Source: Natronolimnohabitans innermongolicus JCM 12255 (lineage in GTDB: Archaea > Halobacteriota > Halobacteria > Halobacteriales > Natrialbaceae). Taken from it: 47,275 nt of DNA. The DNA lies in the NCBI RefSeq assembly GCF_000337215.1, contig NZ_AOHZ01000002.1, positions 68,723-115,997 on the forward strand, given 5' to 3'. A program made the position numbers and the translations under genes. Shown here piece after piece: positions 1 through 47,275 of this stretch. How positions within the stretch are numbered: position 1 is the stretch's first letter; the number at the start of each line of letters is the position of its first letter. The notes under the pieces are model-generated. The model did no database searches and was not told where the DNA came from. It worked only from the letters and a program-made list of their open reading frames with translations.

Positions 1-18
1 GATGTGTATAAGAGACAG
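1..18 (+). other. Sequencing adapter remnant (Tn5/Nextera mosaic end)
   Basis: The first 18 bases, gatgtgtataagagacag, match the 3' 18 bases of the 19-base Tn5 mosaic end used in Nextera libraries. This is library sequence left at a contig end. It creates the spurious peptide starts MCIRDR and MYKRQ seen when the end is translated. Genomic sequence begins at about base 19, and anything to the left is unknown. Confidence 0.95.
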
Positions 19-456
19 GAACGGTGGTCAACGGCGAGGAGCGAACGGCCTCGAACAAGCGCAAGCGCGACACCGTCGTCCCCGTCGACGACGAACTCCG
101 ACGGCTACTGGTCGGTGGCTCGTGATTCGCCCGGATCCGGTGTCGTCGGCCCGGCCGCTCTTTCTCGACACGAGGGTCGTGGGGCCAGCGCCTGACGCCG
201 TCGGACGGCCGCGATATCGTCGAACAGCACGCTCGAGAACGGGGATGGGTCCGAACCGGCGGCAGGCGACGGAGGACGTCACGCCACACTACCGGCACTT
301 CTTCACGACGCTCCTGCAAGATCGAACCGATGATCGGGGGATCGTCCAGTATCTCCGGGAAGACGTCGCCGGCGACGTGATCGATACTCACACCTACAAC
401 TGGGGCGACCGCGTCCGTGCGGTCTCCCTCGAGTCGATTCACTCCGTTATCGAGTG
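19..456 (+). pseudogene. Tyrosine recombinase (XerC/D-like integrase) C-terminal remnant
   Basis: Pieces of a haloarchaeal phage-type integrase catalytic domain can be read only by changing frame. Frame 3 (from base 18) gives RDTVVPVDDELRRLLVG. Frame 2 then gives WLVIRPDPVSSARPLFLDTR (to about 172), frame 3 gives RGSWGQRLTPSDGRDIVEQH (to about 258), and frame 2 gives EDVTPHYRHFFTT, then RGIVQYLREDVAGDVIDTH and NWGDRVR. At least three frameshifts are needed. The HxxRH box is one residue short (HYRH), and the catalytic Tyr in the family pattern DTYTH reads as His here (DTHTY). The N-terminal half lies beyond the contig end. I infer a dead integrase of a plasmid or provirus. Some frameshifts could be sequencing errors near a contig end. 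Confidence 0.7.
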
Positions 457-609
457 GCCGTCGTTCGGGTTGCAATCGGCGTTCTGTTCGTCTCGAGAGA
501 ATTATTTTCTACAATCGTACGCAATGAGTGTGGTCGAAACGCGCCAGATAAACTCCTTAGCGCTATATCGAATTTGAGTGCGTTCTGTTGCGAATGCCAG
601 GGTGAGCGT

Positions 610-1187
610 TCACAGGATTGCGACCAACTCGTCGTGAGTGTACGGTCGGAAGTGGATGCAGGTACAGGCAGTAAGACGACTATTCAGTCGGTCATCCACA
701 TCGTCAAAGAGGCCTTTTTCGTTATTAGCAATGAAGATCATCGTGATGCGAGGGATGCGGTATAATTCGTACAGGAGGCTCTTGTCCTTAACTGGTCCAC
801 CTCATCAAGGATAACGACGTATGGTGGGCCCTCGTAGTCGCGGAGACGGTCGAGCAGGAGATCTTTCGGGGTAGATTGACGATGGATGTCGATGGTTTGG
901 TTGATGCCGTCGAGAAGGCTGTACAGCGTTTTGAACCGGTTGTGATCCTCCCAGCAGTTCACGTACTGGTGGTTGACATCGACGACGTTCTCTCGAAGTC
1001 GTTCCACTGTGAATTGTGCAATGCATGTTTTCCCGACTCCGGAGGGACCGTGGAGGAAGACTGGATCAGCTGATTGTCCGTCAAGTATCGGCCGGAGGAC
1101 GCTTGAGAGATGGTTGACCTCTGCGTCCCGGTGTTTCACCTCTTGTGGGATGAACTCCGGTTGAAGCACCCGAGCGTCTGTAATCAT
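610..1187 (-). pseudogene. Orc1/Cdc6 replication initiator AAA+ remnant, frameshifted and truncated
   Basis: Reading starts at 1187 with [20 protein letters not shown], typical of haloarchaeal Orc1/Cdc6. Walker A (GPSGVGKT) and Walker B ([10 protein letters not shown]) follow. Just after Walker B, near base 795, the frame breaks. A +1 shift restores [20 protein letters not shown], then LFDDVDDRLNSRLT and FRPYTHDELVAIL, which are the sensor and arginine-finger regions of the family, before a TGA at 610-612. The rest of the ATPase lid and the winged-helix DNA-binding domain are absent. Such orc genes normally belong to plasmids or secondary origins, so with the integrase remnant this points to a decayed integrated element. 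I saw no flanking origin repeats that I could support. Confidence 0.75.
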
Positions 1188-1330
1188 ACCGCGTCGACAC
1201 AGGTCTGTAGTAATAAATTGAACCGGGTGGTTTCCGAATCTCCGAAATAAGAACTAGGGACAGGGATATGGCATAGATACTGAACCAAGGGAATGCACTA
1301 CCTGGAGAGGGCTGTATGGCATATCACTGA

Positions 1331-1340
1331 ATTATTTAAA
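1331..1340 (+). promoter_or_regulatory. TATA box for the HSDR_N nuclease gene
   Basis: The sequence attatttaaa is centred about 31 bases before the ATG at 1367. The longer reading frame's ATG at 1340 lies on the TATA box itself and would precede transcription, so 1367 is the better start. Confidence 0.6.
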
Positions 1341-1366
1341 TGGTTCCTGCATATCACAAGACATGC

Positions 1367-2527
1367 ATGAACGTAATTGAGCCGACTATCTCCAGAGAAA
1401 TCGTGACAGATTTCGTTTCTACTTCAGAATCCATTATAGAGCAGTCTCCCCAGATGAATGAGTCAAACACGAAATTAAAACTCATTCAACCGTTCCTTCA
1501 GAATGTTCTTGGCTGGGAAATTCACGATATGGAGTTGGAATACAGCGTTCAGATGGGCGGGCAAACGTATCATGTTGACTACGCCCTCGCAGTGAATGAT
1601 CTGCCGAAAGTGTTCGTTGAAGCGAAAGGCTGTGATGTTACTCTCAAAGACAAGCACGTAAACCAACTCCAATCGTACCTAAAGCTTCAGGATATTACTT
1701 GGGGGGTTCTGACAAACGGGAAAGAGTTCCGACTCTACCAATTAGAGGTTCAGGATGGACAAGCAGAATTTCATCTCATTGCTGCCCCCTCAATCGAGGA
1801 ACTCAACGGATACAGGCGGGCGTTTTCTGCAATTTCAAAACCAGCTATTGTTAATGGGAGCGCTGCCGACGTAGTTCGTTATATCCGTGAACTGAACAAG
1901 GCTGAAGAAGCATTAGAAACTCGGAAGCCGGAGATTGCAGAGGCCGTAGCAGAGACAGTGACGAAAAATACAACTGATGTCATCTATCAGGAAGCAGAGC
2001 AAGAAGCAAAGGAACTTGTTGATCGACTAGTCAAGGAGCTTCAAACGGATCATGAAAGTGTCGTAGAAGACTCCAGTCCAGAATCAACGAGTAAATCGGA
2101 TATCAATGAAGGCGGCGATCTTCCTGTTACGGCGCTGAGCGACATAGAAGGCGACGATAATAGTCACACGGCTGTGTATGCGAGCGATGAGTCTGGAGTT
2201 GAATTCTTACAAAAATACAAGGCCTGGGGATTTATCTCGATCGCCTCTGAACCAGAATATTTCCTTCTGTACATCACAAGACCGCAGCAGCAGATTAGAT
2301 ACCTTGGTATGGTGGAGGACATCGTCGATGCAGACCATTTTGTCTCAACTAAGGAAGTCCCGAAAGATAAGTACCAGTATGGAGATGGGAAGAAAGTCGT
2401 CAAATTTTCTGAGTTGTACGAATTAGAAGATCCGATTCCGCTTGGGGAGTCATCTCACCGAATGCAGGGGCTTCTGTATACTACGTTAGGCGAGGCAAAG
2501 ACCGCAAAGTCAACTGATGACCTCTAA
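1367..2527 (+). CDS. HSDR_N-type PD-(D/E)XK nuclease, possible modification-dependent restriction enzyme
   Basis: This 386-residue protein has an N-terminal domain like the nuclease domain of type I restriction R subunits and stand-alone type IV-like enzymes. A conserved block (TKLKLIQPFLQNVLGWE) precedes the catalytic core, with Asp71 in YHVDYAL and Glu85-x-Lys87 in VFVEAKG. WGVLTNGKEFRLYQ follows. Residues about 175-260 are charged and probably helical. The C-terminal 110 residues (around LLYITRPQQQIRYLGMV and KVVKFSELYELEDPIPLG) resemble a PUA/EVE-like fold seen in haloarchaeal restriction-related proteins. That match is from memory and is an inference. No helicase or methylase gene is adjacent. 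The gene is AT-rich compared with the core genome, which suggests transfer. Function in restriction of foreign or modified DNA is inferred. Confidence 0.75.
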   Translation: MNVIEPTISREIVTDFVSTSESIIEQSPQMNESNTKLKLIQPFLQNVLGWEIHDMELEYSVQMGGQTYHVDYALAVNDLPKVFVEAKGCDVTLKDKHVNQLQSYLKLQDITWGVLTNGKEFRLYQLEVQDGQAEFHLIAAPSIEELNGYRRAFSAISKPAIVNGSAADVVRYIRELNKAEEALETRKPEIAEAVAETVTKNTTDVIYQEAEQEAKELVDRLVKELQTDHESVVEDSSPESTSKSDINEGGDLPVTALSDIEGDDNSHTAVYASDESGVEFLQKYKAWGFISIASEPEYFLLYITRPQQQIRYLGMVEDIVDADHFVSTKEVPKDKYQYGDGKKVVKFSELYELEDPIPLGESSHRMQGLLYTTLGEAKTAKSTDDL

Positions 2528-2545
2528 TCCCTACAGATGAACTAG

Positions 2546-3544
2546 TCAGAATCGTTCAGAATGCTCTGTTTCTTCTGATGGAATGGAGATCGTGACATCC
2601 CAAGTGGCGTTCGGCCCATGGTCAACAATGACCGAGTTGCCCTTGTGAGTGCGCTTCGCACCACACTCACAATCTAACTGCTCGCCTCCAGACCCGCTTC
2701 GACGCCCGATCCACTTATGCGAATGATCAGTAGGACGGAATCCGCGTTCAATACGCTCTAATTCTCGTGGTTCCGTCTCTTCTGGATCATAAGTGTAGAT
2801 CGGTTGTTCAAGATTTGACTGCTCGTACCGTTCTAATCCACAGCGGTGGCACATCCACCCTGCTCTATTGATCCAGTCGTGATCTCGATCTGGAAATGGG
2901 TTTGAGTACGAGACGACGCGATCGGAGTCATGGGTGAGTATGTAGTTGAGAAACCCACCTTCAGCGCTTGATCCTTCCAATCCAGACGGTGGGTCCGCGT
3001 AGTATGGGGCAAAAGCATCATCCGAGCGGTCGTTAAACGCGGTGAGCATGTTCTCTATAAGGAAGCGGTCTGACTCGAAATCGTTCTCATCTGCCCAGTA
3101 CACGCTGTACCCGAGAGCCAGATAGTCGTGCGTAGCTGCCGCCACGTCTTTTCCTTCGTTTTTCCACTGTACCTCAACAATGACTCCTTTCCCGAAGAAG
3201 GGATTTGCTCCTGAGAAGGAAACGAGTGCGTCTGCCCTTCGTGAATCAGCTACTGTGAGAGTCCACTCACACTCAAGTGTAGCTTCTGGAACGCAATACG
3301 AAAGCTCTTCAGAGAACCGTTGTCGGAGCGCCGAAACAGCCAGCGATTTCCACTTCCGATGGGTATCCGATTCGCCACCAGGACAGTCGGTTGCTGCAAG
3401 ATGATAGAAATGCCGCGCCGCTCCGTCTTTGAACGGACCTCGTGGCCGCATTATTTCCTGACACTTGGTACACTGGAGTTCCTCCCCGTCATCTACTGCT
3501 TCAGGGATCACCAATTCATCATTATGTTCTGCAATAAATGGCAT
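2546..3544 (-). CDS. CoiA-like nuclease-fold protein with zinc-binding motifs
   Basis: This 332-residue protein has the layout of the competence protein CoiA family. A CxxC (Cys25, Cys28) is followed by RHFYHLA with His45/His48, Cys54, and GESDTHRKWKSLA (Glu58, His62, Lys66). A PD-(D/E)XK-like core follows: RRADALVSF, then VIVEVQWK. The last catalytic position reads E-x-Q rather than E-x-K, as is common in CoiA-like members. The C-terminal third adds a CHRC pair (GWMCHRCGLERYE) and a CxC (LDCECGAK), possibly a second zinc site. It converges with the HSDR_N nuclease gene, whose stop is 18 bases away. Composition is AT-rich. A DNA-processing or defence role is inferred; the substrate is unknown. 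Confidence 0.65.
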   Translation of the reverse strand: MPFIAEHNDELVIPEAVDDGEELQCTKCQEIMRPRGPFKDGAARHFYHLAATDCPGGESDTHRKWKSLAVSALRQRFSEELSYCVPEATLECEWTLTVADSRRADALVSFSGANPFFGKGVIVEVQWKNEGKDVAAATHDYLALGYSVYWADENDFESDRFLIENMLTAFNDRSDDAFAPYYADPPSGLEGSSAEGGFLNYILTHDSDRVVSYSNPFPDRDHDWINRAGWMCHRCGLERYEQSNLEQPIYTYDPEETEPRELERIERGFRPTDHSHKWIGRRSGSGGEQLDCECGAKRTHKGNSVIVDHGPNATWDVTISIPSEETEHSERF

Positions 3545-3642
3545 CCTGGGTTCCTATCTTGAATTGAGATGGGGTGGTGATAGTACTTGGTCTAACTGAA
3601 TCGCTTTATTTTGTATAATTTCCCATATTCATTACCTCTATA

Positions 3643-4332
3643 TTATTTCCCGAGCTTTTCTCGCCCTTTCCGAACATTCTTTGAAATCACCTGTTGGGTT
3701 TTCCCACGGGTCTCAGCCCAGTCTTGTTGGGATCTGTTTTGGATATCAACCATCCAGTAGTCAATGGCCTCTGCAGGAGACAAGCCAGTGCTTATCAGAT
3801 CCGCGAAATCACGTTCTGGATCGTATCCGGGAGCTTCTCCGATTGCTACTCGAACAGTGACGCGCTCTTGCTGATCGAACCACTCTCGATCTTCACTTGT
3901 TCCAAGGTGAAACTCACATTCCTTCCACAGCCGCTCCTCCTCATCCCAGTGATCAGTTGCATATGCGATTGTATGCTTGTTTAGGATGCTTTCGTTTTCT
4001 GGCCGGTTCATGTACTGGCCGAAGAATTTGATACGGTACTCTGATCCGCTAACCCCGATTGTAGCAGTATCACCCTCGTCTAAAGTGACAGTCGCTGTAT
4101 TCACGCGTCCTTCTGAGGCGTTTTCTCCCTCCCACGCAGCAAGATACAGCGTAACTGGCCCCTCTACTGGATGATGATGGTCTTGAGTGCATGCACCACC
4201 GCCATATTGCTCTTGGTGTGATCTTAGATAGCTTCGAAAACCCTTGTTTAGCTCGTTTCGACCACTAATCGACGGATCGTTTGAGTCCTCTAAATCTTCG
4301 AACCGAGTTACTTCTGCATCATATTCAACCAT
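3643..4332 (-). CDS. Hypothetical protein with C-terminal sigma-like helix-turn-helix
   Basis: I do not recognise the first 165 residues of this 229-residue protein, which look mixed alpha/beta and contain the His run DHHHPVEGPV. The C-terminal 55 residues (LSPAEAIDYWMVDIQNRSQQ, then WAETRGKTQQVISKNVRKG) match the sigma-70 region 4-like HTH found in many haloarchaeal small regulators, where the family pattern is S-Q-x-x-W-A-x-x-R-G-x-x-Q-Q-x-V. It lies 98 bases upstream of the CoiA-like gene on the same strand and has the same AT-rich composition. Two TTGTACAA palindromes lie between its TATA box and ATG, which suggests it may repress itself. Confidence 0.6.
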   Translation of the reverse strand: MVEYDAEVTRFEDLEDSNDPSISGRNELNKGFRSYLRSHQEQYGGGACTQDHHHPVEGPVTLYLAAWEGENASEGRVNTATVTLDEGDTATIGVSGSEYRIKFFGQYMNRPENESILNKHTIAYATDHWDEEERLWKECEFHLGTSEDREWFDQQERVTVRVAIGEAPGYDPERDFADLISTGLSPAEAIDYWMVDIQNRSQQDWAETRGKTQQVISKNVRKGREKLGK

Positions 4333-4334
4333 AG

Positions 4335-4359
4335 GTTGTACAACTCACAGTTGTACAAT
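4335..4359. promoter_or_regulatory. Paired palindromic operator candidate, two TTGTACAA sites
   Basis: TTGTACAA occurs at 4336-4343 and 4351-4358. Each copy is a perfect palindrome; the first extends to 10 bp (GTTGTACAAC). They are spaced 15 bp centre to centre, about one and a half helical turns. They sit directly before the ATG at 4332 and downstream of the TATA box, over the expected transcription start. A protein bound here would block initiation. Confidence 0.55.
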
Positions 4360-4361
4360 CA

Positions 4362-4371
4362 TCTAAATAAA
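4362..4371 (-). promoter_or_regulatory. TATA box for the HTH gene
   Basis: On the minus strand the sequence reads ttatttagat, centred about 34 bases before the ATG at 4332. The palindromic operator lies between it and the start codon. Confidence 0.5.
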
Positions 4372-4485
4372 CTGTCGGCGCAACCTAAGTACATATTCGA
4401 TCTGTATCAGTAGCTTGCTGAGATATGAATAGTTGGATTCCTATCCTCTAAGGGAAGTTCTTGCAACTCTTATTTCACACCCCAT

Positions 4486-4620
4486 TCAACTTGGAAAGAG
4501 GTCGTGAACGTTTCGTATCAATCGCAACTTGACTGAGTGCTCACGGAACCAACTGTTGGACGCGAATTCGCCAGTACTGAACCGATATCCAGCGCTATCG
4601 ACATTGAGCAACGCTGATGG
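4486..4620 (-). pseudogene. Possible C-terminal remnant of a transposase-like gene
   Basis: Within the roughly 320-base stretch between the HTH gene promoter and the hairpin repeat, one minus-strand frame is open and ends FASNSWFREHSVKLRLIRNV then HDLFPS and TGA at 4486-4488. The ending resembles the basic C-terminus of haloarchaeal transposases, from memory only. No start codon or catalytic DDE core is present. If real, it is a fragment left by decay of an insertion sequence. Nothing else was recognised in this stretch. Confidence 0.3.
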
Positions 4621-4697
4621 CGACTGTTCACGTCGGAGCGTTGAGACTCCGCTCGAGTGACCGTGACCGATCGGACAGAAAGCGCCGCGCCGCGACG

Positions 4698-4785
4698 ACT
4701 ATAGTAGTCAGTGAAACGATTTACACACCGATCGCGACGCTGCCCTGCGATCGGGTGTGCATTGACTTTCACTGACTACTATAGT
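4698..4785. repeat. 88-bp hairpin repeat (REP/MITE-like) overlapping a stop codon
   Basis: The ends are a perfect 19-bp inverted repeat: ACTATAGTAGTCAGTGAAA at 4698-4716 and its complement at 4767-4785. A second nested stem pairs cacaccgatcgc (4724-4735) with gcgatcgggtgtg (4747-4759), with one bulged base and a loop of about 11 bases. No coding capacity is present. The right arm encodes the final residues NYSSQ and the TGA of the HisG-like gene. I recall very similar hairpins dispersed in Natrialbaceae genomes, but could not check this. It may act as a terminator or mRNA-stabilising end. Confidence 0.8.
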
Positions 4786-5707
4786 TCTCGACCGCCAGTT
4801 CCGTCTCGAGGTCGACTCCGTTCAACAGCGATCGAACGGCGCCGACCGTCTCGCTCACTTCGGGCGAACTCTCGAGCAGGACGGTCTCGCTGGGGAAGAG
4901 TTGTTCGCCGAGCAAGAGACCGTGGTCTCGAGCCGTCGATCCCGTGACGGTAAGGTAGACCCCCAGCCCGGTGTCCGCGATCGCGGCTTCTTCCTCGCGG
5001 CCTTCTTCGGGGTACTCGAAGTGAATTCCGTCTAACGTTTGTGTCCCGAGGACGGCCTGGACGAGTCGTTCGTACCGGGGCTCGATACAGAGCGGTCCCT
5101 CGTAGGACTCGAGGAACGCGCGGTCGAGCGACCCCGACGACGGGGCAACGTCGGGCGTCGCCATCAGGGTGTGATAGACGGTGTCGCCGAGACCGGTGAC
5201 GACGCGAACGTCGGTGTCGCTGGGATCGATTCGAGCGTTGATGTCGTCGATCCGGTCGAGGGGTTCCGGCCGAAGGCCGACGACCTCCTCTAAAACGAGG
5301 TCGGCGCTGTCGAACCCGAGCGCGAACTCGTGGGTTCGTAGCGCGCGAAACGGTTCCTCGCGACCGACGAGTTGGATCGTCGTGTCGTCCGGAACGCCAT
5401 CGACGCCCTCGAGTGGAATCCGGACGCTGTCGAAGACGATCCGCCGCGGCTTGCCGGCGCGGTCGTCTCGCAACAGCGTATACTCCGGTTCGGTGGGATC
5501 GTCGACGGTGCTGTAGTCGGCGAGACGATGGTACACGTGGCTCTCGGCGGGGTCGACCGTCCCCTTCGTGAGTGCCTTTTCGTGGCGGAGCGTCGAAGTA
5601 ATGTCGTCCGCGAGATCGGCCACGTCGAGCCGGCGTGCGAGTCGGTCGAGCACCGACTCGAGCGGTCGGCCCTTACGTGGCACTGCGATCGGAATCGTCT
5701 CGCCCAT
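4769..5707 (-). CDS. HisG-like periplasmic-binding-fold protein
   Basis: The 312-residue protein begins METIPIAV-type (MGETIPIAVPRKGRPLESVL), which resembles the first strand and P-loop-like region of ATP phosphoribosyltransferase HisG (IAVPNKGRL). The middle (LGFDSADLVLEEV, RVVTGLGDTVYHTLMA) fits a type-2 periplasmic-binding-like fold, but the classic PRPP-binding signature of HisG is not evident. I therefore do not call it a histidine enzyme; its function is unknown. The last five codons and the stop lie inside the hairpin repeat, so the natural C-terminus may have been replaced. A TATA box (gtttatc on the minus strand, 5731-5737) lies 27 bases before the ATG. It follows the coiled-coil gene by 69 bases on the same strand, with its own promoter. 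Confidence 0.6.
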   Translation of the reverse strand: MGETIPIAVPRKGRPLESVLDRLARRLDVADLADDITSTLRHEKALTKGTVDPAESHVYHRLADYSTVDDPTEPEYTLLRDDRAGKPRRIVFDSVRIPLEGVDGVPDDTTIQLVGREEPFRALRTHEFALGFDSADLVLEEVVGLRPEPLDRIDDINARIDPSDTDVRVVTGLGDTVYHTLMATPDVAPSSGSLDRAFLESYEGPLCIEPRYERLVQAVLGTQTLDGIHFEYPEEGREEEAAIADTGLGVYLTVTGSTARDHGLLLGEQLFPSETVLLESSPEVSETVGAVRSLLNGVDLETELAVENYSSQ

Positions 5708-5776
5708 CGACGGGTTCTCGACCGGCGACGGATAAACGAGTTGCGTTTCCGGATCAAACGCGATCCGTGCTGGCCG

Positions 5777-7573
5777 TTACTCCGAGAACATCGAGCCGAG
5801 CTGGTCGCGCCAGTCCTGAATGTCCGTTACGTCCTCGCGGACGGTCTCGAGGTCGTCGCCGAGGTCGTCGACGTCGTCTTCGACTGCTTCGAGATCGTCG
5901 CCGAGGTCGTCGAGTCCGTCGTCGAGGTCGGAGACGTCCGTTTCGAGTTCGTCGACGGACCCCTCGACGCTCGAGACGTCGTCGTCGACCGTCTCGAGCG
6001 TGTCCTCGAGTTCGGTAACGTCGGTTTCCACGTCGTCGATATCGCTCTCGAGATCGGCGTTCCAGTCGGCCAGATCATCGACGTCGTCCTCGACCTCGTC
6101 GAGGCCGGTTTCGGTCGACTCCACCCGCTCGTCGACGGCGTCGAGGTCGTCTTCGAGCGCCGCGAGATCGGCTTTGAGGTCCTCGATGAGCTGTTTCCCG
6201 GTTCCGTTCTCGGTGAGGAACGCTTCGAGGGCGTCGGTGTAGGCGGCGACCTCTTCAACGCGCGACTGGAGGTGGTCGACTTTCGCAATCTCCGGTCCGG
6301 CGGGTGCTACGTCGAGCGCATCGCGGAGAACGTCGAGGTCGTCGTCCTCGAGTTCCCCGTCGCGGAGTTCCGCCGCGAGTCGAGCGCCGACGGATCCCTC
6401 GACGGCTGGTGTGGTACTATCGTCGTCAGTCGCCTCGGCTTCGCCCTCGTCAACTTCGTCGGAGTCGACGACCGGTGGTTCGGATTCGTCCTCGAGGTCG
6501 TCGGCCGGTTCCGCCATCTCGTCGGCTGCCGGTTCATCCTCGTCGCTCGAGACGTCCTCACTGTCGCCGTCGTCGACCTCGAGGTCAGATTCAGATTCAG
6601 GTTCGGAATCGACGTCGGGTTCGGGCTCTGCGTCGTCGGCCGAGACGTCCTCGTCGTCGCTCGCTGCAGCCTCGAGATCGAGTTCGATTTCTGGCTCGGC
6701 GTCGTCGGCCGACTCGGTCTCCGTCTCGGAGTCGGTGTCGTCTTCAGCGGATTCGTCCGCGTCAGTATCTCCGTCCGTTCCAAGATCGATCTCGACGTCC
6801 GGGGAGGACCCGTCGGCGTCGTCCGCGTCCGGATCTGGAATCTCGTCTTCTTCGAACCCGAGATCGATGTCCGGCGTCTCGTCTTCGTCCTCGTCGTCGC
6901 TCGCTTCGTCGACCGGCTGGGGTTCGACGTCGACATCGTCGAGGTTTAGATCGAGTTCGCCCGCGTCGGCGTCGACGTCGGCGTCGGAGTCGGGTTCGTC
7001 GTCGTCTCTCGCCTGGTCTTCGGCTTCGGCCGCGCCGTCCGCTTCGGCTTCGTTTTCGTCTTCGTCCTCGGTCTGGTCCTCGAGTCCGGGAACGCCGTCT
7101 GCGTCGCCGGCGATCATGTCTTTGACCGGCTGATTGCGATCCTCGGAGACGATGTTGCCGATGACGTCGTCGTCGACCGCTTCGGCGTCGCTGTGGCCGT
7201 CACTGTCGGTAGCGACCTCGACGAGTTCCGGTTCCGTCAGGAACGGTTCGGCCTCGCTCTCGTCGTCGATGCGGATTCCGTAGACGGTCACCAGTCTCTC
7301 GCCGGCCTCGAGCGTGCCGGTGAACTCGACGTGGTTGTCCTGAAAGGCCGTCCAGTCGTCGCTGTGATAGTCGGGATGGAAGCCGACCTTGTCCATCGGG
7401 AACGATTCGGGAATTGTTTCGGAGAGTCGAAATGCCACCTGCTCGGTACGATCCGATTCGATTTCGAATCGGATTGCAGGTACGGGAAACTCGTCCGCCG
7501 TGAACGTCTTCTGGACGGTCAACCCGTCAGCACTGACCTCGACAACGTCGTCCGTGTCGGCGGTGCTACTCAT
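5777..7573 (-). CDS. Large acidic protein: N-terminal beta domain, Asp/Glu/Ser linker, C-terminal coiled coil
   Basis: This 598-residue protein has three parts. Residues 1 to about 115 (including FPVPAIRFEIESDR, ESFPMDKVGFHPDYHSDDW and GERLVTVYGIRIDD) form a domain I recall as conserved in haloarchaea but without known function. Residues about 120-400 are a low-complexity Asp/Glu/Ser/Ala linker. Residues about 430-590 are heptad-rich with repeated DDLGDDLE, DDVSDLDD and VEDDVDDL units, a long coiled coil. There is no signal peptide or membrane segment. A structural or scaffold role is plausible, but nothing in the sequence names a partner. The TATA box at 7596-7604 lies 27 bases before the ATG. 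The opposite strand has a long open frame that is only a composition shadow. Confidence 0.75.
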   Translation of the reverse strand: MSSTADTDDVVEVSADGLTVQKTFTADEFPVPAIRFEIESDRTEQVAFRLSETIPESFPMDKVGFHPDYHSDDWTAFQDNHVEFTGTLEAGERLVTVYGIRIDDESEAEPFLTEPELVEVATDSDGHSDAEAVDDDVIGNIVSEDRNQPVKDMIAGDADGVPGLEDQTEDEDENEAEADGAAEAEDQARDDDEPDSDADVDADAGELDLNLDDVDVEPQPVDEASDDEDEDETPDIDLGFEEDEIPDPDADDADGSSPDVEIDLGTDGDTDADESAEDDTDSETETESADDAEPEIELDLEAAASDDEDVSADDAEPEPDVDSEPESESDLEVDDGDSEDVSSDEDEPAADEMAEPADDLEDESEPPVVDSDEVDEGEAEATDDDSTTPAVEGSVGARLAAELRDGELEDDDLDVLRDALDVAPAGPEIAKVDHLQSRVEEVAAYTDALEAFLTENGTGKQLIEDLKADLAALEDDLDAVDERVESTETGLDEVEDDVDDLADWNADLESDIDDVETDVTELEDTLETVDDDVSSVEGSVDELETDVSDLDDGLDDLGDDLEAVEDDVDDLGDDLETVREDVTDIQDWRDQLGSMFSE

Positions 7574-7595
7574 GAGGGCAACGTTACCACACCAT

Positions 7596-7604
7596 TACTA
7601 TAAA
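7596..7604 (-). promoter_or_regulatory. TATA box for the acidic coiled-coil gene
   Basis: The minus-strand sequence tttatagta is centred 27 bases before the ATG at 7573, the usual spacing for a leaderless haloarchaeal transcript. Confidence 0.6.
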
Positions 7605-7670
7605 TGGTACGGACAGTATCAGATCTGGTTCACAACAGGTCGATCGTGACCGAAAGACGGTCGTGAAATT

Positions 7671-8504
7671 CTAGAGGTCCACTCGATCGCCGATCTCGAC
7701 GAGTTCGAGTCGGCGCGGGTACTCGAAGCTCTTTGCGTGGTGATGGAGCACCTTCGGATCGGACGTAAGCCCCTTCCACATGTCCCAGTGGCTCGGAAGG
7801 AGTCGCTCGAGGCCGAGCGCGGAGGCGGCCTCGACGATCTGGTTCTCGTCGTTGTACCAGCGCGTGCGTTTGGGTTCGCGAGTCTGCTTGTCGGGGATCT
7901 GCCCGACGGTCCCGAACGCGAGGACGCCGAGGTCGATGTCGTACTCGTCGCCGATCCGTTCGAACTCGTCGCTCGGCTTCGTATCGCCGCCGTGGAAGAA
8001 CGTCCCGGCGTCGTGTTCGAAGACGTAGCTGACGGGGGGGGTCGCGTCTGGATCGTTCGCCTCCTCGACGTGGACCGTGAACTCGCCGATTTCGATGGTA
8101 TCGCCCTCACTCACCTCGGCGAACTGGTCGTCGTCGACGTCCCACTCGTCGGTCCAGTTCTCTTCCTCGCGGGCGACGGCGAGGCTGTCGTCGGGCGCGT
8201 AGAAGGTCGCCCCCGTCGACTCGAGGATCGGCGCCTGACTCTCGCCGTGGACGTGGTCGGTGTGTTCGTGGGTCGCGAGGACGGCGTCGGCGTCGGTAAC
8301 GTCCGCGGGATCGAACGGAACGGGAATCATCCGGATCGTTCGGGGCGGATCGCCCAGTCCGAGGTAGGGATCGACGTAGACGGACGTCCCCTCGGAGCCC
8401 TTGAGGACGAAGCCGTTACAGCCGAGATACCAGATCGCTACACCGTCGGGTGAGGCGTCTTCGACGTCGCGGACGAGCCAGTCTCCCCAGTCGCTGCTGG
8501 TCAT
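7671..8504 (-). CDS. MBL-fold metal-dependent hydrolase, UlaG-like
   Basis: This 277-residue metallo-beta-lactamase-fold protein has the zinc motif HxHxDH (His79, His81, Asp83, His84 in ATHEHTDHVHG). Further family features are YLGCNGFVLKG near the N-terminus, FFHGGDTKPSDEF as the second metal loop, and LLPSHWDMWKG near the C-terminus. The arrangement is closest to the UlaG (L-ascorbate-6-phosphate lactonase) branch, but no ascorbate pathway genes are nearby, so the substrate is unknown. It is cytoplasmic, with no signal. A TATA-like box (cacttacac on the minus strand, 8528-8536) is 28 bases before the ATG. A run of eight G at 8034-8041 lies inside the gene; the frame is intact. Confidence 0.85.
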   Translation of the reverse strand: MTSSDWGDWLVRDVEDASPDGVAIWYLGCNGFVLKGSEGTSVYVDPYLGLGDPPRTIRMIPVPFDPADVTDADAVLATHEHTDHVHGESQAPILESTGATFYAPDDSLAVAREEENWTDEWDVDDDQFAEVSEGDTIEIGEFTVHVEEANDPDATPPVSYVFEHDAGTFFHGGDTKPSDEFERIGDEYDIDLGVLAFGTVGQIPDKQTREPKRTRWYNDENQIVEAASALGLERLLPSHWDMWKGLTSDPKVLHHHAKSFEYPRRLELVEIGDRVDL

Positions 8505-8659
8505 AGGCGAGGATGCGCGGACGGGACGTGTAAGTGTTGTCGTCTCGGCGCCGCAGTCGGCCGACGGCGGCCAACGATACCGAGACCGGAACCGAAGAGT
8601 AATCCGTGATCAGCGAGCGGTGCTGTGCCGCTATCGGTGGACGAGGCGGAGGGCCGTCG

Positions 8660-9859
8660 CTACAGCGGGATCCCGGCGTCGAGAACTTCGTCCACCGTCG
8701 GCTCGTCGAGTCGAGAGCCGAGCAGTTGTCGCATGAGCACGACGAGACCGTTGTCGACGCCCTCGCCGACGATCGCCGTCTCGTCGCGTTTGCCGCTCGC
8801 GGTCGACGCGCCGAGCGTGCCGAGCAACACGGCTTCGCGATCGGCGAACACGAGTCGGCCGACCGTCTCGCCGTTCGGCGACAGGTCGAGCCAGTCGAGT
8901 CGCGGCTCCCAGAGCACGACCTCTGGCGCGCGCTCGCGAACCATCTCACGAACCCGCGCATCGGGCGAACCGACGTAGACGTCGACGCCGCGATCGAGCG
9001 CGTCTTCGATCCGACGGAAACAGCCCTCCTCGAGCAGGCCCGTCGTCGTAAACAGCATGAACAGTTCGTCCTCGGCCTGTTCACACAGCGATTGGCCGGT
9101 CGTGACGATGTTCTCGCGGCCGTGCAGCGTCCGGATACCGTCGCCGTCAGCTTGCGACTCGAGGTCGACGCCGTCGGGTGTCCCTTCGGCAGTGTCGACG
9201 CCGTCGAGCCACTCGACGCGCAAAATCGGGTGTCCCTCGTACGAGACGCTGCCGGTGTCGGCGTCGTAGCCGACGAGTCCGGCGTCGTTCAGCCGCGGCA
9301 GGTGAACGTGAATCAGCGAGGTCCGAACGGCTGCGACGCGGTCCTGGCCGACGTCTCGCTCGGCGACGTCCGCCTCGCGAGCGGCGACGTCGCGTGCGAG
9401 CGTTTCGACCGAGATCGGATGGTACTGGTTGGCGAGTACGGAGAGGATCGTTCGCCGTCGAGCGTCGGCGAGCGCGTCGAACACGGCGTCGATCGTCGCC
9501 GCCGTCGCGTCGACCCGACCGTCGACGACGGCCTCGAGACCGGCGTCGAAGCTGGGGTTCTCGGCGGCGACGACGCGGTCGTCGTCGATCGTTTCGACGA
9601 GTCCGGCCTCGAGGAGCGCGGGCAGCGTTCGGTGGTGGCAGTCGACGCGCGCCCGCTGATGGTCCTCGTCGGTGACTTCGGCGAGCGGTTTGTCCGCCGT
9701 GACCGCGGCGAGTTCGTAGGCGAGATCGGATTTCGTGATACCGTTTGGCGAGCGTTCGCGGACGAGTCGGAGGGCCTCGCGTCGGTCGCTGGCAGCGAGG
9801 GCGTCGAAGAGATCGTCTCGGGCGGGCGCCGATCGGTCGCTGACGCGTGGATTACTCAT
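8660..9859 (-). CDS. Transcriptional regulator with two haloarchaeal winged-helix (DUF7344-like) domains
   Basis: This 399-residue protein carries two winged-helix domains in tandem. The first (about residues 15-95) has DDLFDALAASDRREALRLV and RVDCHHRTLPALLEAGLVE. The second (about 125-215) has VFDALADARRRTILSVLA and VRTSLIHVHLPRLNDAGLVG. Both match the repeated haloarchaeal DUF7344 pattern. The C-terminal half (about 245-399: ENIVTTGQSLCEQAEDELFM, RGVDVYVGSPDARVREMVRE) resembles the sensor-like region of TrmB/phospholipase-D-like regulators, so a ligand-binding role is likely. It is probably a cytoplasmic repressor or activator; no target site was identified. A weak TATA box (ctttagcc on the minus strand) lies about 31 bases before the ATG. 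Confidence 0.75.
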   Translation of the reverse strand: MSNPRVSDRSAPARDDLFDALAASDRREALRLVRERSPNGITKSDLAYELAAVTADKPLAEVTDEDHQRARVDCHHRTLPALLEAGLVETIDDDRVVAAENPSFDAGLEAVVDGRVDATAATIDAVFDALADARRRTILSVLANQYHPISVETLARDVAAREADVAERDVGQDRVAAVRTSLIHVHLPRLNDAGLVGYDADTGSVSYEGHPILRVEWLDGVDTAEGTPDGVDLESQADGDGIRTLHGRENIVTTGQSLCEQAEDELFMLFTTTGLLEEGCFRRIEDALDRGVDVYVGSPDARVREMVRERAPEVVLWEPRLDWLDLSPNGETVGRLVFADREAVLLGTLGASTASGKRDETAIVGEGVDNGLVVLMRQLLGSRLDEPTVDEVLDAGIPL

Positions 9860-10158
9860 CGACTACTCGTCTGTGTTGTTCGGGCTAAAGAACTGCTCCA
9901 AATTGCTTTGGATTCAGCAATCCATTACCACGTATTGGGAGAAAATCACCGTAACGAATGTAAAATATCGAGAGTAGTAGTACACTGTTTCGACTTCGTC
10001 CGCCGACAGCGGAGACTCGTTTACGATCTGTTGTCCGGGACTGTCGCGAGTAGCAACCCATTTCACGGCCGCGTAGCATCTCATTATCGGCGTGTGCCAC
10101 AACTGCATTCGCTCGCCGGGCCAATGTTAACCGACTAGCGTCGCCGTCCTTTGTCCGT
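9860..10158. other. Divergent intergenic region, AT-rich, no gene seen
   Basis: About 300 bases separate the double-HTH gene (minus) from the superoxide dismutase gene (plus). The middle, around 9895-9990, is clearly AT-rich. It must contain both promoters. I see no convincing RNA gene or conserved small ORF. Confidence 0.5.
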
Positions 10159-11193
10159 ATGTCAGACGATCAATCGGACAGCGGCGTTCAGCGGCGAAGC
10201 GTGATGCAAACGATGGGCGCGGCCGGACTCGCGCTGCTGGGAACTGCCGGGGCGACGGCGGCCGCCGGACAGGAACAGGACGGCGACGCCCCTAACGGCC
10301 AGCCCAGCTACCAGCTCCCGGAACTCCCCTACGAGTACGACGCGCTCGAGCCCCACATCGACGGGCGCATCATGGAGCTTCACCACGGCGAGCACCACCA
10401 GGCGTACGTCGACGGGGCCAACGAGGCGCTCGAGGAGTTCGAGTCGATGCGCGAGGCCGGCGAGTTCGACGATATCCGCGCCGCCAAGCGCGACTTCTCG
10501 TTTAATTACTCGGGACACGTCAACCACACCGTTTTCTGGGAGAACATGAGCCCCGACGGCGGCGGTGAACCCGAGGGCGACCTCGCGAGCGCCATCGACG
10601 AACAGTTCGGCTCGTTCGAGGACTTCCAGGCGGAGTTCACGGCGACCGCGAACAACGTCGAGGGCGACGGCTGGGCGATGCTGTTCTACGAGCCGCTCGC
10701 GGACGCACTCGTGATCGGGCAGGTCGAAGGCCAGAACGAACTCGCCCACCAGCGGGCGATTCCGATCCTGACGCTCGACGTCTGGGAGCACGCCTACTAC
10801 CTCCAGTACGAGAACGACCGCGGAGCCTACGTCGACGAGTGGTGGAACGTCGTCGACTGGGAGGACGTCGGCGAGCGATACGAACTGTTGACCGACGCGG
10901 AGCCGGACGACCTCGAGCCCGACGACGAGCCGGCGGAAGACGACCCAGATGCGGACGAAGAGCCGCCGGAGGACGACCCAGACGCGGACGACGAACCGGT
11001 GGAAGAAGACGAGCCCGAAGCGAACGGAGAGCCGGACCCCGGCCCGAACGGGAACGGCGAGCCGGATGAACCGGGTGACGGCGGTCCGATGGAGCCCGGA
11101 GACGGTCCGATGGAACCCGGTGATGGAGGGCCGATGGAGCCCGGAGACGGTCCCGGCGCGAACAACGAGTCGATGGGTCCGGGCGGGAACTGA
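10159..11193 (+). CDS. sod: Exported Fe/Mn superoxide dismutase with acidic, repetitive C-terminal tail
   Basis: This 344-residue protein contains a complete Fe/Mn superoxide dismutase domain (residues about 50-235), which converts superoxide to oxygen and peroxide. The four metal ligands are visible: His75 (MELHHGEHH), His123 (GHVNHTVFW), Asp207 and His211 (LTLDVWEHAYYLQY). Two additions are unusual. The N-terminus has a Tat-type signal, Arg12-Arg13 followed by a hydrophobic stretch ending GATAAAG, so the enzyme is probably exported. The C-terminal 105 residues are low complexity: alternating DDEP/EDDPDADEE units, then Gly-Pro-rich GDGPMEPGD repeats. Cytoplasmic haloarchaeal SOD is about 200 residues. 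The ATG follows a GTTAACC-like weak TATA box by about 30 bases. It is probably monocistronic. Confidence 0.9.
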   Translation: MSDDQSDSGVQRRSVMQTMGAAGLALLGTAGATAAAGQEQDGDAPNGQPSYQLPELPYEYDALEPHIDGRIMELHHGEHHQAYVDGANEALEEFESMREAGEFDDIRAAKRDFSFNYSGHVNHTVFWENMSPDGGGEPEGDLASAIDEQFGSFEDFQAEFTATANNVEGDGWAMLFYEPLADALVIGQVEGQNELAHQRAIPILTLDVWEHAYYLQYENDRGAYVDEWWNVVDWEDVGERYELLTDAEPDDLEPDDEPAEDDPDADEEPPEDDPDADDEPVEEDEPEANGEPDPGPNGNGEPDEPGDGGPMEPGDGPMEPGDGGPMEPGDGPGANNESMGPGGN

Positions 11194-11298
11194 CTCGCTT
11201 CGACCAGGGAGAGAACTGGCTCGAGCGAGACCGATCGCTCGAGCGTCGTCGAAACGCCGCGAGTCGATCCGTCGGAGTCGGGACGCCGCTCGGATCAG

Positions 11299-12348
11299 CT
11301 ACCAGGTGCCGTGGAACGTGTCGAAGGAGAGTTCGTCGAGCGGTTTGTTGCCGACGGCGATCTCGTACTCGCCGGGAGTGAGCATCGGCTTGTGGAACTG
11401 CGGGCCGTCGTCGGTGGTAATCCGCGGACAGCCCGTGTTGACGAAGGCGTCCATGTCGAAGTTTCGCAGTCGGTCGGGGGTTACCTCGTCCATCGTGATG
11501 AGGTAGGCGTCGTCGTTGTCGTCGAGGATGTCCTGGGCGATCTCCCAGCGACCCTGGCCGATCTTGGTACAGAAGATGACGCCCCATTTCTCGGCGTCCA
11601 TCGCGCGGTGGACGGCGCCGTAGCGCTGTTTCATGAACTTCTCCGTGTCCGCGACGGTGACGACGTTGTTGACGGGGTCGGCGATGACGACGTGTTTCTC
11701 GGGGTACTCCATCGCCAGGCCCAGGGGGTGGAACTTGCCGCCGCCGACGTAGAGCACCTGATCTGCGGGCACGTCCGCGCTCGCGTAGTTACAGCCAAGC
11801 ACCTGGCCCTCGTGGGTCAGGCGCTCGTCGCCGCGCCGGCTGTGGACGTCGTAGCCGCGTTCCTCGAGGAACGTCGCCATATCCTCGTAGAGATTCATGT
11901 GCTGAGCCGTGGTGACGAGCCCGATGTCTTCGGTCTCTTCGGGCGGCTCGAGGGTCTCGAGGGCCTCCTCCATGATCGGCGTGACCTCGACGTTCGAAAA
12001 GAGCGGCACGTAGATCACCTTGTCCGTGTTCTTCATCGGCGAGTGGCCGAAGTGGACGAACACGTCGGTGCGTTTCATCAGATAGGTGTCGAGGTCGCAG
12101 GCGCCGTAACATGGCTGGCCCGAGAGCATGATCGTCACGTCGTCGCCCGTCAGCTCCCGCAGGTCGTCGGCCACCTTCGGGCCGCGCCGCTTCAACCCTT
12201 CGGGGAACTGCAGCCCGACCTTCGTGGCGTCGCGCTCGTCGATAGCGTCGACGATTCGCTCGAGTTCGTAGTCCCACTCGCGGTCGTGTTTCAACTGCAT
12301 TCCGGTGTTGCGGAGGTCCCCCTCGGTGTACTCCGACTCCTGACTCAT
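11299..12348 (-). CDS. dph2: Diphthamide biosynthesis enzyme Dph2 (radical-SAM-like 3-amino-3-carboxypropyl transferase)
   Basis: This 349-residue cytoplasmic enzyme performs the first step of diphthamide synthesis on elongation factor 2, transferring the 3-amino-3-carboxypropyl group of SAM. The family features are VGLQFPEGLKRRGPKVADDL near the N-terminus and the three spaced cysteines that hold the 4Fe-4S cluster, in SGQPCYGACD, LGCNYASADV and VNTGCPRI. The reading frame extends 12 codons further upstream, but a tatata box at 12373-12379 lies 28 bases before the ATG at 12348, which selects that start (MSQESEYTEGD). It is transcribed away from the membrane-protein gene at 12586. Confidence 0.93.
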   Translation of the reverse strand: MSQESEYTEGDLRNTGMQLKHDREWDYELERIVDAIDERDATKVGLQFPEGLKRRGPKVADDLRELTGDDVTIMLSGQPCYGACDLDTYLMKRTDVFVHFGHSPMKNTDKVIYVPLFSNVEVTPIMEEALETLEPPEETEDIGLVTTAQHMNLYEDMATFLEERGYDVHSRRGDERLTHEGQVLGCNYASADVPADQVLYVGGGKFHPLGLAMEYPEKHVVIADPVNNVVTVADTEKFMKQRYGAVHRAMDAEKWGVIFCTKIGQGRWEIAQDILDDNDDAYLITMDEVTPDRLRNFDMDAFVNTGCPRITTDDGPQFHKPMLTPGEYEIAVGNKPLDELSFDTFHGTW

Positions 12349-12372
12349 TGACCGCCCTAGCGACCACGGACG

Positions 12373-12379
12373 TATATAC
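12373..12379 (-). promoter_or_regulatory. TATA box for dph2
   Basis: Gtatata-type box read on the minus strand, centred 28 bases before the ATG at 12348. It excludes the longer alternative start at 12384. Confidence 0.65.
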
Positions 12380-12585
12380 TGCACGCTGTCTCGACGACGG
12401 TGCTGTCACGGCTGTCGACGCGTCGCACAAACGGCGCTACCGCGGTCTCAAGCGATCGGTCAGGGCTCGACGTCTCCTCGAGTCGTCGCGTTCGTTCGCC
12501 CTCGTCGTCCCCGATCGAACGTCGTTCGATTCCGACTGGTAGCACGACCCAACAGTCATAGTACTGGAGTGTAAACGAGGTGCTA

Positions 12586-13485
12586 ATGTCAGCGGAACAG
12601 CCTCCGGACGGGTATCTTTTCGACCTCTATCGCCGATACATCGGCGAACCGGAAGATCGGACCGACATTTACGTCGGCTTCGGTCTGTTTCTCGGCGGCA
12701 TCGGCCTCGCGATCATCGCGCTGTTGCTCTTTCTCTGGAGTAGCACGTTCGACGCCCGCACCACCGCCCACACCATGTGGGCCCAACCCGCGTACGCGAT
12801 CGTCATGATCGCGTTGCCGCTCCTGATGCTCGGCATCGTCATCCTGTTGCCCTCCGAGCGACGGATGCAGTACGCGTCGTTTGCCGGCGTTCTCGTCACG
12901 GTCGCGGCGGTCGTCGGCTTCCTCTATGCATACCCAGACGACTGGAACGGCTACGGCGCCGACTACACCGCACAGGTCGTTGCGGTCTATGCCGTCGGAC
13001 TCGCCGGAATCACGGCGTCGACCGGTGCGGCGCTGATCGCTCACTACCTCGATATGGCCCGGACGGCAAAGCGAGTCGAGACGGACGACGAGGACGAGGA
13101 CGACGACCTCTCCGACGCCGACGTCCGCAGCGACATCGACGAGGCGATGGAAGACGTCGAACTCTCCTGGGGCGGCGTCGAGAAGACCGAACACAAGCGT
13201 CTGAGCTTCTCCGAGGATCAGTTCGACGACGTCTCGGTCGACACGGCCGCGGGCACGAAGACGACCCGCTCGAGCGGCGTCGACGCACAGGTTGCGGGGC
13301 TCAAGGGACTGAAAGGAGGCGAAACGAAGACGACGACCTCGAGTGCGACCGTCGACGACCAGACGGCGAAGCTAAAAGAGCTCCGGGAGCAACAACGCGC
13401 CGAGGAGATGGCCACCGCGGACGACGACGGATCGGCTATTTCAGGTCTGTTCGTCCGGTTCCGTCAACTCCTCCGCCGAGAGTAA
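12586..13485 (+). CDS. Four-helix membrane protein with acidic cytoplasmic tail (DUF7139-like)
   Basis: The 299-residue protein has four hydrophobic segments: about residues 32-54 (GLFLGGIGLAIIALLLFLW), 72-92 (YAIVMIALPLLMLGIVILL), 98-118 (ASFAGVLVTVAAVVGFLYA) and 133-157 (AVYAVGLAGITASTGAALIA). A charged tail of about 140 residues follows, with an Asp/Glu run, a conserved-looking block (DVELSWGGVEKTEHKRLSFS) and Lys/Glu-rich helices. I recall this as a conserved haloarchaeal family of unknown function. The ATG at 12586 is preceded by catagta at about 12557-12563, 26 bases away; an in-frame GTG at 12580 is less likely. It lies 98 bases before salactin on the same strand, although salactin has its own promoter. 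Confidence 0.75.
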   Translation: MSAEQPPDGYLFDLYRRYIGEPEDRTDIYVGFGLFLGGIGLAIIALLLFLWSSTFDARTTAHTMWAQPAYAIVMIALPLLMLGIVILLPSERRMQYASFAGVLVTVAAVVGFLYAYPDDWNGYGADYTAQVVAVYAVGLAGITASTGAALIAHYLDMARTAKRVETDDEDEDDDLSDADVRSDIDEAMEDVELSWGGVEKTEHKRLSFSEDQFDDVSVDTAAGTKTTRSSGVDAQVAGLKGLKGGETKTTTSSATVDDQTAKLKELREQQRAEEMATADDDGSAISGLFVRFRQLLRRE

Positions 13486-13553
13486 TCCTCTGCTACCTGC
13501 CGTTAAAATATACTTATTACTTCGTAGTTTGAGATGTAAGGAATACACATAGA

Positions 13554-13560
13554 TTTATAA
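13554..13560 (+). promoter_or_regulatory. TATA box of salactin
   Basis: Tttataa centred 27 bases before the ATG at 13584, inside an AT-rich gap of about 98 bases. The spacing predicts a leaderless mRNA. Confidence 0.65.
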
Positions 13561-13563
13561 TCC

Positions 13564-13582
13564 GTTGGCCGCCTTGGCCAAC
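13564..13582. promoter_or_regulatory. Inverted repeat at the salactin start, operator candidate
   Basis: GTTGGCC (13564-13570) and GGCCAAC (13576-13582) are perfect inverted 7-mers separated by GCCTT. The 19-bp element ends one base before the ATG and starts four bases after the TATA box. As the mRNA is predicted to be leaderless, it is more likely a DNA-binding site than an RNA hairpin. Confidence 0.45.
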
Positions 13583-13583
13583 T

Positions 13584-14615
13584 ATGGCGAAAGGCCTAGA
13601 CGTTGGAACGATGAACATCCTGTCGGCACAGCAGGATGGGAACGACACGGTGTTCGTGCAGCAGCGCAACTCCTTCGTAGAGATCGAGTACTCGGATATG
13701 GCCGAGCAGATGCTCTCGCGAAGCGAAGTCCTCCACATTCGAAAAGACGACAAGGTGTACGTCGTCGGTGACGACGCCCTGAACTTCGCGAACATTTTCA
13801 ACAAGGAGACGCGCCGCCCGATGAAACACGGGATCCTCTCGAACGACGAGAAGAGCGCAATTCCGATGATGAAACTCATCATCGAACAGGTCGTCGGCGA
13901 GCCGGCCTATCCCGACGAGAAGCTCTACTTCTCGTCCCCCGCAGATCCGATCGACTCGGATCTCTCGACGCTGTACCACCAGAAGACGATCGAATCCTTC
14001 CTCGACGACATGGGCTACGACTCCGAGCCCATCAACGAGGGGATGTCGGTCATCTACAGCGAACTCGCGGACAACAACTTCACCGGCCTGGGCATCTCCT
14101 TTGGCGCCGGCATGACGAACGTCTGTCTGGCGTACTACGCGGTGCCGGTCATGAAGTTCTCCGTCGCCCGCGGTGGGGACTGGGTCGACGAGCAGGCCGC
14201 CCGCGCGACGGGCACGCCCGTCGACAAGGTTACCTCCATCAAGGAGGACGACTTCGAACTGGACTTCACGACGGACGTCGGCGGCGTCGAGGGTGCGCTG
14301 TCGATTTACTACGAGAACCTGCTCGATTACGTCATCGAGAACATCGTCAAGGAAGTCGACGAGGAAGACGTCGAGGAAGGCCTGGACGTCCCCGTCGTCG
14401 TCACCGGCGGCACCTCGAGTCCGAGCGGCTTCGAGGCGCTGTTCCGCGACCACCTGGCAGACGCCAACATTCCGTTCTCGATCAGCGGCGTCACCCACGC
14501 CAACGAACCGCTGTACAGCGTCGCCCGCGGTGGCCTCGTCGCGGCGCGCTCCGACGAGGACGTCGACCACGACTCCGGCACAGACGACGAAGAAGTCGAA
14601 GCGGAAGCGGAGTAA
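13584..14615 (+). CDS. Salactin, haloarchaeal actin-like cytoskeletal ATPase
   Basis: This 343-residue protein matches salactin, the dynamically unstable actin homologue described in Halobacterium. It starts [19 protein letters not shown], the phosphate-1 loop of the actin/Hsp70 fold. The phosphate-2 loop is [20 protein letters not shown] (about residues 171-190) and the adenosine motif is [17 protein letters not shown]. Long stretches such as [20 protein letters not shown] and [20 protein letters not shown] appear typical of the family. The last 20 residues are acidic. It should form filaments and is thought to affect DNA distribution or cell growth. It has its own TATA box and a 19-bp inverted repeat at the start codon. 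The identification is from memory of the protein sequence. Confidence 0.9.
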
Positions 14616-14650
14616 CCCCCCTCGTTTTCCGCCGTTCGAGAACGTCCTCG

Positions 14651-14668
14651 AGTCTCAACGCTGAGACT
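14651..14668. terminator. Stem-loop between convergent genes
   Basis: AGTCTCA and TGAGACT form a perfect 7-bp stem with an ACGC loop. It lies 35 bases after the salactin stop and 70 bases from the stop of the convergent zinc-ribbon gene. Position fits a shared terminator, but no T-run follows. Confidence 0.35.
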
Positions 14669-14737
14669 AAGTCGGCGGTCGACGATCGCTCGCTCGTCGC
14701 CGTCTCCCCACGCGCGTTTCCCCTCGCCGACCCGGCG

Positions 14738-14905
14738 TCACCCCTCGTAGAATCGATTGAACGCCTCTCGCCAGGATTCCGGCTCCTCGCCCTCGGGGAT
14801 GTGATCGACGGGAATATCCGCGAATCCACAGTGGGGACACATCACCGTCGAGACGTCGCCCAGCGAGAGTTCCTCGAGCGAGCCCTGACACCGCGGACAG
14901 TTCAT
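14738..14905 (-). CDS. Mini zinc-ribbon protein
   Basis: The 55-residue protein starts MNCPRCQGSLEELSLGD and has two CxxC pairs (CPRC and CPHC), a single treble-clef or zinc-ribbon module, then a short helix (ESWREAFNRFYEG). This layout is common among haloarchaeal zinc mini-proteins of unknown role, possibly nucleic-acid or protein binding. A start five codons upstream exists, but a TATA box (gagttaag on the minus strand, 14931-14938) is 29 bases before the ATG at 14905, which favours this start. Confidence 0.75.
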   Translation of the reverse strand: MNCPRCQGSLEELSLGDVSTVMCPHCGFADIPVDHIPEGEEPESWREAFNRFYEG

Positions 14906-15110
14906 ATTCGACTCTCTCACACGGATTCTCCTTAACTCTATTCGAACCTGTCACGAAACGGATTGTACGGGCGGCGGTGATCGCGGGGTCGACTCGGCTC
15001 GGGTCGAGCGCTTCGATTCGATCCGATTCGATTCGACTCGAGTGCAGTACGCGTATCGAGATCCGAGGGGAGCGAGGAACCTATTACGATCGGCGCCAAA
15101 CTCGGCGGGT

Positions 15111-15761
15111 ATGCCCGATCCGTCGCGTCGAACCCTCGCGCGAGCGCTCGAGACGCTCGACGACTTCGACGATCCGTCGCCCGCGCTCGAGCAGTATCTC
15201 ACGCCGCCGGAAATCGCGGCGCACATCTGTCACCAGGCGCGACTCCAGGGCGACCTCGAGGACTGCGTCGTCGATCTGGGGACCGGCACCGGGATGCTCG
15301 CTATCGCGGCGGCGCTATCGGGGGCTCCCGCCGTCGTCGGCATCGACGTCGACGCCGACGCGCTCGCGCTGGCCCGAGCCAACGCGGCGCGGATCGACGA
15401 AGCGGCGAAACACGGCTCGCTCGAGTGGGTTCGCGGCGACGCCACGCGACCGCCGCTGTCGTTCGACGGTGCCGACAGCGAGACGCGCGTCACCGCGCTC
15501 TCGAATCCGCCCTTCGGCGCCCAGCAGGGCAATCGACACGCGGACCGCGACTTCCTCGAGACGGTCCGGTCGATCGCGGACGTCTCCTATACGATTCACA
15601 ACGAGGGGAGCCAGACGTTCGTGGAGTCGTTCGCGGCCGACACCGGCGGGGACGTCACGCACGCGTTCCGCGCCGAGTTCCCGATCGGCAAGCGGTTCGA
15701 CTTTCACACCGAGTCGGAGACGACCCTCGAGGCGGAAGTATTTCGGATCGAGTGGTCCTGA
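15111..15761 (+). CDS. METTL5-like RNA N6-adenine methyltransferase
   Basis: The 216-residue protein is a class I SAM-dependent methylase. It has an N-terminal PALEQYLTPPEIAAHI, the SAM loop VVDLGTGTGMLAIAA, the acidic ribose contact VVGIDVDADAL, and the catalytic SNPPFGAQ (NPPF, typical of adenine-N6 methylases). This is the archaeal predicted RNA methylase group related to METTL5, which modifies small-subunit rRNA in eukaryotes; the archaeal target is inferred. The ATG at 15111 has a TATA-like cctattac about 27 bases upstream, so the 23-codon upstream extension is rejected. The leader contains short attcg tandem repeats (15012-15037). Confidence 0.85.
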   Translation: MPDPSRRTLARALETLDDFDDPSPALEQYLTPPEIAAHICHQARLQGDLEDCVVDLGTGTGMLAIAAALSGAPAVVGIDVDADALALARANAARIDEAAKHGSLEWVRGDATRPPLSFDGADSETRVTALSNPPFGAQQGNRHADRDFLETVRSIADVSYTIHNEGSQTFVESFAADTGGDVTHAFRAEFPIGKRFDFHTESETTLEAEVFRIEWS

Positions 15762-15785
15762 CGAAACCGGCAGCGTAACCGACTG

Positions 15786-17039
15786 TTAGGCCTCGAGTCG
15801 ATCGAGTCGCGCGTACCGGCCCGCTCGCCAGCCGGTGAGCAACGCGACGACCGAGCCGAGGACCAACGCGAGTGCGAAGCCGGCGAGGTAGACTTCGACC
15901 GGCGTCTGCAACAGCGAGTCGAAGCCGACGAGCGCCCCCGCGAGCCGGTTGAACCCGGCCGCGAGAAGCGGCGTCGCGGCGAGTCCGACCAGCCCGCCCA
16001 GCAGGCCGATAACCAGTCCCTGTGCGCCGATCGTGCCCGCGAGCACCCACCGCGAGAGGCCGATCGCCCGAAGGGCGGCGAGTTCGTCTCGCTGCTGGTA
16101 GGCCACGAGCGCGAACAGGTTGATCGTGAGGACGATGCCGCCGACCACGGCGAGGCCGATCAGCGTCGCGCCGCTCGCGAGGACCAGCGGTCGCTCCTCG
16201 ACCATCGCGCCGACCTGCTCGTCGCTGGGGCGAACGTCGTAGGCCGCGTACTCCTCGTCGAGCTCCGCGGCGACGGCCTCGGTGTCGGCGTCGTCCTCGA
16301 CGCTCGCGGTGATGAACGTCGCTCGATCGGTGCCGGCCGTTCCGGCGATCGCCTGCAGGTCGGTCAGCGGAACGGTCTCGACGTCGGTTCCCAGAAACTG
16401 CGAGTAGTAGGAGGCGATCCCGACGACGGTGAACTCGTTGTCTTCGACGGTCTCGCGGCTCGTTCCGATGGTGACCGTATCCCCGACCGAGACGCCGAGC
16501 GCATCGGCCGTACCGGGCTCGAGGACGATCTCCTCCTCGGTCGGGCCGTCGGGTCGATCGGCGATCGAGTAGTCCTCTTCGGAGTGGTTCATCTCGGTTT
16601 TGAAGCCCGCGCCCTCCTCGAAGCCGAACCCGTCGTGGGTCTCGTGGACGCCGACCGCGGACGTTCGCTCGAGGTCGCCGTCGCCGTCGCCGACGTAGAG
16701 TTCGTGAACCGCGATCGGTGCGGCGGAACTGACATCGTCGCGTGCGGTCATCTCGGCCGAGACGGTGTGTGCGCCGACGATCGGATTCTCGGTCCCGCTG
16801 GCCGCGGGATCGATCGGGTCGCTCGAGATCCAGATGTCTCGGCCGGCGTTCTCGAGGCCGTCCTCGCCGGTCGAGACGACGCCGACGCCGAGACTCGCGA
16901 GCAGCGTCACCGAGAGCACCGCGAGCGAGACCGCGAAGACGGTGATGACGGTTCGACTCGGCGAGCGTCGAAGCTGGGCGACGGCCAGACCGATCACGGC
17001 CCGCAGTCGGGTCGCTCCGCGACGCAGCCGCGAACTCAT
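15786..17039 (-). CDS. ABC transporter permease, FtsX/MacB type (distal)
   Basis: This 417-residue permease has one N-terminal transmembrane helix (ITVFAVSLAVLSVTLLASLG), a large extracytoplasmic domain of about 220 residues, and three C-terminal helices, including ATLIGLAVVGGIVLTINLFA, LVIGLLGGLVGLAATPLLAA and LAGFALALVLGSVVALLTG. This is the MacB/LolC topology used for export or extraction of lipophilic or peptide substrates, not import. The conserved ALRAIGLSRWVL coupling helix follows TM2. Its ATG overlaps the previous permease's stop by four bases (17036-17039), so the two are translationally coupled. The substrate is unknown. Confidence 0.85.
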   Translation of the reverse strand: MSSRLRRGATRLRAVIGLAVAQLRRSPSRTVITVFAVSLAVLSVTLLASLGVGVVSTGEDGLENAGRDIWISSDPIDPAASGTENPIVGAHTVSAEMTARDDVSSAAPIAVHELYVGDGDGDLERTSAVGVHETHDGFGFEEGAGFKTEMNHSEEDYSIADRPDGPTEEEIVLEPGTADALGVSVGDTVTIGTSRETVEDNEFTVVGIASYYSQFLGTDVETVPLTDLQAIAGTAGTDRATFITASVEDDADTEAVAAELDEEYAAYDVRPSDEQVGAMVEERPLVLASGATLIGLAVVGGIVLTINLFALVAYQQRDELAALRAIGLSRWVLAGTIGAQGLVIGLLGGLVGLAATPLLAAGFNRLAGALVGFDSLLQTPVEVYLAGFALALVLGSVVALLTGWRAGRYARLDRLEA

Positions 17040-18325
17040 CGTCCCACCTCCTGGAGAACGGACGTGCGCGCCGCGACCACCAGCGGATACGGCGTCGCGA
17101 CCAGTCCGGCGATCAGTGCGACGACGAGCGCGTAGGGGACGAATATCGGGTGGACCGCGGCGACGGCACCCGGCGCGACGGTCGCGGCCGCGATCGCGTT
17201 AACGGCGTAGATGCCGCCGATTCCGAGGACGACGCCGACGAGCGCGCCGAGCAGCGTCGTCAGCAGCGTCGAGACCGCGACGATCGAGAGGCGACTGCGG
17301 GTGGTGTAGCCGACCGACTCGAGGACGGCGAGCGTGCGTCGGTCCTCGTTGACCGTCATCCCCGCCGTCGTCGCGACGAAGGAGGCACAGATCACGACGC
17401 CGACGAGCAACGCGAGCAGGCTCGTCGCGAACGCCAGACTGTCGCCGAACAGCGCCGACGGGTTCGTTCGGTCGATCGGTTCGACGGCCGCGTCGGGGTA
17501 CGCGGATTCGGACGCGGCGACGGCCGCCTCGTCGGCGTCATCGTCGCTCCAGACCAGCACTCGATCGGCCAGTTCGCCGTTGTCCGCACCCGAGAGAGTC
17601 TGCAGTTCGCTCAGGTGAACGAGTGCAACCGGCGTCTCGTCGTCGCCGTCGCCCGCGTCTTCGACCGCGTTCACCGTGATCGACGGCGAGGGAAGCCCCT
17701 CGGGAACGTGGGCCGTACTCGGCGACAGTTCGTCCCCGTCCTCGGCCGCGAGCGCGTTGGCGGCGGCCGACGAGAGAACGATCTCGTCCTGTCGCGGTCC
17801 GTCGTAGGAGCCGTTCGCGTAGTGTGCATCTCCCGACTCGAGTTCGTCCGCCGGGAGGCCGGCGACGGTTCGGGGCTCGCCGTCGGGGACGACGCCGACG
17901 AGGAGCACTCGTTTCGCATCCTCGCCGTCGGCCGACTCGAGTTCGACCGGTTCGACGAGCACCGGCGAGGCGTGGTCGACGCCGTCTTCGTCGGCGATGG
18001 TCGCCGCGCGCTCGTTCGCCGAACCGAGTCGCGTCCCCTCCACTCCGTCGACGGCGGACAGCGACTCGCTCTCTTCGGGTTCGATTCGAACGTCCGCATC
18101 GTCGTCGTCGAGCGTCCCGCCGTCGGCGAGCCCCAGTGCGACGCCGGTGATGACGACCAGCAGCGCGATCGTCAGCGCGACGGCTCCGACGGTCGCCACG
18201 AGACGACGGGAGCTGGTTCCGGTCGCGCGCCGCCAGAGCCGGACGACCGAGACGCCGAGGAGGCCACGCCAGCGAGTCCGTCGAGTTCCTGTGCGGTCCG
18301 GGTCGAACGACCCGTCATCCCTCAT
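17036..18325 (-). CDS. ABC transporter permease, FtsX/MacB type (proximal)
   Basis: The 429-residue protein has the same topology as its neighbour: an N-terminal helix (VALTIALLVVITGVALGLA, about residues 48-70), a long acidic extracytoplasmic domain, and three C-terminal helices with the coupling motif AVLESVGYTTRSRLSIVAV. It overlaps the ATPase gene by 11 bases and the second permease by 4 bases. The two permeases plus one ATPase fit a LolCDE/MacB-like heterodimer. The extracytoplasmic domain contains ELQTLSGADN and is likely the substrate- or partner-binding part. Confidence 0.85.
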   Translation of the reverse strand: MRDDGSFDPDRTGTRRTRWRGLLGVSVVRLWRRATGTSSRRLVATVGAVALTIALLVVITGVALGLADGGTLDDDDADVRIEPEESESLSAVDGVEGTRLGSANERAATIADEDGVDHASPVLVEPVELESADGEDAKRVLLVGVVPDGEPRTVAGLPADELESGDAHYANGSYDGPRQDEIVLSSAAANALAAEDGDELSPSTAHVPEGLPSPSITVNAVEDAGDGDDETPVALVHLSELQTLSGADNGELADRVLVWSDDDADEAAVAASESAYPDAAVEPIDRTNPSALFGDSLAFATSLLALLVGVVICASFVATTAGMTVNEDRRTLAVLESVGYTTRSRLSIVAVSTLLTTLLGALVGVVLGIGGIYAVNAIAAATVAPGAVAAVHPIFVPYALVVALIAGLVATPYPLVVAARTSVLQEVGR

Positions 18326-19067
18326 TCACGACCACCCGCCCGTCTCGAAGCGTCACCACGCGATCGGCGACGGCCAGCGTCTCGTCGTCGTGGGAGGCGA
18401 CCACCATCGCCCGGTCGCGTCCGATATCGGTCAGCAACTCGAGGACGCTCGCGCCGGTCGCCGTGTCCAGTTCGCCCGTCGGCTCGTCGGCGACGATCAC
18501 GTCCGGATCCGTGACGAGCGCCCGCGCGATGGCGACGCGCTGGCGCTCGCCGCCGCTGAGCTCGCCAGGGAGGTGCGTGATTCGGTCGCCGAGTCCGACC
18601 TCCTCGAGGAGCGACTCGGCGCGTTCGCGGCGCGTCTTCCGGGGGACGCCGGCCTGGACGAGCGGCAGAGCGACGTTCGCTCGCGCGGACAGCGACGGCA
18701 AGAGGTGAAACCGCTGAAAGACGATCCCGACGTGGCGCCGACGAAGTCGCGTCCGCTCCGCGTCCGAGAGGGCCGTGAGATCCGTCCCGTGGAGTTCGAT
18801 GCTCCCTTCAGCGGGGACTAACAGCCCGCTGACCGCGTGCAGGATCGTCGACTTCCCGCTCCCGCTCGGTCCCTCGAGGCCGACGATCTCGCCGGCGCGG
18901 ACGTCGAACGAGACGTCTCGCAGGGCCGTCACCGTCCGGTCGTCGCCGCGCCCGCTCGAGCCGTACTCGTGTGTCACGTCCGAAAATCGGACGGCGACTC
19001 GTCGATCGGCGTCGGTGCTCGGCTGGCCGTCCGGAGTGGTCGTCTGGCGGGGTAAATGGGTACTCAT
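18315..19067 (-). CDS. ABC transporter ATP-binding protein, LolD/MacB type
   Basis: The ATPase has Walker A (GPSGSGKST), Q-loop (GIVFQRFHLLPSLSAR), signature (LSGGERQRVAIARAL), Walker B (VIVADEPTGELD) and the H-loop (MVVASHDDE). It powers the two downstream permeases with which it overlaps. I chose the ATG at 19067 (MSTHLPRQTTT), giving 250 residues with about 30 residues before the ABC domain. The frame extends 50 codons further upstream with non-conserved composition, and no clear TATA box decides between starts. Confidence 0.9.
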   Translation of the reverse strand: MSTHLPRQTTTPDGQPSTDADRRVAVRFSDVTHEYGSSGRGDDRTVTALRDVSFDVRAGEIVGLEGPSGSGKSTILHAVSGLLVPAEGSIELHGTDLTALSDAERTRLRRRHVGIVFQRFHLLPSLSARANVALPLVQAGVPRKTRRERAESLLEEVGLGDRITHLPGELSGGERQRVAIARALVTDPDVIVADEPTGELDTATGASVLELLTDIGRDRAMVVASHDDETLAVADRVVTLRDGRVVVNEG

Positions 19068-19458
19068 CGGTCCGGAGTCAACTCGGTCGGACGAACCACC
19101 GCTCCGGCTATTGTTTCTCTCCGGCTTCTCGCCCGCCATGGCGTCGTTAATCCCGTCGCTACCCACCGCCGGACCGTTCGCCACGCAACACTGTAATTCG
19201 ACGACAACGGTCGTCAATACTGATGAATCGGCTCCGAACGAGGCGGTCCCCCTCGTCGGAAACAGTCAGCTACTGATGATTGTCCTCCCGGCAAATGTCT
19301 TCGGCCGATAGACCGACGACCGCATCGGCTCGAGTTCGATCGGGCGGCTCACCGGTCGAACAGCGGCCGTTCGACCGCCGTCGCCGTTTCTCTCGAGCGT
19401 CGAAACCCGCGTACGGGGCGCTTATCCGGCCGAATGGGGCCATTATCCCGGCCGTTCC

Positions 19459-21321
19459 CTATCCGTACGTCTCTTCGGTCGCGACTGCGGCCCTCGTCCC
19501 GTCCGCGCCGGCGTGGATCGTCTCGTCGTCGCGCTCGAATTCGAGGCCCCCGGCCGACGTCGATTCGTTCTCGGTCGGCAGCGATGCAGTCTCGACGGCG
19601 CCGTTTGGCAACTCGACCTCGAGGACGAAGCCGTCGTCGTCGACGTCGACGGTGACGATCCGGTCGTCGATCCGAACGTCGGCCCGTGCGGCCTCGGACT
19701 GGTGAGCCAGTTGTGGCTCCTCCCCCTCGGCCCAGATCTCGACCTGGTAGACGGTATCGTTGCCGACCGGCGTCCAGCCGGTTCGCTCGACGTGGACGCT
19801 CTCGCGCCAGCCGGGGCCGCCAACGGTGACCTCCGTCTCGCCCGAAAACGCCAGCGCGTCCGCCGGCACGGCCTCGACCCACAGCTGGCGCTCTTCGCTG
19901 GTGACGATCACCCCGCTGGATTCGAACGCCCCGCCGAGAACGTCGGTCAACGGACCGATCTGGACGGGCGACACCATCGCGTTCTCGACGTCTTCGGCGT
20001 ACTGCACCGTGTAGTCCTCGATCTCGACCGCCGCCTCGGGATCGTCGCCGACCGTCGGATCCTCGAGCACGAAGAGATTGATCGGAATCGCCACTCCCAC
20101 GAGGATCGCGAAGACCGCGAGGACGACGACCGTCGCCGTCTTCCGTCTGCCGAGGCCCGCTATCCCCGTCGTCGGTCCGGCGGGCGTCGCGAGCGAACTG
20201 ATTCGCTCGAGTCGCGCGCCGATAGCCGTTCCGCCGTCGGGGCCGTCGCGTCGGTCGAGTTCGCCGTCGTCGGCGCCGTGACCGCCGCGGCCGCCGTCGG
20301 CGCGGGCGAGCTCGAGCGGTCGATCGATCGGGGACCGATCGCCCCGTCGCGGAAGCAGCGGTCGGTCGCTGGCGACGAGCGCGGCTGTGATCACTACGGC
20401 GAGCACGAGGACGATCAGGACGCCGGGTCCTTGCAGGAGAACGTAGACGTTGCCGCCGCCGAACCAGTAGATCTGCCAGAGTCCCTGCGCGAAGGCGTAC
20501 AGCAGGATCGCGAGCCAGACTCGAAGCGCGTCGGGACGCTGGCCGCGCGCACGAAGCACCGCGATGCCGAGGACGAGACCGACGAAGAAACCGAGGGCGT
20601 GACCCTGAATGGCGATGCCGGCCCAGGAGGGCGCTGACGGCGGACTCGGCTGGGCGACGTAGACGCCAACGGGAACCTGCAGCGCGCGGTAGACGGTCAA
20701 CAGTACGCTCTGGACGCCGAGTACGCCGACGATCGTGACGATCGGGTAGTGGACCAGCGCGAAGGCGGCGAACGCGAAGACGACTCCCGAGAAGCCGATC
20801 ACGGGTCCGAGCGCGAAGAAACTCGTCCCGATCGTGATCGCGACGACGATTCCGGGGAAGATCACCAGCGCGCGGAGCCAGGGGTTCGTCCACAGCGACG
20901 TGAACGTCCCCTCACCGCGCTCGTCGGGGTAGTGGCTCCAGGCGTACTCCGCGATGGGAGCGACGACAGCGGCCCCGGCGAGGTTCCCGAGGAGGTGGTC
21001 CGGCCCCGCGTGAGAGAACGACGCCGTCAGCATTCCGAGCGGGTAGAAGTACGAGTACGCGCGGTAGGGAAGGGTCACCGGATCGCTGAAATCCGTGATT
21101 CCGTCCTGGACGAAGAGGTAGACGCAGAAGACCAGCGCGATCACGAGCAACGACCCCCACGGCACGCCCATTACGAGTCGCGAGCGCGCGACGTCGCCCC
21201 AGCGGCGCTCGGTCCGGTGGAGTCGCCTGACCGCGACGAGCGACCCCAGCGCGGCCGCCACGATCGAAAGCGGCAGGACGACCGAGAGGAGCACCGAGAG
21301 CAGCGTCGCAGACGAGAGCAT
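19459..21321 (-). CDS. Rhomboid-family intramembrane serine protease with large C-terminal extracytoplasmic domain
   Basis: The 620-residue protein has a rhomboid core in its first 330 residues. It shows the HxxxN-like SHAGPDHLLGNLAG, the nucleophile motif GFSG (VIGFSGVVFAF), and the histidine of the dyad in IQGHALGFFVG, among six or more hydrophobic helices. A charged Gly/Asp-rich linker (about 345-385) follows, then another transmembrane helix (TATVVVLAVFAILVGVAIPI, about 400-420), then about 200 residues that look beta-rich and extracellular. Bacterial rhomboids are usually 200-300 residues, so this is a fusion. The ATG at 21321 is set by a TATA box (21344-21350) 26 bases upstream; the upstream 78 codons of open frame are rejected. 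It is divergent from rpo11. Confidence 0.85.
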   Translation of the reverse strand: MLSSATLLSVLLSVVLPLSIVAAALGSLVAVRRLHRTERRWGDVARSRLVMGVPWGSLLVIALVFCVYLFVQDGITDFSDPVTLPYRAYSYFYPLGMLTASFSHAGPDHLLGNLAGAAVVAPIAEYAWSHYPDERGEGTFTSLWTNPWLRALVIFPGIVVAITIGTSFFALGPVIGFSGVVFAFAAFALVHYPIVTIVGVLGVQSVLLTVYRALQVPVGVYVAQPSPPSAPSWAGIAIQGHALGFFVGLVLGIAVLRARGQRPDALRVWLAILLYAFAQGLWQIYWFGGGNVYVLLQGPGVLIVLVLAVVITAALVASDRPLLPRRGDRSPIDRPLELARADGGRGGHGADDGELDRRDGPDGGTAIGARLERISSLATPAGPTTGIAGLGRRKTATVVVLAVFAILVGVAIPINLFVLEDPTVGDDPEAAVEIEDYTVQYAEDVENAMVSPVQIGPLTDVLGGAFESSGVIVTSEERQLWVEAVPADALAFSGETEVTVGGPGWRESVHVERTGWTPVGNDTVYQVEIWAEGEEPQLAHQSEAARADVRIDDRIVTVDVDDDGFVLEVELPNGAVETASLPTENESTSAGGLEFERDDETIHAGADGTRAAVATEETYG

Positions 21322-21343
21322 ACGCAGTGGTTCGAGCGCGGCT

Positions 21344-21350
21344 GTATATG
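21344..21350 (-). promoter_or_regulatory. TATA box for the rhomboid gene
   Basis: Ccatata read on the minus strand, centred 26 bases before the ATG at 21321, which excludes longer starts. Confidence 0.55.
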
Positions 21351-21430
21351 GATTTACATCCGTCGTGTTCGCCCTCGAGGACGACGGCCGAACAGAAAGG
21401 TACAAGCGGCCGACGGCCGGATGAGGTGGT

Positions 21431-21715
21431 ATGGAACTGCGGGTCACCGAGAGCACCGAGGACGAACTCTCGATCGAAATCGCCGGCGAGGACCACACCT
21501 TCATGAACGTCCTCAAGGGAGCACTGCTCGAACACGAGAACGTCAGCGCCGCCACCTACGACGTCAACCCCGAACAGTCGGGCGGCCAGACCGAACCGAT
21601 TCTGACGATCAAGACCGAAGGCGGCGTCGACCCGCTCGAGGCGCTCGAGGACGCGGCCGTCACCGTCCGCGAAAAGGCAGTCTCCTTCCGCGACGCGTTC
21701 GAAGCGGCGGCCTGA
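21431..21715 (+). CDS. rpo11: RNA polymerase subunit Rpo11 (RpoL)
   Basis: This 94-residue protein is the archaeal L subunit, the counterpart of part of bacterial alpha. It pairs with Rpo3 to start polymerase assembly. The family signature is [20 protein letters not shown], followed by [20 protein letters not shown]. Length is normal for the family. The gene is single and divergent from the rhomboid gene, with a purine-rich gaggtgg directly before the ATG that could be a ribosome-binding site. Confidence 0.95.
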
Positions 21716-21772
21716 TCGGGCCCGCCTCTCGTCGAGGCGACTCGAGCGTTCGTCTCCCGTTTTGATCGCTTC

Positions 21773-22870
21773 TCACTCGTCTCGAGTGGCGTCTCCGTCG
21801 CTATCGCCGTCGACACCGACGTCGACCACCGGCTCGTCGCGGTCGAAGCCGCGGACGAGTCCGAGCGCGATCGCGATATCACGGAGCTCGGGCGACGAAA
21901 TCGCGTCGAACGCGCGGAGATACTCGTTTGCGGCCGATTGCCGGCTCGCCGCGGTCGCGTGATCCTCATCGGCCGCCGCGTTAGCCGACTCCGCCATCGC
22001 TTCTGCGGCCGCCGCTGCGAGGGTCATTCGCTCGCGGAGTCCCTCGAGGTGCCCGCGAAGCCCCTCGAGGTCGACCGTCTCGACGCGCGGATCGGTCGCG
22101 AACGCGTCGCTTCGGTCGTGGATCGATTCGAACCGGGTTCGTGCGCCGTCGAATCCGTCGGTCGCGTCCCGAAACGCCGGTTCGGCGTCGCCGTAGCGAC
22201 CCGCGTTCCACGCGGTTCTCCCCGCGTCGAACCTGATGCCGGCCCGCTGTGCGCTTTCTTTGGCCTCGAGGACGTCGGACCACAGTTCGGTTCGCAGGGC
22301 GTACTGCGGGATCCGTCGCTCGGGATCGTGGGACATGATCTCCTGTGGCTCGTCGTCGTGCCCGAGGCCAAGGAGGTGGCCGAGTTCGTGTTTCGTCGTG
22401 ATACCGATCTTCCCGACCGGCCGGGACGCGGCGACCACGATCGCCTCCACCGTGGACGGGAGGCGGTATCCGGGCCTGAGCAGCGGCGCACAGCCCAGAA
22501 CGCGCTCGCTGTAGTTCTCGACGCCGCGGCAGTCGTCGGGCTGGTCGACGAAGCGCAGGCGGACGTCGGGGTCAGGATTGGAATCGGAATCGGAATCAGA
22601 ATCGAAATCTGAATCAGAGCCGGCGACGCCGCCCGAGACGACGTCGAAATCGACCGCAAAGCCGGCGTAGACCGCCGCGTGTTCGGTCCAATACTCGAGG
22701 GCCTCGCGAGCGACGGCGTGAACGTCGTGTGGCGTTTCGCTCTCGTCGTCGACCCGAACCGTAACGGTTCGGTCCGCGAACGGATGGCGCTCGAGTTGCG
22801 GAGCCGCACAGCCGGCGAGTCCAGAAAGGCTGACTCCGGTGACGGCGGCGAGTACGCGACGACGATGCAT
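21773..22870 (-). CDS. Metzincin-type metalloprotease lipoprotein
   Basis: This 365-residue predicted lipoprotein has an N-terminal HRRR, a hydrophobic stretch and the lipobox LAGC, a Tat-lipoprotein pattern. The zinc-protease signature is TTKHELGHLLGLGHDDE (HExxHxxGxxH), followed by a Met-turn candidate EIMSHD, typical of matrixin-like metzincins. A short Ser-Asp repeat (about residues 100-115, DNA about 22,575-22,625) splits the catalytic domain. The C-terminal 150 residues are alpha-helical and Ala-rich. The start at 22870 has a TATA box (minus-strand gggttaagt, 22895-22903) 28 bases upstream, excluding a longer start at 22921. It would act at the outer face of the membrane. Confidence 0.85.
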   Translation of the reverse strand: MHRRRVLAAVTGVSLSGLAGCAAPQLERHPFADRTVTVRVDDESETPHDVHAVAREALEYWTEHAAVYAGFAVDFDVVSGGVAGSDSDFDSDSDSDSNPDPDVRLRFVDQPDDCRGVENYSERVLGCAPLLRPGYRLPSTVEAIVVAASRPVGKIGITTKHELGHLLGLGHDDEPQEIMSHDPERRIPQYALRTELWSDVLEAKESAQRAGIRFDAGRTAWNAGRYGDAEPAFRDATDGFDGARTRFESIHDRSDAFATDPRVETVDLEGLRGHLEGLRERMTLAAAAAEAMAESANAAADEDHATAASRQSAANEYLRAFDAISSPELRDIAIALGLVRGFDRDEPVVDVGVDGDSDGDATRDE

Positions 22871-22974
22871 GGATATCCTACTGTTCAGTCTCCCACTTAA
22901 CCCAATCGAGCCCGGTCGCAAGTGCGGGCGTCCTCGAGTCGACCGCGAGCCGTTCCCGTCCGCGTTCGGACGGC

Positions 22975-23814
22975 CTAGCAGGCGACGTAGAACACGTAGA
23001 CCGATTCGTCGACGACGTGGATATCGAGACCCTCACTGCTGAACTCGTCGTCCGTCACTTCCTGGTTCGCCGTGAGCGCGTCGGCAATCGCCTCCGCGAG
23101 CGCGCTCTGGCTGTCGTACTCGTCGATCGAGACCACTACGGGAAGCTGTCCGCCGGCTACCCTCCCGCTGCAGTCGTGATCGAAATCGCTCAGATCGGCG
23201 CCGTCGGGACTACCGTCGCCGTACTCCTGGGCCACGTATGCGCGATTGTGGTACTCCGCGAACGCCGCCAACCCGCCGTCGTAGCTCCGCTCACCCCGGT
23301 CGGCATCCAGCAGCTCGTGGACCTCCTCTTCGGTCGCCTCGAGGTCGATCCCTGCCACCTCGCTTCCCTCGCCGGGAGCGTCGGGCGGCGACGGCTGGCC
23401 GACGCCGGGGAGCACCGAGAGCGGGACGATGCCAGTCGCGAACAGCGCGACGACGACGGCGACGACGAGGATGACCGGCGCGTAGGGTTTGGCGACCTCG
23501 AGCCAGCCGGGGACGTCAAGGTCGCGGTCGACGTCGTCGTACGTTTGCTCGGTCTTCTCGAGGGTGTGGTTGCCACAGCGGGCACACGGCGGGTTGTTCT
23601 TGACGTGGTCGCGGCCGCAGTTCTGACAGCGCCAGACGTAGGTGGTCCCGGTGTCGACCGTCCCGGAATCCGTTCCGGACGCTGTCCGCTCTCGCTCGCG
23701 TTCGTCTTCGCCCTCGCGGACCACCGCTTTCTCGAACTTGTTGTGCCCGCAGTTGTCACACGGAGGGTCGTTCTCGGCGTGCGGTTTCCCACACCACGTA
23801 CACCGCCACTTCAC
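22975..23814 (-). CDS. Double zinc-ribbon membrane protein with C-terminal CAP/SCP-like domain
   Basis: The protein (279 residues) starts at a GTG, reading VKWRCTWCGKPHAENDPPCD, and has two similar zinc ribbons: CTWC...CDNC and CQNC...CARC, each with the PHxxNDPPC-like centre. One transmembrane helix (YAPVILVVAVVVALFATGIV, about residues 135-155) follows. The outer part (about 185-279) includes HELLDADRGERSYDGGLAAF, EYHNRAYVAQEYGDGSPDGA and a final GLDIHVVDESVYVFYVAC, which resembles a CAP/SCP domain. A TATA box (minus-strand cttatatc, 23839-23846) 29 bases before the GTG supports this start. The function is unknown. Confidence 0.65.
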   Translation of the reverse strand: MKWRCTWCGKPHAENDPPCDNCGHNKFEKAVVREGEDERERERTASGTDSGTVDTGTTYVWRCQNCGRDHVKNNPPCARCGNHTLEKTEQTYDDVDRDLDVPGWLEVAKPYAPVILVVAVVVALFATGIVPLSVLPGVGQPSPPDAPGEGSEVAGIDLEATEEEVHELLDADRGERSYDGGLAAFAEYHNRAYVAQEYGDGSPDGADLSDFDHDCSGRVAGGQLPVVVSIDEYDSQSALAEAIADALTANQEVTDDEFSSEGLDIHVVDESVYVFYVAC

Positions 23815-23972
23815 TGATAGTAGAGCACGACCGCGGCGATATAAGCGTATTGGATGCCGGAACGAACGGCGTTGATCGAAGGCCAAATTTCCCGTCGAAT
23901 CGGAACGTCATCACTCACCACTCGCGCAAAAATCTGGACCAAAAAGCCGCTCGCTCGTCCCTCGCTCGCGGT

Positions 23973-24785
23973 CTATAGTCGAACCGGAACGTCCCGCTCG
24001 TCCAAGTACTCCTTTACCTCGGCGATCGAATGCTCGTCGAAGTGGAAGATCGACGCCGCGAGTCCGGCGTCGGCGTCGGCCTCGGTGAACACCTCGTGCA
24101 TGTGCTCGGGACCGCCACAGCCGGAGGAGGCGATAACCGGCGTGTCGACGGCGTCGCAGACGGCCTCCGTCAGCGGCAGGTCGTAGCCGTCTTTGGTGCC
24201 GTCCTTGTCGATCGAGTTGACGAAGAGTTCGCCGGCGCCGCGGGACTCGGCTTCCCGGGCCCACTCGAGGACGTCGATTCCGGTCCCCTCGCGGCCGCCT
24301 TTCTTCGTACACTCGAACCAGCAGGACTCGCCGTCGATCTCGACGTAGTGTTCGCCGCCCTCGTCGAAGCGCCGTCGCGCGTCGACGCTGATGACGATAC
24401 ACTGGCTGCCGAAGGCGCGTGCGCCCTCGTTGATCAGTTCGGGTCGCTCGAGCGCGCCGGTCGTGATCGAGACCTTGTCGGCGCCGGCTCGCAGCGTCTC
24501 CTTGATGTCCTCGGTGGTGCGGATGCCGCCGCCGACGGTCAGCGGGATGAAGACTTCGTCGGCGACGTCGCGGACGACGTCGAGCATCGTCTCGCGACCC
24601 TCCGCGGAGGCAGTGATGTCGAGGAAGACGAACTCGTCGGCGCCGGATTCGTTGTAGGCTTTGGCCATCTCGACCGGATCGCCGGTGTACTCGAGGTCCT
24701 CGAAGTGAACGCCGGTGTAGACCGCCGGGTTCCCGTCCTCGTCCAGATCCACGTCGATACACGGGATGATTCGCTTTGTCAGCAT
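23973..24785 (-). CDS. hisF: Imidazole glycerol phosphate synthase cyclase subunit HisF
   Basis: This 270-residue TIM barrel makes imidazole glycerol phosphate and AICAR from PRFAR with ammonia supplied by HisH, in histidine synthesis. It begins [18 protein letters not shown] with the catalytic Asp in [21 protein letters not shown] carries the phosphate loop, and [20 protein letters not shown] carries the second catalytic Asp and TKxGYD motif. No other his gene is nearby, which is usual for the scattered his genes of haloarchaea. A TATA-like ctttactatc lies about 34 bases upstream. Confidence 0.96.
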
Positions 24786-24921
24786 GTGGTCGTTAGACGA
24801 GGGTAGGCACCCGGGATAGTAAAGTGACCTGCATCGGCCGGTGGCGCTCGTCCCGATCCATGTCCGACTCGAGCGTGCGCGTGCGCGTTCGTCAGAATCG
24901 AACTCGAGCGGCCGCAGCCGC

Positions 24922-26301
24922 CTACAGCAGTCGCGACCGAACCGCCTCGACGCCGTCGGGTAGCGCCTCGAGGCGAGCGCGCAGTTGCACGTAGTCTTCG
25001 AACTCGCCGTGCAGGGACACGGTTCGGCCGAGATCGTTCGCCGCCGCGCGCGCCGTCGCGTCGTCGGTGCGCTCGAGGGACCGAAGCGTCTCGTAGCGGA
25101 CGTGCGCGCCGGGGGACGGCCCGTCGATCGATTCGATGGCGGACTCGGCGGCGTCGATCGCCGCTTCTCGCTCGGCGCGAATCTCGGCCGCGCTCTCGAG
25201 TTCGTCGAGCGATCCGTCTTCGATTCGCTCGCGGATGCGTTCGAACGCCCGACGTCCCGTCTCGAAGCGGATCGCGGCGTCGATTCCCGCACCGAGCCGT
25301 TCGTCCGCGTCCGCGTCGAACAGGTCGTCTCGAGCCCGCTCGGCCGGTCGACCCGCCGCGTACAACACGTTCTCGAGTTCCGAACCCTCGAGGTCGGCGG
25401 GACGAGCCGCGTCGAACCAGTCGCCCTGGGGTTCGCCGAACGCGCTCGATTCGACGCGGTCGATCGTCTCCTCGATCGTCGCCTCGAACGCGGCTGTGTG
25501 ATCGGTCGAATCCTCGAGTTCCGCGTCGTGGCGCTCGTCGAGGTGATCCCAGACGTCGGCCGTCGCCGCGGCGAACTCGAGGTCGCCGGCGGCCGAGCCG
25601 ATATTGGTAACGTCGTCGTTCGAACTGACTCCCCAGCGGCCGAGCCGTCGGTCCACCTCGGAGAGATCCGCTTCGCGACGGCCGTAAAACAGCGCGGCGC
25701 GGAGTCGCTCGTCGGTGCCGTCGTCGCCGCGGTAGGTTTCGACGCCGCGTCGGTCCGCGAGCCGAGTGGAGACGGTCGCGTGTTCGGCTTCCAACTCGTC
25801 GGCGACCGACGGGTCGTCGATCGCGGCGACGGCGATCGCGGCCGCGCGGGCGTCGTCGCGCGCGTCGCGCGTCGTTCGGAGCGCGTGGTACAGCTGCCCG
25901 TTCGTTTCCGCTTGTCCGTTGTGCTCGTCGACGCGGGCTTCGACGTCGTCTCGCCGTTCGCGGGCCGCGTCCCGGTCGTCCACGATCGACTCGCGAACGA
26001 CGCCGTTGGGGATCGCCTCGGCGTCGAGCGGCTCCGGAAGCGCCGCGAGCAGTTCGTCGATGTCCTCGAGACCGTCGCTCACGGCGTCGTCCTCGGGGTT
26101 TACCGGCACTGGCGGCTCGACGGTCGGCGCGTCTTCCGTCAAGACGACTCGCGCGTCGGCGGCGGTAAACGACGGATGCGTCTCGCCGTCGTCGCTGATC
26201 CAGGGAATCACGGTACAGCCCGCGAGCGCGACGGTACCGAGCGTTCCAGCGGCTGCGAGAAATCGCCGTCGACCACGGCTTCGGTCCCGGGGGTCGGTCA
26301 T
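24922..26301 (-). CDS. Tat lipoprotein, helical, unknown function
   Basis: The 459-residue protein starts with a Tat lipoprotein signal ([21 protein letters not shown]). The rest is strongly acidic and predicted alpha-helical, rich in Glu/Asp/Arg/Ala with many Arg-Glu pairs ([38 protein letters not shown]). I recognise no catalytic motif. The ATG overlaps the end of the upstream lipoprotein gene by four bases (26298-26301), so the two are almost certainly co-expressed at the outer membrane face. Together they form an unrecognised two-lipoprotein operon. Confidence 0.75.
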
Positions 26302-27086
26302 CGCCGATCACCCGTTCGTTCGTCGCCGTGCTCTCCATCGTCTGCGCTATCATTCTCACCGTTCCGTCCGCCGCCGTTCCCGCCGCCATCCGCACCGTCG
26401 CGCTCGTCGTCGTCGTCCTCGCCACTCGAGTCCGTTTCGTCCCAGACTCGATCCGGACAGGATCCTGATTCACCGCCACCGCGCCTCGAGGGACGATCAC
26501 TGTACGGTCTGTCGACCCGGATGAAAAACGCCTGCATCTCCGTCGCATCGGCGTCGCATGGCGCTGTCGCCGGCTGTAACTCTCGACAGTACTGCGTTCG
26601 AAACTCGTCATCGCGCGCCGAGACGCTCACCAGCGCCCGGCGATAGCAGTCGTCGATCCGTCGCTGCTCGACCACGACCGTCTGTGACTCGAAGTCGGTC
26701 GTGTCGACGAACGCTCGCGCGTCGTCGACGCCGTCGCCGTCGTAGTCGATGCAGAGCGACTCGCCCGCCGCTTCGTCCGTGACGAAGACGGTCGATTGCG
26801 CTCGCGCTCTGGCGGTCGGACTGTCGTCGTATTCGGCTTCTTCGGCGTCGTCTGCGCTCGAAAAGACGAACGGCATCTCGCCGGGCGCCCGCACGGAGAC
26901 GTATTCGAGATCGTCGCTCGCCTCGTACGGTTCGCTGGAGACGCTCTCGTCTGCGTCACTGGAGGATTCGTACTCGATCCCCTCGATCGCCTCGACGCAG
27001 CCGGCGACCGACGCGGAGAGACAGCCGCCGGTGGCGGCCAGCAACCGTCTGCGCGATATATCGGTGGTGTGGGGAGTGGAGGGCAT
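26298..27086 (-). CDS. Tat lipoprotein, unknown function
   Basis: The 262-residue protein has the Tat pattern SRRRLLAATGG and lipobox VAGC. Its mature part has a conserved-looking core (YVSVRAPGEMPFVFSSADDA, STVFVTDEAAGESLCIDYDG) with several cysteines (DDCYRR, QYCREL, APCDAD), suggesting disulfides outside the cell. An Asp/Gly/Asn-rich low-complexity tail ends the protein. The start at 27086 has a TATA-like box (ttcttatcg on the minus strand) about 27 bases upstream, so the seven-codon extension to 27107 is unlikely. It is coupled to the next lipoprotein gene by an ATGA overlap. Confidence 0.75.
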   Translation of the reverse strand: MPSTPHTTDISRRRLLAATGGCLSASVAGCVEAIEGIEYESSSDADESVSSEPYEASDDLEYVSVRAPGEMPFVFSSADDAEEAEYDDSPTARARAQSTVFVTDEAAGESLCIDYDGDGVDDARAFVDTTDFESQTVVVEQRRIDDCYRRALVSVSARDDEFRTQYCRELQPATAPCDADATEMQAFFIRVDRPYSDRPSRRGGGESGSCPDRVWDETDSSGEDDDDERDGADGGGNGGGRNGENDSADDGEHGDERTGDRR

Positions 27087-27206
27087 TACTCGTGTCATAC
27101 TGGTCATTCGATAAGAACGTTCTGGAGCGCGAAGGCGCTCGAGTCCGCGGGCCGGACGGCGTCGCGTGTAGGTGATTTTATGGCACTGAATCGGCTACAT
27201 CGAGGT

Positions 27207-27395
27207 ATGGCAGACGATACTGAACCCGCGGCCGACCAGGACTCGGCGGCCGACGTCGGACACGACCTCGAGGCCGAACGAACGACCGCGCCGATGAGCG
27301 ACTACTCCGGCCGCGCGGTCGGGATCGGCGCCCTCGTCGCGCTGATCGGCATCGCTATCGTGTTCGGAATCCCGCTGGTAGCGATGGGTCTCTGA
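27207..27395 (+). CDS. Small single-helix membrane protein (DUF7550-like)
   Basis: The 62-residue protein has a 35-residue acidic N-terminus (MADDTEPAADQDSAADVGHD) and one C-terminal transmembrane helix (IGALVALIGIAIVFGIPLVA). It matches a small conserved haloarchaeal membrane family of unknown role. A TATA box gatttta (27174-27180) lies 30 bases before the ATG; a gaggt also precedes it. The longer in-frame reading to 26796 overlaps the lipoprotein gene antisense and is not real. Confidence 0.75.
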   Translation: MADDTEPAADQDSAADVGHDLEAERTTAPMSDYSGRAVGIGALVALIGIAIVFGIPLVAMGL

Positions 27396-27426
27396 CGCGG
27401 TCGCGCGCGATAACGGAAATACGGGA

Positions 27427-27654
27427 TTAGAAGACGTACTCGTCGTCGTGGCCCATCATACCGTCGTCTTCGAGGCCAGTTCCGCCGGCTGTTCCTTCCT
27501 CTTCGTCCATCGGTCCGCTCGTCTTGTAGGCCTTGATCCCTGTCGAGAGCAGGTCTTCGATCGCCTCCTCACGATTGACGAACTCGCCGCGTTCGACCAT
27601 CTGGGCGATCTGCATCTCGAGGTGTTCCGGGATAGTGATCTCTACTTTCGGCAT
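27427..27654 (-). CDS. Ribbon-helix-helix (CopG/Arc-like) protein (DUF7120-like)
   Basis: The 75-residue protein starts MPKVEITIPEHLEMQIAQMV, a beta strand and helix of a ribbon-helix-helix fold, then FVNREEAIEDLLSTGIKAY, the second helix. The C-terminal 30 residues are acidic and Gly/Met-rich and end DDEYVF. Such proteins bind DNA as dimers. No toxin gene is adjacent, so it is more likely a small regulator than an antitoxin. A TATA box (minus-strand ctaaatac, 27679-27686) lies 28 bases upstream. Between here and 27929 nothing further is seen. Confidence 0.8.
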   Translation of the reverse strand: MPKVEITIPEHLEMQIAQMVERGEFVNREEAIEDLLSTGIKAYKTSGPMDEEEGTAGGTGLEDDGMMGHDDEYVF

Positions 27655-27928
27655 CTGATTCGGCTTTCGGCGAGGGGGTATTTAGGTTTGACGGGGACAC
27701 CATCCGACGAGAACGACCGCCGCCGACGCCATGGTCACGAGATCGGTAGCCGCACGACTCGACGGCGTCTCAGCGACTGTCGAAACGACCGACGCGAGAA
27801 GGCGGCCGCGTGGTCGTACTCGGCACGAGAGTTGTTATTCTGGTGGCGATACTGGGATCGGCGCGTCGACTCCGGGAGCGTCCAGAGTCTCGGGTCTCAG
27901 GGTTCGAATACCGCGTCTCGAGCGTCGG

Positions 27929-28231
27929 TTATCGGTTCCCCATCATCGAGTCGAGCGCGTTCTTCAACGACGTTCCCGGCTGCGTGATCGTCTCGAGTTG
28001 GCGGCGCATCTTCCGCTGGTTGAAGTAACTCGCGAACGCGAGGATCGTCGGCGGCCACAGGCCGATGAACGTGCCGAGTTCGCGTTCGCCGCGGATGAAG
28101 AAGTAATACAGCGAGAGACCGACCGAGGCGGCCGACGCGATAAACGCCGGCCCCATCGCTTCCTCGCTGACTTCCTCTGCTGCCTGTCCCGAGACGTCTC
28201 GTTCCGTCATCTGTTGCTGTCTACTCGCCAT
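27929..28231 (-). CDS. Small two-helix membrane protein, unknown
   Basis: The 100-residue protein has two hydrophobic segments (about residues 28-47, PAFIASAASVGLSLYYFFI; about 56-72, LGTFIGLWPPTILAFASYF) and a basic amphipathic C-terminus (NQRKMRRQLETITQPGTSLK). No family name is certain. The ATG at 28231 (MASRQQQ) lies 27 bases after a minus-strand tagtac TATA-like box, so the three-codon longer start is rejected. Confidence 0.65.
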   Translation of the reverse strand: MASRQQQMTERDVSGQAAEEVSEEAMGPAFIASAASVGLSLYYFFIRGERELGTFIGLWPPTILAFASYFNQRKMRRQLETITQPGTSLKNALDSMMGNR

Positions 28232-28639
28232 ACACGACAAGCATGGCCGAGACCGTACTAAGGGATGGCGAGGGTTTCGAGGGGAATCCCCCGACTTGTG
28301 ACGCCGGGCTAACCCTTCCGCTCCGTTTCAGCCGATTCCGCGTCCCGGTAATACCGACTTGCGTCGCTGCACCGTTCCGTTCGAGCGAGTAACGGGCAAC
28401 TGGTCGGTCCGTTGTCGAAGGTTGTGGATACGCGGTGAAACCCTACTGAATCGGTGAGTGACGCCCTGTACCCACGCTTCCGGAGTCGAATAGACCAGAC
28501 GGCTCGAGAACACGCCCTCGAGCAGTCTGTAGACCGTCACCGCAGTTTCGATCGTCGGACAGCGACGCGGACCGATACGCGAGCGGCGCGCCGCTCGTTT
28601 CAGTGGCTACTATACGCCCGCACGTGCGTACGGACCTGT
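28232..28639. other. Intergenic, about 400 bases, only promoters seen
   Basis: This divergent gap holds the minus-strand promoter at about 28255-28262 and the plus-strand actatacg TATA box at 28609-28616. I see no RNA gene, repeat or believable ORF between them. Confidence 0.5.
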
Positions 28640-29275
28640 ATGACCGGTACGACCGATGACGACGCGATCGACGCCGCGGACGACGTAATCGACACCACGT
28701 CGCTCTACCGCGAGTTCGGCGACGACCGCCTGCCACCGGGACAACGCGAGACGTCCGAGTTTCCGGTGCTCTCGAAAAGCGGTACGCCGGCCTGGGACCC
28801 CGAAAGCTGGGAGTTCACCGTCACCGGCGCCGTCGACGAGGAACTCGCGTTCTCCTGGGAGGAGTTTCGAGAGCTGCCGAGCGAAACCCAGCGACAGGAC
28901 TTTCACTGCGTAACGGGCTGGAGCAAGTTCGACTGTCCGTTTACGGGCGTTCCGTTCCCCGTCCTCGCGGAACTGGCGGGCGTCAGCGACGACGCGGTCC
29001 ACGTCATGTTCTCCGCGCTCGACGGCTACACGACCGATCTCCCCCTCGAGGACTGCATGCGCGAGGAGGTGCTGTTCGCGTGGGGGTACGACGGCGAGCA
29101 ACTGCCCGCGGACCACGGTGGGCCGCTCCGGGTCGTGACGCCCCACAGGTACGCCTACAAGGGCGCGAAGTGGGTCGACGGCGTCGAGTTTCTCACGGAA
29201 TCCGAACGGGGATACTGGGAGCGACGGGGCTACTCACAGACGGCGAATCCGTGGGAGGAAGAACGATACAGCTAG
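28640..29275 (+). CDS. Sulfite-oxidase-like molybdopterin oxidoreductase
   Basis: This 211-residue protein is a short form of the sulfite oxidase molybdopterin domain. The molybdenum-ligating Cys90 is in DFHCVTGWSKFDCPFTGVPF, and other family blocks are MFSALDGYTTDLPLEDC, LPADHGGPLRVVTPHRYAYK and AKWVDGVEFL. It lacks the C-terminal dimerisation domain, a heme domain and a signal peptide, so it is a cytoplasmic YuiH/YedY-type protein of unknown substrate. Start at 28640 is set by actatacg (28609-28616) 28 bases upstream. It converges with menD. Confidence 0.85.
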   Translation: MTGTTDDDAIDAADDVIDTTSLYREFGDDRLPPGQRETSEFPVLSKSGTPAWDPESWEFTVTGAVDEELAFSWEEFRELPSETQRQDFHCVTGWSKFDCPFTGVPFPVLAELAGVSDDAVHVMFSALDGYTTDLPLEDCMREEVLFAWGYDGEQLPADHGGPLRVVTPHRYAYKGAKWVDGVEFLTESERGYWERRGYSQTANPWEEERYS

Positions 29276-29291
29276 GGAGGTCGGCTCTCCG

Positions 29292-31088
29292 TCACTCTCG
29301 AATCGCGTCGCGGACGCGAGCGGCGAGCGCGTCCCGTCGCCGGTGGTTCGCCTCGGAATCGAACTCGAGGGCGAGCACCTGCGTGCCGTCGGTCGCGAGC
29401 GAGCGCTCGTAGGCGTCGGCGAACTCGGCCGGGGTGACGCGTTCGAACTCGAGGCCGTAGAGGTCGCCGAGCGCGTCGAACTCGAGGCCGTGGGGCGTCT
29501 TGAACTGGTCCGTAAACGGCGGCTCGAACTCCTCGATCGGAAGCTTGTGGAAGATGCCGCCGCCGTCGTTGTTCAGGAGGACGATCGTGGCGTCGACCCC
29601 GCAGCGCTCGACCGCAAGCAGACCGTTCGCGTCGTGATAGAAGGCGAGGTCGCCGGTGACGAGCACGAGCGGTTCGTCGGTCGCGCTCCCCGCACCCAGC
29701 GCGGTGCTGGTGATGCCGTCGATGCCGCTGGCGCCGCGATTGGCGAGCACGGTGAGGCCGGCGTCGCGCGGCCGGCCGAAGCGGTCCGCGTCACGAATCG
29801 GCATGCTGTTCGAGACGAAGACGGTCGCCGGATCGGGCGCGCGCTCGAGAACCGCGGCGAGGATCGCGCCCTCGAAGGGCTCGGCCTCGAGCGCGTCGGC
29901 CTCGAGCGCCGCGTTGCGGACGCGCCAGTGGGTCCGTTCGGCCGCGTCGAACTCGGCGAGCCACTCCTCGTTCGGGTCGGCGTCCTCGTCCTCGAGTCGC
30001 TCCTCGAGGCCCGCGAACACGGCGTCGGGCGAGGCCGCGAGCAGGTCGGTCGCGGTGAACGTCGCCTCGCGCCAGGCGCCCGCGGGATCGATGACGAACT
30101 GGCGCGCCTCAGCGTCGCGAAGGAAGTGACGTAGCGGCTTCGACGTCGGCGACGCGCCAACTCGGAGGACGACGTCCGGCGCCGACAGCGCGTCGACGTA
30201 GCCGTCGTAGCCGCCACGGACGACCGTCCCGTCGCCGTCCTGGCTGCGGTCGCGGTCGACGTGCGAGCCGAACCGGAGACCAGAGAGCGGATCCGCGAGG
30301 ATCGGCGCGCCGACGCGGTCGGCCACGTCGACGACCGTCACGGGGTCGAGTCGTCCCAGATCGGCCGGGTCGGCCGGTCCGGCGACGATCAGCGGCCGAT
30401 CGGCCGTTCTGAGCGCCTCGAGGAGCGTCTCGTACTGTTCGTCCGCGAGCGTCTGCGTCCCCGATTCGGTTTCGACGAACGCGCCCTCGCGGCCGCGACC
30501 GGCGAGCGTCTCGGCGAAGTCGTCGGGGACGGCGCCGTCGACCTCGAGGGGCTCGAGGGGTTTTCGGAACGGGCAGTTCAGGTGTACCGGGCCGGGTTCG
30601 GTCCCGGTCGTCTCGCTCAGCGCACGCGCGGCGGTCGTCCGGAGGGTACGCACCTTTCGCTCGTCGGCTTCGGGGTCGGGGAGTTCGGCGTCCCAGCGGA
30701 CGGCGTCGCCGTAGAGTTTGACCTGATCGACGGTCTGGTTCGCCCCGCTGTCCCGGAGTTCGTGGGGTCGGTCCGCCGTGAGGACGAGCAGCGGAACGCG
30801 GGCGCGGTCGGCCTCCATCACGGCGGGGTGGAAGTTCGCCGCCGCGGTGCCGGAGGTACAGACCAGCGCCGTCGGCTCGCCGGTTCGGCGGGCGCGTCCG
30901 AGCGCGAAGTACGCCGCCGAGCGCTCGTCGAGATGAGAGTAGACGTCGATCTCGGGATGGGCGGCGAAGGCGACCGTCAGCGGCGTTGACCGGCTGCCGG
31001 GGGCGATACAGACGGCCTCAAGGCCCCCCTTTGCGAGTTCGTCGACGAGCACGCGCCCCCACAGCGTCGCGCGGTTCGGTGCCGACAT
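29292..31088 (-). CDS. menD: MenD, SEPHCHC synthase
   Basis: This 598-residue thiamine-diphosphate enzyme joins 2-oxoglutarate and isochorismate in menaquinone synthesis. The N-terminal domain has VCIAPGSRSTPLTVAFA and the conserved Glu/Asn region GTAAANFHPAVMEADRARVP. The ThDP/Mg motif is VTGDLAFYHDANGLLAVE through LLNNDGGGIFHKLP. Length and order match bacterial MenD. The ATG lies one base from the menF stop, so the two are co-transcribed and supply consecutive steps. Confidence 0.96.
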   Translation of the reverse strand: MSAPNRATLWGRVLVDELAKGGLEAVCIAPGSRSTPLTVAFAAHPEIDVYSHLDERSAAYFALGRARRTGEPTALVCTSGTAAANFHPAVMEADRARVPLLVLTADRPHELRDSGANQTVDQVKLYGDAVRWDAELPDPEADERKVRTLRTTAARALSETTGTEPGPVHLNCPFRKPLEPLEVDGAVPDDFAETLAGRGREGAFVETESGTQTLADEQYETLLEALRTADRPLIVAGPADPADLGRLDPVTVVDVADRVGAPILADPLSGLRFGSHVDRDRSQDGDGTVVRGGYDGYVDALSAPDVVLRVGASPTSKPLRHFLRDAEARQFVIDPAGAWREATFTATDLLAASPDAVFAGLEERLEDEDADPNEEWLAEFDAAERTHWRVRNAALEADALEAEPFEGAILAAVLERAPDPATVFVSNSMPIRDADRFGRPRDAGLTVLANRGASGIDGITSTALGAGSATDEPLVLVTGDLAFYHDANGLLAVERCGVDATIVLLNNDGGGIFHKLPIEEFEPPFTDQFKTPHGLEFDALGDLYGLEFERVTPAEFADAYERSLATDGTQVLALEFDSEANHRRRDALAARVRDAIRE

Positions 31089-31089
31089 G

Positions 31090-32436
31090 CTAGTCGAGTT
31101 CGTCGAGGATCGGTCGGAACTTCAGCTGTACCTCGTCCCATTCGTCGTCGGGATCGCTGTCGGCGACGATGCCGTTGCCGGCGAAAAGCGTGACTCGCTG
31201 ATCCGTCGCGACGCCGGAGCGGAGGCCGACGGCGAACTCGCCGTCGCCGTCGCCGTCGAACCAGCCGACCGGGGCCGCATACCACCCGCGATCGAACGTC
31301 TCGACGTCGCGGATCGTTTCCCAGGCCGCCGCGGGCGCCACGCCGCCGACCGCCGGCGTCGGGTGCAGCGCCTCGACGAGTTCGAGCACGTGTCGGTCGT
31401 CCTCGAGCGTCGCCGAAATCGGCGTCCGGAGGTGTTGAATGTTCGCCAGCCGTTTGACCGTCTGCTCCTCGACGGTGAGTTCGGCGGCGAGGGGCTCGAG
31501 CTGGTCCGTGATCGCCTCGCCGACCAGCCCGTGTTCGTGCTGGACTTTCTCGCTGTCGCGCATCTCGTCGGCGTAGGCGTCGTCTTTCTCGGGCGTCTCG
31601 CCGCGGGGAACCGACCCCGCGAGGGCTTCCGTCTCGACGCTGTTCCCGCGCTTCGAGACCAGCCGCTCCGGCGGCGCACCGAAGAACGTCCCGCCGGTCT
31701 CGCGGCCGATCAGGAAGCGATAGCAGTTCGGATACCGTCGTCGCAGTCGCTCGAGGATCCCGGGAACGTCGATCGGCTCCTCGAGGTCGACCGACAGCGA
31801 TTGGGCGAGGACGACCTTCGTCAGGTCGCCGCGATCGATCCGCCCGAGGGCGGTCTCGACCTGATCGGCCCAGTCCTCGCGCGAGGTGGGACGGTGAGTT
31901 GCGGCGATGCCGGGGGTCGTCCCCGAGGGTTGCATCGACGGCAGGTCGGCGATGCGATCGGTCCAGCGGTCGAGTCGATCGGCGGTCGCCTCGGCCGTCT
32001 CCCCGACGGCCGTCAGCCACGTGCCCTCGTCGCTGCGGACGACCAGCACCCGCGGAACGACGAACGAGGCCGCGTCGAAGCCGGTCCACGGCTCGGCTGG
32101 CTCGTGTCCGTCGTGAAAGGAAACGCCGCCGAACGCGCGCGGACGGGCGATGTGCGGGCCGTCGTGGTCGAGTTCCGCGAACGTCTCGTCCGTCTGCGCT
32201 CGTATTCGGTCGAACCGGTCGCCGCCGCTGGCCGTCGCTCGGGCCGCCACGCCGCAGCCGACGACCTCGAGGCCGTCGGGCGTCGTCCACAGCACCCGCG
32301 AGCCGTCGGCGCCGTCGACGATCGCACCGAAGGAAACGTCCTCGAGTTCGCGGCTGTCGCTTACGAGACCGGTCGTGCCGTCGGTTGGGGAGCCGGCCGT
32401 CTCCGTCAGCCGCTGCTCTCCCGACGATCGATCCAT
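31090..32436 (-). CDS. menF: MenF, isochorismate synthase
   Basis: This 448-residue chorismate-binding enzyme converts chorismate to isochorismate, the first committed step to menaquinone. The C-terminal catalytic domain has KVVLAQSLSVDLEEP, ETEALAGSVPRGETPEKDDA, DSEKVQHEHGLVGEAI, LHPTPAVGGVAP and a C-terminal Glu region (DEVQLKFRPILDELD). It is first in the menF-menD pair. A possible TATA box (minus-strand gatagttag) lies about 38 bases upstream. Confidence 0.95.
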   Translation of the reverse strand: MDRSSGEQRLTETAGSPTDGTTGLVSDSRELEDVSFGAIVDGADGSRVLWTTPDGLEVVGCGVAARATASGGDRFDRIRAQTDETFAELDHDGPHIARPRAFGGVSFHDGHEPAEPWTGFDAASFVVPRVLVVRSDEGTWLTAVGETAEATADRLDRWTDRIADLPSMQPSGTTPGIAATHRPTSREDWADQVETALGRIDRGDLTKVVLAQSLSVDLEEPIDVPGILERLRRRYPNCYRFLIGRETGGTFFGAPPERLVSKRGNSVETEALAGSVPRGETPEKDDAYADEMRDSEKVQHEHGLVGEAITDQLEPLAAELTVEEQTVKRLANIQHLRTPISATLEDDRHVLELVEALHPTPAVGGVAPAAAWETIRDVETFDRGWYAAPVGWFDGDGDGEFAVGLRSGVATDQRVTLFAGNGIVADSDPDDEWDEVQLKFRPILDELD

Positions 32437-32562
32437 TGCTCCCTGTTCAGGACCGCCGCGTCTTCAGCCTAACTATCCCGGTCCCTGTAACGTCACGAAC
32501 AGGTTCAGTGTACAGTCGTGGGGCGCTCGCACGGTTCCCGTCCCGTCGCTATCGCCGCTTGG

Positions 32563-33648
32563 TCACGGCCGAAGCGCCCACCAGAGCACGAGCGCGTAGC
32601 CGAACGGCACCCAGGCGAACGCGAGCGCGAGCAGACCGATCATCGATCCCGCTGAAACGGTCTCGAGTCGGTCGAGTCCGAACGGGAACAGCACGCTCCA
32701 GGTTCCGAACAGCGCGGCCGCGACACGGGGCTTCGTGAGCAGGTAGCCGATCACCCCCAGGGTACAGGCGGTGACGATCGCGTTCGCCGCGAGCGGAAAC
32801 GCCGACGTCAGACTCGAGGCGACGAACACCGGATAGAGCAGCCAGCAACAGCCGATCGCCGTCGTGCTCGAGTAGGTGAGCGGTCGCCCTTCCCACTCGA
32901 GTTCGACCTCGCCGTCCCAGTCGTGGACGGCGTACCGAAAGCTCGAATTCGACTCGTCGGGGGCGGCCCGGCCTCGAGTCGCGGCTCGGGTACGGTCGCC
33001 CCCGGTTGTCGCGCCGGTCGTTCCCGTTTCCGCTCTCGTCGCCGAGCGCGCGCCGGTCGCGGCTGTACCAGCACCGGCACTGGCGCCGGTACCGATACCC
33101 TCTCCCGAGCCGCCATCGCCCGTGCTCTCACCGCCGGCCGCCCACGCGGCGGCCCGCTGTCGCGCCCGTCGGCGCTCGCGCCGGCGCTGTCGGTCACGCC
33201 GGCGCTGTCGGTCACGATCGTCCCGCGCCTGCGTCCGCCCGCGGGCCGTTCCGCCTCGAACTCCGCCGGTTTTGGACCCGGACTGGGACTCGTTCGCCGA
33301 CTTCGTTTCCGCCTCTGAATCCGGATCCGAACTCGCGTCCGTTCGCGGGGAACCGTCGCTCGAGGTCGACCGCGAGGGGGAACTCGAGTCATCAGGCCCG
33401 CTCGAGCCGGCGGTCGTCCCTGCAAGACGCACGTAGGAGTCGTGGCCGAGTCGGTCGTAGCGGGCGCGTTCGGCTCCGTCGGTGAGCACCGATTCCGCGG
33501 TCGAGACGCGATCGAACTGCTCGGCGGCGTCGGGCGCGTCGTTGTGATCCGGATGGGTCTCGAGGACGCGCTCGCGGTAGGCCGAGCGAATCTCCTCGCG
33601 GGTCGCGTCCGACTCGACCCCGAGGACGTCGTAGTACGTCTCGCCCAT
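32563..33648 (-). CDS. Membrane-anchored J-domain protein
   Basis: This 361-residue protein has an N-terminal J domain: YYDVLGVESDATREEIRSAY, the HPD motif in ETHPDHND, and AERARYDRLG. It should stimulate an Hsp70. Residues about 80-230 are low complexity, Ser/Asp/Glu then Arg-rich (RQRRRDRQRRRERRRAR) then Gly/Thr/Ala. A short conserved-looking segment (FRYAVHDWDGEVELEWEGRP) precedes three or four C-terminal hydrophobic helices. It lacks the zinc-finger and client domains of DnaJ and is not next to dnaK. The start MGETYYD at 33648 is supported by a TATA-like minus-strand ttatttt 30 bases upstream. Confidence 0.8.
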   Translation of the reverse strand: MGETYYDVLGVESDATREEIRSAYRERVLETHPDHNDAPDAAEQFDRVSTAESVLTDGAERARYDRLGHDSYVRLAGTTAGSSGPDDSSSPSRSTSSDGSPRTDASSDPDSEAETKSANESQSGSKTGGVRGGTARGRTQARDDRDRQRRRDRQRRRERRRARQRAAAWAAGGESTGDGGSGEGIGTGASAGAGTAATGARSATRAETGTTGATTGGDRTRAATRGRAAPDESNSSFRYAVHDWDGEVELEWEGRPLTYSSTTAIGCCWLLYPVFVASSLTSAFPLAANAIVTACTLGVIGYLLTKPRVAAALFGTWSVLFPFGLDRLETVSAGSMIGLLALAFAWVPFGYALVLWWALRP

Positions 33649-33998
33649 CGCTCGGTCGATATGTAATCTGGAGTGAAAATAATGTCGGCTGTGCGTCGGT
33701 CGACGAATGTGTCGGCTCACCGAGTCCGACGACGGCGTCGTCCCTCGAACAAATATACGCTATATCGATATACAGAATTGGTGATGCTCCCCTCGGTGAA
33801 CATCTCCGGCGATGAAACGAAAGCGACTCACGGCGAATCGACTCTCTCTCGTTGCAACGTGGATCGACCGTTGCTCCTCTGTCGCCGCTGGTCCGGATCC
33901 GATCGCTTCCGCAGCGCTCTCGAGGGCGGTTTCGCGGACGATTTTCGTTTCGGTCGTCCGCGTCGTCGGGTACGTCAGCGGCGACTCTCGGATGTCAC
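33649..33998. other. Intergenic, about 350 bases, AT-rich core with a 12-bp palindrome
   Basis: The region holds the J-protein promoter near 33674-33682 and an AT-rich core at 33750-33775. That core includes the perfect palindrome TATATCGATATA (33761-33772) next to aaatatac. A plus-strand ATG at 33783 is at promoter distance, but its ORF is not convincing. No RNA gene is seen. Confidence 0.4.
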
Positions 33999-34355
33999 CT
34001 ACTCGACCTTCGGCCCGGTCTCGTCGGTTCGTCCGGGTAACTCGAGTTCGATCTCGAGCTCCGGCTCGTCCACTCCCTCGAACTCGATCTCGAGGGAGAC
34101 GGGATCGCCGAAGGCGAAGGGGAGCTCCCACCCGCCGTCGTCGTCGCTGATCGTGAGTTCGTCACCCTCCTGGAGCTGTTCGCCGAGCGCGACGAGGAAC
34201 TCCCCGGCGTCGCTCGCGTCGAGGCGGTACTCCTGTTCGAAATTTCGGCCGGCGCGGATGGTCGTTCGCTCCGCGTCCGCAGCGGTCTCGGTTTCGCTGC
34301 CGTTGCCGTCGTCGGTTGCAGTGTCGGTCTCGGAGTGGTCGTCGTCGGGTACCAT
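33999..34355 (-). CDS. amphi-Trp domain protein
   Basis: This 118-residue acidic protein carries the haloarchaeal amphi-Trp domain: FEQEYRLDASDAGEFLVALG, QEGDELTISDDDGGWELPFA and a beta-rich LEIEFEGVDEPELEIELELP. The N-terminal 30 residues are Asp/Glu/Thr-rich and disordered. The molecular function is not known. It lies between menF-menD and menB but on the minus strand, and no shared promoter is seen. Confidence 0.75.
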   Translation of the reverse strand: MVPDDDHSETDTATDDGNGSETETAADAERTTIRAGRNFEQEYRLDASDAGEFLVALGEQLQEGDELTISDDDGGWELPFAFGDPVSLEIEFEGVDEPELEIELELPGRTDETGPKVE

Positions 34356-34559
34356 CGGTCACAGACACGACGTCGACGCGGATGACGTTCCCGGTCGGTG
34401 GCCCGGTGGATGTGCTATCGGTCGCTCGAGGAGTGACGGCGATCGCACCATACGGTGTGTCGCAGCGCGAGTTCGTGTCTGTGGCACGCGGAGCGCGGGA
34501 CGCGGGACGCGACGCGCGACGCGAATCTATTTCACGGCCCGCCGACCAAACACGAGCCA

Positions 34560-35450
34560 ATGGTTTCGGAATGCTTCGACGCCGAGCAGTGGGAGCCGGC
34601 CGCCCTGAACGACGAGTTCGACGACATCACCTACCACCGAGCGGTCGACTCCGGAACGGTTCGAATCGCGTTCGACCGCCCCGAGGTTCGCAACGCGTTC
34701 CGGCCCGGCACGGTCGACGAACTGTACGACGCGCTGGACCACGCCAAGCGCCAGACCGACGTCGGCTGCATCCTGCTGACGGGCAACGGGCCGTCGCCGA
34801 AAGACGGCGGCTGGGCGTTCTGTTCGGGCGGCGACCAGACGATCCGCGGCGAGGACGGCTACCAATACGAGGGCGACGAGGAGCGCGCATCGGAACAGGG
34901 ACGACTGCACATCCTCGAGGTGCAGCGTCTGATCCGTCACATTCCGAAGGTCGTCGTCTGCGTCGTCCCCGGCTGGGCCGTCGGCGGCGGTCACTCGCTG
35001 CACGTCGTCTGTGACCTCACGCTCGCGAGCGAGGAGCACGCGAAGTTCCTCCAGACCGACCCCGACGTGGCGAGCTACGACGCCGGCTTCGGCTCGGCCT
35101 ATCTCGCCAAACAGATCGGCCAGAAGAAAGCCCGCGAAGTCTTCTTCCTCGGGAAGACCTACGACGCCGAGGAGGCCGCGGAGATGGGCATGGTCAACGA
35201 AGCCGTCCCCCACGACGAACTCGAGGAGACCGCCCTCGAGTGGGGCGAGCGCATCAACTCCAAGAGCCCGACGGCGATGCGGATGCTGAAGTACGCGTTC
35301 AACATGACCGACGACGGCATGGTCGGCCAGCAGGTGTTCGCCGGCGAGGCGACCCGACTCGGCTACATGACCGACGAGGCCGCGGAGGGCCGCGACGCGT
35401 TCGTCGAGGGACGCGATCCCGACTTCGACGAGTATCCCTGGCACTACTGA
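34560..35450 (+). CDS. menB: MenB, 1,4-dihydroxy-2-naphthoyl-CoA synthase
   Basis: This 296-residue crotonase-family enzyme closes the naphthoquinone ring in menaquinone synthesis. Signature blocks are RIAFDRPEVRNAFRPGTVDE, WAFCSGGDQTIRG, VVPGWAVGGGHSLHVVCDLT and DPDVASYDAGFGSAYLAKQI, with the catalytic Tyr/Asp/Gly in SYDAGFGS. The start MVSECFDAEQW has atctattt at 34525-34532 about 31 bases upstream. The TGA stop at 35448-35450 overlaps the left arm of a hairpin repeat. Confidence 0.96.
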   Translation: MVSECFDAEQWEPAALNDEFDDITYHRAVDSGTVRIAFDRPEVRNAFRPGTVDELYDALDHAKRQTDVGCILLTGNGPSPKDGGWAFCSGGDQTIRGEDGYQYEGDEERASEQGRLHILEVQRLIRHIPKVVVCVVPGWAVGGGHSLHVVCDLTLASEEHAKFLQTDPDVASYDAGFGSAYLAKQIGQKKAREVFFLGKTYDAEEAAEMGMVNEAVPHDELEETALEWGERINSKSPTAMRMLKYAFNMTDDGMVGQQVFAGEATRLGYMTDEAAEGRDAFVEGRDPDFDEYPWHY

Positions 35451-35531
35451 TACGGGCTGCTGTACCGGTTTCTTGGCGCAACCGCAAGGTGGGCCGCGGT
35501 TGCGTCAGAACGACGTACAGTAGTCCGTATC
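35449..35531. repeat. Hairpin repeat starting in the menB stop codon
   Basis: The outer arms are gatacgggctgctgtac (35449-35465) and gtacagtagtccgtatc (35515-35531). They pair over 17 positions with two G-T wobbles if transcribed. The inner arms cgcaaccgc (35477-35485) and gcggttgcg (35496-35504) pair perfectly around a 10-base loop. The structure could end or stabilise menB mRNA. Confidence 0.65.
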
Positions 35532-35567
35532 GGGTGGGCTGCTGTACCGGTTTCTCGGCGCAACCGC
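35454..35567 (+). repeat. 32-bp direct repeat after menB
   Basis: Positions 35454-35485 and 35536-35567 are the same 32-mer, starting gggctgctgtaccggtttct, with one T/C difference. The first copy forms the left half of the hairpin, and the second stands alone just after it. This looks like an internal duplication of a palindromic element or two nested copies. The remaining bases to 35779 show no gene. Confidence 0.7.
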
Positions 35568-35779
35568 GACCCGCGATTCGAGTCGCTCACCGCGCCTCGA
35601 GCGCCAAAACTCAGAAATATTCTCCGCTATCTACGACATCGACGTCGATCGCCGGCGATGGTGATCGGACCGAAACCGCCATGACCACCACGATATCCGT
35701 CGAATCGTGCGATCACCGGTGACGGTAGATTCGGTCCGAAGGGCAATGCTTTGGGGTTCGCGTCCCTGAGTGGCGACCA

Positions 35780-37036
35780 GTGACCCTCCCCGATCGGTCC
35801 GCGCTGTCCCGGCGCGACTACCTCCGCGCACTGGTAGCCGTCGGCGGCGCGACCGCGCTCAGCGCGTGCACGTCCGAAAGCGACGAGGTCGAGGTGCCGA
35901 CCGGCACCGACGACCCCGAGTCGCTGCCGGAGCGCCAGCACGCCTGGAACGAGGCCCTCTCGCGGGACGACGACGGGAACGTCAGTCCGCCGGAACACCA
36001 CGTGCTGGTCGCGCTGTCGCTTGCGAGCGAGCCGACCGACGAGGTCCGTGAGCGAGTCGAGGACGCGTTACAGACCCTCGAGCGCGCCTACGAGTGGAGC
36101 ACCGAGGGACTGCTCTTCACGCTCGGCTACACGCCGGCGTACTTCGACCGGTTCGACGGGGAGCTCCCCGAATCGGTCGACCTTCCGGAGCCGACGGCCA
36201 TCGTCGGCGAGGTCGACGAATTCGACGAGTTCGACGCGTTACTTCACCTGGCCAGCGACCACTCGCAGGTCGTCCTCGAGGCCGAGGAGGGGCTGTTCGG
36301 CGAGCACGACGAACTGAACGGACTCGCGGTCGAGACCGACCTGACCGGCGTCTTCGAGCGCGTCGACGAGCGTCGGCGGACCGGGTTCGTCGGCGAGGGG
36401 CTGCCCGCCGAACACGCCGCCCTCGGCGGCGTTCCCGATTCGGTTCCCGACGACGCCCCGTTCTTCATGGGCTTTCGCTCGGGGTTCGACGAGAGCCAGG
36501 CGACCGAGGATCGGGTGACGATAGACGACGGCCCCTTCGTCGACGGGACGACCGAACACGTCTCCTCGATGCGGATTCAGCTCAGTCAGTGGTTCGATCA
36601 GGAGAGCCACGAGATGCGCGTCGCGAAGACGTTCAGTCCGGAACACGCCGACGACGAACTGGTCGGCGAGGTCGGCGAGAAGCTGTCGACGTCGACGGCG
36701 CTGACGACCGAGCGCATCGAGGCGACCGAAGACGACGCCCGCAGCGGCGTCGTCGGCCACGCCCAGAAGGCCGCTCGAGCCCGTGAGGACGGAGAGCCGT
36801 TGTTGCTGCGACGGGACTTCAACACCGTCGACGGCGACGAGCCGGGGCTTCACTTCCTCTCGCTGCAGGCGGAAATCGACGCGTTTGTTCGCGTACGCGA
36901 GACGATGGAGGGCGACGACCTCGGCCTGCCGTCGCTGAACAACGGCATCACGGGCTACATCTTCCCCGACCGACGCGGGAACTTTCTGGTGCCGCCGCGC
37001 TCGCTTCGGGCGTTGCCTCCGCCGGATCCGGGCTGA
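35780..37036 (+). CDS. Exported DyP-peroxidase-like protein (DUF7405-like)
   Basis: This 418-residue protein starts at GTG with a Tat signal (SRRDYLRALVAVGGATALSA, then a Cys that could be lipidated: ALSAC). The body resembles dye-decolourising peroxidases: EHHVLVALSLASEP, STEGLLFTLGYTPAYFDRF, and PFFMGFRSGFDESQATED at the place of the GxxDG heme motif. The key Asp of GxxDG is not present (GFRSGF), and His residues in QESHEMRVAKTFSPEH are candidates for the heme ligand. It heads a three-gene exported cassette with a P19-like lipoprotein, recalling the EfeB (DyP)-containing iron uptake systems. The role is inferred. Confidence 0.65.
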   Translation: MTLPDRSALSRRDYLRALVAVGGATALSACTSESDEVEVPTGTDDPESLPERQHAWNEALSRDDDGNVSPPEHHVLVALSLASEPTDEVRERVEDALQTLERAYEWSTEGLLFTLGYTPAYFDRFDGELPESVDLPEPTAIVGEVDEFDEFDALLHLASDHSQVVLEAEEGLFGEHDELNGLAVETDLTGVFERVDERRRTGFVGEGLPAEHAALGGVPDSVPDDAPFFMGFRSGFDESQATEDRVTIDDGPFVDGTTEHVSSMRIQLSQWFDQESHEMRVAKTFSPEHADDELVGEVGEKLSTSTALTTERIEATEDDARSGVVGHAQKAARAREDGEPLLLRRDFNTVDGDEPGLHFLSLQAEIDAFVRVRETMEGDDLGLPSLNNGITGYIFPDRRGNFLVPPRSLRALPPPDPG

Positions 37037-37158
37037 GTGCCGGCCGAGCGAGCGAGACGAGACGTCCCTGACGAGGACCGACGAACGACGACCACCGCCG
37101 ACAACCGATCGACGACCACCGACCACCAACGACCGAAACGCACACGACAATACCACAG

Positions 37159-38445
37159 ATGCAGGACAACGACATCGACCGACGAACGGTACTCGCGCTT
37201 ACGGGAACGACCGCCGGCACACTCGCGCTCGCCGGCTGTCTCGGCAACGGCGACGATGACGACGAGAACGGGGACGAAGACGACCGAACCGACGAAAACG
37301 GCGACGACGCGCCAGCAGATCTCTGGGAACCCGTCGAGGATCCACCGGACGCGGTGTACGTGCCGACGCATCGCGAATCGATGATCATGCTCGAGTCGCT
37401 CGACGCTGGCGAGTACCGAATCGCGCCGATGCTGTCGTACCCGCATTCGTTCTGGACCGTCGCCGGCAGCGACGTTAGTCGGGAGCTTCCCGAGGACATG
37501 AGCGGCGTCCACATGATGTTCTCCCTCTGGGACCCCGAGACCGACACCGTGCTCCCGGCCAATATCGGCGCATCGATCGAAGTCTTCTACGAGGGCGAGC
37601 GGGTCGACCAACGCGACTCCTGGTCGATGATCTCTCAGGAGATGGGCTTTCACTTCGGCGACAACGTCTCCCTCGAGGAGGACGGGACGTACGAGGTCGA
37701 GGTCGATCTGCCGGCGCTGTCGGCCCGAACGACCGGCGATCTCGAGGGGCGATTCACCGACGACGAGACCGTGTCCTTCGAGTTCGAGTACGATCAGGCG
37801 TTCCGAGACGACGTCTCCGACGTCACGTGGATCGACGAGGACGAGTGGGGCGACCGCGGCGCGCTCGAGCCGATGGACCACGGCGGCCACGACGAACACG
37901 GCGAGCACGACGAACACGGCGAACACGGAAATCACGACGACGAACATGGCGAACACGAGCACGGCGAGCACGACCACCATCACGTCCCCTACTCGCAGTT
38001 GCCCGCAGTCGACGCGTTCCCCGGCACGCTCCTCGTCGAGGCGGACGGCAACGGCGAGCCGCCCGCGGAGACCGACGACCTCCCGCGAAGCGGCGACGCC
38101 GCGGTCCTCGCGACGCTGCTCGAGTCCGACTCCCGACTCGCCGAGGACGGCCGCTATCTGCTCGTCTCGCCGCGGACGCCGTACAATCGCGTCCCGCTAC
38201 CGGAGATGAGCCTGAACGCGACGGTCGAACGCGACGGCGAGACGGTCCACGACGCCCTCGATCTCGAGCAGACGGTCGACGACGAGTACGGCCACCACTA
38301 CGGCGCGTCGCTCGCGGAGGTCGAACCGGGCGATACGGTCACGCTCGAGATCACGGCGCCGCCCCAGATCGCCCGCCACCAGGGGTACGAAACGGCGTTC
38401 CTCGAGATGGATCCGATCGAACTGACGGTTCCGGAAACCCAATGA
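37159..38445 (+). CDS. P19-like iron-binding lipoprotein with His-rich linker
   Basis: This 428-residue lipoprotein (DRRTVLALTGTTAGTLALAG then Cys-Leu-Gly) is acidic after the lipobox. Its first domain (about 60-230) has YVPTHRESMIMLESLDAGEY, PMLSYPHSFWTVAGSDV and HMMFSLWDPETDTVLPA, resembling periplasmic P19/Tp34-type iron transport proteins. About residues 236-276 form a linker in which His, Asp, Glu and Gly alternate (DHGGHDEHGEHDEHG and onward, to HDHHHV), a strong divalent-metal-binding candidate. A second beta domain follows. It is 122 bases after the DyP-like gene and overlaps the next gene by four bases. Confidence 0.75.
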   Translation: MQDNDIDRRTVLALTGTTAGTLALAGCLGNGDDDDENGDEDDRTDENGDDAPADLWEPVEDPPDAVYVPTHRESMIMLESLDAGEYRIAPMLSYPHSFWTVAGSDVSRELPEDMSGVHMMFSLWDPETDTVLPANIGASIEVFYEGERVDQRDSWSMISQEMGFHFGDNVSLEEDGTYEVEVDLPALSARTTGDLEGRFTDDETVSFEFEYDQAFRDDVSDVTWIDEDEWGDRGALEPMDHGGHDEHGEHDEHGEHGNHDDEHGEHEHGEHDHHHVPYSQLPAVDAFPGTLLVEADGNGEPPAETDDLPRSGDAAVLATLLESDSRLAEDGRYLLVSPRTPYNRVPLPEMSLNATVERDGETVHDALDLEQTVDDEYGHHYGASLAEVEPGDTVTLEITAPPQIARHQGYETAFLEMDPIELTVPETQ

Positions 38446-39080
38446 CTGGACCGACGCGAACGGCGCTCTCCGCCGTCCTCGCGGTCGCACTCGCCGGCGT
38501 CCTCGTCGTCGGCCTCGCTGGATCAGCCGCCGCCATGGACAGCACGATGACTCTTCGGTTCGATCCGAGCGACCTCGAGGCCGAGAACGGCGACGAGGTG
38601 ACGATCGATCTGGTGGCGAGCACCCACGGGAACCTCGTCGGCAACGGTATCGTCGCGCTCGAGTCGACGATCGAGTACGACTCGGACGTGCTCACCGTCA
38701 CCGATGTCGAACACGGGCCGATGCTCGCCGCGGGCGACGACGACGCCGAGGTCGACGGCACCGAGGAGATCGACGACGAGGCCGGCGCGGTGACGATCGA
38801 ACAGGAGCGCGTCCCCGAGGGCGACGGCGCGAAGGCGACCGAGACCGCGGCGACGCTCACGTTCGAGGTCGCCGACGACGCGCCGTCGACGAACGAAACC
38901 CTCGAGATTACGGACTCCTCGGCCATGTATCCGAGCGGCTACTCCCTGAACGCGATCGAGCGCGAGGGGTCGATCGAGATCGACGGCACCGACGACGGCG
39001 ACACCGTCCCCGGCTTCGCGCCGCTTGCAGCGCTCGCCGCGCTCGCAGCGACCCTCTGGCTCGTCGTCCGTCGCGACTAA
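38442..39080 (+). CDS. Cohesin-like surface protein with PGF-CTERM anchor
   Basis: This 212-residue protein has an N-terminal Sec signal (SAVLAVALAGVLVVGLAGSA, then AAAM). A beta-sandwich follows that resembles cohesin or CARDB-like domains (ALESTIEYDSDVLTVTDVEH, ETAATLTFEVADDAPST). It ends DTVPGFAPLAALAALAATLW and VVRRD, a PGF-CTERM signal processed by archaeosortase A for lipid anchoring. The ATG overlaps the P19-like gene stop (ATGA), so they are translationally coupled, and the protein probably helps assemble the metal-binding complex at the cell surface. The partner is inferred. Confidence 0.75.
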   Translation: MTGPTRTALSAVLAVALAGVLVVGLAGSAAAMDSTMTLRFDPSDLEAENGDEVTIDLVASTHGNLVGNGIVALESTIEYDSDVLTVTDVEHGPMLAAGDDDAEVDGTEEIDDEAGAVTIEQERVPEGDGAKATETAATLTFEVADDAPSTNETLEITDSSAMYPSGYSLNAIEREGSIEIDGTDDGDTVPGFAPLAALAALAATLWLVVRRD

Positions 39081-39237
39081 CGCCAGTTTCGTGTGCGTTC
39101 GGCCTCGAGCGCATCGAGTTCGTCGGACGATTGCGATGCGATTCGCGTCGCCGTCGATTCCGTCCGCGTCTCGCCGACACGATCGCCGACCGCAATGCCA
39201 ACGTTGACACGGACGCAAGTTGGACACTCGAGCACCA

Positions 39238-40179
39238 ATGAGTACGGCCGAGGTCGATATCTCGCGGACGAAAGCGTGGGTGATGGCGGCGCGCCCGCAG
39301 ACGCTGCCCGCCGCCGCGGCGCCGGTGATCGTCGGGACGGGACTGGCGATCTACGAGGGCGTCTTCGCCCCGTTGCCCGCGCTGCTGGCGTTCGTCGGTG
39401 CGGCGCTGATTCAGATCGGAACGAACTTCGCGAACGACTACTACGACGCGATCAAGGGCGCGGACACGGACGAGCGCGAGGGGTTCACCCGGGTCACGCA
39501 GGCGGGGATCATCTCCGCCGAGCAGGTGAAACTGGCGACGCTCGTCACCTTCGCGCTCGCGATTCTGACGGGATCCTACCTCGTCTACGTCGGCGGCCTG
39601 CCGATCCTGGTCGTCGGCCTGGTGAGCGTCTTCTGCGGCTGGGCTTACACGGGCGGTCCCTACCCGCTCGGCTACCACGGACTGGGCGATCTGTTCGTCT
39701 TCGTCTTCTTCGGCGTCGTCGCCGTGATGGGGACGTTTTACGTGCAGGCCGCGGCGGTGCTCGCGGAGCCGCTCGCGACCTCCATCCCCGAGGGAACGGT
39801 CACGCGGGAGGCGTTCCTTGCCAGCCTCCCGGTCGCCGGCATCTCGACGGCCATCCTCGTCGTCAACAACGTTCGGGACATGGAGACCGACACCGACGCC
39901 GGCAAGCGGACGCTCGCGGTCCGCATCGGCTACCGCTGGAGCCGCGTCCAGTACGTCGCCATGCTCGCACTCGCCTATCTGACGCCGCTGTGGCTCTGGC
40001 TCGGCGAGGGATTCGGCCCGGGCGTCTTGCTCCCGCTGCTCTCGGCGCCCTACGCCGCGGTGATCACTCGTACCGTCTGTACGGGAACCGACGGCGAAGC
40101 GCTGAATCCGGCGCTCGAGGGCACCGGCAAACTGCTCGCCCTTTACGCCGTCCTGTTCGCCGCGGGGGTGGCCGTCTGA
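39238..40179 (+). CDS. menA: MenA, 1,4-dihydroxy-2-naphthoate polyprenyltransferase
   Basis: This 313-residue integral membrane enzyme of the UbiA family attaches the polyprenyl chain to 1,4-dihydroxy-2-naphthoate. Two Asp-rich Mg-prenyl-diphosphate motifs are visible: [20 protein letters not shown] and [20 protein letters not shown]. About eight hydrophobic helices follow the usual layout, and the N-terminus [16 protein letters not shown] is typical. The chosen start [12 protein letters not shown] at 39238 removes six unlikely upstream codons. The menC ATG follows the stop by one base. Confidence 0.95.
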
Positions 40180-40180
40180 G

Positions 40181-41275
40181 ATGGTCGACGACGCATCTCC
40201 CGAGTGGAACCTCGAGCTCGAGTACCGGCCGTTCTCGCTCGAACTCGAGACGCCGCTCGAGACCGCCGACGGGACGATCGAGCACCGGGAGGGGTTTCTG
40301 GTCAAGCTGACCGACGTCGCGGGCGACGACGGGTCGGACACCGTCGGCTACGGCGAGGCCGCGCCGTTGCCGGGCTGGACCGAGTCGCCGGCCGACTGCG
40401 AGGCCGCCCTCGCGCGGGCCAAGGAGGCCGCCCGGGACGGGCCGAACGAAGCGCTCGAGGCGGTCGAGGAGCAGGTCGCGGCGAGACACGCCGTCGCGCT
40501 CGCGCTCGCTGACCTCGGGGCGACCCGCGAGGCGACGCCGCTGTACCGTTACGTCGGCAAGGGGCCGATGATCGGCCGCGTGCCGGTCAACGCGACGATC
40601 GGCGACGGCTCGCCGGGCGAGACGGCCGGCGCCGCGACCGACGCCGTCGATCGGGGCTTTCAGTGCTGTAAGCTCAAGGCCGGCCGACGAACCGTCGCGG
40701 CGGACGTCGAACGCGTTCGCCGCGTCCGTGACGCCGTCGGCGACGACGTCGAACTCCGGGTCGACGCCAACGAGGCCTGGACGTACGAGGAGGCGATGCG
40801 AGCGATCGAGGAGTTCGCGGCGCTCGACGTCGCGGTCCTCGAACAGCCGCTGCCCGCCGGCGCGCTCGAGGGCCACGCCGACCTCCGGGAGGCCGCGGCG
40901 GACACGCCGGTCTCGATCGCGCTCGACGAGGGCGTCCTCGAGCACGGCGTCGACGCGATCTGCGAGACGAGGGCGGCCGACGCGCTCGTCCTCAAACCGA
41001 TGGCGCTCGGCGGAATCGACGTCGCTCGGAAGGTCGCGGCGTGGGTCCAGGAGCTCGATCTGACGCCGATCGTGACGACGACGATCGACGGCGTCGTCGC
41101 CCGGACGGGCGCGGTCCACCTCGCGGCTTCGATTCCGGACGTGCCGGCCTGCGGGCTCGCGACGGGCGAGTTCCTCGCGGAGGACCTCGGTACCGACCCC
41201 GTGCTCATGGAGAAGGGCGCGGCGGTCGTCCCCCAGACGAAGGGGCTCGGCGTCGAGGGGGTGTGGGAGGCGTGA
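40181..41275 (+). CDS. menC: MenC, o-succinylbenzoate synthase
   Basis: This 364-residue enolase-superfamily enzyme dehydrates SHCHC to o-succinylbenzoate. The catalytic Lys is in CCKLKAG, the metal ligands are in RVDANEAW, LEQPLP and IALDEGV, and the second Lys is in ALVLKPMALGG. It is tightly packed between menA (1-base gap) and menE (GTGA overlap), so the three form one operon in the second half of the pathway. Confidence 0.94.
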   Translation: MVDDASPEWNLELEYRPFSLELETPLETADGTIEHREGFLVKLTDVAGDDGSDTVGYGEAAPLPGWTESPADCEAALARAKEAARDGPNEALEAVEEQVAARHAVALALADLGATREATPLYRYVGKGPMIGRVPVNATIGDGSPGETAGAATDAVDRGFQCCKLKAGRRTVAADVERVRRVRDAVGDDVELRVDANEAWTYEEAMRAIEEFAALDVAVLEQPLPAGALEGHADLREAAADTPVSIALDEGVLEHGVDAICETRAADALVLKPMALGGIDVARKVAAWVQELDLTPIVTTTIDGVVARTGAVHLAASIPDVPACGLATGEFLAEDLGTDPVLMEKGAAVVPQTKGLGVEGVWEA

Positions 41276-42882
41276 CGGGCGGGGCCCTCGAGTGGCCCAC
41301 GCGGGATCTGGTCTCCCACCGCGTCGCGACGACGCCCCAGCGGACGGCCCTGATGGACGACGAGACCGGTCGAACCTGGACGTTCCGGGAGCTCGACAGG
41401 CGGGTGGATCGGGTTGCGGCCGCGCTCGAGTCTCGCGTCGGGAGCGACCTGCGCTCGACCCGAATCGCGCTCCTGATGGACACCAGGCCGGCCTTCGCCG
41501 TGTGCGTTTTCGCGGCGATGCGGACCGGAGCGGCAATCGTTCCGCTGAACGTCCGCGAGACCCCGGCCGAACTGCGCGGGACGGTCGACCGAACCGAGCC
41601 CGCGGCGCTCGTCTGTGAGCGCGAGACCGAACCAGCGGCGCTCGAGATCGGTCGGGAGCCTCCCGAGTCGATCGGTTCGCTCCCGGTTCTGAGCGTCGAC
41701 GAGCCCGAAACCGACGCGGTCGACGAACTCGCGGTCGAGCCGTCGTCGGACGAGGCGCCGGCGGTCGATCCCGTTCCCCTCGAGCGCTCGGACGAGCTCG
41801 TCGTCATGTTCACCTCCGGAACCTCGGGCGAGCCGAAGGGCGTCCCGCTGACGGTCGAAAACCTCGTCTCGAGCGCGACGGCCTCGGCGTTCAGGCTGGG
41901 CGTCGGGCCCGACGACCGCTGGCTCTGCTGTCTCCCGATGTACCACATGGGCGGGCTCGCGCCGGTCGTCCGGTCGGCGCTGTACGGAACGCCGGTCGTC
42001 ATCCAGCGGACGTTCGACCGACACGAGACCCAGCGCGTCCTCGCCGAGTACGACTGCACGGGCGTCTCGCTCGTCCCCACGATGTGCAAGCGCCTGCTCG
42101 AGGCCGGCTGGGAGCCGGAGCCCGACGACGCGCTCCGGTTCGTCCTGCTCGGCGGCGCGCCGGCGACGAGCGAGCTGCTCGAGCGCTGTCGGGCGGCCGA
42201 CATTCCCGTGCGCCCGACCTACGGAATGACCGAGACAGCCTCCCAGATTGCGACGGCGACGGCCGACGAGGTCGCTGCCCACGACGGAACGGTCGGCCAG
42301 CCGCTGGTCTGTACGGACGTGACGGTCGTCGACGAGGACGGCGAGCCGCTTCCGCCCGGCGAAACGGGCGAACTCGTCGTCTCGGGTCCGACGGTGACCC
42401 CTGGATACCTCTCCGAGGCGGTGACGGCGGACCGATTTTGCGAGTACGGACTTCGGACCGGCGACATCGGTCACCGGGATTCTGACGGCCGACTCTGGGT
42501 TCTCAACCGCCGCAGCGACCGGATCGTCACCGGCGGCGAGAACGTCGATCCGGGCGAGGTGCTCGAGGCCCTGCGCTCGCACCCGACCGTGGACGACGGC
42601 GCCGTCGTCGGCCTCGAGGATCCCGAGTGGGGCGAACGCGTCGCGGCGCTGGTGGTCCCCGACGAGAACGACTCGGGACGCGGCGACCGCGGCGACCTCG
42701 AGTCGGGGATCGACCTCGAGTCCCTTCTCGCCCACTGCGGGAATCGACTCGCCGGCTTCAAGCAACCGAAGACGGTCGGCGTCGCCGCGTCGCTGCCGCG
42801 GACCGCGTCCGGAACCGTCGATCGCGAGGCGGTTCGAGCGCAGTTGCTCGAGGACGGGGTCGACGTCCCGAACTCGACGTAA
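41272..42882 (+). CDS. menE: MenE, o-succinylbenzoate-CoA ligase
   Basis: This 536-residue AMP-forming ligase starts at GTG overlapping the menC TGA. The adenylate motifs are VMFTSGTSGEPKGVPLTVEN, TYGMTETASQIATAT and LRTGDIGHRDSDGRL, followed by VLNRRSDRIVTGGENVDPGE. At the A10 motif near the C-terminus, the usual Lys of SGKxxR is replaced: the sequence reads LPRTASGTVDREAV. That Lys normally assists adenylation, so either the family in haloarchaea has lost it or another residue substitutes. An acidic insertion of about 60 residues precedes the P-loop (about 130-180). Confidence 0.92.
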   Translation: MTGGALEWPTRDLVSHRVATTPQRTALMDDETGRTWTFRELDRRVDRVAAALESRVGSDLRSTRIALLMDTRPAFAVCVFAAMRTGAAIVPLNVRETPAELRGTVDRTEPAALVCERETEPAALEIGREPPESIGSLPVLSVDEPETDAVDELAVEPSSDEAPAVDPVPLERSDELVVMFTSGTSGEPKGVPLTVENLVSSATASAFRLGVGPDDRWLCCLPMYHMGGLAPVVRSALYGTPVVIQRTFDRHETQRVLAEYDCTGVSLVPTMCKRLLEAGWEPEPDDALRFVLLGGAPATSELLERCRAADIPVRPTYGMTETASQIATATADEVAAHDGTVGQPLVCTDVTVVDEDGEPLPPGETGELVVSGPTVTPGYLSEAVTADRFCEYGLRTGDIGHRDSDGRLWVLNRRSDRIVTGGENVDPGEVLEALRSHPTVDDGAVVGLEDPEWGERVAALVVPDENDSGRGDRGDLESGIDLESLLAHCGNRLAGFKQPKTVGVAASLPRTASGTVDREAVRAQLLEDGVDVPNST

Positions 42883-42948
42883 GTCTCTCGAGGAGCGCTC
42901 CCTGCGCGCCGGGCGGAAGTTAAGACGATCGCGTCCTAACGACGAGTC

Positions 42949-43767
42949 GTGTGTACACTGACGCTCGCCTGGCAGGTCTTCGACGAGGTGCCGGTCGCCG
43001 TCGCGGCAAACCGCGACGAGTCAGTCGACCGCGAATCGCGGCCGCCCGCCGTTTACGACGAGAAGCCGCTGGTCGTCGCCCCGAGTGACGCCGAAGCCGG
43101 CGGCACCTGGATCGGAGCCAACGAACACGGTGTCTTCGCCGGGATCACGAACCGCTGGACCGGGGCGGACCTCGCCGGCGAGCGCTCCCGCGGACTGCTC
43201 GTCGCCGACGTCCTCGAGGCGACCTCCGCGGCGGAGGCGGGCTCGATCATCGAGGCAGCGGTCACCGAAGACGAGTACGACGCCTTCTACCTCGTGGCTG
43301 CGGACGAGTCGAACGCCTACTGTTACCGCTGGGACGGCACGCTCTCGCTGACCGAGTTCGAACCCGGCGTCCACGTCGTCGTCAACGTCGCCGTCGACGA
43401 CACCGTCGACATTCCGGCCGTCAGACCCGACATCGCCCGCGAGCAGGCCGCCAACGCGCGGGCGGTCCGCGAGGAGCTGGCAGTCCCGACCGACGCCGAC
43501 GGAACGACGAGCGAATCGGTCGACGACTGGCTCGAGCGAGCCGGCGACATCCTCGGGACCCACGAGTACGGCGTCTGCATCCACCGCGGCAGCTTCGGGA
43601 CGCGCTCGTCGTCGCTGCTCGCCGTCGGTCCCGAGCGACTTCGGTACGCGTTCGCGTCCGGCCCGCCCTGTGAAGCGCCCTACGAGCCGGTCGCCCTCGA
43701 GCACCTCGACGAACTCGAGGGCGGGGGCGAAGGGGATTCGGGATTCGACGTCGAAGGGCAAGTTTAA
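42949..43767 (+). CDS. NRDE / TANGO2-family protein
   Basis: This 272-residue protein starts at GTG giving MCTLTLAWQ, so Cys2 can become an N-terminal nucleophile after Met removal. It contains the NRDE motif (VAANRDESVDRES), GGTWIGANEHGVFAGITNRW and SRGLLVADVL, the TANGO2 core. Eukaryotic TANGO2 is linked to heme and lipid handling; the archaeal role is unknown. It lies 66 bases after menE on the same strand. Confidence 0.88.
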   Translation: MCTLTLAWQVFDEVPVAVAANRDESVDRESRPPAVYDEKPLVVAPSDAEAGGTWIGANEHGVFAGITNRWTGADLAGERSRGLLVADVLEATSAAEAGSIIEAAVTEDEYDAFYLVAADESNAYCYRWDGTLSLTEFEPGVHVVVNVAVDDTVDIPAVRPDIAREQAANARAVREELAVPTDADGTTSESVDDWLERAGDILGTHEYGVCIHRGSFGTRSSSLLAVGPERLRYAFASGPPCEAPYEPVALEHLDELEGGGEGDSGFDVEGQV

Positions 43768-43770
43768 GCG
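43761..43770 (+). promoter_or_regulatory. TATA box for the leader ORF and HTH gene
   Basis: The box agtttaagcg overlaps the end of the NRDE gene and is centred about 28 bases before the ATG at 43793. Transcription should therefore start at or next to that ATG, not at the HTH gene's GTG at 43840. Confidence 0.5.
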
Positions 43771-43792
43771 GCTCGCTCCATCTCTTACGTAC

Positions 43793-43843
43793 ATGGACGC
43801 ACTCCTGGCCCTAGCGACGAGTACGGAGAGGTGGTCACCGTGA
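43793..43843 (+). CDS. 16-codon leader ORF coupled to the HTH gene
   Basis: The peptide MDALLALATSTERWSP ends at TGA 43841-43843, overlapping the GTG start of the HTH gene at 43840 (GTGA). A TATA box lies 28 bases before its ATG, so it is the first possible codon of a leaderless mRNA. It may exist to bring ribosomes to the downstream start by termination-reinitiation. No conservation could be checked. Confidence 0.35.
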   Translation: MDALLALATSTERWSP

Positions 43844-44190
43844 GCGTTTCTCCCGCCGAAGCCGAACTCTCCGACGCCGAACGCGCCGGCCTCGAACTCG
43901 TTCGCGAGACCGGTGGCATCCACCAGAGCGACTTCTGGAAGGAACTGGACGTCTCCTCGCGGAAGGGCAGCCGGATCGTCGAATCGCTCGTCGAGAAGGA
44001 ACTCGTCGACCGAGAAGAGACGGTGTACGACGGCCACAACACCTACTACATTTCGCCGACGGCCCGGGATCTCGACTTTACGCTCCTGATGGCCGGCGAC
44101 ATGCTCTCGCCGTTTATCGGCGAGGAGGAGGTCGACCCCAACAGCGACGCCTTCTCGCAGTGGATCATGAACCTCGCCTACGAGGAGTAG
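43840..44190 (+). CDS. Winged helix-turn-helix regulator
   Basis: This 116-residue protein has a winged helix: SDAERAGLELVRETGGIHQS, DFWKELDVSSRKGSRIVESL and VEKELVDREETVYDGHNTYY. The last 45 residues (LDFTLLMAGDMLSPFIGEEE onward) may form a dimer or ligand contact. It belongs to the widespread haloarchaeal MarR/Lrp-like DNA-binding group. The GTG at 43840 is the best start because no ATG is in frame upstream, and a 16-codon leader ORF overlaps it. Targets are unknown. Confidence 0.75.
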   Translation: MSVSPAEAELSDAERAGLELVRETGGIHQSDFWKELDVSSRKGSRIVESLVEKELVDREETVYDGHNTYYISPTARDLDFTLLMAGDMLSPFIGEEEVDPNSDAFSQWIMNLAYEE

Positions 44191-44220
44191 TCGGCTCGAG
44201 CACCGCTCGATCGGTCGTTT

Positions 44221-44328
44221 TTACTCGTCGTCTTCGCTCGGTGCGAACCAGACGAGCGCCCAGTACTGGAGGCTAAAAAGCAGTATCGCCATCAGCACGA
44301 CGACCGCCATCGCGAGCGTTTCGGCCAT
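44221..44328 (-). CDS. 35-residue single-helix membrane protein
   Basis: This short gene reads MAETLAMAVVVLMAILLFSL, then QYWALVWFAPSEDDE and TAA. It has one hydrophobic helix and an acidic tail, with GC-rich third codon positions. Its ATG is 22 bases after the stop of the 137-residue gene on the same strand, so it probably belongs to that transcript. The composition and placement resemble conserved haloarchaeal micro-membrane proteins, but this could not be checked. Confidence 0.65.
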   Translation of the reverse strand: MAETLAMAVVVLMAILLFSLQYWALVWFAPSEDDE

Positions 44329-44350
44329 CGTGATCGAACCGGGACCCGCG

Positions 44351-44764
44351 TCACTCGTAGGGATCGAACCGCTCGATCAGCACGAACGGATCGCGTTCGC
44401 GGTTGTAGTGGGAAACGTCGCCGTCGATGGCTTCGATGAGCCGGCGGTGAACCTCGCGTGCGGCCCGGCCCTCGTCGGGCTCCAGGTGGTGGCGGCCGCG
44501 CATATCGTTCCAGAAGCCGCCGTCGAGCCAGAGTAGCGTTTCGTCGTTCGACTGAAAGACGACCTCGCCGTCGTCGGTCAGTCCCTCGATGGCGAGTTGT
44601 CGCCCCGAAAGCTGGGCCCGTGCGAGGACGGCCACCAGCTGGCGCCGAGATACCGGCGCGTGTAGCGCGACGTCGTCGATCGTCTCTCCGAAGTATCCCT
44701 CGACGAGATCGCACGCTCGAGAGAACTCGTCGAACTCGACTTTCTGATCTTGCGTGATTTTCAT
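44351..44764 (-). CDS. Conserved haloarchaeal cytoplasmic protein, unknown
   Basis: The 137-residue protein begins MKITQDQKVEFDEFSRACDL and has a mixed alpha/beta look (VSRRQLVAVLARAQLSGRQL, EVVFQSNDETLLWLDGGFWN, VSHYNRERDPFVLIERFDPY). I do not recognise a domain. The TATA box (minus-strand tttttatagc, 44828-44838) is about 69 bases before the ATG, so the mRNA would have a 5' leader of about 40 bases, unlike most genes here. The 35-residue membrane protein follows at 22 bases. Confidence 0.7.
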   Translation of the reverse strand: MKITQDQKVEFDEFSRACDLVEGYFGETIDDVALHAPVSRRQLVAVLARAQLSGRQLAIEGLTDDGEVVFQSNDETLLWLDGGFWNDMRGRHHLEPDEGRAAREVHRRLIEAIDGDVSHYNRERDPFVLIERFDPYE

Positions 44765-44919
44765 TGTTGGTGGGCAGTAGGCGATTACCGAGCGATCAGT
44801 TAGCTGTGTGTACAGTTAGCAAAGTTGCTATAAAAAGCTATCCCTCGGCTCAGCCGTCGAGTTGCGGTTCGAACCGGACGAACGGGGTTCACGGTGACCC
44901 GGGCGAGTGCCGATCCGTC

Positions 44920-46188
44920 TCAGGCCAGGGCGCTCGCGGCGCGGATCAGCCGCTCCTCGCCGAAGGCGGGGCCGACGAGCTGGAGGCCGACGGGGAGGCC
45001 GTCGGTTTCGCCCGCGGGAACGGAGATCGCTGGCAGATCGGCGAGGTTGACCGGGACGGTGTTCGCGTCGGCCAGGTACATCTGCAGCGGGTCGTCCAGG
45101 CTCTCGCCGAGTTCGAACGGCGGGACGGGCATCGTTGGACTGGCGAGGACGTCGGCCTCCGACAGCGCCTCGTCGAAGTCCTGCTTGACCCACGCGCGGG
45201 CGTCCTGGGCTTTCTTGTAGTACTTGTCGTGGTAGCCCGCCGAGAGGGCGTACGTCCCGAGCAGGATCCGGCGTTTGACCTCGTCGCCGAAGCCCTCCTT
45301 GCGGGTCTGGGCGAACGTCTCGTTCCAGTTCCCCTCGGCGTCGGCGGAGTGGCCGTAGCGGACGCCGTCGAACCGGGCGAGGTTCGAGGAGGCTTCCGAC
45401 ATCGCGATCACGTAGTAGGCCTCGACGGCGTGTTCGACCGACGGCAGGGAGACCTCGTGGTACTCCGCGCCCCGGTCCTCGAGGTCGGCGATGGCGTCCC
45501 AGAAGGTGTCGACGACGCCCTCGTCTGCGCCCTCGAGTAGCTCCGTCGGGACGCCGATCGTCAGGCCGTCGACGTCGCCGGTGGCGGCGGCCGCGTAGGT
45601 CGCGTCGTCGCCCTCGGCTCTGGTGGTGGCGTCTCGTTCGTCGCTCCCGGCGATCACGTCGAGCAGCGCCGCGGCGTCCTCGACGTTGTTCGCGAAGGGG
45701 CCGATCTGCTCTAGGCTGTTACCGTAGGCGACGAGACCGTACCGCGAGACCAGCCCGTAGGTGGGCTTGATGCCGACGACGCCGCAAAACGCCGCGGGAC
45801 AGCGGATCGAGCCGCCCGTATCGGTACCGAGCGCGACGTCCGCCTCGCCGGCGGCGACGGCGGCGGCCGACCCCCCGGAGGAACCCCCGGGAACGTGGCC
45901 CGGCGCGGCGGGGTTGTCGACCGAACCGAAGTACGAGGTTTCGTTCGTCGTCCCCATCCCGAACTCGTCCATGTTCGCCTTGCCGACGACGATCGCGCCG
46001 GCGTCTTTCAACCGCTTGACGACCGTCGCGTCGTACGGCGGGACGTACTCCTCGAGCATCCGCGAACCGCAGGTCGTCCGGACGCCCTCGGTCGAGATGT
46101 TGTCCTTGACGGCGACGGTTGTTCCCGCGAGCGGGCCGTCGTCGGCGCCGTCGATGCGCTCTTCGGTGATGTAGATGTTCTCGGACAT
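44920..46188 (-). CDS. gatA: GatA, Asp/Glu-tRNA amidotransferase subunit A
   Basis: This 422-residue amidase-signature protein supplies ammonia for converting misacylated Asp-tRNA(Asn) or Glu-tRNA(Gln). The Ser-cisSer-Lys triad is visible: Lys28 in TTVAVKDNI, then VPGGSSGGSAAAVAAGEADV with the cis-Ser, and the nucleophile Ser in LGTDTGGSIRCPA. It is about 60 residues shorter than bacterial GatA at the N-terminus, as is usual in haloarchaea. The ATG is two bases after the gatC stop, so they form an operon. Confidence 0.94.
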   Translation of the reverse strand: MSENIYITEERIDGADDGPLAGTTVAVKDNISTEGVRTTCGSRMLEEYVPPYDATVVKRLKDAGAIVVGKANMDEFGMGTTNETSYFGSVDNPAAPGHVPGGSSGGSAAAVAAGEADVALGTDTGGSIRCPAAFCGVVGIKPTYGLVSRYGLVAYGNSLEQIGPFANNVEDAAALLDVIAGSDERDATTRAEGDDATYAAAATGDVDGLTIGVPTELLEGADEGVVDTFWDAIADLEDRGAEYHEVSLPSVEHAVEAYYVIAMSEASSNLARFDGVRYGHSADAEGNWNETFAQTRKEGFGDEVKRRILLGTYALSAGYHDKYYKKAQDARAWVKQDFDEALSEADVLASPTMPVPPFELGESLDDPLQMYLADANTVPVNLADLPAISVPAGETDGLPVGLQLVGPAFGEERLIRAASALA

Positions 46189-46190
46189 GA

Positions 46191-46469
46191 TCAGGAAACG
46201 TTCGGGCCCTTGAAGTAGCCGTCTTCGGTCTCGGGGGCGTTCTCGAGGGCGGCCTCGCGATCCAGCGAGTCGCGCTCCTCGTCCGGCCGCATGACGTTCG
46301 TCAACTCGGCCTCGCGATCGACCTCGGGTACCTCGTCTAAGGTCTCGAAGTACTCGAGGATGTCCGCGAACTGTCCCGCGAACCGGTCGACCTCGTCGTC
46401 GTCGAGGTCGACGCGAGCGAGTCCCGCGACGTGGCGGACCTCCTCGGGATTAACGGCATCGTCGCTCAT
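46191..46469 (-). CDS. gatC: GatC, Asp/Glu-tRNA amidotransferase subunit C
   Basis: This 92-residue subunit stabilises GatA within the GatCAB complex. It shows the family's VNPEEVRHVAGLARVDLDDD, FADILEYFETLDEVPEVD and the C-terminal EDGYFKGPNVS. The start at 46469 (MSDDAV) is supported by a TATA-like minus-strand cccttactc 28 bases upstream, so the four-codon longer start is rejected. gatB is not in the window. Confidence 0.92.
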   Translation of the reverse strand: MSDDAVNPEEVRHVAGLARVDLDDDEVDRFAGQFADILEYFETLDEVPEVDREAELTNVMRPDEERDSLDREAALENAPETEDGYFKGPNVS

Positions 46470-46703
46470 GGTTGCTCGCACTGCCCAGCGGGGAGTAAGG
46501 GTTTCGATACCGGCCGTCGAGCGGACCGAGACGCGTCGTCGTCGTCCGCGCCTCCGTCGCGTCGTTCAACGCGAGACTGCGCGTTCGAACCGAGCGACAG
46601 CGGCCCGTTCATCTCACAACACTATCGAAGAATTTAAGTGGCCGGAGTGATATGGTGTATTCCACGACGGAGCGTTTTCCAGCGATCCCTCTACTTCGAC
46701 ACA

Positions 46704-47275
46704 ATGACCCAGACGCGAACACGGCGCGGTGAGCAGCGCCAGCGCGACCGCGAGTCCGAGACCTCGAGCGAACAGTCGACCGAGCGAGAGCAGTGTCCGG
46801 AGTGTGCGGGCCGACTCGTCTCCGACGCGGAACACGCCGAGACCGTCTGCGAGGACTGCGGTCTCGTCGTCGAGGAGGGCGAAATCGACCGCGGCCCCGA
46901 GTGGCGGGCCTTCGACGCCGCCGAGAAAGACGAGAAGTCCCGCGTCGGCGCCCCGACGACGAACATGATGCACGACCAGGGGCTGTCGACGAACATCGGC
47001 TGGCAGGACAAAGACGCCTACGGCCGCTCGCTCTCGAGTCGCCAGCGCCAGAAGATGCAGCGACTTCGCACCTGGAACGAGCGCTTCCGCACCCGCGACT
47101 CCAAGGAGCGCAACCTCAAGCAGGCCCTTGGCGAGATCGACCGCATGGCCTCCGCGCTGGGCTTACCTGAGAACGTTCGCGAGACTGCGAGCGTCATCTA
47201 TCGGCGCGCCCTCGAGGAGGACCTGCTCCCGGGCCGATCGATCGAAGGCGTCGCGACGGCCTCGCTGTACGCGTC
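46704..47275 (+). CDS. tfb: Transcription initiation factor TFB, 3' end outside the window
   Basis: The gene runs off the right edge after 190 codons. The N-terminal zinc ribbon uses Cys31, Cys34, Cys49 and Cys52 (QCPECAGR and VCEDCGLVV). The B-reader/linker follows (RGPEWRAFDAAEKDEKSRVG, APTTNMMHDQGLSTNIGWQD), then the first cyclin fold begins (ASALGLPENVRETASVIYRR, SIEGVATASLYAS). TFB recruits RNA polymerase to TATA-bound TBP. An AT-rich box (aatttaagtg, 46631-46640) lies about 69 bases upstream, which suggests a 5' leader of about 40 bases. Haloarchaea carry several tfb paralogues; which one this is cannot be told. Confidence 0.95.
   Translation, partial: MTQTRTRRGEQRQRDRESETSSEQSTEREQCPECAGRLVSDAEHAETVCEDCGLVVEEGEIDRGPEWRAFDAAEKDEKSRVGAPTTNMMHDQGLSTNIGWQDKDAYGRSLSSRQRQKMQRLRTWNERFRTRDSKERNLKQALGEIDRMASALGLPENVRETASVIYRRALEEDLLPGRSIEGVATASLYA

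Follow-up and report, generated by a model that had tools for sequence, protein, structure and literature searches.

The locus and its gene content

The stretch of DNA considered here (the window, 47,275 nucleotides in full) belongs to the haloarchaeon Natronolimnohabitans innermongolicus JCM 12255. It contains three open reading frames, all on the forward strand, which lie between menB (34560-35450) and menA (39238-40179) and whose features are collected in Table 1. A three-gene set at this place had been proposed by a sequence-only reading of the window, and the proposal stands: all three frames were recovered, and both flanking genes were confirmed by equivalog models. The genes menD and menF of the same men cluster were confirmed in the same manner; menC and menE are best matches only, with scores below their equivalog cut-offs. 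Apart from a promoter-like block, no convincing metal-regulator palindrome was found upstream of gene 1 in the upstream sequences inspected. A probably exported superoxide dismutase is encoded within the same window.

Table 1. Features of the three-gene locus (positions within the window)
Feature	Position	Strand	Basis
Promoter-like block upstream of gene 1, GACGGTAGATTCGGTCCGAAGGGCAATGCTTTGG	35721-35754	+	Conservation seen by eye across many Natrialbaceae upstream sequences, unscored
Gene 1, DUF7405 predicted Tat lipoprotein with DyP/EfeB fold	35780-37036	+	PF24152, AF2, VIA-align
Gene 1 twin-arginine motif and lipobox, RRDYLRALVAVGGATALSAC	35810-35869	+	R11, R12, A29 and C30 invariant in 45 sequences
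Gene 1 Ser234 codon, site of the catalytic distal Asp (EfeB D235)	36479-36481	+	hhalign to E. coli EfeB
Gene 1 His327 codon, proximal haem ligand (EfeB H329)	36758-36760	+	115/115 copies
Gene 1 Arg344 codon, distal Arg (EfeB R347)	36809-36811	+	115/115 copies
Gene 2, predicted Tat lipoprotein: P19-like domain, His linker, DUF7350 domain	37159-38445	+	PF10634 and PF24041
Gene 2 P19/FtrA/FetP-like domain, residues 72-218	37372-37812	+	VIA Z 13.1 to FetP 3nrq
Gene 2 His-rich linker	37876-37983	+	14 His in 40 residues
Gene 2 DUF7350 domain, beta sandwich of Ig-like type, with H380 and H407 conserved	38062-38427	+	PF24041, E 6.5e-55
Gene 3, cohesin-like surface protein	38442-39080	+	PF00963, 34.1 bits; start overlaps gene 2 stop by 4 bases
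Gene 3 PGF-CTERM-like tail for archaeosortase A	38997-39077	+	TIGR04126, 22.2 bits, cut-off 24.5

A DyP/EfeB fold without the distal aspartate

The product of gene 1 belongs to the Pfam family DUF7405 (PF24152, E 5e-147). Its AF2 model, which used an alignment of 45 relatives, reaches a mean pLDDT of 86.3; the best Foldseek matches of this model are DyP peroxidases (E down to 1e-15), and VIA-align against EfeB-type and class-A DyPs gives Z values of about 26-27 over ~300 residues. In addition, one relative of gene 1 (L082) passes the Pfam Dyp_perox_C cut-off. The DyP-like fold suspected from the letters alone is thus supported by structure prediction. Specifically, the protein shares with EfeB/YcdB and the class-A DyPs (TIGR01412; PDB 3o72, 6jbn, 4grc) the fold across nearly all of the mature protein, the Tat export signal, the proximal His and the distal Arg. 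It differs from EfeB in being lipid-anchored, as predicted from its signal region, in having no EfeU/FTR1 partner and in scoring far below the equivalog cut-off (TIGR01412, 11.4 bits against 428). The signal region has the arginine pair at residues 11-12 and the lipobox LSAC with C30, and on these motifs gene 1 itself is a predicted Tat lipoprotein, which corrects the earlier reading of it as Tat-exported only.

The more telling difference lies in the haem pocket. In EfeB, H329 is the proximal haem ligand, R347 the distal Arg and D235 the catalytic distal Asp; in an hhalign profile alignment, the only method used for this mapping, with the E. coli EfeB of the MG1655 genome as reference, they fall on H327, R344 and S234 of gene 1, respectively. 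The first two are invariant among the DUF7405 copies (Table 1), whereas the distal Asp of the GxxDG motif of EfeB and the class-A DyPs is replaced in every one of the 115 copies, position 234 of the profile alignment being Ser in 86, Ala in 27 and Asn in 2. Across the DyP superfamily this Asp is near-universal, with just a few Asp-to-Glu changes mentioned in a review (PMC7611857). In KpDyP, the Asp deprotonates H2O2 and the Arg maintains the shape of the pocket, and an enzyme deprived of its distal Asp (Asp-to-Ala) has the same active-site architecture, a wider channel and faster Compound I reduction (PMC6153280). Therefore, the Asp-free pocket of DUF7405 need not be dead.

A P19-like lipoprotein with methionine at the iron-site positions

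Gene 2 matches the Iron_transport/P19 family (PF10634) with 32.1 bits against a cut-off of 21, and its C-terminal part is a DUF7350 domain (PF24041, Table 1). In the AF2 model (pLDDT 83.9), residues 72-218 adopt the predicted fold of P19, FetP and FtrA, with VIA Z values of 12-13, the top one being to FetP, and an independent profile match to FtrA (E 6e-7) agrees with this, so that the P19-like domain recognised in the sequence-only reading is upheld. The signal region conserves R8, R9, A25, G26 and C27 among relatives. The dense His linker is also present as described (Table 1); it is strong in many Natrialbaceae copies of DUF7350 and absent from most others, and for this reason it is not regarded as the core of the function. 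The DUF7350 domain itself shows weak structural similarity to Ig-like folds (Z no higher than 7.8), and its H380 and H407 are conserved.

Among relatives of gene 2, H118, M120, M157, M162 and H165 are invariant or nearly so. The alignment to FtrA places H118 on the His of the DVHLEAD motif, M157 on the Met of PMV and H165 on the His of GPHYG. For P19 the corresponding site numbering, which we take to be H42, E44, M88, D92 and H95 in line with the titles of P19 variant structures, makes H118, M157 and H165 the equivalents of three of the four copper ligands of P19/FtrA (H42, M88 and H95). The fourth copper ligand of FtrA aligns with a non-His residue of gene 2, in a stretch that is weakly aligned. 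More specifically, the acidic residues E44 and D92 of the iron site align with M120 and M162, and Met occupies these positions in 98-100% of copies; the acidic iron/manganese site of P19 has been described (PMC9174327). Overall, gene 2 shares with P19, FetP, FtrA and Tp34 (PF10634; PDB 3nrq, 3lzl, 8vv5) the fold, the profile match and three copper-type ligands, but differs from them in the Met residues at the iron-site acid positions, in the added DUF7350 domain and His linker, in being a predicted Tat lipoprotein, and in having no haloarchaeal FTR1 permease to work with.

A cohesin-like surface protein coupled to the lipoprotein

Gene 3 exceeds the cut-off of the Pfam Cohesin family (PF00963, cut-off 24.1; score in Table 1), and its tail falls just below that of the PGF-CTERM model. 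The earlier assignment as a PGF-CTERM cohesin-like protein is therefore sound as regards the domain and slightly under the threshold as regards the tail, and an archaeosortase A gene is present in the N. innermongolicus genome (E 1.8e-99). The archaeal anchoring proposed for the set is supported. Gene 3 resembles other archaeal cohesin-domain PGF-CTERM surface proteins in its Cohesin match and its PGF-type tail, but differs from them in being coupled to DUF7350: the 4-base overlap between the stop of gene 2 and the start of gene 3 recurs in 21 of 23 relatives, and each of the 79 genomes that encode the cohesin family of gene 3 has DUF7350 as well.

Distribution and genomic settings

DUF7405 was found in 262 and DUF7350 in 255 of 292 haloarchaeal genomes; both occur in 254, neither in 29, and nine genomes are discordant (8 + 1), all counted without phylogenetic correction. 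The pair is thus almost a haloarchaeal core, near-universal in aerobic haloarchaea, and no DUF7405 was found in a sample of genomes from elsewhere in the phylum. At the level of loci, DUF7350 stands beside or near DUF7405 in 64 of 80 sampled loci and a relative of the cohesin gene accompanies both in 27, numbers on account of which the arrangement of the trio cannot be attributed to chance. The co-occurrence check attached to the sequence-only reading came out positive for genes 1 and 2, for genomes as well as for loci.

Across these 80 loci the trio is often, but not always, found within the men cluster. Several Natrialbaceae loci (L038-L041) carry the trio with no men genes in the fetched stretch, and a special meaning of the men location was discarded on these grounds; in other families the pair stands in quite different settings. 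The men location is one among several arrangements, with no functional meaning shown.

Four of the 292 genomes have no COX1, hence no haem-copper oxidase, and all four belong to the group of 29 that has neither gene of the pair (P 8e-5, with no correction for the tree), which suggests that the role of the pair is tied to aerobic life, with maybe only about three independent losses behind the figure. In one genus (g28) the pair is also missing from many aerobic genomes, and it is therefore not essential for aerobic life. The losses in COX1-negative genomes would also suit an explanation by peroxide defence only, with DUF7405 as a surface haem peroxidase, DUF7350 and the cohesin-like protein holding or maturing it, and the metal structural or passive. 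A DyP fold with its His and Arg kept is what such a peroxidase would have, and the probably exported superoxide dismutase of the window suggests exported redox defence in this strain. However, the residue missing from DUF7405 is the one that deprotonates H2O2 in KpDyP (PMC6153280), its loss predicts slow peroxide activation, and the near-strict pairing with a metal-site lipoprotein would be left without a role, so that this explanation appears improbable.

Permeases and the question of iron uptake

The absence of a visible permease, pointed out in the sequence-only reading, extends well beyond the window: FTR1 (PF03239) had no match in the N. innermongolicus genome and none in 145 haloarchaea, control genomes being positive. 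Three FecCD-type permeases are encoded in the N. innermongolicus genome, and ordinary siderophore-type uptake is therefore available to it.

In other haloarchaea, a 12-TM protein (TM474) is encoded beside DUF7350. It has no match in Pfam or NCBIfam; three His in the later portion of the protein are invariant, and it is found only in genomes with DUF7350 (207 of 207). It adjoins DUF7350 in 33 of 36 pairs compared, which indicates recurrence and not a rate, because the pairs were picked from listed matches and not at random. TM474 is absent from the N. innermongolicus genome; it therefore cannot be required here and was ruled out as the permease of this cassette, although it stays a candidate elsewhere.

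These results bear on iron acquisition by a system equivalent in archaea to EfeUOB or FetMP/FtrABCD, in which Fe(II) would be captured and oxidised, or iron extracted from haem, and the iron delivered to an unrecognised permease such as TM474. The DyP/EfeB and P19 folds, the PF10634 score, the exclusive occurrence and recurrent adjacency of TM474 with DUF7350, and the HiPIP or ferritin-like genes near some copies argue for it. Nevertheless, FTR1 is missing throughout and TM474 is missing from the very organism under study, the two acids of the P19 iron site are Met in nearly all copies, the FecCD-type permeases are available for ordinary siderophore-type uptake, and the EfeB equivalog model is far from being passed; an iron-acquisition role is accordingly judged unlikely. 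The sequence-only reading had likened the set to EfeB- and P19-based iron uptake: the resemblance holds for the two folds, whereas the iron-uptake residues and the permease are lacking, and the iron-uptake part of that claim is not supported. As the distal Asp, the iron-site acids and FTR1 are all missing, we do not assign the set to EfeUOB or FetMP/FtrABCD.

Neighbouring genes and the identity of the metal

Upstream of DUF7405, many loci carry an HVO_0163-type wHTH regulator and a DUF7471 membrane protein. On plasmid pNG600 of Haloarcula marismortui, the regulator is followed by DUF7405, two DUF7350 genes, a 12-TM-type hypothetical protein, a heavy-metal ATPase and finally a CDF transporter. 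In Haloferax lucentense, DUF7350 comes first, then the 12-TM protein, a heavy-metal ATPase and HiPIP. In the P-type ATPases near DUF7350 (Haloferax) or near the pair (Haloarcula), TM7 contains a lysine and TM8 a DAG motif, a combination that under the accepted classification points to Zn/Cd rather than copper pumps, and a copper reading of these neighbours was dropped. A ZIP-like gene, named by sequence inspection, occurs in two loci. The neighbourhood points to metal handling, but not to which metal. As for expression, the main texts of the Haloferax iron-starvation and Halobacterium copper proteomes name no P19 or peroxidase; this silence counts neither for nor against any of the explanations.

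The P1B-2-like motifs of the ATPases, the CDF gene that adjoins on pNG600 and the ZIP-like gene of two loci can be read as signs of zinc/cadmium buffering, in which the DUF7350 lipoprotein would bind Zn(II) at the surface, with the haem protein serving as a sensor or in a structural capacity, and His-rich linkers do bind zinc well. Yet Met at several conserved ligand-like positions favours softer metals, only four of 98 loci showed the link to an ATPase at the sensitivity used, and the haem protein would be left without a role. Zinc/cadmium buffering is thus considered quite improbable.

A putative surface metal-redox module

The explanation preferred here, tentatively and with confidence falling a little short of an even balance, is a surface-tethered module of a haem protein and a metallolipoprotein, which would oxidise and buffer reactive metal, most likely copper, in aerobic haloarchaea. 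It builds on what was observed, namely the predicted folds, the conserved ligands, the co-occurrence, the operon structure and the absence of FTR1.

DUF7405 would fold and take up haem in the cytoplasm before the Tat route exports it, and a lipid would then anchor it. DUF7350 would be the second Tat lipoprotein, its P19-like domain binding metal through His and Met ligands, and the His linker, where present, may hold extra metal. The cohesin-like protein, presumably anchored by archaeosortase, would keep the DUF7350 lipoprotein in place on the S-layer side. With H2O2 as oxidant, the haem pocket with only its distal Arg could then act on the metal bound in the P19-like domain, most likely converting Cu(I) into Cu(II), and the oxidised metal might be buffered by the His sites. 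As a result, the surface would be shielded from Fenton-type chemistry, or the metal delivered in a safe state. The loading with haem, the reaction, the metal and the formation of a complex are the steps that we infer.

In favour of this module we count the DyP/EfeB fold, the retained His and Arg, the copper-type ligands, the pairing, the operon coupling and the losses in COX1-negative genomes. Against a copper module stand (i) the Zn/Cd-like ATPases nearby and the ZIP and CDF genes in such islands, (ii) the rarity of the His linker outside Natrialbaceae, (iii) the many aerobic g28 genomes that lack the pair and (iv) the non-His residue at the fourth copper ligand. A more general formulation, possible but put forward with low confidence, is that haloarchaea have an FTR1-independent surface metal-redox system made of an Asp-less DyP lipoprotein, a P19-derived Met/His metallolipoprotein, TM474, a new 12-TM family with three invariant His, as membrane partner in most genera and, in the men version of Natrialbaceae, a cohesin-like protein coupled to the metallolipoprotein.

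The novelty of the proposed metal-handling system, which the sequence-only reading had also advanced, is limited, as both Pfam families are class-wide and public haloarchaeal records already label DUF7405 and DUF7350 proteins as 'Dyp-type peroxidase' and 'iron transporter'. A literature search under the names DUF7405 and DUF7350 returned no paper, and the active-site losses, the pairing and the partner protein were not found described in it.

Significance

Two families with no assigned function, near-universal in aerobic haloarchaea, are here given a concrete, testable hypothesis. A class-wide clade with the DyP fold and Ser, Ala or Asn in place of the distal Asp would be a natural test of the role of this residue (compare PMC7611857). 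Likewise, a P19 domain in which Met replaces the acids of the iron site would be an example of a known scaffold for iron uptake that has switched its metal, and the public 'iron transporter' label on many haloarchaeal genes would need revision.

Window start and other features of the window

Right at the start of the window, the contig carries Nextera transposase ends that point toward one another across an N (CTGTCTCTTATACACATCT ... N ... GATGTGTATAAGAGACAG). They are either a library artefact that was never removed or the mark of a false join, and therefore synteny across that point is not trustworthy. The intergenic region before gene 1 (the DUF7405 lipoprotein) holds two copies of a direct repeat, with 97% identity and a spacing of 82.

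The window also encodes a superoxide dismutase that scores under the cut-off of the haloarchaeal superoxide dismutase equivalog; it has an extra C-terminal part and a twin-arginine-like N-terminus, and so is probably exported. Among three additional lipobox proteins, one has a weak metalloprotease match and the other two have no family match.

Feature coordinates (L, compared loci; G000, source genome; C, its contigs)
Feature	Location	Remark
Nextera ends with N	window 1-18; L137 (G000:C2:68600-68900) around 91-142	exact window start
Superoxide dismutase	window 10159-11193	Fe/Mn type
Three lipobox proteins	window 21773-22921, 24922-26301, 26298-27107	all (-)
32-base direct repeat	window 35454-35485, 35536-35567	intergenic, menB to gene 1
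Second DUF7350 protein	G000:C11:45329 (L112:6949-8163)	
Small HWH/HYH Tat lipoprotein	L063:12536-13060; L065:12396-12938	
12-TM family members	L120:8274-9695; L113:10434-11945; L133:7325-8734	

Genes accompanying DUF7350

A second DUF7350 protein is encoded in the source genome, with no DUF7405 partner nearby. In six Halovenus-type loci, the gene immediately 3′ of DUF7350 encodes another Tat lipoprotein, a small one of about 180 amino acids, which carries HWH/HYH motifs and gave no match in a family search. The 12-TM protein family, often encoded next to DUF7350, matches nothing in Pfam or NCBIfam, has invariant histidine at three late positions and is confined to DUF7350-bearing genomes (207/207).
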